From a virus, in the IMG/VR virus record IMGVR_UViG_3300021197_000426, positions 1 to 30,939 of that record: a stretch of 30,939 nucleotides of DNA; one strand, 5' to 3'. Position numbers and translations under genes: made by a program. The notes beneath the pieces were generated by a model. That model saw nothing but the letters and a program-made list of their open reading frames with translations. It had not been told where the DNA came from and searched no databases. Below are positions 1 through 30,939 of the stretch, piece after piece. Positions within the stretch are counted from its first letter, which is position 1. Each line of letters opens with the position of its first letter.

Positions 1-2
1 TC

Positions 3-200
3 GGCACTGATGGATCTATCAAAGGACCTTGCGGAACGTCGAAGGATAAGAAAAACCCTGACCGTTGCCTCCCTAAAAGAAAGGCTCTTAGTCTTACGAA
101 ATCGGAGAGAGCAAGCACAGCTAGAAAGAAAAAGAAAGCAGGAGCCAGAGGAAAAACAGTCGTAGCAAATACACCTAAAGCGAAAGTAAAAACAGCATAA
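3..200 (+). CDS. C-terminal part of a small basic phage protein (DUF6321-like), truncated by the window edge
   Basis: The frame is open from the window edge to a TAA at 198-200. It encodes a lysine- and arginine-rich tail with two recognisable blocks, GPCGTSKDKKNPDRCLPKRK and LTKSERASTARKKKKAG. This pattern resembles short phage proteins usually annotated as DUF6321-type and found beside tail genes; the family name is from memory and not verified. Function is unknown; the charge suggests nucleic-acid or capsid binding. Its stop overlaps the next start as TAATG, so the two are translationally coupled. The N-terminus lies outside the window. Confidence 0.6.
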   Translation, partial: GTDGSIKGPCGTSKDKKNPDRCLPKRKALSLTKSERASTARKKKKAGARGKTVVANTPKAKVKTA

Positions 201-445
201 TGGCAGACAAATCAAAAATGAAGTGCAACGTGCCACGTCGTGAAGTTCAGGGCGGGAAGAAGTTTGTCGTGAAGGCCTGCCAAGGCGGAAAAGAAAAGAT
301 CGTAAGATTTGGCGATGCTAATATGAGCATCAAGAAGAACCAGCCTAAGCGCAAGGCGAGCTACTGCGCTCGCAGCGGCGGCATCAAAGGTAAGACTAAT
401 AAATTATCCGCTAACTATTGGAGCCGCAAGGCTTGGAACTGCTAA
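200..445 (+). CDS. Small basic cysteine-containing phage protein, unknown function
   Basis: An 81-residue basic protein that starts inside the stop codon of the preceding gene (TAATG). It contains four cysteines (KMKCNVPRR, VKACQGGK, SYCARSGG, ending in WNC) and a central stretch like KIVRFGDANMSIKKNQPKRK. Proteins with this KxVRFGDxxMxIKKxxPxRRxSFxAR pattern are common in marine phage genomes and have no assigned role. It sits just upstream of the large tail protein, so a structural or assembly role is possible, but that is inference. No Shine-Dalgarno sequence is present; expression probably depends on coupling. Confidence 0.8.
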   Translation: MADKSKMKCNVPRREVQGGKKFVVKACQGGKEKIVRFGDANMSIKKNQPKRKASYCARSGGIKGKTNKLSANYWSRKAWNC

Positions 446-463
446 CTCATAACGTAACAAACC

Positions 464-3025
464 TTGTCAAGATACACTACATACGGAGCAACTGATGACC
501 CCATCCAGGATGATATGGACGTGGGGTTCGTCGGGTTCAATACCTACAGCCGTCCCGACCAACTGCCTTCTGGTATGCTTGCCAATAGCTCAAATGGACG
601 CCTAGGTAAGAACGGAGAGTGGCAGGTTCGCAAGGGCATCAACGTAATAAAGGCGCCCTTTGCGTCTGGTGACGCTGTATTGCGTCTGCCTACTTCTGCC
701 GAAACTGAAGCCAATCCTGCAGTAGTTGGCTTACTTCCTACTACTATTAGATCCGCCTCTTTAGATGGTACCGCAAACAAGGTGTCAATTATTATTGATG
801 ACCCAACTCCATCCCTAGGGCACGCATTCGTAGTCGGAAACCAAGTTACTGTAGAAGGTTTAGTCGGAAGCCCTGACCCTAACGGTCTACATACGCTTAC
901 CGACGTGACCGACAATGGAGTTACCAAGACCCTTAAATATGCCTTAAGTGGCTCTGACGTAGCAGCTTACGGAGGTATTGCTTTGACCTTGCCATTTTCT
1001 TTGGACGACGGAGGCACCGAACCGCAGCTAACAACTCTGACTACGTCTCCCGTTATAGGTTTTAATATGGTCTTTGATTTGGGCGGGGTATCGGAAGTAT
1101 ACGCTAGTACAGCTTTTAGCGATCCTAACTCAGGCAACAATCAATTTGTAATTTTGGCTTCAAACATTAATGCAGTAGCTACAAATCTTGAGGATACAAG
1201 CGTTAGCGTAACTATGGGTTTCCCTGATGGCGAAAACGTTAGTCCGAACAGCAGTATGCTTCAGTCATTTAATAAGATTTTTATTTTTCGTGACGGACAA
1301 ACCGCACTGGAGAACAACAACTTTTTTAGTCCAATCAAAATTGCTTCGTCGAGCATGGATACGTCTTCTGTTGTAACGGCCAATACTTCTGCCAATCACA
1401 ATCTGGCTATTGGAAATGCAATTACAATATCTGGATTAACTGATTTTACTGCAGGAGAAAATCCAAACGGAACATTTGTTATTGCTTCAGTTCCCAGCAG
1501 CACAAGTTTTACTTATGTCATTGGATCAGGCGGTTCAACAACCGCCAAGACTTTTACGGTAAGTTCATCATCTTTAATTTCTCCAGGATTTAAATTTGTA
1601 AAAAGCGGAACTTACACTCAGCCTGTTCCTATGTCTTTGACCGACATTGATTACGCCAGTGGCATAGCGACCGCAACCGCTAGTTCTTCGGCGGTAGATA
1701 CACTCCTTGTCGGAGATGTATTAACATTTACGGATGCAGGTAGTTCAACGTATAATGCAGGTGATACCGTACGTGTTAAAAGCATTGATAGCGCAACTAC
1801 CTTTACCTTTAGTACTGATAAAGCAGACGCTACTAATAAAAACGGAATCGTTCAAAAACCAGTTTCTGTCGGTCTTGGTTTTACGCATATGCCTGCACCT
1901 GAATACGCAACGTATCACCAGCGCAGGTTGTTAATGCCCTTTAAATATAATGTAGCAGCTTCAGCAAATGCTTATCAATACCGAAGTATACTGGACGAAG
2001 TGATTTCGTCAGATGCGCTGGACTCCGATACTTACGATCAAATTTATGCTCAGTTTAGATTTAATGCAGGCACGTCGGACTTTAACGTAGGACTGCACTC
2101 ATTCTCGGACGACAACCTTTTGGTATTTAATCGCAACAGCATTCATCTGGTTCAAGGGGTTGGAGCTTCAGCAGTTGTAAAGTTAATTACAGACGAAGTA
2201 GGGTGCGTAGCAAGGCAGAGTATTATACAAGTCGGAAACAACGTGTTGTTTCTTTCTGACAATGGAGTATACGGCGCTAATTTCCAAGACCTATATAACC
2301 TGCGTGGAAACGAAGTCCCCCTGAGTTCTCCAATTAATTCTGTTATAGAGCGTATTAACCGAGACGTCTGGGACAAGAGCGTAGGTGTATACTTTGATAA
2401 TCGATATTACCTAGCTGTTCCGTTAGATAATAGCCGTGTTAACAATGCTATTTTAATCTTCAACTTCATTAACAAGCAATGGGAAAGTATTGATACAACT
2501 AATGCAACGAACTGGAATATTGCTAACTTAATCGTAGCTGGTAAAAAGTCCGACCGTGCCGTCTATGCAGTCAATACTTTGGGTGGGCTACACAGACTTG
2601 ACGCCCGTGTAGATGCAACCGACGTGCTCGCTACATCTATTCCAGTCAATGGCACGGAGGAAGAGGATCCTTACAATATACCTGCTTCAGTTACAACTAG
2701 GCAGTTTACCCTAGGAAGTATGGACCGCAAGCGTTGGAACAACCTAGAGCTGCACGTGCAATCATCACCCGACGAAGCGTCAAACCTAAATATTAGCGCA
2801 GAGCTAGAGAACCTTGACACTACTGTAGATATTGGTACTCTCAGTTCCCTTAATTCAAACTCAGTCCTAGCAGCCGACGAGGATGTTTCCGTCCGTGGTA
2901 GAATAGGTAACAAACGAGCATACGGAATGCAAGTCACCCTTAACAATACAGTTGGCCGACCTAGATTCAGAGGAATCAAAGTCGGCGGAGCTGAAGCATT
3001 TAGATCAACAAACAAAGCAATATAA
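464..3025 (+). CDS. Large tail structural protein (tubular/stopper-like) with FCCH-like repeats
   Basis: An 853-residue protein. The N-terminus (GFVGFNTYSRPDQLPSGMLA, then NGRLGKNG and VRKG) and the second half (VGNNVLFLSDNGVYGANF, DNRYYLAVPLD, FNFINKQWESID) match the general pattern of phage tail-tube or stopper proteins of the T7 gp12 kind, a beta-propeller nozzle at the tail tip. Roughly residues 105-160, 300-350 and 400-460 carry three repeats of the type xLxxGDxVTISGL...NGTFxVxSV...TFTY. These resemble the FCCH domain seen in many phage structural proteins and probably decorate the core. The start is TTG at 464, 18 bases after the previous stop and without an SD; ATG at 515 is the alternative. 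The repeat-bearing middle is visibly more A+T-rich than its flanks. Confidence 0.8.
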   Translation: MSRYTTYGATDDPIQDDMDVGFVGFNTYSRPDQLPSGMLANSSNGRLGKNGEWQVRKGINVIKAPFASGDAVLRLPTSAETEANPAVVGLLPTTIRSASLDGTANKVSIIIDDPTPSLGHAFVVGNQVTVEGLVGSPDPNGLHTLTDVTDNGVTKTLKYALSGSDVAAYGGIALTLPFSLDDGGTEPQLTTLTTSPVIGFNMVFDLGGVSEVYASTAFSDPNSGNNQFVILASNINAVATNLEDTSVSVTMGFPDGENVSPNSSMLQSFNKIFIFRDGQTALENNNFFSPIKIASSSMDTSSVVTANTSANHNLAIGNAITISGLTDFTAGENPNGTFVIASVPSSTSFTYVIGSGGSTTAKTFTVSSSSLISPGFKFVKSGTYTQPVPMSLTDIDYASGIATATASSSAVDTLLVGDVLTFTDAGSSTYNAGDTVRVKSIDSATTFTFSTDKADATNKNGIVQKPVSVGLGFTHMPAPEYATYHQRRLLMPFKYNVAASANAYQYRSILDEVISSDALDSDTYDQIYAQFRFNAGTSDFNVGLHSFSDDNLLVFNRNSIHLVQGVGASAVVKLITDEVGCVARQSIIQVGNNVLFLSDNGVYGANFQDLYNLRGNEVPLSSPINSVIERINRDVWDKSVGVYFDNRYYLAVPLDNSRVNNAILIFNFINKQWESIDTTNATNWNIANLIVAGKKSDRAVYAVNTLGGLHRLDARVDATDVLATSIPVNGTEEEDPYNIPASVTTRQFTLGSMDRKRWNNLELHVQSSPDEASNLNISAELENLDTTVDIGTLSSLNSNSVLAADEDVSVRGRIGNKRAYGMQVTLNNTVGRPRFRGIKVGGAEAFRSTNKAI

Positions 3026-3028
3026 GAT

Positions 3029-3649
3029 ATGGCAAGATTTATAACAGGAAATTCATTTGGCGCTACAGATGCGGTAACATCCGCAACTTTAAACAATGCT
3101 GTCAATAACGCTAAAATATCGACGGACTCTGTCGATGGGACTACAATAGAAATAAATTCTGATGCTCTTCGGATTAAGGACGGAGGGGTAGGATTTGCTA
3201 AATTGACGGACGTCATAGACAGCGACACAATGTCTGGCGCAACCGATACAAAATTAGCTACAGCCGAAAGCATCAAGGCCTATGTTGACAATAATTCAGG
3301 TTTAAGAGCTAGCACGGCTACAGGAACGATAACCATTGCAAGCGCAAATACTTTTCAGGACTTCGATCTTTCTTCGGTTGTTGGCTCAAACAAGGCTATG
3401 GTTATAATGGAGGTATTCGACGCAAACGTAAGTGGTAGGACTATATTTTTTAGAACGAAGGGGTCATCCGTCTCGCCCTATGGTGCTTCAAATCAAGCTG
3501 GTTCAAATACAGCTTTATTAGGTACTTTTGACAACGGTAACACCGTTATTGTAACAACTGATTCATCGGGAGTCCTTGAAGTTCTTACAGGGGGGTTGGC
3601 TTTAAGTAACGTAAAGTATGCAGTCCAAGCCTTTCAAGTAATCTCTTAA
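3029..3649 (+). CDS. Short tail fibre/appendage protein A (paralogue of the next gene)
   Basis: A 206-residue protein. Residues about 40-88 contain a module (KDGGVGFAKLTDVIDSDTM, then TKLATAESIKAYVD) that recurs almost unchanged in the following gene, while the C-terminal 115 residues are unrelated. A shared proximal half with a different distal half is typical of fibres that dock on one adaptor and carry different receptor-binding tips. The distal part is a low-complexity beta-rich domain full of S, T, G and V, ending in VQAFQVIS. It starts three bases after the tail protein stop with no SD. The fibre assignment rests on context and modular shape, not on a recognised tip domain. Confidence 0.7.
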   Translation: MARFITGNSFGATDAVTSATLNNAVNNAKISTDSVDGTTIEINSDALRIKDGGVGFAKLTDVIDSDTMSGATDTKLATAESIKAYVDNNSGLRASTATGTITIASANTFQDFDLSSVVGSNKAMVIMEVFDANVSGRTIFFRTKGSSVSPYGASNQAGSNTALLGTFDNGNTVIVTTDSSGVLEVLTGGLALSNVKYAVQAFQVIS

Positions 3650-3661
3650 ACATTTAATACT

Positions 3662-4213
3662 ATGCCTATCTTAACTAAAGGGACAACGTTTTCTAACGGC
3701 GAGCAACTTACCGCTGACAAGCTCAATGACTTGCTTGACCAGGCTACGTTTAACCAGGGAGCTACCGACAGTAGCTCCACTACAATCAATTCGTCGGGTC
3801 AACTTATAGTGAAGGACGGAGGAGTAACCTTCGCAAAACTAGGAGATGTTATTGACAGCGATACAATGACTGGAGCAAGTGCGACCAAGTTAGCTACCTC
3901 TGAAAGCATAAAGGCTTACGTGGACAGTAATCCTAATTTTACGCCGAGTACATATGCTAGTGAAGAGAGCGTAACTTTTCCCAATGGTCTAATAATGAAG
4001 TTTGGCACAGTAACGGTTTCGGCTAATACTACTACTGCCGTAAACTTTGGAACAGCTTTTAATGCTACCGTTAGCGCACAACTTACCTATCAAGAAGCCA
4101 GCGTTAATGATAGATATAGTATAAAAATTGATTCCCTTAGTAATTCAACTTTAACCATCCGTGATACTTCTTCATTTACTGGAACAGTTCATTGGCAAGT
4201 AATTGGTAGATAA
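3662..4213 (+). CDS. Short tail fibre/appendage protein B, gp53-like C-terminal tip
   Basis: A 183-residue paralogue of the preceding protein. It shares the module KDGGVTFAKLGDVIDSDTM plus TKLATSESIKAYVD at residues 50-88. The C-terminus begins FPNGLIMKFGTVTV and ends FTGTVHWQVIGR. A strand with FPNGL..x.G and a terminal W-x-xIGx match the C-terminal domain of phage gp53-like tail fibres, a trimeric receptor-binding tip, as far as I can judge by pattern. It overlaps the next gene as TAATG. The tip domain suggests host surface recognition. Confidence 0.72.
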   Translation: MPILTKGTTFSNGEQLTADKLNDLLDQATFNQGATDSSSTTINSSGQLIVKDGGVTFAKLGDVIDSDTMTGASATKLATSESIKAYVDSNPNFTPSTYASEESVTFPNGLIMKFGTVTVSANTTTAVNFGTAFNATVSAQLTYQEASVNDRYSIKIDSLSNSTLTIRDTSSFTGTVHWQVIGR

Positions 4214-4695
4214 TGAATCCTCTCCTGCAATCAGTTCAAATAGCATTGCAAAATGCTACACAAAAAGAAGCCATTGCCTTCATAGATAAGGTAGTGGATT
4301 TCTGTGCTGAAAACGAGAACGGCAAAGTGCTGGCTGGATGGCCTGAGGATTTAATACAACTGCTTGTTGCCTACCATATTGCGAAGGATACATTTATTGT
4401 CGAGCAGAACGACGAAGGGGATATTACAGCTTTAGGTATGTGGTATAATTGCGATGCGGACTCCGACTGGAGTTTTATTGAAAACTGGGAACCAGATAGT
4501 AAAGATTCTGACGGTATATTTATTGGTTTCCTTCACGCTAACAGTAATGATTTATTTAAAAAAATAACGAAAAAGTTTTTAGAGGTATGCCCAGAGGCTA
4601 TGCAAAAAAAACTAATAATGATGCGTCACAGAAGTGGAGCAATAAAACGAGTTGAAAGTAATCACAGACTATTTAGTAAAATACTAGCGATATAA
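4213..4695 (+). CDS. GNAT-like acyltransferase-type phage protein (tentative)
   Basis: A 160-residue protein that starts within the stop codon of the fibre gene. The pattern WPEDLIQLLVAYHIAKDTFI, then LGMWYNCDADSDW, ENWEPDSKDSDGIFIGFLHA and a late MMRHRSGAIKRV resembles small phage proteins that are often labelled GNAT or toxin-activating lysine acyltransferase-like and lie next to tail or ejection genes. No clear Q/RxxGxG/A acetyl-CoA loop is visible, so the enzyme call is weak. It could modify a virion protein, or act as a chaperone for the adjacent fibres. Confidence 0.45.
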   Translation: MNPLLQSVQIALQNATQKEAIAFIDKVVDFCAENENGKVLAGWPEDLIQLLVAYHIAKDTFIVEQNDEGDITALGMWYNCDADSDWSFIENWEPDSKDSDGIFIGFLHANSNDLFKKITKKFLEVCPEAMQKKLIMMRHRSGAIKRVESNHRLFSKILAI

Positions 4696-4699
4696 CATT

Positions 4700-6523
4700 A
4701 TGGGAGGATCATCATCACCAAAACAACCAGCACCTATTGACCCAGGAGAGTCAATGGGCGAATACTTATTCGGAAAGGGCTTTAAGTCTTTTGAGGGCAT
4801 TACGGACCCTAGACTTCAGGATCGATTGATTGGCGCAGAAGCTACATATCGTCCCCAATATGCTGCGCTAGAGCTTGCCGACATTAACACATTTGCTACT
4901 GGTCTAGCAGAAAGGGCTAACCCAGAGTATGAAAAAATCCAGGGCGAACTTGCCGCACTGAGGGCTGGTCAAGAATTACAGACAATGGGCGGTGCCGATC
5001 GCAAGGCCGCTCTTGAAGCTCAAGCACTGAAGTTGTTTCCCCTTGAGACTATGCAAACTAAAGGACGCAGGGGTAGCTATATGGCGTTCAGTAAGGAAAA
5101 CGAAAAGCAACGAAAAGAATATATAAAGATAGGTATGTCGGGGGCCCAAGATCGAGAGGCACGGATTGCCCAGCTTGAGACTCAGTTAGAATCTACGCCT
5201 GAAAGACTTGATGCACAAAAAGGTCTATTTGATTTACTAAAACTTCAATCAGAAGAGGCGGGTAAATTACAGCGCAGCGAATTAGGCAAGCAACGTCAAG
5301 CCGACGTAGATGCACTGCGGGAGTTCTCACCGCAAGTAGTCCAAGCTAACCGTGACGCTGACCCGTTTAGTACAATGCTAGCTAACGAGGCTACAGATAG
5401 AGCGATGGACCCACGCCTAGCGGAGAAAGGTCAGGCTCTTCTTGATGCTAAAATGGTAGCCGCAAGTGCGGCAGAAAGTGCGTTGAACCAAAGCGGATTG
5501 TCTAACATAAACGCAAAGCGTGAAGCTGCTAGTGCAGCGGAGCGTGAGCTTAACAAGGTAGGGATGTCCTTGTCTGATTTAGAACCAACTGAGCAGGAGG
5601 CTATACTGTCTGGTCGAGGAATGGAGTTCGCAGCGTCCACTGGAGAACTTACCGCCCTTGAAAAACGAAGAGCGCAGCAGTCCTCACGGGAGGCCTCTAT
5701 TGCTCGTGGAAGAGGTATGGATCAAAGCGCTGTATATGGTGAGATGGAAGCTCGTATGGCTGAGGAGCTAAACAAACAGGAGCGTGAGATTGCTCTGGGT
5801 GCAAGTTTATTAGGTCAACAGGCTGATATGCGCTTAAATAGATTAGGTAAAGGCGCAGGTATTCTTGGTCAAGCTGAAGCTATGAATGCTCAACGCAGGG
5901 CGGAGCAGTTACAACGTCAGAAATTTGGTGCTAGTTCGCTTGCTCAAGCGGGAGCTATGGAGCAACAACGAAGAGATTATCAGTTGCAACAACAGAAACT
6001 AGGTTCGGATTTACTTGCCAGGGCTGACCAGCAACTCGCAGGAGCATTTGCTCTGAACCGCAATCTAGCGGGCGACGCAGGTAACGTCATCCTAGGTCGT
6101 CCTTCTGCTTCTGTTGCTCTTGGTGGTCAAATGCTAGGACAGGCACAGCAAGCTGCAGCGGGACCAATGGGACCTCAGTTATTTGATCCTAACGTAGGTC
6201 TTAATATGGCCTTGCAACAGCGAGGACAGGACGTTACGTTCCAGGGTATGCAAGCACAGGCTGATGCAGCTAGTAGTGCTGGTATGATGGGTGGACTTGG
6301 TAGTGCCTTGGGTGCATTTACATTGCCTTGCTGGGTAGCCCGTGAGGTCTACGGCATTGAGAATCCTAAGTGGCTAGAGTTCCGTGAATGGATGCTAAAC
6401 GACTCACCGAGTTGGTTCCGCAATACGTATATTAAATACGGAGAACGCTTTGCTAAGTTCATCTCCAACAAGCCACGTATCAAATCAATTATCCGCAAGT
6501 GGATGAATACAAAAATCAAATAA
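4700..6523 (+). CDS. Internal virion / DNA ejection protein with C-terminal CWVAREVYG domain
   Basis: A 607-residue protein. It begins MGGSSSPKQPAPIDPGESMG, a glycine/serine/proline-rich head common in phage ejection proteins. Residues about 60-500 are alanine-, glutamine- and glutamate-rich with long heptad-like helices (EKRRAQQSSREASIARGRG and similar), so mostly coiled coil. The last 70 residues form a distinct domain, CWVAREVYG..NPKWLEFREWML...PSWFRNTYIKYG, which I recognise as a conserved C-terminal module of podovirus-like internal core proteins; its exact function is not established. It lies directly before two further ejection candidates with spacings of 1 and 16 bases, in the gp14-gp15-gp16-like order of T7 relatives. 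Confidence 0.75.
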   Translation: MGGSSSPKQPAPIDPGESMGEYLFGKGFKSFEGITDPRLQDRLIGAEATYRPQYAALELADINTFATGLAERANPEYEKIQGELAALRAGQELQTMGGADRKAALEAQALKLFPLETMQTKGRRGSYMAFSKENEKQRKEYIKIGMSGAQDREARIAQLETQLESTPERLDAQKGLFDLLKLQSEEAGKLQRSELGKQRQADVDALREFSPQVVQANRDADPFSTMLANEATDRAMDPRLAEKGQALLDAKMVAASAAESALNQSGLSNINAKREAASAAERELNKVGMSLSDLEPTEQEAILSGRGMEFAASTGELTALEKRRAQQSSREASIARGRGMDQSAVYGEMEARMAEELNKQEREIALGASLLGQQADMRLNRLGKGAGILGQAEAMNAQRRAEQLQRQKFGASSLAQAGAMEQQRRDYQLQQQKLGSDLLARADQQLAGAFALNRNLAGDAGNVILGRPSASVALGGQMLGQAQQAAAGPMGPQLFDPNVGLNMALQQRGQDVTFQGMQAQADAASSAGMMGGLGSALGAFTLPCWVAREVYGIENPKWLEFREWMLNDSPSWFRNTYIKYGERFAKFISNKPRIKSIIRKWMNTKIK

Positions 6524-6524
6524 T

Positions 6525-7376
6525 ATGGCATTTCAATCAGGATCAACAATTCGACCAGAACTGGCAAACGCAGACTACAGCGGCTTCATAAATGCCGCTA
6601 ACATACGGGCGAACGCAATGGCTAATCTCGGCTCAAAGATTGGCTCAGTCATTGAGGAATACAAAGAGAAAAAACAAGAGAAGATTGAAAGGGATAACTT
6701 TTCCGCTGCACTAATGCCGTACGCTACAAGAATGACAGGTGGAGATGCAGAAGAAGCAAAAAACATCGTTAATCTTTTTGCTAACAATCCTAAAAATGCT
6801 GCTGTGGTTATGCAATTTATGGAGCTTGGACAGGAACAAGAAAAAGCTGAGTTAAATCAACAAGTCCTAGATCAGTTCAACCAAGGAAATATTAGCGCAC
6901 AAGAAGCACTTTCAATGGGCGCTGATCCCTCTAGTATTGCTGCGGTTCAGGGTGTTACTGAAGGACTGGATGCCAAGAAGTTTAACGAGTCGGTAACCTT
7001 AGCCGCAGAGTCAGTCAACGGTACATATGATCCATCTCAAAACGGAATCGTAGTAGATACTAATGGGTTCTTACCAGGCGGTAAAGAAGTTATTCCACTT
7101 TCCGATCCTATGTTTGCTAATTTCTTTGCGACAGCCAAGGGTCAGACTATGACTGGCAGAGGCTTTGATGTACTCGGAACAATGTCTGATGCCGAAGCTA
7201 ATACAGGTGAAATGCAGGGTAAGGTTATAGAAAGTGTAGTAACTGAACCTGCTATACAAAAAGATCCAACGACTTCTAACAGGTCTTTTCAGCGTAAAAA
7301 TCGTCAACCTTTTGTTTTGCCAGAATTAAAACCTGAGCAACGCAAAGGCGGACAAAGAGGATATCGCCCATTTTAA
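6525..7376 (+). CDS. Internal virion protein (small, helical)
   Basis: A 283-residue, largely helical protein that starts one base after the preceding stop. It opens MAFQSGSTIRPELANADYSG, followed by a helical region (NLGSKIGSVIEEYKEKKQEK) typical of phage internal core proteins of similar size. It has a glutamine/glutamate-rich middle and a basic, proline-containing tail (RKNRQPFVLPELKPEQRKGG). No enzymatic motif is seen. Its position between the CWVAREVYG-type protein and the giant ejection protein makes a role in the internal core and genome ejection the best guess. Confidence 0.65.
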   Translation: MAFQSGSTIRPELANADYSGFINAANIRANAMANLGSKIGSVIEEYKEKKQEKIERDNFSAALMPYATRMTGGDAEEAKNIVNLFANNPKNAAVVMQFMELGQEQEKAELNQQVLDQFNQGNISAQEALSMGADPSSIAAVQGVTEGLDAKKFNESVTLAAESVNGTYDPSQNGIVVDTNGFLPGGKEVIPLSDPMFANFFATAKGQTMTGRGFDVLGTMSDAEANTGEMQGKVIESVVTEPAIQKDPTTSNRSFQRKNRQPFVLPELKPEQRKGGQRGYRPF

Positions 7377-7392
7377 AAAGCAAACCAATCAT

Positions 7393-10300
7393 ATGGCAGT
7401 AAGCATCGTACGAGGTCCTGACGGTCGGCAGCACAAGGTGCAGCACCCTGACGGGATTGCATCTTCTCAAATAATTAAATATGCTCAGCGTGAGATAGCC
7501 TCTGTTGCTAACGCAGAGGACTCCTTCGTCGTAGACGTAGGTAAGGGATTATTTACTGGCGGTTCTCAGGCGGCTGTTAGTTCAGCCGCTGGTGTTACGC
7601 AGTGGATGGGGCAGTCATTTGGTAGTGATAGCTTACTACAGGCCGCCGAAGATATGCGGCAGTACAGCCAGGGGATCGGCGATCAGGCTGGTTTAGACGA
7701 AGACTTCCGTGAGTCTTTCTTCGGTCAAGTCGTTCAGGGCTTGGGTCAGGTACCCGTTACTATTGGGGCAGGTGCAGTAGGTTTTGCCGTCGCTGGACCA
7801 GTAGGTATGTACGGCGCAGCCGCCTTGACTACAGGTGGACAGATGACCTCTGAGTTCTTGACGGACATGGAGCAGACTATTGGCAAACAGTACACGGACT
7901 TTAACGGGTCTGAAAAAGAAGCTGCACTAAAGGGTATGCTAGCGCAGACAGCACTAGGTACAACCCTTGAGCTGGCCGCCGTAGGCAAAGCCGTAAAGCC
8001 TTTACTTCGTAGAGTTAAAAGCGGCAAGGGCGTATCTTCTAAGGCACTTAAAAAAGCTATAGATCAAGACAAGAGTGCACTGCGTGAAATAGTCGAGTCA
8101 GGTTTAGCGGAGGGCTTCACCGAAGCCTCTCAAGGGCAGTCGCTAGATACTCTAGCTTCCATGCTTTACGACGAGGACCGTGAACTAATCACGATGGATA
8201 CACTTAAGCGCAGATCCTTGGAGTTCGGGGTAGGTGCAATCGTAGGCGGAACTGTAAGCGCTGGTGCCCAGGTTCTTGGTAGCCCAGGCAAGACTAGCAC
8301 AACCAATAAAGACTTAGGCAAGCCCGTCGAAGGACGGTCTGAAGTATCTGTCCCTCGGGAAATTCAAGTAACCTACAAGCCAGTAGACGGCAATACTACT
8401 ACTGTTACCCTGGCCGTTGATGAAGGCGAGGACTCTGCCGCTGCAGCAGAAAGAATACTAGAGGGTCGATACGACCCGAACGTAGGTCTGCAGGTCACCG
8501 AACTCGGAGAGCAGATGCCTCTTGACGTGGTTCTTGGCGAGGAGAAAGACGACGTATTAGAAGAAGACGTACCCGTAGATCCTGTGCCTGTTGAGCAGGC
8601 ACCAACTCCTGCACCAGAGCCTACCCCAGGGCAAGCACCCGAAGAAACAGAGACTCCTATACCAGCACAGCGTGATTACCGCAACGTCAAGGTAGGCGAT
8701 ACCATTGAGATTGTAGGCGTAAACGGCAAGACCAAACAAGTCGAGGCCATAGGTATCTCTGATGAATCTGGATTGATTAGATTTAAAAGAGAAGACGGCA
8801 CTATTGGGATAACGGGAAATGAAGTAGACTCACAGTTTTCAGACGTTAACTCTCCTGATTATGTTCTGCAATCTTCATCTACGGGCCAGGGAACTAGGGG
8901 CAAAAGCATTAAAAAATTATTCAACGATGAGCTTGATGCTTTAGAAAGAACTATAAATAAAAGGCTTGAAGAGGTTCCAGAACTTAGAGACCCTAACAAT
9001 CAATCTGCTCGAGAAAACATTGCTGACCTTAACGCTATAAAACTAGAGCGCAGCCGAAGAGGGCAGGCGCCTACAGCGCCTACTCCTACCCCAACTCCTG
9101 CACCAGAGCCGTCCGTAGAGACGGCACCTGAGTTTGAGGAAGAAGCTATATCTTTTCCTCTTCCTCAAGAGTTTAAGATCTCTCGCAGGATGGCCAGGTC
9201 TACGCCGAAATACAATAGCGCTGAGGTTAACTATGCTTCTGACTTAGAGCTTGCCGTTTACATAGCCAGCGGTAAGGGCAAGAACGCAGGCAGCGTTCGT
9301 GCTGAATTAATTGAATCAGGATTTTCTCCTGCGCAAATTAATGCAATGAGCAAGGATGTCCGTTCGCAGATGCGTAGGCAATACGATGCTGGCAGGCCTA
9401 TATCAGTTAAGATTAGTTCAGACATAACTGCCCAGGCATCAGGGGTCGATCGCCGCACACTGTCCTTCAAGGACGTTTTGAAGCGCACTCCAGAGATCCA
9501 AGAGCAAGCCAAGATACTTAAGGAAAACATCAAGGCTGGTGATCGTCAGCAAAGCCGCAAGGTAGCAGAGGTTGCAGATGAGTTTAAGTCAGTGCACGCT
9601 TACGATTTTGTGCCTGCACCTGAGACTAACTCAGATATGCGTACTGCTTTGAAAGAGAATCAAGTTCCTTTCTTGAACGCAGCAGTTCTTGATGGGAAAC
9701 GAGTAGCCATGCGCTTAGACATTCCCGCATACAAAAATTACGGAACTTGGGTTCCTGTAATTCACGAACCGAAAGGCAACTTTCAAGCTGGCGAGAAACT
9801 TTCGTATCAATCTACAGGGGTTCTTGAAAACGTGCAGCTTGGCGTGGCTGGTAAGGGAATCGCCGCCTTAAATATAGCAACTGGAAAAGACAAAGGAACT
9901 ATAGCTACGATTATAGGAACATACAAAAATGTAACTCCTACTCAAGCCAAGAAGATGGCCGACAAGGCCCTCAAAGATCCGTCTTACATACAAGTGGGCA
10001 TGGACCCAGAGCGCAGAGGTTACTTCTACAACCGTGAAACAATGAAAGAGGTGATTGCTGGCGACGAAGCAATCCAAGTTGGACCTCTTGTCTTAGTTAA
10101 GAATCCAGTATACGGAGCTACACCTAGTAATGAATACCTATCTTTAGGACAAGAAGCTGTAGCCCAGGATGTAGTGGCCGAGGCGGCACCGTTTACTGCA
10201 CCGCAAAAAGCTCCTCTGTCTCACGTTGAACAATCGGACATCATTGATATGGATGCCCTTATTGATGACATCGTAGAGAATGATATACCAGTATGGTTCT

Positions 10301-13300
10301 GGGCTGCAGACCAGCTTGGCGAAGGTGACTTTAATCTACCAAGCGGAGGTTCAGTAAATCTAGATGCAGGTCCCAGCTTTGCACTGCAGCCTGCTAACAG
10401 AGCGGCTGGTCGTGTATGGGCTTCTGGCAAATCGGCAACAGCAATTAACAATAAGATCTCGCAGCTTAAGTACACGGACAAGAATGGCAAAGAGCAGACG
10501 GGTTACATATTCTTGGTATCGGGAAGTCCCGACACGATGTTCTTGTTTAACAAGCAAGCGTTCTTAACCTTTTATCAAAACGCCTTTCAAGAAAAACAGA
10601 AGGACGGCACATTTGAACTTCGTGATTTCGCCGATGTAAAGAAAGAGATACTTGCAAGCAGGCCAACCAAGGTTGTTAAAGAGACGCTGAACAATCATAG
10701 CACTCTAGAGAGTTTAATGAACAGCTCCGCAAGCCGCCCATTCATTGAAGCGTTGCTGGCGCAACGTGGCAAGTCCACGCCTCTCGCTGAGTATTTAAAA
10801 TCCAAAGGGTTCTTCGATATAGAGAACAGTCAACTGCGTGACGGTTTCTACAGGGACAATAACTTTAAACTTAATGACGTACTGCTTGTAGTGAAACCTA
10901 CAAAAGCGGTCAAGGAAAAGATCGCCCACAAGACTTATACGACCCCCGTATACGGAGAGGTAGTTGGTGTCCCTGACAAAACTGTAGACGCTTATCTTTT
11001 GATTCCAGATTCGGTTCGTAAGAACAAAGAGATTACGATGGATCCGCCGCAGGCGGCTCAAGTCATAGCTCCGTACGGTGCCAGGGTAACTACTATTAAG
11101 AAGGTTGTCGGAAGCCAGCAAGCTCGTAGAGCTGTAAAGAAATTACGCAAGGTTATTGAAGATAGCCCCGACGGGTTTACTGTAGACACTGCTGGTGAAT
11201 TTGCCACTGGTGGATACATCGTTGCCCCTGATAAAGCTACGGAACGGGTTATCGACAAAGAGAATTTCAATGAAGAGTCCCTCACTCAATACATAATCGA
11301 CAACAAGCCGCACCTTAATGTAGAAGGAGCTATGCTTGGCGGATGGTATAATAGTGAAAACGGACAATACGTTTTAGACGTTGTGTTCGCCGTAGATAAC
11401 GAGCAGGATGCAGTTGACATCGCTATATGGGGCGATCAAGATGCTATATTTAACCTAGATACATTCACAGAAATACGCACAAAAGATGATAACAAAAATC
11501 CAACGACCCCGCAAGGAGACACCCGCACGGCAAGTGAAATCCTCAGTAGGAAACCAACCCAAAATCTTGGCGAGTATTCCTCCCAAAGAAGACGAGACTC
11601 CCGAGGCGTTCGCCAAGCGGTTCCTGGACAAACTGTCCAAGATGTAACAGCTCAAGCGGCAGAGACTGCCGCAGAGGATCGTGGTCCTCAAGAGACGTTT
11701 GATAATATCAATCAGCTTGAAGACTTCGTATCGAAGTCCTTCAGTTCAATAGCTGATAAGATGGGTATCAATATATACCCTAATATGCTAGGGCAGTTCG
11801 TGGCGCAGTACAACGTCACGCAGAAAATTATTGAGTACAATCCCAGGGCTTTACTTAACCGAACTAAGGCTGGCGTGCAGGCCGCAATGCGTGAAGAGAT
11901 TATTCACGCTGCTATGCACAACGTCCTTATACAGAAAGAAAAGAAAGCTAGGACTGGGCGTAGCGAAGATGCGCTATGGGTAGATTTCTTTACTGCACTG
12001 GGTAACAACCTTACCCCGCAAGAACGTGCAGAAATTCAGAACGTATACCAATCTCTACAGGAAGGCGACACGGTCGGCTTCGGTTCAGAGTACAGCCGTG
12101 CAGTCGTTCAGAAGTTCAGGTACGGGGACTTCACCGAGCAGTACATTGCAGTCGACAAGGGAGGCCCAGCCTTCCAGGCTATTGTAGATCTCCTTCGTTC
12201 GGTGCAGGCGTACATGGCCAAGGTCCTAGGACCTATGGTAAAGACTGACCCCGAGGCGGCTCAGGTGATCGTAGATACAGTAGAGCTTCTTAATGCTATT
12301 GACCCTACGATCCGACCAAAGAGTCAGCAGGTAGTGGCCAACGCTTACGATGCAACGGATAAGAACACAGCTCAAGAAAACACTGACCCTGGTGAAAGCG
12401 CAGACGCTAAAGCGTCAGAGCGAATCAGAGAAGAGCGCAAGTGGTTCGCTGATAGTTCATTGCGAAAGACTGCATCTAAGTTCCTTACTCCAGTTATTAC
12501 TCGGCTGAATCGTATTAACCCAATGTTTGGAAGGCTTCTTCAGAACTTGGACACTGCGATAAGAGAGCAATCGTTCCGCTATCGGAAACAAACCGAACCG
12601 TTTTTTAACAGGCTTAACGCAATCAAGGGAGAAGAGTTCCTTGAGATGAAACAGTTGTTATTCTTTAGCCCTACTCCAGAGGAGGCTAGTCGTCCAAGAA
12701 ACAAGGCTAAGATGCAGCGCAGGGATGCGCTACTTCATAAGTACGGTTTGCTTAATATGTATCGCTTGGATGTACAGCCCATTATGGAGGAGATATATGC
12801 GGAGTATACTAAACTCGGTATGCCCGCTATGGGCTACCTTGAGGATTATTTTCCTCGGGTAGTCAAAGATCTTGAGGGCCTAATTAATTCCTACGGGCAA
12901 AAGTCAAAGCGCACCTTTGAGCTTCTAGTCCGAGAGGAGAACGAACGCCGTAGCGCATTAAAGGACAAGGACGGCAACGATGCCTCGCTTCCCGAGATGA
13001 ACGACACCGAGCGTGCAAGGTTCTTCCAGGACTTCCTGCAGAATAAGTTCCGTGTAGATATTAACGGCGCTAGACTTCCAGGCAATGTTAAGGTCCGTGA
13101 TATTCAACTGATACCAGCGGACAAGTTAAAGTTCTACGATAACCCAGGCATTGCCTTCGGTAAGTACACGGCTAACATGGCCCGTGCTATCGAGAGCTTC
13201 AAGGTTGTTGGCGATACACGTAAGGGCAAGGGTAGCCTTCAAGGCGAACTAGGGAAGCTAACCGAAGAGCTATTCAGTGCAGGACAAATTGATAACGCCG

Positions 13301-14445
13301 ACGCAGATACTGTGAAGAGCTTGACTGAGCTTATTACTACGCAGTTCCAAGCAGAGAATGAAATACTTAAGAGCCTCGGTACGCTGACGTACATGGCTAC
13401 GCTAATCAACCCTGGCCCTGTGCTTGTGCAGATAATGGACTTGTACAAGGTCGCACTGTACCGTGGCTTAGGTGGCGTTGTGTCTGGGGTGTACCGCACT
13501 GTCACGGGGAACCGTAGGTTCGACATTGAAGATGATTTTAGCATATCTAAGACTCAGTTATCTGCTGAGTTCCAAGATCCCAGTGTACTTCAGAAGGCGC
13601 TGGACTTCGGCCTTAGCCGACTGGTCCCGTTCCGTCAGATGGATACAGCAATGAAGCACGCTAGTATAGAAGCGGCGTACGATGACTTCGTAAAGAAAGC
13701 GAAGGCACCTGTAGGTTCTAAGAAGTACGAGCAAATACTGAGTGAACTGACAATTACAATGGGCAGGGAAGATGCCTTGAAAACTATAGAAGATCTTAAA
13801 CTAGGTAAGGCTATGGATAGTATCTACGTTAAGGAGGCACTGCTTGCCGAGCTATTGCAACGTCAGCCATTGACTTACCTTCAGGTGCCCGAGGGTTACC
13901 AGACTGATCCAAGCAAGAGACTATTTTACAAGCTGAGTACCTTCATGCTACTTGACCTGAACTACAACAGGCAGGAGTTCATGAATGACCTCGGCGGACC
14001 AGGCAAGACACTGCAGCAGCGTACCGCTGCGCTTCGCAGGCTTGCATACATGGCTACCTTGCTGACCATGTTCGGCCTTCCGTCTGATCTGCTGGACGAC
14101 TGGATCTCAGGCAAGGATACATACATTCCCGAGCACGTGATGAACAATATGCTAGGTATGTTTGGCCTAAGTAAGTACACGACTACACGTGCCCTCGAGA
14201 AGGGCACAGTAGAGAGCGTTATACAGCGCTTCACTCCTCCTGCCGTGAACATTATTGTCAAGGGCGAGGAATCGCTAAGGTCCTGGGTCAAGGGCGACGT
14301 AGAGTTGTTTGAGATGAAGGCCTGGAGAAACTCTCCACTGTCCGATGTTTGGTACAACCGAACAGGTGCAGGTAAAAAACAACAGGAAAAGTTACAAAAA
14401 GAGAGACGCAAGGAAGGCGTAAGGCCTACCTTCGACAGGTCCTAA
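7393..14445 (+). CDS. Giant internal virion / ejection protein, mosaic of polyvalent-protein domains
   Basis: At 2350 residues this is by far the largest gene. The N-terminus (VRGPDGRQHKVQHPDGI) leads into an alanine/glycine-rich hydrophobic stretch around residues 120-150 that could insert in a membrane. Proline linkers occur near residues 395-430 and 560-580. Later blocks resemble domains of phage large polyvalent proteins: QVGMDPERRGYFYN at 867, PVWFWAADQLGEGDF at 966, MLGGWYN..GQYVLDVVFAV from 1314, a zincin-like EEIIHAAMH at 1501-1509 (EExxHxxxH rather than HExxH), and a long helical C-terminal half with LINPGPVLVQIMDLY near 2005. No lysozyme motif was recognised. It is the last gene before the convergent terminators. 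The expected role is formation of the ejection channel and delivery of effector domains with the DNA; domain names are tentative. Confidence 0.78.
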   Translation: MAVSIVRGPDGRQHKVQHPDGIASSQIIKYAQREIASVANAEDSFVVDVGKGLFTGGSQAAVSSAAGVTQWMGQSFGSDSLLQAAEDMRQYSQGIGDQAGLDEDFRESFFGQVVQGLGQVPVTIGAGAVGFAVAGPVGMYGAAALTTGGQMTSEFLTDMEQTIGKQYTDFNGSEKEAALKGMLAQTALGTTLELAAVGKAVKPLLRRVKSGKGVSSKALKKAIDQDKSALREIVESGLAEGFTEASQGQSLDTLASMLYDEDRELITMDTLKRRSLEFGVGAIVGGTVSAGAQVLGSPGKTSTTNKDLGKPVEGRSEVSVPREIQVTYKPVDGNTTTVTLAVDEGEDSAAAAERILEGRYDPNVGLQVTELGEQMPLDVVLGEEKDDVLEEDVPVDPVPVEQAPTPAPEPTPGQAPEETETPIPAQRDYRNVKVGDTIEIVGVNGKTKQVEAIGISDESGLIRFKREDGTIGITGNEVDSQFSDVNSPDYVLQSSSTGQGTRGKSIKKLFNDELDALERTINKRLEEVPELRDPNNQSARENIADLNAIKLERSRRGQAPTAPTPTPTPAPEPSVETAPEFEEEAISFPLPQEFKISRRMARSTPKYNSAEVNYASDLELAVYIASGKGKNAGSVRAELIESGFSPAQINAMSKDVRSQMRRQYDAGRPISVKISSDITAQASGVDRRTLSFKDVLKRTPEIQEQAKILKENIKAGDRQQSRKVAEVADEFKSVHAYDFVPAPETNSDMRTALKENQVPFLNAAVLDGKRVAMRLDIPAYKNYGTWVPVIHEPKGNFQAGEKLSYQSTGVLENVQLGVAGKGIAALNIATGKDKGTIATIIGTYKNVTPTQAKKMADKALKDPSYIQVGMDPERRGYFYNRETMKEVIAGDEAIQVGPLVLVKNPVYGATPSNEYLSLGQEAVAQDVVAEAAPFTAPQKAPLSHVEQSDIIDMDALIDDIVENDIPVWFWAADQLGEGDFNLPSGGSVNLDAGPSFALQPANRAAGRVWASGKSATAINNKISQLKYTDKNGKEQTGYIFLVSGSPDTMFLFNKQAFLTFYQNAFQEKQKDGTFELRDFADVKKEILASRPTKVVKETLNNHSTLESLMNSSASRPFIEALLAQRGKSTPLAEYLKSKGFFDIENSQLRDGFYRDNNFKLNDVLLVVKPTKAVKEKIAHKTYTTPVYGEVVGVPDKTVDAYLLIPDSVRKNKEITMDPPQAAQVIAPYGARVTTIKKVVGSQQARRAVKKLRKVIEDSPDGFTVDTAGEFATGGYIVAPDKATERVIDKENFNEESLTQYIIDNKPHLNVEGAMLGGWYNSENGQYVLDVVFAVDNEQDAVDIAIWGDQDAIFNLDTFTEIRTKDDNKNPTTPQGDTRTASEILSRKPTQNLGEYSSQRRRDSRGVRQAVPGQTVQDVTAQAAETAAEDRGPQETFDNINQLEDFVSKSFSSIADKMGINIYPNMLGQFVAQYNVTQKIIEYNPRALLNRTKAGVQAAMREEIIHAAMHNVLIQKEKKARTGRSEDALWVDFFTALGNNLTPQERAEIQNVYQSLQEGDTVGFGSEYSRAVVQKFRYGDFTEQYIAVDKGGPAFQAIVDLLRSVQAYMAKVLGPMVKTDPEAAQVIVDTVELLNAIDPTIRPKSQQVVANAYDATDKNTAQENTDPGESADAKASERIREERKWFADSSLRKTASKFLTPVITRLNRINPMFGRLLQNLDTAIREQSFRYRKQTEPFFNRLNAIKGEEFLEMKQLLFFSPTPEEASRPRNKAKMQRRDALLHKYGLLNMYRLDVQPIMEEIYAEYTKLGMPAMGYLEDYFPRVVKDLEGLINSYGQKSKRTFELLVREENERRSALKDKDGNDASLPEMNDTERARFFQDFLQNKFRVDINGARLPGNVKVRDIQLIPADKLKFYDNPGIAFGKYTANMARAIESFKVVGDTRKGKGSLQGELGKLTEELFSAGQIDNADADTVKSLTELITTQFQAENEILKSLGTLTYMATLINPGPVLVQIMDLYKVALYRGLGGVVSGVYRTVTGNRRFDIEDDFSISKTQLSAEFQDPSVLQKALDFGLSRLVPFRQMDTAMKHASIEAAYDDFVKKAKAPVGSKKYEQILSELTITMGREDALKTIEDLKLGKAMDSIYVKEALLAELLQRQPLTYLQVPEGYQTDPSKRLFYKLSTFMLLDLNYNRQEFMNDLGGPGKTLQQRTAALRRLAYMATLLTMFGLPSDLLDDWISGKDTYIPEHVMNNMLGMFGLSKYTTTRALEKGTVESVIQRFTPPAVNIIVKGEESLRSWVKGDVELFEMKAWRNSPLSDVWYNRTGAGKKQQEKLQKERRKEGVRPTFDRS

Positions 14446-14451
14446 AACAAG

Positions 14452-14493
14452 TTTGGCCTCCCCCCGTTAAGTATGATTAGGGGAGAGGCCAAA
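14452..14493. terminator. Strong hairpin at the end of the late operon (probable bidirectional terminator)
   Basis: TTTGGCCTC at 14452-14460 pairs perfectly with GAGGCCAAA at 14485-14493, and after one mismatch CCCC pairs with GGGG inside. It begins six bases after the stop of the giant ejection gene. The + strand exit lacks a clean U-run, while the leftward exit reads into TTGTTTT, so it may work better for transcripts arriving from the replication operon. Confidence 0.65.
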
Positions 14494-14497
14494 TGTC

Positions 14498-14525
14498 GAG
14501 GGCTACACTATGACGAGAAGCCCTC
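14498..14525. repeat. Second hairpin in the convergent gap
   Basis: GAGGGCT (14498-14504) pairs with AGCCCTC (14519-14525), giving a 7-bp stem with a 14-base loop. It is not followed by a U-run. It is followed by a stretch containing CATAACGTAACAA at 14536-14548, which also occurs exactly at 448-460 just before the large tail protein. Confidence 0.5.
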
Positions 14526-14570
14526 TAACGTAACACATAACGTAACAATAACTAATAACACACCTTATTG

Positions 14571-14601
14571 CTAAGGCAGTTTAAATATGTAATCGCCTTA
14601 G
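14571..14601. terminator. Third hairpin, probable terminator of the leftward replication operon
   Basis: CTAAGGC (14571-14577) pairs with GCCTTAG (14595-14601) around a 17-base A+T-rich loop. It lies 16 bases beyond the stop of the last - strand gene and is followed on the + strand by TTTATTG. It could stop transcription from either side, but the flanking U-runs are imperfect. Confidence 0.45.
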
Positions 14602-14617
14602 TTTATTGCAAGTTATA

Positions 14618-15037
14618 TCAGTCTTTGCTTATGATATAGGTTTCATTTGTAGGTATATCGTAGAAGTATTCACCATCTGCGATCATCTTGTTGGGCACCT
14701 CGATGAGTTTGTCATCGGTAAGTTGCCAGCCGCAGATGCGCATAGCGTGACTGTACTCCTTGTTCCATATGTAGAACTGTACGGGCATAGAAAGGTTTGC
14801 GAACTTTTTCTTGCGTTGAGGGAGGTGAACGCTGGGCCAAGGGAACTTAGGCCCCTTCCAAGCGAGCTTGCACTCGCACTCGATGAAGCACAAGCCCTCG
14901 ACGATTAGGTCAGCGCAGTACTTATCGGGGTTGTCTATAGCAGTGTACCCCTTTCGGGAGATGTACTGCTTGGTTGCCTCCCTGGCGGGGCTATCCGTCA
15001 GGTCAAACATATCCATGTCAAATCGTTTGTGTTTCAT
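14618..15037 (-). CDS. PD-(D/E)XK nuclease-like protein
   Basis: A protein of 139 residues from the internal ATG at 15037. A longer open frame reaches 15127, but that start would lie deep inside the upstream gene; ATG 15037 lies seven bases after its stop. The core is PDKYCADLIVEGLCFIECEC followed by K, that is D43-x11-E55-x-K57, the shape of a PD-(D/E)XK active site. After it come KGPKFPWPSVHLPQRKKKF and a hydrophobic strand, seen in small phage endonucleases of Holliday-junction-resolvase or VRR-like type. Being last in the replication and recombination operon fits DNA processing; the exact substrate is unknown. Confidence 0.6.
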   Translation of the reverse strand: MKHKRFDMDMFDLTDSPAREATKQYISRKGYTAIDNPDKYCADLIVEGLCFIECECKLAWKGPKFPWPSVHLPQRKKKFANLSMPVQFYIWNKEYSHAMRICGWQLTDDKLIEVPNKMIADGEYFYDIPTNETYIISKD

Positions 15038-15044
15038 GCTCGTG

Positions 15045-15353
15045 CTAGTTGGTTGGCATCTGAATGCCTGCGTGAAAGCAGGCCTTGCGAAGCGATTGCA
15101 GGTATACTGAGCTGTCATGCTCTTCATGTTTCCTGCGAGCGTTAACTCGCTCGATACCCTTGGTTACGCTTGAACGGCTTCTGTTTACTAGCTTAGATAT
15201 TTCTTCGTGAGTGCATCCGTGCAGGTGCAGGATATACGACAGAGCGTCCCTTGCGTACGATGCACGTCGTGTTCTGGATTTACCTCGGATGACATTAGGT
15301 GTACTGCCAAACTCGTTGGCGGCGATTTCAATTAGTTGGTTTTTTGTTTTCAT
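15045..15353 (-). CDS. DnaA domain IV-like DNA-binding protein
   Basis: A 102-residue protein. The central part, GKSRTRRASYARDALSYILH followed by GCTHEEISKLVNRSRSSVTKGIERV, follows the DnaA C-terminal DNA-binding domain: a basic loop (K/SR.R), an 'ARDALSYIL' helix in place of ARQIAMYL, then an HTH with I..L..RS.SSVTKG in place of the RDHTTV signature. The AAA+ part of DnaA is absent. It starts within the stop codon of the DnaB gene (TAATG), so the two are coupled. A plausible role is recognition of the phage origin or regulation of host DnaA, supported by the iterons and DnaA-box-like sites in the 23.6-24.4 kb region; this link is inference. Confidence 0.75.
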   Translation of the reverse strand: MKTKNQLIEIAANEFGSTPNVIRGKSRTRRASYARDALSYILHLHGCTHEEISKLVNRSRSSVTKGIERVNARRKHEEHDSSVYLQSLRKACFHAGIQMPTN

Positions 15354-16690
15354 TATTTTATTATTCCTACGCAGTGATATAGTTTGAAGATTCCACGAAC
15401 GTCACGTTCGCCTTCTCGATTTTTAGCAACTGAGTATTGCAACTCAGTGTATGGTCCGACTGCGTCAACCTTCTTGGCTGACTCAACGTCCCCTCCCTTC
15501 GGCCACATAAGTACGACTGCGTCAGCGTCGTTCTCGATGTCACCAGAATCCTTGAGGTCGTACAAGGACAGTCCGCTTTCACGCTTGGCTCCCTCTCGGT
15601 TGACCTGCGCCAGCAGTAGTATGCCTATGCCTAGCTCAACGGCGATCTGTTTGATCTTGTGAGAGATCGCTGAGATGCCTTCGGTCTTGCCTAGCTTATT
15701 GCCGAACGGGATTAACTGCAGGTAGTCAATGACTACCAGCTTTACCCCGTGCTTGCGGACTAGGATTCTTATCTGACTCTTGAGATCGTCTGCTCCCTGC
15801 ACTGAGTGCACGGTATAGATGGGCAGAGTAGACAGCGTTTCGTTTGCTGAGTTCACGGCTTTGACCTTAGCCGTAGAGGCTACGTTCTCTTCGATCTGTC
15901 GAAGGTTAACTCCGCTGAGAGTTTGAATCATGCGCCTTGCGATTTGTTTCTGCGGCATCTCGAAAGAAAAGATGCAGGTAGGTACAGCGTCCGCCTTGGC
16001 GGCACGCAGTGCAATGTTGATAGCGACTGCGGACTTACCGCAGGAGGTAGGTGCGGCCACGATGCAGACTTCGCCTGCGCCTATACCACCCATGCCTAGC
16101 TTTTCATCTAGGTGCGGGATGTGCGTACGGACCACGTCCTTCACGAAGGTGCCATCTTTCATCTGCTGGAACTCGTCCTTGAGTATCTCAACGGACGTAG
16201 AGATCTTCTCGATACCTGCGCCCGAGCTTATGTCGTCGCCGAGGTTGGACTCTACTGCACCCTGGATGTCAGAAGCAGGTAACTGCTCCGATGCCGCCTG
16301 CTCGGCGGCCAGTCTGTAAGAGCGGTGCAACTTTCTTAGGTTGCTCTTCTCCTTGACGATGCCTGCGTAATGCTTGATTGACGTAGTAGTCTCGGCCCCT
16401 TCGGTCAACCCGAAGATGCCAGCTACTCCACCGACTTCGTCGATGCTGTTGTTTACCTTGAGCTTCTCGACTAGATGAATCTCATCTAGGGGCTGGCCGT
16501 CGTTGGCCAAGTCGGCTATGCCTTGGTAGGCTAGCTGATGCTGAAAGGAATAGAAGTCCTCGGACTTCAGTATACGGCTGATGCTATCGTAAGCATCAGA
16601 GTTACCCTGCAATAAACAGCAGGAGATAACTGCGTGCTCCGCAGATAAGTTGTGCGGAAGATCTGTGTTTGCTTCTAATAAGTTTGTCAT
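15353..16690 (-). CDS. dnaB: Replicative DNA helicase, DnaB family
   Basis: A 445-residue protein of normal length for phage DnaB. The N-terminal domain begins LPHNLSAEHAVISCCLLQ. The RecA-like motor carries Walker A APTSCGKS at about residue 215, the H1a region IFSFEMPQKQIARRM, Walker B VKLVVIDYLQLI near 320, and LLAQVNREGAKR followed by LKDSGDIENDADAVVLM, all standard DnaB signatures. It unwinds DNA 5'-3' at the phage fork. The start ATG is preceded by CAAAACT, the context shared by many genes of this operon. A strong intrinsic terminator (16725-16760) lies just upstream, which suggests read-through control. Confidence 0.97.
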   Translation of the reverse strand: MTNLLEANTDLPHNLSAEHAVISCCLLQGNSDAYDSISRILKSEDFYSFQHQLAYQGIADLANDGQPLDEIHLVEKLKVNNSIDEVGGVAGIFGLTEGAETTTSIKHYAGIVKEKSNLRKLHRSYRLAAEQAASEQLPASDIQGAVESNLGDDISSGAGIEKISTSVEILKDEFQQMKDGTFVKDVVRTHIPHLDEKLGMGGIGAGEVCIVAAPTSCGKSAVAINIALRAAKADAVPTCIFSFEMPQKQIARRMIQTLSGVNLRQIEENVASTAKVKAVNSANETLSTLPIYTVHSVQGADDLKSQIRILVRKHGVKLVVIDYLQLIPFGNKLGKTEGISAISHKIKQIAVELGIGILLLAQVNREGAKRESGLSLYDLKDSGDIENDADAVVLMWPKGGDVESAKKVDAVGPYTELQYSVAKNREGERDVRGIFKLYHCVGIIK

Positions 16691-16724
16691 AGTTTTGCAT
16701 AGTGTTAAGTGCTGTAAGTTATAT

Positions 16725-16760
16725 AAAAATGCCGACTGAAGATTAGGACTCCAGTCGGCA
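16725..16760 (-). terminator. Rho-independent terminator between the SSB-like gene and dnaB
   Basis: On the - strand, TGCCGACTG pairs perfectly with CAGTCGGCA (9 bp, 13-base loop, 16730-16760) and is followed by TTTTTATATAA. It lies 25 bases after the SSB-like stop and 34 bases before the dnaB start. This is the cleanest terminator in the window. Its position inside an otherwise continuous operon implies partial read-through, anti-termination, or a separate dnaB promoter that I could not identify. Confidence 0.85.
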
Positions 16761-16785
16761 CGCTTGGGGTGTAGTCAAGGTTGAC

Positions 16786-17028
16786 TTAGAACGGGACGGG
16801 GTCGTCGTTCTGCGGGGCTACTCCGCTGGAAACCACGTCGGCTTCCTTCGGGTCGAACGAAACAGACAAGAACGGCTGACCCTTCTTGCTTGTCTTCTTC
16901 CACGCCTTGAACCAGTAGTCCTTGCCAGCTACCTCCGCTGAACCAGTAAGGTCAGGGTGAGTGTCCGACTTCTTGCGGTCGTTCGTGAAGAGAGCGCCGC
17001 TGTTATTGTTGTCGTATTGCTTGTCCAT
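16786..17028 (-). CDS. Small SSB-like protein with an acidic DDPVPF tail
   Basis: An 80-residue protein. The middle, AGKDYWFKAWKKTSKKGQPF, then LSVSF, looks like two strands of a minimal OB-type fold as in small phage single-strand-binding or DUF736-like proteins. The C-terminus NDDPVPF closely mimics the DDDIPF tip by which bacterial SSB recruits its partners. It is cotranscribed with ERF recombinase (TAATG overlap) and followed by dnaB, the expected place for an SSB. It is about half the length of a typical SSB, so full OB-fold coverage is not certain. Confidence 0.6.
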   Translation of the reverse strand: MDKQYDNNNSGALFTNDRKKSDTHPDLTGSAEVAGKDYWFKAWKKTSKKGQPFLSVSFDPKEADVVSSGVAPQNDDPVPF

Positions 17029-17486
17029 TATATTAACCCATCCAGGGTTTGTGTTTTCTTTTGATAGGAAGGTTCACCCTTCCCGTGAGTGTTTGTTGCA
17101 TCAGCGTCCTTGGTGTCGTCGATGCAAAGAAGTCCGTTAAGCGCATACTTGCGTGCATAGGAGGAGGCCGAGCCAGTAATCTGGGCTTCGTCCATGCCCT
17201 TCTTAGCTTCGGCTTCCCTTGCGAAAGCGCTGGCCTCGCTGACAACATCTCCGTGAGATTCCTCTATCGTAGCTGTTGACTTGACGTATACTCTGCCGCC
17301 GACCTCGACGATGCTGTCGTCAATGGTAAGGAAGCAGTCGTACTTATTCAATAAAGGCTTGAGTGCCTCTAGTATATCTTCGGCGGATCTGTAAGAGTAT
17401 CCTCCGAACTTATTGGTCCTACCCTTCGGAGCCTTTAGCTCGGTTTGGATGGACTGCATTATCTTGGGTGTATTATCTTTGGTCAT
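17028..17486 (-). CDS. erf: ERF-family single-strand annealing recombinase
   Basis: A 152-residue protein from ATG 17486; a GTG at 17513 would add nine residues and overlap the upstream stop, so it is less likely. The sequence GGYSYRSAEDILEALKPLL, then VYVKSTATI and AQITGSASSYARKYALNGL, then CIDDTKDAD, is the ERF superfamily signature. ERF anneals complementary strands during phage recombination and circularisation, usually with a 5'-3' exonuclease and SSB, both of which are encoded in this operon. It is shorter than P22 Erf and has no obvious extra C-terminal domain. Confidence 0.93.
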   Translation of the reverse strand: MTKDNTPKIMQSIQTELKAPKGRTNKFGGYSYRSAEDILEALKPLLNKYDCFLTIDDSIVEVGGRVYVKSTATIEESHGDVVSEASAFAREAEAKKGMDEAQITGSASSYARKYALNGLLCIDDTKDADATNTHGKGEPSYQKKTQTLDGLI

Positions 17487-17503
17487 ATGTTTTATGGTTT
17501 GCG

Positions 17504-17947
17504 TTAAGTGCACTGCTCAAGAAAGGCGGTGCGAAAGCATTGTGTGCGAGCCTTAGAGTTCTTGCAAGAATTAATTTCATCTGAATCGCATTTAAATTTT
17601 ATTAGAGTCTCGATCTGCTCATCCTTGTTTAGCCTGCTGAATCGGTTGCACTTCTGCCGCAGTCCTACAGGGTGCAGTACATCGGTCCGAGCTTCCTCTA
17701 GGTATGTAGCCAAGGCACGCAGTGCCTCTGGCAACGCAACTCTAGAATTGTACCCGTGCCGTTTCCAAGAGTTTTCAATCTTACCTGCCCATGCGTTGCT
17801 CTGCCTGTGCAGTACGCCTCGGACTAGGCCTGTATTGTGGCAGTGATCGACGACAGCGTCGTCTACCTTGCACTTAAATATCGGGCACTCCTTGGGCAGG
17901 TTGGCCTGTCTCCACTCTTTAAGTTTACTCTGTGCTAGGTATTTCAT
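17504..17947 (-). CDS. Recombination endonuclease VII-like protein (T4 gp49 family)
   Basis: A 147-residue protein. Residues 21-54 carry CPIFKCKVDDAVVDHCHNTG followed by LVRGVLHRQSNAWAG, the His-Me (HNH) core of endonuclease VII with D34-H35-x-H37 and N51. These enzymes resolve branched DNA before packaging. The zinc-binding cysteines are altered: the first pair is C-x4-C instead of C-x2-C, and the usual second pair (LCxxCN) is replaced by LHRQSN. The C-terminal half contains several extra cysteines. Activity is therefore likely but not assured. It overlaps the upstream gene by 23 bases. Confidence 0.82.
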   Translation of the reverse strand: MKYLAQSKLKEWRQANLPKECPIFKCKVDDAVVDHCHNTGLVRGVLHRQSNAWAGKIENSWKRHGYNSRVALPEALRALATYLEEARTDVLHPVGLRQKCNRFSRLNKDEQIETLIKFKCDSDEINSCKNSKARTQCFRTAFLEQCT

Positions 17948-18122
17948 TGACGCTTATGATTTGGACCGAGGCCCTGTGCTTGGTCCGAGTCCATCCGTTC
18001 TTGTCAGGTTTTTTCGGGGCGAAATATTTTAGTGCCTGCTCTTTTGTGTGAGCGTGCTTCATGCATCTGCCGACGTAGCCGTCGGGCATCATTGAGTGCT
18101 TGTACTGTATCTCAAACAGCAC
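17925..18122 (-). CDS. Small hypothetical phage protein
   Basis: A 65-residue basic protein starting MLFEIQYKHSMMPDGYVGRC and ending RASVQIISVNEIPSTE. The alternating hydrophobic C-terminus suggests a beta-strand, and the general shape matches short phage proteins of unknown function. It begins three bases after the preceding gene and overlaps the endonuclease VII gene by 23 bases, so tight coupling is probable. No family was recognised. Confidence 0.6.
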   Translation of the reverse strand: MLFEIQYKHSMMPDGYVGRCMKHAHTKEQALKYFAPKKPDKNGWTRTKHRASVQIISVNEIPSTE

Positions 18123-18125
18123 GAC

Positions 18126-18386
18126 CTATATGTTGGTGTATACCACGTGGAATTTGCCGCCGTGACCTTGGAGTCTCAAGACGTTGAACTCCACCCACTC
18201 TAGGGCTTCGTCGGGTTGCATCCCGTCACGTGTAACGAATACATCTATGAGTAGCTCGTAGCTGTAGCATAGGATTCCCTCGTCGGTGATACCCAGTACG
18301 GCTGAGTCGCAACCGCTGAGCTGTATAGCGTCGTCGCTTATGTAGTAGCCCAGTTCTGTCCAGTCGATTGGTTCTAAGTCTTTCAT
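18126..18386 (-). CDS. Conserved-looking phage hypothetical protein (EALEWVEFN motif)
   Basis: An 86-residue acidic protein. The block LSGCDSAVLGITDEGILCYS, then YELLIDVFVTRDGMQPDEALEW and VEFNVLRL, is familiar from small proteins in many unrelated phages, where G.tp.G.l.Y....l....dGms.eEAlewie.N is conserved; no function is assigned. It lies four bases after the 21-codon membrane micropeptide gene and three bases before the next gene. Confidence 0.72.
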   Translation of the reverse strand: MKDLEPIDWTELGYYISDDAIQLSGCDSAVLGITDEGILCYSYELLIDVFVTRDGMQPDEALEWVEFNVLRLQGHGGKFHVVYTNI

Positions 18387-18390
18387 AGGT

Positions 18391-18456
18391 TTATTGAAAA
18401 GATACGATAAAGAAAGTGACGGCCAAGAAGAAAATAAATATAGTGAATGCGTCCAT
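18391..18456 (-). CDS. 21-residue hydrophobic membrane micropeptide
   Basis: A short reading frame from ATG 18456 to TAA 18391. It encodes MDAFTIFIFF, then LAVTFFIVSFQ: one acidic residue near the N-terminus and an almost entirely hydrophobic body long enough to span a membrane once. It fills the only gap between the exonuclease gene (stop at 18466, nine bases away) and the next gene (start at 18386, four bases away), and the gene after it starts in the same ACCTATG-type context. The exact fit argues for a real gene. Similar one-helix peptides in phages act in lysis or as membrane anchors; the role here is unknown. Confidence 0.55.
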   Translation of the reverse strand: MDAFTIFIFFLAVTFFIVSFQ

Positions 18457-18465
18457 GCTGTCCTC

Positions 18466-19227
18466 TTATTTTTTCATGCGTTTGTTCCAATAGAGTTTCG
18501 CCATTAGCTTTGCGTTGGCGATGCCCTTCTTCACGTCGTCTGTATTCCACACGTGGTGCCAGTGCTTCTTGGTGTCGCAGTCAATGACTACTGACCTGCA
18601 CTCGGGCGTGTAGTCCAAGTTGTATTGACGCTGAATCATGAAGGCTTCGATGGCCAACTGCTCGCAGTCCTTGTCGTATACCTTGGCCTTGCCCCGTGTA
18701 TTGGTGCGGCATTTGTAGTCCGCTAAAAAAAGATTACCTTCGTGGTCGTACCCTACGAAGTCTACGCTACCTGCAATCTTAAGCAGTCTGTCTGCTATGA
18801 TGCACTCAGTAGCGACTGGCTTGACCTGCTCTGCTTCGATCCAGTCAAGGAAAGGTGTAGCCCATTCAGTGTAAGGGCATTCGGGCACCTCGTGCCCGTG
18901 CAACTCGGCCTGCACTAGCTCTTCGATTCTCTTGTGCACTGCCGTCCCGAAGTCTGACGAGGGTATGCTCTGCCCGTCGCTCGGGTGCTGTCGTGTACCG
19001 TAGGTCATCTTCTCTACGGCCTGCCAAGGTAGCGCTGGGTTCTCCCGTGCTAGATCGGTGATCATGCGGGGCTTGTAGATTCCATCTAGGAACTCGTCCT
19101 TGCAGATGCTTAGTACAGTGGTAACGCTTGGATAAATAGCACGGACCTTGCGAGCCTGTGCTACGGTGCTTATGTCTTCACGAAGGAAGGCATCGAGTGT
19201 ATCATTGCAGTCATAGAAGTGAGCCAT
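18466..19227 (-). CDS. PD-(D/E)XK exonuclease (RecB/Cas4-like)
   Basis: A 253-residue protein. SSDFGTAVHKRIEELVQAEL contains the conserved H98 of the GTxxHxxxE motif. AGSVDFVGYDHEGNLFLADY then KCR gives D156 and D170-x-K172, the catalytic motifs of RecB-type PD-(D/E)XK nucleases. Members of this family degrade or resect DNA and are often paired with annealing proteins; ERF is encoded four genes downstream, so it is the likely partner. No Fe-S cysteine cluster as in Cas4/AddB is apparent. It is followed by the 21-codon membrane peptide gene. Confidence 0.88.
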   Translation of the reverse strand: MAHFYDCNDTLDAFLREDISTVAQARKVRAIYPSVTTVLSICKDEFLDGIYKPRMITDLARENPALPWQAVEKMTYGTRQHPSDGQSIPSSDFGTAVHKRIEELVQAELHGHEVPECPYTEWATPFLDWIEAEQVKPVATECIIADRLLKIAGSVDFVGYDHEGNLFLADYKCRTNTRGKAKVYDKDCEQLAIEAFMIQRQYNLDYTPECRSVVIDCDTKKHWHHVWNTDDVKKGIANAKLMAKLYWNKRMKK

Positions 19228-19262
19228 CCTAGTATTAAGAGGCTCACCCTATGCCCTGTCAA

Positions 19263-19631
19263 TCATATTTCTTCCTCGGACATATCCATCAAATAGTTGA
19301 TGGCGTCACGAACTGAATCGGTGCAGAGTGTCTCGGCTAGTTCAGTCCCGTGCGAGTAAAGTTCGATCTCAAACCTCGGAGCTTCATCAGCGATAGATCC
19401 TGTCGGCACGTGAACGATGTCGATTTGATTCTCTTCGATGTAGTTCAAGATGTCCTCAGCTTGGCGCTGTGGTAACTCCTGCATGGGGACGAAGTATTGA
19501 TCTCCGTCTTGTAGTTCTTCGATGGTGCAGTCATCGAACTTATTCAATAGGTTCAGTCGTTGAACAACAACGTCCTGTCCTAGCTTTCTTGCTACCCCAT
19601 CGGGGTAGGTGCTGATCTGTAGTTCGTACAT
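19263..19631 (-). CDS. Hypothetical phage protein
   Basis: A 122-residue acidic protein. I place the start at ATG 19631 because it is preceded by AAGAACT, the AACTATG context used throughout this operon; the frame is open to 19655 but that would overlap the upstream gene. The sequence MYELQISTYPDGVARKLGQD, then YIEENQIDIVHVPTG and YLMDMSEEEI, shows mixed alpha/beta character with an acidic end. No family was recognised. Confidence 0.65.
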   Translation of the reverse strand: MYELQISTYPDGVARKLGQDVVVQRLNLLNKFDDCTIEELQDGDQYFVPMQELPQRQAEDILNYIEENQIDIVHVPTGSIADEAPRFEIELYSHGTELAETLCTDSVRDAINYLMDMSEEEI

Positions 19632-19641
19632 AGTTCTTATC

Positions 19642-19845
19642 CTATGGTTGCTCAAGGACAGCGCCGTCTGCGATTGCTTCAGACAGCTCTCTCCCTGTAG
19701 TTAAAACTCGACGATCATCGTCGGTAGACCACGTGTATAACCACGTCTCCTCTCCGTCGGATTCTCTGATGCCGATGACTTCGCAGTCCGTGAGAGTAAA
19801 CCTCCCATGACTGCCCGTTAGTGCAGTGCCTTTTTCGTATTTCAT
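19642..19845 (-). CDS. Small acidic hypothetical protein
   Basis: A 67-residue protein (MKYEKGTALTGSHGRFTLTD, VIGIRESDGEETWLYTWSTD, then RELSEAIADGAVLEQP). It is beta-rich, with the look of a small SH3-like barrel, but this is only an impression. It is the first gene downstream of the 118-base control region with TTAAGG palindromes, so it heads the recombination and replication part of the operon. Confidence 0.62.
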   Translation of the reverse strand: MKYEKGTALTGSHGRFTLTDCEVIGIRESDGEETWLYTWSTDDDRRVLTTGRELSEAIADGAVLEQP

Positions 19846-19853
19846 AATTTTGC

Positions 19854-19881
19854 TTGACGTCTATTTTGTGTTCGTTATAAT
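19854..19881 (+). promoter_or_regulatory. Sigma70-like promoter on the + strand, antisense to the operon
   Basis: TTGACG at 19854-19859 and TATAAT at 19876-19881 are separated by 16 bases. The match is close to consensus but points rightward, against the - strand genes on both sides. A start near 19888 would transcribe the adjacent palindromes and hairpin and then run antisense into the MazZ-like gene. It could be a real antisense promoter or a chance match in an A+T-rich gap. Confidence 0.4.
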
Positions 19882-19890
19882 TAAGGAATA

Positions 19891-19951
19891 ACTCCTTAAG
19901 GAAGTGCCCCCTACAGGGGCATCTCCTTAGTAAAAAGAATCCTTAAGGAAT
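19891..19951. promoter_or_regulatory. Cluster of TTAAGG palindromes and hairpin (operator-like)
   Basis: The gap between 19846 and 19963 contains ACTCCTTAAGGAAG (19891-19904) and ATCCTTAAGGAAT (19939-19951), plus further TTAAGG hexamers at 19881 and 19955. A stem TGCCCC-ctaca-GGGGCA (19905-19921) is extended by TAAGGA and TCCTTA to 19897-19929. The palindrome core is shared with ACTCCTTAAGGAGT at 24258 and ACTCCCTAAGGAGT at 24338, upstream of the terminase operon. This looks like a binding site for one dimeric regulator at two control regions. Confidence 0.6.
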
Positions 19952-19963
19952 ATGTTAAGGATG

Positions 19964-20371
19964 TCAATGGTCTTTTGCATCGTTAGCTTTATCGACCATG
20001 TCAGCGGCACGGCAGTTCATGCCCTTCAACCATCCTCGTTTGTGAGATCTAGGCCTGTCGTCTACGCAGTTCCCAAACATTTGAGAGTCACGTAGGACTG
20101 CTAGGCCTGTCATTGCGTGCGCTATGTGGTGCTCACCAGAGTCTGGGTCGAGGTCTTCGCCCTCGTACCAAGCCGTGAGGTGCCGCCATACAGCGTCGTA
20201 GTACACCGAGGCTCTGACCCCGTCTTGGCGCCAGTTGTAGGCTCCGTACTTCAAGTCTCCGTGCAACTTAACTAGGCCGCACTCCATTAGTACTGGAGCA
20301 GGAAGGCCAGACATAGGTGCCTTGCGTACACCTACTCTGTCCTTAGGGTTAGTGCTCTTGACCTCGCTCAT
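19964..20371 (-). CDS. dATP/dGTP pyrophosphohydrolase (MazZ-like, DUF5664 type)
   Basis: A 135-residue protein. NPKDRVGVRKAPMSGLPAPV, then HGDLKYGAYNWRQDGVRASV, YYDAVWRHLTAWYEGEDLDP and DSGEHHIAHAMTGLAVL match the all-alpha NTP pyrophosphatase-like phage family annotated as dATP/dGTP diphosphohydrolase N-terminal (DUF5664). MazZ-type members trim purine dNTPs, in some phages to support 2-aminoadenine (Z) genomes. KYG, the RH pair and E/D residues (GEDLDPDSGEHH) are metal-binding candidates. No PurZ, DatZ or DpoZ gene is in this window, so ordinary nucleotide-pool control is the safer reading. It overlaps the upstream gene by ATGA. Confidence 0.82.
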   Translation of the reverse strand: MSEVKSTNPKDRVGVRKAPMSGLPAPVLMECGLVKLHGDLKYGAYNWRQDGVRASVYYDAVWRHLTAWYEGEDLDPDSGEHHIAHAMTGLAVLRDSQMFGNCVDDRPRSHKRGWLKGMNCRAADMVDKANDAKDH

Positions 20372-20673
20372 AGTGATAGCTTTCCAAGCTCTTCCTCTAC
20401 GTCGTAGCCCTGCAAGGCGTTCTTGAAGATGCCCAAGTCAATGCGTGTTACGGCTCTATCGCTCGGCTTGTCGAGGGGATCATCAAGGATGTCCTTGAGG
20501 TATTGAATGCCAACACGGAGTTGGGACAGCTCGGCCAAGGCCAAGTGAGTATAACCCTGCTCGCTGATAGGAGCTTGGCGTGCGTCGCACTTGCTGAGTT
20601 CCTGCAGTGCATTGTCGAGAGGCTCCAACCAGTGCAGGTTGAAGTCCGATTGTATTTCTGTATTTGTTTTCAT
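20368..20673 (-). CDS. Hypothetical phage protein
   Basis: A 101-residue protein from ATG 20673 (MKTNTEIQSDFNLHWLEPLD, then LAELSQLRVGIQYLKDILDD and GYDVEEELGKLSL). ATG 20685, immediately after the upstream stop, would add four residues. The frame continues to 20829, but that part overlaps the upstream gene and is rejected. It is mostly helical and acidic; helix-rich small partners of MazG-type enzymes look similar, but no family is recognised. Its TGA overlaps the next ATG. Confidence 0.65.
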   Translation of the reverse strand: MKTNTEIQSDFNLHWLEPLDNALQELSKCDARQAPISEQGYTHLALAELSQLRVGIQYLKDILDDPLDKPSDRAVTRIDLGIFKNALQGYDVEEELGKLSL

Positions 20674-20686
20674 AAATGGATACATC

Positions 20687-20944
20687 TTATTTGTTTCTGT
20701 AGAATTGAACCATACTATGCACGCTATCTTGTAGCTTGTCGAGTATAGCTTTTGGGTCAACGCCTTCAGCAATCTGAAGACGGTCGAGGATTTTGGAGTC
20801 CGAAGGGCGGCGGCCGAGGGTGCGGCCAAAGCCGTAGCACCCGTCGGTAAAGCTGTGCCTCCCGTATGTTATGTCGGTCAGCACCATAGGTTTGTCGTCT
20901 ACGATGTAGGCCTGTCCGATTTGTAGGTTTGATTTAGTTGTCAT
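20687..20944 (-). CDS. Hypothetical phage protein
   Basis: An 85-residue protein (MTTKSNLQIGQAYIVDDKPM, VLTDITYGRHSFTDGCYGFG, then AEGVDPKAILDKLQDSVHSM). The first half is beta-rich and the second helical. It overlaps the upstream gene by ATGA. The family is not recognised. Confidence 0.6.
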   Translation of the reverse strand: MTTKSNLQIGQAYIVDDKPMVLTDITYGRHSFTDGCYGFGRTLGRRPSDSKILDRLQIAEGVDPKAILDKLQDSVHSMVQFYRNK

Positions 20945-21126
20945 GTGCTTTTGGTTAGTTTGGATTCTAGTTGTTTTGCGTAGGCCTCAAGGGCATACAC
21001 CTCGGTCTGCATCTCAGATAGTTCCTTGGGGGTGTATGCTCCCTCGGCTCCGCCTTCGCATATTGATTCTTGTATGCCATCGGCCCTGTAATATATTTCT
21101 TCTATTCTTTTTTCTAGGTCTGTCAT
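20941..21126 (-). CDS. Small coiled-coil hypothetical protein
   Basis: A 61-residue protein. MTDLEKRIEEIYYRADGIQE and LSEMQTEVYALEAYAKQLES have heptad spacing and are probably helical or coiled coil. The start is preceded by GATAACT, the AACTATG context. It overlaps the next gene by ATGA. The function is unknown. Confidence 0.62.
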   Translation of the reverse strand: MTDLEKRIEEIYYRADGIQESICEGGAEGAYTPKELSEMQTEVYALEAYAKQLESKLTKST

Positions 21127-21128
21127 AG

Positions 21129-21329
21129 TTATCTTAGTAGAAGGTTATGGCGATGGTAAGTTTGGACGCTTAACGCCGCAAACTTTTCAGAGATATACTG
21201 CCCGAAGTACATACCTCTAGCGTAGTCCTCTGTTTCTTTTCTTGATTGGAAAAAGGCTTTGGCGGCCTTGTTTCTGAAGCTCTGCTCCAGTTCTGAACGT
21301 TCGTTCTTTGGTGTTCTAAATGTCTTCAT
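21129..21329 (-). CDS. Small basic hypothetical protein sharing its start region with the lysin gene
   Basis: A 66-residue basic protein (MKTFRTPKNERSELEQSFRN, then ETEDYARGMYFGQYISEKFA). The 20 bases TTCTAAATGTCTTCATAGTT (+ strand, 21314-21333), spanning the start and the first five codons (MKTFR), are identical to 21750-21769 at the start of the next upstream gene, suggesting a duplicated translation-start segment. The rest is not similar. The family is not recognised. Confidence 0.62.
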   Translation of the reverse strand: MKTFRTPKNERSELEQSFRNKAAKAFFQSRKETEDYARGMYFGQYISEKFAALSVQTYHRHNLLLR

Positions 21330-21345
21330 AGTTAGTTTGTGTTGG

Positions 21346-21765
21346 TTATTTATAGAAGATGTGCCGACCGATCTTGCAAGTCTTTTTCAACGAGCTAGCC
21401 CAGTACGGGTCGCAGTAGTCAGCATGGTAGTGATCGGCACCGCCCGTGTAATTAGTCGGGGCTGAGTGCACGATACCAAGCGCCTCGTGCCACCGAGGGT
21501 GCCGCTTTGACTTGGCTAGCAGGGCGGCGATCTTGCCGCTGTTCCAACAGCTGAACTGCTTGCGCTGTAAGCACACCTGTTTGGCCGTGAGCCTGCGTTT
21601 GACAGCTCGGTTGAGTATAACTTCATGCACCGCCTGCATAGCCCCTTCAGCGTACTCTCCGCCTGCTTCCAGTATCAGCGTAGCCGCTACGATATCGGAG
21701 TCGTTGGCCGAGAGGTTCGACAGCACGGCAAGTGCTGTAATTAGAATGATTCTAAATGTCTTCAT
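21346..21765 (-). CDS. Exported SleB-like cell wall hydrolase (endolysin candidate)
   Basis: A 139-residue protein. It starts MKTFRIILITALAVLSNLSA, a Sec signal peptide or signal-anchor with possible cleavage after LSA. ATLILEAGGEYAEGAMQAVH, EVILNRA, KQFSCWNS and the late GADHYHADYCDPYW match the SleB / Hydrolase_2 family of peptidoglycan hydrolases, with E33 in LEAGGE as the likely catalytic acid. A lysin with its own signal sequence does not need a canonical holin for export. It lies in the leftward operon rather than with the structural genes. The only holin-like partner visible is the 21-residue membrane peptide at 18391, and that is speculative. Confidence 0.82.
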   Translation of the reverse strand: MKTFRIILITALAVLSNLSANDSDIVAATLILEAGGEYAEGAMQAVHEVILNRAVKRRLTAKQVCLQRKQFSCWNSGKIAALLAKSKRHPRWHEALGIVHSAPTNYTGGADHYHADYCDPYWASSLKKTCKIGRHIFYK

Positions 21766-21769
21766 AGTT

Positions 21770-22021
21770 TTAGTCGGTTGATGCTTGTCTTAACTCGTCC
21801 CACCATACCTCGTCGTTAGGGATAGAATCTAGTTCGTGACTAGGCGTTTTACCTGCTCCACTAAGCTCATCGACCCCGTCTTCAAGAACGCCTCTCGCCT
21901 CTCTGAGTATGGCGTATAAAACCATATCGTCGGAGTCGTATGCTTGCGCAATTTGAGAAGTTAGATAAGCCCTAGCATAAGCTAAAGCTGTGATGTTTCG
22001 CTCGATAGTTTTTTCTTTCAT
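21770..22021 (-). CDS. Hypothetical phage protein
   Basis: An 83-residue acidic protein. Its helical first half is MKEKTIERNITALAYARAYL, then QAYDSDDMVLYAILREARGV; the tail is IPNDEVWWDELRQASTD. The start overlaps the upstream stop (ATGA) and is preceded by ATACAACT. The function is unknown. Confidence 0.62.
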   Translation of the reverse strand: MKEKTIERNITALAYARAYLTSQIAQAYDSDDMVLYAILREARGVLEDGVDELSGAGKTPSHELDSIPNDEVWWDELRQASTD

Positions 22022-22206
22022 AGTTGTATTAGTTTATTGTGGACGATGTCGTATAGCTCAATGAACAGGTCTTGCGCCTCTTCGGTGAATGAGATGCAGT
22101 CTCCGCTTTCGTCGCACTCCCATGTTAGGTGCGAGCCGATGCGATGCTCGACTATCTCAGTTGCAATCTCGCTAGCGAGTTGGTTGATGTTTGTTTCTGT
22201 CTTCAT
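22018..22206 (-). CDS. Small acidic hypothetical protein, first gene after a structured leader
   Basis: A 62-residue protein (MKTETNINQLASEIATEIVE, HLTWECDESGDCISFTEEAQ, DLFIELYDIVHNKLIQL). It has helix-strand-helix character; no family is recognised. The ATG is preceded by AATACAAACT and by the two-hairpin leader at 22208-22279. Confidence 0.62.
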   Translation of the reverse strand: MKTETNINQLASEIATEIVEHRIGSHLTWECDESGDCISFTEEAQDLFIELYDIVHNKLIQL

Positions 22207-22279
22207 AGTTTGTATTGCTGTGTTAGTTCGACGGAGTGTCCGTCTACCCAGAAAGCCCGCACCGATTAAGGTGCAGGCT
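22207..22279 (-). ncRNA. Structured leader element B: terminator hairpin plus second hairpin plus CAA-rich start region
   Basis: Read on the - strand, a 26-base hairpin AGCC..GGCT (22254-22279, with GCACC pairing to GGTGC) is followed by TTTCTGGGTAGA. Next comes a second hairpin, GACGGA-cac-TCCGTC (22230-22244), then GAACTAACACAG and CAATACAAACTATG. The first hairpin with its U-rich tail can act as a terminator for the upstream gene (22290-22616). The whole arrangement repeats in element A at 22813-22888 with different stem sequences. Confidence 0.65.
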
Positions 22280-22289
22280 GAGGGTTGGG

Positions 22290-22616
22290 TTACGCTTCAA
22301 GTGCGTCCCACTTGTTGATGAATGCGTCCCACGCATCGTCGAAATCCTGCACGACTTTAGGCGACGCTAAAATGGCGTGCCCGATGTCATAGATGGTGGC
22401 CGACGCCTCGTTACCGATGAGGGTGTAGGCGGTGATGCGATCCCCGTCTTTGACGAAGGATAGTGTGCCTTCTTCGGCGGCGGTCGCCCACTCCACGGCC
22501 TGTGCCGTAGATGGATCTTTGATGCGGTCTTCACCGTCACTAGCTGATACTAGCTTGAAGCCTGCGGCCTCTTGAAAGTGAATGAAGGAGCGGAGAACTT
22601 TATTGTAATCTGTCAT
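22290..22616 (-). CDS. Hypothetical phage protein
   Basis: A 108-residue acidic protein. SFIHFQEAAGFKLVSASDGE, then AYTLIGNEASATIYDIGHAI and VQDFDDAWDAFINKWDALE, resembles a group of small proteins in various phages with DGEE and LGNxPxExI..D motifs; no function is known. The start is preceded by CCAATACACACT, a variant of the leader sequence found before its neighbours. Confidence 0.65.
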   Translation of the reverse strand: MTDYNKVLRSFIHFQEAAGFKLVSASDGEDRIKDPSTAQAVEWATAAEEGTLSFVKDGDRITAYTLIGNEASATIYDIGHAILASPKVVQDFDDAWDAFINKWDALEA

Positions 22617-22635
22617 AGTGTGTATTGGTTATGTG

Positions 22636-22812
22636 TTAGTTTACTTCCCCGTCTTCGGAGATTATGCCCTGCTCAATTAAGTCTTGGGCGGTGCGTTGGT
22701 AGTGCCCTTGCATTGCAGTGATGAACCCAGTCATCACTAGCTCGGCAAAGAATTGTATGGTTTCGTCTTGGCTCATTTCGCCAGACTCGTAGGAGATGAT
22801 TGCTTGTATCAT
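22636..22812 (-). CDS. Small conserved phage protein (DUF7417-like)
   Basis: A 58-residue protein from ATG 22812, chosen because it is preceded by CAATACAAACT; the longer frame to 22884 would run through the terminator hairpin. IISYESGEMSQDETIQFFAE, then LVMTGFITAMQGHYQRTAQD and LIEQGIISEDGE, follows a very common small phage family (YExGELxxEExxxLFQxLxDTGxxxxLQGxYxRTAxxLI). I believe it is now catalogued as a DUF; the number is from memory. The function is unknown. Confidence 0.78.
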   Translation of the reverse strand: MIQAIISYESGEMSQDETIQFFAELVMTGFITAMQGHYQRTAQDLIEQGIISEDGEVN

Positions 22813-22888
22813 AGTTTGTATTGGTTGTGTGTTAGTCAGAGGCAGTATGCCTCTACCCAAAAAGCCGTGACCCCGAAGAGCCACGGCT
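22813..22888 (-). ncRNA. Structured leader element A: UUCG-capped terminator plus second hairpin plus CAA-rich start region
   Basis: On the - strand, AGCCGTGGCTC and GGGTCACGGCT pair (11 bp including wobbles) around a TTCG tetraloop (22863-22888) and are followed by TTTTTGGG, a classical terminator seven bases after the stop of the upstream gene. Then come GGGTAG, a second hairpin AGAGGCA-tac-TGCCTCT (22838-22854), GACTAACACACAAC and CAATACAAACTATG. The order and flanking words match element B, while the stems differ but keep their pairing. Confidence 0.72.
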
Positions 22889-22894
22889 GTGGTA

Positions 22895-23254
22895 TTACTT
22901 TCTGATCTTGAGTTCGATCACCTTCTCGGCTTCCCCCTTGGCACCCCATGATTGGAGGGAACCCCAGTCATCGACCCAAGGTTCGATTAGATCTCCGTTC
23001 TCATAGCCCGTGAGGTTGACTCGGCATCGTTTTAGCTCAGCCTTAGTCTCGTCTGTCCATCGGCTCTCGACTGGGTCAAGCTCCAGACGATAGACGTGTG
23101 CCAAAGGAGTTTTACTTTCCTTCGTGGTGTTCAAGCTGTAAAACGAGTTAACTCTGGCATTTTTCAATGCCTCTAACAGATCTGGGGATCTGCCCCAGTG
23201 TCCGTGGTTTGTGATTACTACGTAGCGGATAAAACTTTTGTTTTTCTCAGTCAT
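22895..23254 (-). CDS. Hypothetical phage protein, first gene of the leftward operon
   Basis: A 119-residue protein from ATG 23254 (MTEKNKSFIRYVVITNHGHW, then LLEALKNARVNSFY, VYRLELDPVESRW and EPWVDDWGSLQSWG). The frame extends to 23278, but 23254 has the A+T-rich AAAATT context like other genes here. The opening strand-helix pattern (YVVITNHGHWGRSPDLLEAL) is typical of small phage early proteins of unknown role. It is the first gene transcribed leftward from the large non-coding region. Confidence 0.65.
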   Translation of the reverse strand: MTEKNKSFIRYVVITNHGHWGRSPDLLEALKNARVNSFYSLNTTKESKTPLAHVYRLELDPVESRWTDETKAELKRCRVNLTGYENGDLIEPWVDDWGSLQSWGAKGEAEKVIELKIRK

Positions 23255-23356
23255 AATTTTGATGTGTTGATTGGTCATCTGTGTTTACACGGGCTGTGAA
23301 CCGTCCCAGAGTTGGGGCTACATTACCAATCTATGTCCCACTTGCTACGTCATCGA

Positions 23357-23418
23357 GGCCGCTTTGGCGGCCACCTCTCCACTTACTGATCATTAGGTGC
23401 GTAATGCACGGAGAGGCC
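23357..23418. repeat. Nested hairpins at the start of the leftward leader
   Basis: GGCCGC-tttg-GCGGCC (23357-23372) is followed by CCTCTCC (23374-23380), which pairs with GGAGAGG (23410-23416). Within that outer stem lies GTGC-gtaat-GCAC (23397-23409). This is a compact folded region; it may be an RNA structure or a protein-binding cruciform. Confidence 0.45.
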
Positions 23419-23683
23419 ATCCGAGGTTTTCCCATGTCGAAGGCCGAGTCGCTGTCATATATCCGCAAGTCCAAAGCTCAAGGCAGAGGGTCTTCTGAAC
23501 GGTAGAGATGCTAGCGGTCGACATCCGAGGTCGGAGTCGGTAGCGTTTGGACTGGAAAAGAACGGGTGTTACGCATCAATTATAGCGAATAATATGTGAA
23601 TAGATATCACTAGTTTTGAACACCTCATCCAAAATAATGAAACTATTGTAAGGATGGCGGCCACAAGCCGCCTATATAGTTAC

Positions 23684-23739
23684 GTAAGTCGTTGATAACG
23701 CTTTCGTAAGTCGTTGATACGCTTTTGTAAGTCGTTGAT
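23684..23739 (+). repeat. Three iteron-like direct repeats of GTAAGTCGTTGAT
   Basis: The 13-mer GTAAGTCGTTGAT occurs exactly at 23684, 23706 and 23727, with periods of 22 and 21 bases (about two helical turns). The first two copies also share the following (A)ACGCTTT. Phased direct repeats of this size are typical binding sites for replication initiators. An A+T-rich stretch with a DnaA-box-like site lies just to the left (23579-23640). Confidence 0.75.
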
Positions 23740-23920
23740 TATCAGTAAAGGGTCAAAATCTAAAATCGACAGCAGGGCACCTAGGAGCCTCTGTACGGCG
23801 TCCGATTTTCGACTGGACCTGCCCCCTTCGCAGGCCCTCAGAGGACCATACAGGGCATTCGGACCTTAATGAGATTGCTGTCTCAATAAGCCCTATAGCC
23901 TCTCCACCTAAAGTAGATAT

Positions 23921-24076
23921 GCTTATGCTGGGAGATTATAGTAGAGTAAAGTAGAAGAACTTATGCTGTGGATCCTTTCACTCATCAAAGAAGAAAAACT
24001 TATCTCATGCCAGAGCCGCCCTTGGTATTAGCGGAGCTTATGGTAGCCCACCGCAGTAGGAATGCTTATGCTAGCC
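23921..24076 (+). repeat. Dispersed short repeat (G)CTTATGCT
   Basis: CTTATGCT occurs at 23922-23929, 23960-23967 and 24065-24072, with a one-base variant in GCTTATGGTAGCC at 24036-24048. The last exact copy extends to GCTTATGCTAGCC. Four copies in about 150 bases is above expectation, but no known function is apparent. Confidence 0.45.
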
Positions 24077-24143
24077 TTAGCGCTAATGAGTCTCAGTCTC
24101 AATATACCTACGAGGACTTGCTGTTGCGACCCAGTCTCAGTTA

Positions 24144-24157
24144 GGGGGGGGCGGGGG
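24144..24157 (+). other. G-run (eight G, C, five G)
   Basis: A run of eight G, one C and five G lies in the non-coding region, followed by an A+T-rich stretch with TATATTTTTG. It could form unusual DNA structure or mark a nicking or packaging site, and it is also a place where read length errors are common. Confidence 0.5.
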
Positions 24158-24257
24158 CTATCATTAACTAGCTATATTTTTGTGTATTTCATAAACCCCA
24201 CCTCAAAAAAATACCCAACTCATAGGGCAAGCCAAGGCCACTTGGCTAGGTTCCTGT

Positions 24258-24271
24258 ACTCCTTAAGGAGT
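24258..24271. promoter_or_regulatory. Perfect palindrome ACTCCTTAAGGAGT (operator-like)
   Basis: A 14-base perfect inverted repeat upstream of the terminase operon. Its core recurs at 24338, 19891 and 19940, always in intergenic DNA, which suggests a dimeric regulator. Confidence 0.6.
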
Positions 24272-24337
24272 CTCTTGTCTTATGTCCGTCCTTATTTCCC
24301 TGGCCTCTACGGGCCAGGAAAAGAACTTAAGGTATGA

Positions 24338-24356
24338 ACTCCCTAAGGAGTATAAA
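24338..24356. promoter_or_regulatory. Near-palindrome ACTCCCTAAGGAGT adjoining a TATAAA box
   Basis: ACTCCCTAAGGAGT (24338-24351, one mismatch from perfect symmetry) runs directly into TATAAA (24351-24356). If TATAAA is a -10 box, the palindrome occupies the spacer, where a repressor would block or an activator would contact polymerase. It lies 23 bases upstream of the clearer promoter at 24379. Confidence 0.5.
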
Positions 24357-24378
24357 AGCATTATACACTAGTTTTTAC

Positions 24379-24407
24379 TTGACTGTCAAGTCCTATTTGT
24401 AAATAAT
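24379..24407 (+). promoter_or_regulatory. Sigma70-type promoter of the terminase operon
   Basis: TTGACT at 24379-24384 and AATAAT at 24402-24407 are separated by exactly 17 bases. The predicted start, six to seven bases past the -10, falls on the A of the small terminase ATG at 24414, which would make a leaderless transcript. No SD is present, consistent with that. Confidence 0.68.
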
Positions 24408-24413
24408 GAATAA

Positions 24414-25001
24414 ATGCTAGAAGAACCAGAGAGTAATTCCGCTGATGAAAAGGCTGCATTGATGCAGGAAATCCAGGGCGCCATATGGGAAGTAGCCGAG
24501 AAGAAAGAGATCGATAAGGTCCGCAGTCTATCCAGGCACAGCCCCGAAAAGGTTGCGTCTATCCTTTACCTGTATAGCACTGGCAGTAGCCAGACTAGGA
24601 TAGTAAGGAAGTACGGAATCAACAGGGAAACCGTGATCAGCGTCCTGTCGGACTACACCGATCACCTGGGTAAGTTCAAGGAATTAAGCGGCAAGATTGC
24701 CGCTAAGAACTACCTGAACCTCAGTAGCCTAGAAGAGGACCTTATTAACTCTGTAAGGGAAGACCTAGAGTCAGGAGAGTTAAAGCCTACAGTAAGGGAC
24801 CTAAAGGAGATTTCTATCTCTGTGTCCAATGCAGCAAGGCAGGCCTTTACTTCACGTGGCGAAGCCACGCAGATAACAGAGGACCGCCAGGTCATCACTC
24901 AAGAGGACTACGAAGAAACTATCAAGGCGGCCCGAGACAGGATCGCCAATCTCAAGAAAGCTGAAGAAGCAGAACTAGTACAGGAGGACACAGATGGGTA
25001 A
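24414..25001 (+). CDS. terS: Terminase small subunit (DNA recognition)
   Basis: A 195-residue protein. After an acidic head, RHSPEKVASILYLYSTGSSQ and RIVRKYGINRETVISVLSDY form a helix-turn-helix like that of phage small terminases. This is followed by helical oligomerisation segments (ISISVSNAARQAF) and an acidic tail that could contact the large subunit. Being the first gene of the packaging operon, two steps before the large terminase, supports the call. The ATG sits exactly at the predicted transcription start. It overlaps the next small gene by eight bases. Confidence 0.82.
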   Translation: MLEEPESNSADEKAALMQEIQGAIWEVAEKKEIDKVRSLSRHSPEKVASILYLYSTGSSQTRIVRKYGINRETVISVLSDYTDHLGKFKELSGKIAAKNYLNLSSLEEDLINSVREDLESGELKPTVRDLKEISISVSNAARQAFTSRGEATQITEDRQVITQEDYEETIKAARDRIANLKKAEEAELVQEDTDG

Positions 25002-25119
25002 AGGATGCGCACCCCGAAAAGGGCACGACGCTGCCAAGCAGCGCAAGAACTACGACGATATTGATTGGAGCAAGAAGCCAGCAGCCCCGAAGACAGAGCA
25101 GCCGCAGAAGTCCAAGTAA
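24994..25119 (+). CDS. 41-residue basic protein between the terminase subunits
   Basis: A short frame from ATG 24994 to TAA 25117-25119, with a full Shine-Dalgarno AGGAGG six bases upstream, one of only two in the window. It encodes MGKGCAPRKGHDAAKQRKNY, then DDIDWSKKPAAPKTEQPQKSK: a basic head, an acidic/aromatic centre and a lysine/proline tail. Its stop forms TAATG with the large terminase start, so it couples the two subunits. It is probably a packaging accessory or small DNA-binding protein; no family is recognised. Confidence 0.72.
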   Translation: MGKGCAPRKGHDAAKQRKNYDDIDWSKKPAAPKTEQPQKSK

Positions 25120-26777
25120 TGCCGATTACATTTACAGAGCACCCTATAGTGCGGCCTCCTACGGATGAGGAGATAGTCCTGCTTGGAGAGCAGGACCCTC
25201 AGCTATTGGCTGACCTGCACGAGGCTCACGAAGGTAGGATTAAGGCAGCGGCAGAGGATCCTATGCGTTACGGCTTCGACCTAGAAGGCTGGGGCAGGAT
25301 CCGCAACGGCCTTCAGAAGAACAACGAGGTCCTAGCCCTAGGCGGTAACCGCAGCGGTAAGACCACTGGCTGCGCAAAGATGCTAATGGAGGCCGTCACC
25401 GAAAGCATGGACGGGCATATCGTTTGCTTCTCTCAGAACGCCGATACGTCCATCAAGGTGCAGCAGGCTGCAATCTGGGAGATGATGCCCAAGGAGTTCA
25501 AGCGAAAGACCAAGAGCGTAGATGGATACATTAATTATTCTATGCAGAACGGATTCACTGCATCGTCGTTTATCTTTCCCGATACCAGGACACGTGTAGA
25601 CTTTAAAACGTATACGCAGTACAGCAATAACCAGACTATCCTAGAAGGTTTCGAGTTCGGGTTCAGGCAGCCCGAGGGGCTGAACATCGGGGCTTGGCTA
25701 GACGAATACCTTGGCGACGCAGCGCTGGTTAACACCCTCCGCTTTAGACTGGCTACACGGGACTCTAAGATGCTTATAGGGTTTACACCTATCGATGGCT
25801 ATACCCCTTTTATATCAGAGTACCTGAAGAACGCAGAGACGCTTAAAACAAAGCCTGCGGCTTTGCTAAACAACAAGGCGGTGCCTATAGAGCAATACAG
25901 CCCTAGCCGTGATGCCTCGGTGATCTACCTGCACTCAGACGAGAATCCATTCGGTGGTTACGAACGTATAGCCAAGGACCTGGTGGGCAGGCCCGACTCC
26001 GAGATACTGGTCCGTGCCTACGGCGTCCCAGTAAAATCAGCAAATGCTTTGCTTCCTTACTTTAATACAGAAGTCAATGTACTGACGGCAGAGCCAAACA
26101 AGTACGGTATGCAGTTCCCCGACATCTCGGATAAGTCCAGGTTTAGTTGCTACCAAGTAGTTGACCCTGCAGGCGCAAGGAACTATACTTGCATCTGGGC
26201 GGGAGTAAACGACAACGGAGAAGTATACATCCGCAAGGAGTGGCCCGACCGTGATACCTTCGGGGAGTGGGCAATCTTTGGGGATCCAAAGTGGAGGTAC
26301 GGCCCAGCATCTAAGAAGGTAGGCCTGAATGTAGAAGGATACTGCGAACTATTCAAAGAAATTGAGGAAGACCTAGGCGTAGAAGTAACAGAGCGCATCG
26401 GGGACTCCAGGTTCTTTGCAAAAGAAAACGAAAACAACGACGACTTGTTTACTTCGTTCTATGATTTCGGCCTTAGTTTTATACCATCAAACGGAGCAAT
26501 GGAAGACCAGGGCATTACGGCCCTGGACGACTGGTTTAACTATAACCCTAACGTAAAGATAGACGCAAGCAATAGACCGCTGTGCTATATACATAAGGAC
26601 TGCGGAAACCTTATAGATAGTCTGATAAACTACAACAAGCAGGGAAAATCAGACGAGCCACTAAAAGATTTCTTTGACGTAATACGATACCTAAGAATGT
26701 CTAACGGAGGCGAGGGACCAGACTTTATGTCCAGTGCATCCATGCAAACAACCAGAACAAATAAAGGAGGATATTAA
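25119..26777 (+). CDS. terL: Terminase large subunit (ATPase and nuclease)
   Basis: A 552-residue protein. ATG 25119 is chosen over an upstream TTG at 25065 because it overlaps the preceding stop (TAATG). Walker A is GGNRSGKT (residues 75-82), Walker B is IGAWLDEY with D195-E196, and the following GFTPIDGYTPF fits the coupling motif region. The RNase H-like nuclease shows D349 (VVDPAG), D429 (IGDSRF) and D520 (FFDVIRY) as candidate metal ligands. It drives ATP-powered packaging through the portal and cuts genome ends. It ends with codons that include the SD for the next gene. Confidence 0.95.
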   Translation: MPITFTEHPIVRPPTDEEIVLLGEQDPQLLADLHEAHEGRIKAAAEDPMRYGFDLEGWGRIRNGLQKNNEVLALGGNRSGKTTGCAKMLMEAVTESMDGHIVCFSQNADTSIKVQQAAIWEMMPKEFKRKTKSVDGYINYSMQNGFTASSFIFPDTRTRVDFKTYTQYSNNQTILEGFEFGFRQPEGLNIGAWLDEYLGDAALVNTLRFRLATRDSKMLIGFTPIDGYTPFISEYLKNAETLKTKPAALLNNKAVPIEQYSPSRDASVIYLHSDENPFGGYERIAKDLVGRPDSEILVRAYGVPVKSANALLPYFNTEVNVLTAEPNKYGMQFPDISDKSRFSCYQVVDPAGARNYTCIWAGVNDNGEVYIRKEWPDRDTFGEWAIFGDPKWRYGPASKKVGLNVEGYCELFKEIEEDLGVEVTERIGDSRFFAKENENNDDLFTSFYDFGLSFIPSNGAMEDQGITALDDWFNYNPNVKIDASNRPLCYIHKDCGNLIDSLINYNKQGKSDEPLKDFFDVIRYLRMSNGGEGPDFMSSASMQTTRTNKGGY

Positions 26778-26778
26778 T

Positions 26779-27153
26779 ATGCCCAAGAAAAGACTCAAGA
26801 CAATCGCTGCAGAGCACGAATTACAAGTAGATGAAATTGTAGAACTGGTAGACTCAAAGCTACCCGTGCATACCATTACAGGAACTGGCTACGCCAGGTG
26901 GATAAACGAAGAAGGGCAGGAACTGCTAGCCGAAGCCGTTGATATACCAGAGCTTATGCCCAAACGATACAGGGGTATAGTTCATTCAAAGGCCCCTAAC
27001 CGCAGCTATGTCTACGTTTACATACACGAAATACAAAAAAAGGTACCGATGGTTATTGCTCGCAAGTTTGAGGATTGGCTAACAAAAGGTAAACAAGTAA
27101 GCGTCGAAGCTATTCAAGACGACAAAGGTACATCTTATCGCTATGTCCGATAA
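26779..27153 (+). CDS. Hypothetical protein with IF-2 N-terminal-like head
   Basis: A 124-residue protein. ATG 26779 has GGAGG eight bases upstream (26766-26770), inside the last codons of the terminase; an upstream start at 26734 is unnecessary. MPKKRLKTIAAEHELQVDEI, then VELVDSKLP, resembles the small helical N-terminal domain of IF-2 or a winged-helix DNA-binding head. ARWINEEGQELLAEA is followed by a basic beta-rich half (PNRSYVYVYIHEIQKKVPMV). Possibly a DNA-binding packaging accessory; not firmly assigned. Confidence 0.65.
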   Translation: MPKKRLKTIAAEHELQVDEIVELVDSKLPVHTITGTGYARWINEEGQELLAEAVDIPELMPKRYRGIVHSKAPNRSYVYVYIHEIQKKVPMVIARKFEDWLTKGKQVSVEAIQDDKGTSYRYVR

Positions 27154-27352
27154 AAAAGATATTACACTTGATCCAGAATGGATCAAAGAACAGGTGCACC
27201 GCCTAGCTGGATGGGAGTATTTAAACCGTCACGTAAAACATGAACTAGACAAAGCTATGCTTCCACAAGAATTATGTGATAAAATTGGCGTTCACAAGGG
27301 TTACATCCACGAGATGACAAAATCAATCCGAACAAAACTAAATGCAAAATAA
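27143..27352 (+). CDS. Small HTH-like protein
   Basis: A 69-residue protein that overlaps both neighbours by 11 bases. LAGWEYLNRHVKHELDKAML, then PQELCDKIGVHKGYIHEMTK, looks like a short helix-turn-helix. It is more A+T-rich than the terminase. Its position between terminase and portal suggests a packaging or regulatory helper; the function is unknown. Confidence 0.65.
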   Translation: MSDKKDITLDPEWIKEQVHRLAGWEYLNRHVKHELDKAMLPQELCDKIGVHKGYIHEMTKSIRTKLNAK

Positions 27353-29438
27353 ATCTACTTTTGAAGCCTTAACGTATGTTGATGCAGTTCCAGATATTAA
27401 CGCACTGCGTAATGCCTACGATGAAACCGTCAACGAGCTAGAGTCCTACTTTGATTTATGCCGTACTAGTTACGACGACCGCAGGAACTGGTGGCCAGGT
27501 AAGAGCCGTGATCACCGCAAGCACGGAGCAGACGCATTCCCGTGGGAAGGCGCATCCGATACAGAGAGCCACGTAATTGACGAACGTATTACACGACTGG
27601 TATCTTTGTTTATGTCTTCGCTCAATCGTGCAAACATTCGTGCGTACCCCGTAGAGTCCAGTGATATTTCTCGTGCAGAGATCGTATCTTCGTTCTTGAA
27701 GTGGATGACCACTAGCGGATATATTCCACGCTATAAGCGTGAAATGGAACTAGGTGCTAACTACTTGCTAGAGCGAGGCTTGTTAATTACATACGTCGGG
27801 TGGCACAGTGAAGACAGGCAGTTCCTTCAGAAACTTACCCTGGAGCAGATTGCAGAGCTTGATCCAAATATTTTTGGCGCAATAAAATCAGGCGAAGACG
27901 ACGACAAGCTAGTATTTATTCTGCAAAACATTTTTGAAGGAGTTACAGAAAAGCGTGCAAAGAAAGCACTGAAGGAACTCAGAGATGCAGGCGAAGCCGA
28001 GCTACCTGTAGTTCGCAGGCAGGTAAACGCTCCAGAAATTAAAACACTAGCCCCAGACGGGGACTTCTTTTTTCCTCCGTATGTAACCGATCCGCAGCGA
28101 GCACCTTACTGCTTCTGGAGAACTTACTATACAGCTCAAGAACTAGAAAACAAAGTAGCAACTGCAGGCTGGGACGCAGACTTCGTTGAATACATAATTG
28201 AGCACTACCGAGGAGTAAACATTGATAGCCTTGAAAGAGAACAGGAAGGCCGCCGTAGTACTAGCTTGACCGATAACGCTTACGAAGCAAATGAACTAAT
28301 AGAAATCGTGTATGCTTACCAACGGCTGGTCGACCCTGAAGATGGATCTGAAGGAATCTACTGCACAGTATTCCACAAGGAATACAGCGGAGATAACAAC
28401 GAGGCACCTGCTTATGCAAAGCGTGAACTACTTAACGGATACGAGGACTACCCAGTCGTAGTTACTAAGCTGTCCGAGGACAGCAAACGTATGTATGACA
28501 CTACGACGATCCCAGATCTTCTTCGTGGTATTCAGAACCAAGTTAAAGTAGAGCGTGACTCTAGGATTGACCGCAATAGCCTAGCTACATTGCCGCCTAT
28601 TCTTCACCCAGTAGGCCAGGCGCCTAGTGATTGGGGACCAGGCAGAATGATTCCGTATCGCCGCAAGGGGGATTTAGACTTTGCGCCTACACCTGCTTAC
28701 AACCAAGGATCAGTAGAAATGGAAGTTAATCAGTCTGCACAAGCAGACCGCTTGGTAGGACTAGACGAAAGCTCTCAGATTTCTAGCGTGCGAAAGCAGT
28801 TCTTAGTAGATAAGTTTTTGCAGCACAATGCAGAGGTAATGCGTATGGCCTATCGGTGCTTCCAGCGCTTCGGGCCAGATGAAGTGTTCTTCCGTGTAAC
28901 TGGTGTACCAGATCCTCAAGTTATGGACCGAGGTAACCCAGACGAGAACTTCGATATTACAATTAACTACGACGTTTTAAACACAGACCCCAAGTCTCAA
29001 GAAGTTAAGTTAGCTCAGATGACTCAGCTTATACAGCTAGATCGCAACGGACGCATAGACGTAGATAGATTAATTGCCGTATTAGCTGGATCAGTTGATC
29101 CTATTCTTGCGGACTCTGTATTAACACCTGTAGAAGACGCACAGCAGCAAGTAGTTAAGGATGTAACCGACGACTTGACTAAGATATACGCTGGCATCGA
29201 AATGCCAGCACGTGCAAGCGGCGGGCAGATTGCCATGCAGGTGCTTGAGCAATACGGTCAGCAGCCAGACATTCAGCAGAAGCTACAAGAAGACGAAGCC
29301 TTTGCTGCACGACTGCAGAAGTACGCAGGTCAATATCAGTTCCAGATGCAACAGATGCAAAATGCTGAGATTGGCCGCATAGGTACAACCCCTGCGCAGA
29401 TGGGAGAAGTAGGCACCCAAGAAATGCCTCAGTATTAA
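27342..29438 (+). CDS. Portal protein
   Basis: A 698-residue protein of portal size. DRRNWWPGKSRDHRKHGADA, FPWEGASDTESHVIDERITR, GANYLLERGLLITYVGW, then PDGDFFFPPYVTDPQRAPYC and TTTIPDLLRGIQNQVKVERD are all familiar from long portal proteins of podovirus-like phages. The C-terminus is glutamine- and alanine-rich (YAGQYQFQMQQMQNAEIGRI), the helical barrel or tail. It forms the dodecameric channel at the capsid vertex and docks the terminase. It overlaps the upstream gene by 11 bases. Confidence 0.9.
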   Translation: MQNKSTFEALTYVDAVPDINALRNAYDETVNELESYFDLCRTSYDDRRNWWPGKSRDHRKHGADAFPWEGASDTESHVIDERITRLVSLFMSSLNRANIRAYPVESSDISRAEIVSSFLKWMTTSGYIPRYKREMELGANYLLERGLLITYVGWHSEDRQFLQKLTLEQIAELDPNIFGAIKSGEDDDKLVFILQNIFEGVTEKRAKKALKELRDAGEAELPVVRRQVNAPEIKTLAPDGDFFFPPYVTDPQRAPYCFWRTYYTAQELENKVATAGWDADFVEYIIEHYRGVNIDSLEREQEGRRSTSLTDNAYEANELIEIVYAYQRLVDPEDGSEGIYCTVFHKEYSGDNNEAPAYAKRELLNGYEDYPVVVTKLSEDSKRMYDTTTIPDLLRGIQNQVKVERDSRIDRNSLATLPPILHPVGQAPSDWGPGRMIPYRRKGDLDFAPTPAYNQGSVEMEVNQSAQADRLVGLDESSQISSVRKQFLVDKFLQHNAEVMRMAYRCFQRFGPDEVFFRVTGVPDPQVMDRGNPDENFDITINYDVLNTDPKSQEVKLAQMTQLIQLDRNGRIDVDRLIAVLAGSVDPILADSVLTPVEDAQQQVVKDVTDDLTKIYAGIEMPARASGGQIAMQVLEQYGQQPDIQQKLQEDEAFAARLQKYAGQYQFQMQQMQNAEIGRIGTTPAQMGEVGTQEMPQY

Positions 29439-29439
29439 T

Positions 29440-29655
29440 ATGGAAAAACCTCAGATCGAAGAAGACATCGAGCACCTAAAACGGCACGATTCATTTAACC
29501 GCTTTATAGATTTCGTAAAGCAAATGCGGGAGGAGTGCATCGCAGAGATGTACGAGTCCCCTACGGATAAGATCCAACAACTTTCAGGGCGTATACTTAG
29601 CTACGATCAGATTCTAACTATGTCTACCTGGGGCAAGCATTCCCCCTCCGAATAA
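29440..29655 (+). CDS. Small conserved-looking protein between portal and scaffold
   Basis: A 71-residue protein starting one base after the portal stop. RHDSFNRFIDFVKQMREECI and MYESPTDKIQQLSGRILSYD match a recurring small phage protein (fxxFxxxixxxREexixxmx...l.G.i..yd) found beside portals and head genes. The role is unknown; it may be a portal or terminase partner. Confidence 0.7.
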   Translation: MEKPQIEEDIEHLKRHDSFNRFIDFVKQMREECIAEMYESPTDKIQQLSGRILSYDQILTMSTWGKHSPSE

Positions 29656-29684
29656 TTTCTTGCACGCATTTCGTGTGCTATAAT
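29656..29684 (+). promoter_or_regulatory. Extended -10 promoter for the scaffold/capsid genes
   Basis: TGCTATAAT at 29676-29684 is a perfect extended -10. A weak -35 (TTTCTT, 29656-29661) lies 17 bases upstream. It sits in the only sizeable gap (70 bases) of the head operon, directly before the scaffold and major capsid genes, where extra transcription is useful. The spacer contains the imperfect inverted repeat GCACG-cattt-CGTGTGC. Confidence 0.68.
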
Positions 29685-29725
29685 GCAAAACATAGCTATC
29701 GCTCGGCGTTGAAGAGTGGAATTAT

Positions 29726-30814
29726 ATGAACAACGAAGTCACAACGGGAGACGCTGAACCCGAAAACTCTACAGCGGAAAAGACAAATATAACAGCGGAG
29801 GATTTTGCGATCCAACGCTTAGGGCAACCAGCCCCTGAACCACAGGAGGAAGAGACTCCCGAGGTTGAGGAAGAGGTTGCTGACGAAATTGCTACTGAAG
29901 AAGAAGAAGGTTCCGAAGAATCAGACGAGAGTACTGATAACGAAGAACCTGAAGCCGAATCAGAAGAGCAAGTTCTTTCTCAGATTGATTTAGACGAAAT
30001 GTCCGAAGAGGAACTGCGGGAACTAGCTGACAAGCTAGGCAGCCGTGCAGTAGCCCGCTTTGGAGAACTCACGGCTAAACGTAAGGCAGCCGAAGAAAAG
30101 CTACAGCAATATGAAGCTAGACTTTCTGCCGAGCAAAGCAATCCACTGCAGCCCAAGAAGGAAGTTAAGAACAATCCGTTCGATAGCGTAGAAACTTTAG
30201 AAGATCTACAATCTAAAGCAACGGATGCCAGTAACGTCATTGAATGGGCCGAGGACATTATGTTCAATGCAGACGGATACGAAGCTGATGATGTAGTCAC
30301 AGAAGTAGAAGGAAAGGAAATGACCAAGGCCGATGTCCGCAATGCTTTATTGCAGGCACGCAAAGCTAGGGACAAGTTTCTTCCTGCTCGTCTAGAGGAA
30401 ATCCAAAAGGTTGAACAAGGCAAACAAATGCAAGAGCACCTTAGTGCTCAAGCTGAAGCTGAGTTACCATGGATGACAGGCGAGGACAACGATACAAAGC
30501 GTGAATACGAGGCCATAATGAATGACCCCAGGGTTGGTGCATTAATGACTAACGTTTCCGCTGACGTAAAAGCTCAGTTGCCCTATCTACTAGCGCACGC
30601 AGCCAACAGTATCTACGGTCGGAAAGAAGTAAAGAATGCAAAGTCTAATGTAAGACTTAACCCTTCAAATACTTCTACTCCAAATGCCGCAGGTTCTGAA
30701 AAGCAAGTTAGCCGAACTAATAAATCAATCAAGAACTTGAGTACTCAGTTTAAGCAATCAGGACAAAAAGATGACTTCATTACTCTCAGAACTCTTCAAC
30801 TACAAAATAAATAA
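29726..30814 (+). CDS. Capsid assembly scaffolding protein
   Basis: A 362-residue protein with a very acidic first third (EEEEGSEESDESTDNEEPEA and similar). Then come a coiled coil (RFGELTAKRKAAEEKLQQYE), a helical middle (EWAEDIMFNADGYEADDVVT) and a basic C-terminal end (RTNKSIKNLSTQFKQSGQKD) that probably binds the capsid shell. Composition, size and placement immediately before the major capsid gene are standard for scaffolds. The start is 35-40 bases after the predicted transcription start. Confidence 0.88.
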   Translation: MNNEVTTGDAEPENSTAEKTNITAEDFAIQRLGQPAPEPQEEETPEVEEEVADEIATEEEEGSEESDESTDNEEPEAESEEQVLSQIDLDEMSEEELRELADKLGSRAVARFGELTAKRKAAEEKLQQYEARLSAEQSNPLQPKKEVKNNPFDSVETLEDLQSKATDASNVIEWAEDIMFNADGYEADDVVTEVEGKEMTKADVRNALLQARKARDKFLPARLEEIQKVEQGKQMQEHLSAQAEAELPWMTGEDNDTKREYEAIMNDPRVGALMTNVSADVKAQLPYLLAHAANSIYGRKEVKNAKSNVRLNPSNTSTPNAAGSEKQVSRTNKSIKNLSTQFKQSGQKDDFITLRTLQLQNK

Positions 30815-30836
30815 ATTAATTAAACCATAAAATAAA

Positions 30837-30939
30837 ATGGCATTCTCAAATACATTCGATAATACAAATCAGGGATCGGCTGTTTCTAATCGTGAAGAGC
30901 TTACAGATGTACTTACAATATTGGCTACCGAAGAAACAC
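30837..30939 (+). CDS. Major capsid protein, N-terminal fragment (cut by the window edge)
   Basis: Only 34 codons are visible. MAFSNTFDNTNQGSAVSNRE followed by ELTDVLTILATEET matches the start of phage major capsid proteins with the signature NREDLTDVLTILAPEET, which I associate with the SU10/DUF5309 capsid group. It follows the scaffold gene by 22 bases. The rest lies beyond the window. Confidence 0.85.
   Translation, partial: MAFSNTFDNTNQGSAVSNREELTDVLTILATEET

What the first reader, a model, noticed from the sequence alone, without database searches (positions are those of the whole stretch)
22207..22888. Repeated two-hairpin leader RNA with covarying stems in the leftward operon
Two leaders (22813-22888 and 22207-22279, - strand) share the same order: a 26-base AGCC..GGCT hairpin, T-rich tail, GGGTAGA, a short hairpin with a 3-base loop, ACTAACACA, CAATACAAACTATG. 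The words between the stems are conserved. The second stem changes from AGAGGCA/TGCCTCT to GACGGA/TCCGTC, and the inner part of the first stem changes too, with pairing retained. Compensatory change is evidence for selected RNA structure. Because a terminator sits inside an operon, the element may control read-through (attenuation or an RNA-based anti-terminator as in HK022 put sites) or RNA processing.
Basis: partly seen in the sequence, partly recalled or inferred. Interest (0 to 1): 0.8.

Follow-up and report, generated by a model that had tools for sequence, protein, structure and literature searches.

The report
Repeated two-hairpin spacers between phage genes
A family of marine phages places the same small two-hairpin RNA module between many of its early genes, probably to end one message and protect the start of the next, and in relatives the second hairpin is sometimes replaced by a self-cleaving ribozyme or a tRNA-like fold.

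Summary
Both leaders are exactly where stated, and a covariance model built without them finds them (E 2.6e-21 and 3.3e-18). They belong to an RNA element absent from Rfam: at least 166 distinct copies in 61 related viral fragments, up to about ten per genome, and no exact-pattern match in 257 Gb of prokaryote genomes. A typical copy has a 10-12 bp terminator-like hairpin (H1) 5-22 nt after a stop codon, TTTYTGGGTR, a 15-nt hairpin (H2), 3 nt, YTAACA, and a CA-rich leader without Shine-Dalgarno before ATG. Both stems covary beyond a tree-based null. Copies precede about 80 gene families, so the module belongs to the gap, not to a gene. In relatives the H2 slot can hold longer hairpins or a tmRNA-type tRNA-like domain; before the first gene, in the window too, a twister ribozyme follows a RAGATH-24 RNA. 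Orthologues of that gene have either twister or H1+H2 upstream. Best reading, inferred: intercistronic mRNA punctuation. H1 makes the upstream 3' end; read-through RNA is cut between the hairpins; H2 caps the downstream 5' end. HK022-put membership is not supported; put-like antitermination by RAGATH-24 remains open. No transcript data exist.

The parts
22863..22888 (-). H1, copy 1: AGCCGTGGCTC-TTCG-GGGTCACGGCT, 11 bp, terminator-like (TTTT follows)
22854..22862 (-). linker TTTTGGGTA, copy 1
   Evidence: TT[TC]TGGGT[AG] conserved in 104 aligned copies
22839..22853 (-). H2, copy 1: GAGGC-A-TAC-T-GCCTC (extended by A22854/T22838)
22813..22835 (-). CA-rich leader without Shine-Dalgarno, CTAACACACAACCAATACAAACT, before ATG 22812
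22636..22812 (-). 58-aa DUF7417 gene (PF24192) downstream of copy 1
22254..22279 (-). H1, copy 2: AGCCTGCACC-TTAATC-GGTGCGGGCT, 10 bp
22245..22253 (-). linker TTCTGGGTA, copy 2
22230..22244 (-). H2, copy 2: GACGGA-CAC-TCCGTC
22207..22226 (-). CA-rich leader CTAACACAGCAATACAAACT before ATG 22206
22018..22206 (-). 62-aa gene of unknown function downstream of copy 2
22617..22640 (-). same leader words without hairpins, before ATG 22616
   Evidence: (repeat D12)
23271..23329 (-). twister-P1 ribozyme-like RNA between RAGATH-24 and the first gene, where orthologues of that gene in other phages have H1+H2
   Evidence: 40.9 bits, E 5.7e-7, below gathering 67.2; conserved in relatives
23333..23558 (-). 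RAGATH-24 RNA (expanded) in the operon leader
   Evidence: 38.8 bits, E 5e-6, below gathering 45.3; above gathering in relatives
24360..24389 (-). sigma70-type promoter TTGACA-18-TATAAT of the leftward operon
   Evidence: 12/12; conserved in relatives

Best explanation
The feature is a modular intercistronic mRNA-punctuation element. SHOWN: it lies in gaps between co-directional early genes; both hairpins are conserved as base-paired structures; it is exchanged independently of the genes around it; a tRNA-like domain can replace H2 behind H1, and orthologues of the first gene have either twister or H1+H2. INFERRED: the early operon is transcribed by host RNA polymerase from the sigma70 promoter at 24389-24360. 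At each element H1 makes the 3' end of the upstream message, by partial intrinsic termination and/or by blocking 3' exonucleases. Transcripts that read through are cut in the short single strand between H1 and H2 (TTTYTGGGTR), probably by a host RNase. H2 then sits at the 5' end of the downstream message and shields it from 5'-end-dependent decay, while the CA-rich leader without Shine-Dalgarno stays open for the ribosome. Before the first gene a twister ribozyme does the cutting itself and removes the RAGATH-24 leader.
For: Position: 166 distinct copies in 61 loci; stop codon 5-22 nt upstream in 153; ATG a median 50 nt after H1 in 158; one strand per record among those searched. Structure: 25 distinct H1 stems and 48 distinct H2 sequences, nearly all pairing, in 89 combinations among 104 copies; covariation above a tree null and above shuffles and slides. 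Modularity: about 80 downstream gene families. Slot exchange: orthologues of gene 22895-23278 have twister (9) or H1 with H2 or extended H2 (6) upstream; the MTIEK gene has H1+H2 (3), H1 + tRNA-like domain (1) or nothing (4). Processing-type RNAs in the same operons: twister, hammerhead II, tmRNA-type tRNA-like domains. Leader 47% A, 5% G; SD-like 4-mers before 9 of 158 starts. Precedent: T4 gene 32 mRNA is cut by RNase E 71 nt before its start codon and is unusually stable (PMC3014915).
Against: No transcript ends are known and no RNase site is identified. Near-absence of G-U in H2 (2 of 499 paired cells, against 136 of 1038 in H1) is unusual for a plain stabilising RNA hairpin and would also fit a DNA-level hairpin. 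The first window gene has no H1 before it, so twister and H1+H2 are not equivalent in every part. Several operon genes have neither hairpin.
Confidence: 0.5

Rival explanations
1. Attenuation with antitermination: the H1s are real terminators that stop unmodified polymerase, and an RNA made earlier (RAGATH-24, between promoter and first gene) or H2 itself modifies polymerase so that it reads through the series, as HK022 put RNA or a nut site does.
For: Up to ten H1s in series in one record would starve distal genes (in the window DnaB, ERF and a PD-(D/E)XK nuclease lie downstream of both elements) unless read-through is high. RAGATH-24 sits after the early promoter, where put lies (PMC9378689). 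H2 is a 15-nt hairpin with a 5-nt loop, the size of boxB (own knowledge).
Against: H1 U-tracts are short (TTTTTGGG, TTTCTGGG), so read-through may need no factor. H2 lies after, not before, its terminator. Its loop is variable (A-N-N-Y-N), unlike a purine boxB loop. No function of RAGATH-24 was found in the open papers.
Confidence: 0.22
2. H2 is a DNA hairpin promoter, as for the N4 virion RNA polymerase, placed behind a terminator so that each gene has its own transcript.
For: Fixed spacing H2-N3-YTAACA in 105 of 116 copies, fixed positions A2, G4, A6, Y9 among otherwise free pairs, almost no G-U.
Against: No PF00940 match in 12 records, though the control genomes rang nowhere, so this shows little. 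The 2350-aa virion-type protein has no family hit and lacks the T/DxxGR and HD(S) motif strings. Extended H2s contain G-U pairs. A strong sigma70 promoter is conserved.
Confidence: 0.1
3. The conserved element is mainly a recombination linker that lets phages swap small early genes; structure is secondary.
For: About 80 downstream gene families, 48 of them singletons; H1 and H2 types mix freely; orthologous genes sit behind different elements.
Against: Linker use selects sequence identity, whereas the stems keep pairing while sequence changes. Linker use alone does not explain replacement by a tRNA-like domain.
Confidence: 0.13
4. H1 only is functional (an ordinary terminator); H2 is a passenger of the duplicated spacer.
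For: H1 resembles standard intrinsic terminators.
Against: H2 shows its own covariation at three pairs, occurs behind diverse H1s, and occurs without H1 in the operon leader of L004 and L008 and before a gene in L236.
Confidence: 0.05

Closest known systems
Start-associated sequences (SAS) and extended SAS of cluster K mycobacteriophages (PMC3203893)
   Same: Repeated element just upstream of start codons of many non-structural genes of different families, one orientation, about half with an inverted repeat just upstream.
   Different: SAS contains a Shine-Dalgarno core and its inverted repeats do not support RNA pairing (the authors favour a DNA-binding protein); here both stems covary, there is no SD, and a terminator-like hairpin comes first.
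HK022 put RNA (PMC9378689)
   Same: About 70 nt, two stem-loops, in a phage early transcript with terminators.
   Different: One put per early promoter, upstream of the terminators; here up to ten copies, each starting with the terminator-like hairpin and directly before a start codon. No sequence comparison was made.
T4 gene 32 mRNA processing by RNase E (PMC3014915)
   Same: Processing upstream of a start codon within polycistronic phage messages, giving a very stable mRNA.
   Different: A single gene with a different leader; no repeated covarying module.
RAGATH-24 RNA and twister/hammerhead ribozymes of phage operons (Rfam RF03049, RF03160, RF02276)
   Same: Found in the same operons; twister occupies the position before orthologous genes.
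   Different: H1-H2 matches no Rfam family and has no recognisable catalytic core.
Plastid intercistronic expression element (PMC2230500, abstract only)
   Same: Element between genes that allows stable translatable monocistronic mRNAs from an operon.
   Different: Organellar; no relation in sequence is claimed or tested.

Membership tests
Any Rfam family | score at or above the curated threshold over the element | tested here: not met
   only chance-level hits (E above 1) over 22207-22896; none named at the element itself in relatives
Intrinsic terminator (H1) | GC-rich stem of at least 5 bp followed directly by a U-rich tract | tested here: inconclusive
   stem 10-12 bp in all 39 seed copies; copy 1 passes the scan, copy 2 (TTTCTGGG) does not
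HK022 put RNA | located between early promoter and the terminators it suppresses, one per promoter | tested here: not met
   each copy begins with the terminator-like hairpin; up to ten per record (PMC9378689)
HK022 put RNA | causes antitermination of RNA polymerase in cis | not testable with these tools
   needs in vitro transcription
Lambda-type nut/boxB | 15-nt hairpin with conserved purine pentaloop | tested here: not met
   loop is A-N-N-Y-N, variable
Lambda-type nut/boxB | boxA upstream of boxB | not tested
   not searched for
Cluster K SAS/ESAS | 13-bp GGGATAGGAGCCC with a Shine-Dalgarno core at -3 to -7 of the start | tested here: not met
   SD-like 4-mers before 9 of 158 starts; leader has 5% G
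N4-type hairpin promoter | phage-encoded virion RNA polymerase | tested here: inconclusive
   no hits, but the PF00940 control rang nowhere
Self-cleaving ribozyme (H1-H2 itself) | conserved catalytic core nucleotides outside the stems | tested here: not met
   H1 loops vary in length and sequence; in the H2 loop only A6 and Y9 are fixed; activity not tested

The most novel reading that the evidence does not exclude
These phages have a general mRNA-punctuation code: early genes carry an interchangeable structured 5' cap (plain hairpin, twister or hammerhead ribozyme, or a tmRNA-type tRNA-like domain possibly cut by RNase P), paired with a 3' hairpin on the gene before, while RAGATH-24 in the leader acts as a put-like antiterminator that keeps the series of terminators open.
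Probability: 0.2. Interest if true: 0.85.

Novelty: new variant of a known kind. Interest (0 to 1): 0.62.

Why it matters
It would be an RNA family without an Rfam entry that marks gene boundaries in a widespread group of uncultured marine phages. It gives a concrete context, and a testable role, for RAGATH-24, for twister and hammerhead ribozymes in phage operons, and for stray tmRNA-like domains: all sit before gene starts of the same operon. It also provides a portable sequence signature and a set of natural variants for reporter tests of intercistronic processing.

Tried and rejected
Rfam at gathering and relaxed thresholds over the element: no family. N4-like hairpin promoter: pursued because H2 has free-but-paired positions, fixed spacing and almost no G-U; no polymerase found, extended H2s contain G-U, and template-strand versus RNA-strand wobble counts are equal (5 and 5). 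Sigma70 promoters inside the element: only slightly above shuffles (40 versus 25 of 166 with 9 or more matches). Host search: no relative of the terminase and no exact element pattern in genome contigs. The cultured relative Phage C75C1 (terminase 74.5% identical) lacks the element, as do more distant terminase relatives; fragment ends limit this. The first, loose DNA pattern gave mostly chance matches and was replaced. No paper in the open library names RAGATH-24. ARAGORN did not call the tRNA-like domain of L181 although Rfam did.

Full report
CHECK. Both leaders are present at the stated coordinates on the minus strand. Copy 1: H1 22888-22863, linker TTTTGGGTA, H2 22853-22839, leader to 22813, ATG 22812. 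Copy 2: H1 22279-22254, linker TTCTGGGTA, H2 22244-22230, leader to 22207, ATG 22206. RNA folding gives two hairpins in each, z -5.2 and -5.6, with no shuffle of 200 as stable. Rfam has no family there.

RELATIVES. Terminase relatives and a DNA pattern that leaves the stems free gave 39 full copies in other contigs and the window. A covariance model (R1) then found 98 matches in 100 loci, and 241 in 69 loci after a further viral scan with a pattern fitted to the element. The same pattern has no match in 257 Gb of prokaryote genomes. A second model built without window copies finds exactly the two window copies, E 2.6e-21 and 3.3e-18; its only other match is the mirror of H1, E 0.017.

ANATOMY. 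After removal of duplicates there are 166 elements in 61 loci. A stop codon ends 5-22 nt before H1 in 153; the next ATG is a median 50 nt after H1. In 104 copies that fit one register, 25 H1 stems and 48 H2 sequences combine in 89 ways. TT[TC]-(T mostly)-GGGT is invariant or nearly so. H2 has fixed A2-T14, nearly fixed G4-C12 and loop A6, and a pyrimidine at 9 (100 of 104); pairs 1, 3 and 5 change freely but mostly stay paired. YTAACA follows after exactly 3 nt in 105 of 116 copies in which it could be located.

COVARIATION. On A1 the covariation score is 0.371 against 0.140 (sd 0.014) in shuffles and at most 0.128 in slid structures; on 125 distinct rows of A3, 0.381 against 0.138 (that alignment leans to the model). 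A null that places the same number of substitutions at random on a FastTree tree gives p 0.001 for H1 pairs 6-10 and 0.005 for pair 5, and p 0.001, 0.001 and 0.007 for H2 pairs 1, 3 and 5. Recombination between copies makes any tree approximate. G-U pairs are 136 of 1038 in H1 but 2 of 499 in H2; longer H2 variants do contain G-U.

CONTEXT. The leftward operon starts at a 12/12 sigma70 promoter, 24389-24360, conserved in relatives. Then come a RAGATH-24 RNA (23558-23333) and a twister-P1 ribozyme (23329-23271), both below Rfam gathering in the window (E 5e-6 and 5.7e-7) but with conserved equivalents in relatives: RAGATH-24 above gathering in many, twister again at E 1e-6 in L193. A hammerhead II lies in L180 and L206, and tmRNA-type tRNA-like domains without the mRNA-like part lie in L181, L189, L160, L161, L204, L211, L227 and L236.

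SLOT EXCHANGE. Upstream regions of orthologues were classified with simple sequence rules. The first window gene (22895-23278) has twister in nine phages including the window, and H1 with H2 or extended H2 in six. The 22636-22812 gene has H1+H2 in eight, of several H2 types, and none in eleven distant relatives. The MTIEK gene has H1+H2 in three, H1 + tRNA-like domain in L181, nothing in four. So what sits before a gene depends on its place and history, not on the gene.

MECHANISM. What is shown is selected pairing, fixed order, gap position and exchangeability. That H1 forms 3' ends, that cutting happens between the hairpins and that H2 protects the 5' end is inference, guided by the ribozymes and tRNA-like domains in the same operons and by T4 gene 32 (PMC3014915). 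Up to ten elements in series mean that read-through must be high, by weak U-tracts or by antitermination; the latter would make RAGATH-24 a put-like candidate, since put lies after early promoters and suppresses terminators kilobases away (PMC9378689). The two-hairpin element itself does not match put in position or number.

NOVELTY. No Rfam family and no paper found describes this element, though only an open-access library was searched. The kind (structured, repeated intergenic or start-associated elements) is known, for example SAS/ESAS of cluster K mycobacteriophages, whose inverted repeats do not support RNA pairing (PMC3203893). I therefore file it as a new variant of a known kind.

Noticed in passing
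L181:11519-11453 (-); also L189:10052-10119, L160:11917-11982, L161:2625-2559, and in L204, L211, L227, L236: tmRNA tRNA-like domains without any mRNA-like part lie upstream of gene starts; in L181 the acceptor stem has a G3-U70 pair and encoded CCA, so it might be charged with alanine and cut by RNase P.
   Followed up: partly
window 23558-23271 (-): RAGATH-24 RNA directly followed by a twister-P1 ribozyme in the leader of the operon, below Rfam gathering thresholds but conserved in position in relatives.
   Followed up: partly
L204, L205, L236, L111 after H1: After the terminator-like hairpin some copies have GGGTAGACGGACAGGGCTTTGACCCGTGAATTAAAA... (L111 a close variant) instead of H2, perhaps a separate structured RNA.
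   Followed up: no
window ~24347-24326, ~24276-24257, ~19950-19880: Repeated palindromes of the type CTCCTTAAGGAG, one just downstream of the sigma70 -10 box; possible operator.
   Followed up: no
window 24255-24200 versus L004, L007, L008: A 28-nt piece with H2 (CGGTAGAAGCATACTGCTTCTCCTTGCA) is present in the operon leader of L004 and absent from the window, inside a hairpin loop; H2 there has no H1.
   Followed up: partly
window 7393-14445 (+): 2350-aa protein at the end of the structural genes with no Pfam, PHROGs or convincing PDB match.
   Followed up: partly
window 19854-19881 (+): An 11/12 sigma70-type promoter points against the leftward operon in a stretch without an obvious gene.
   Followed up: no
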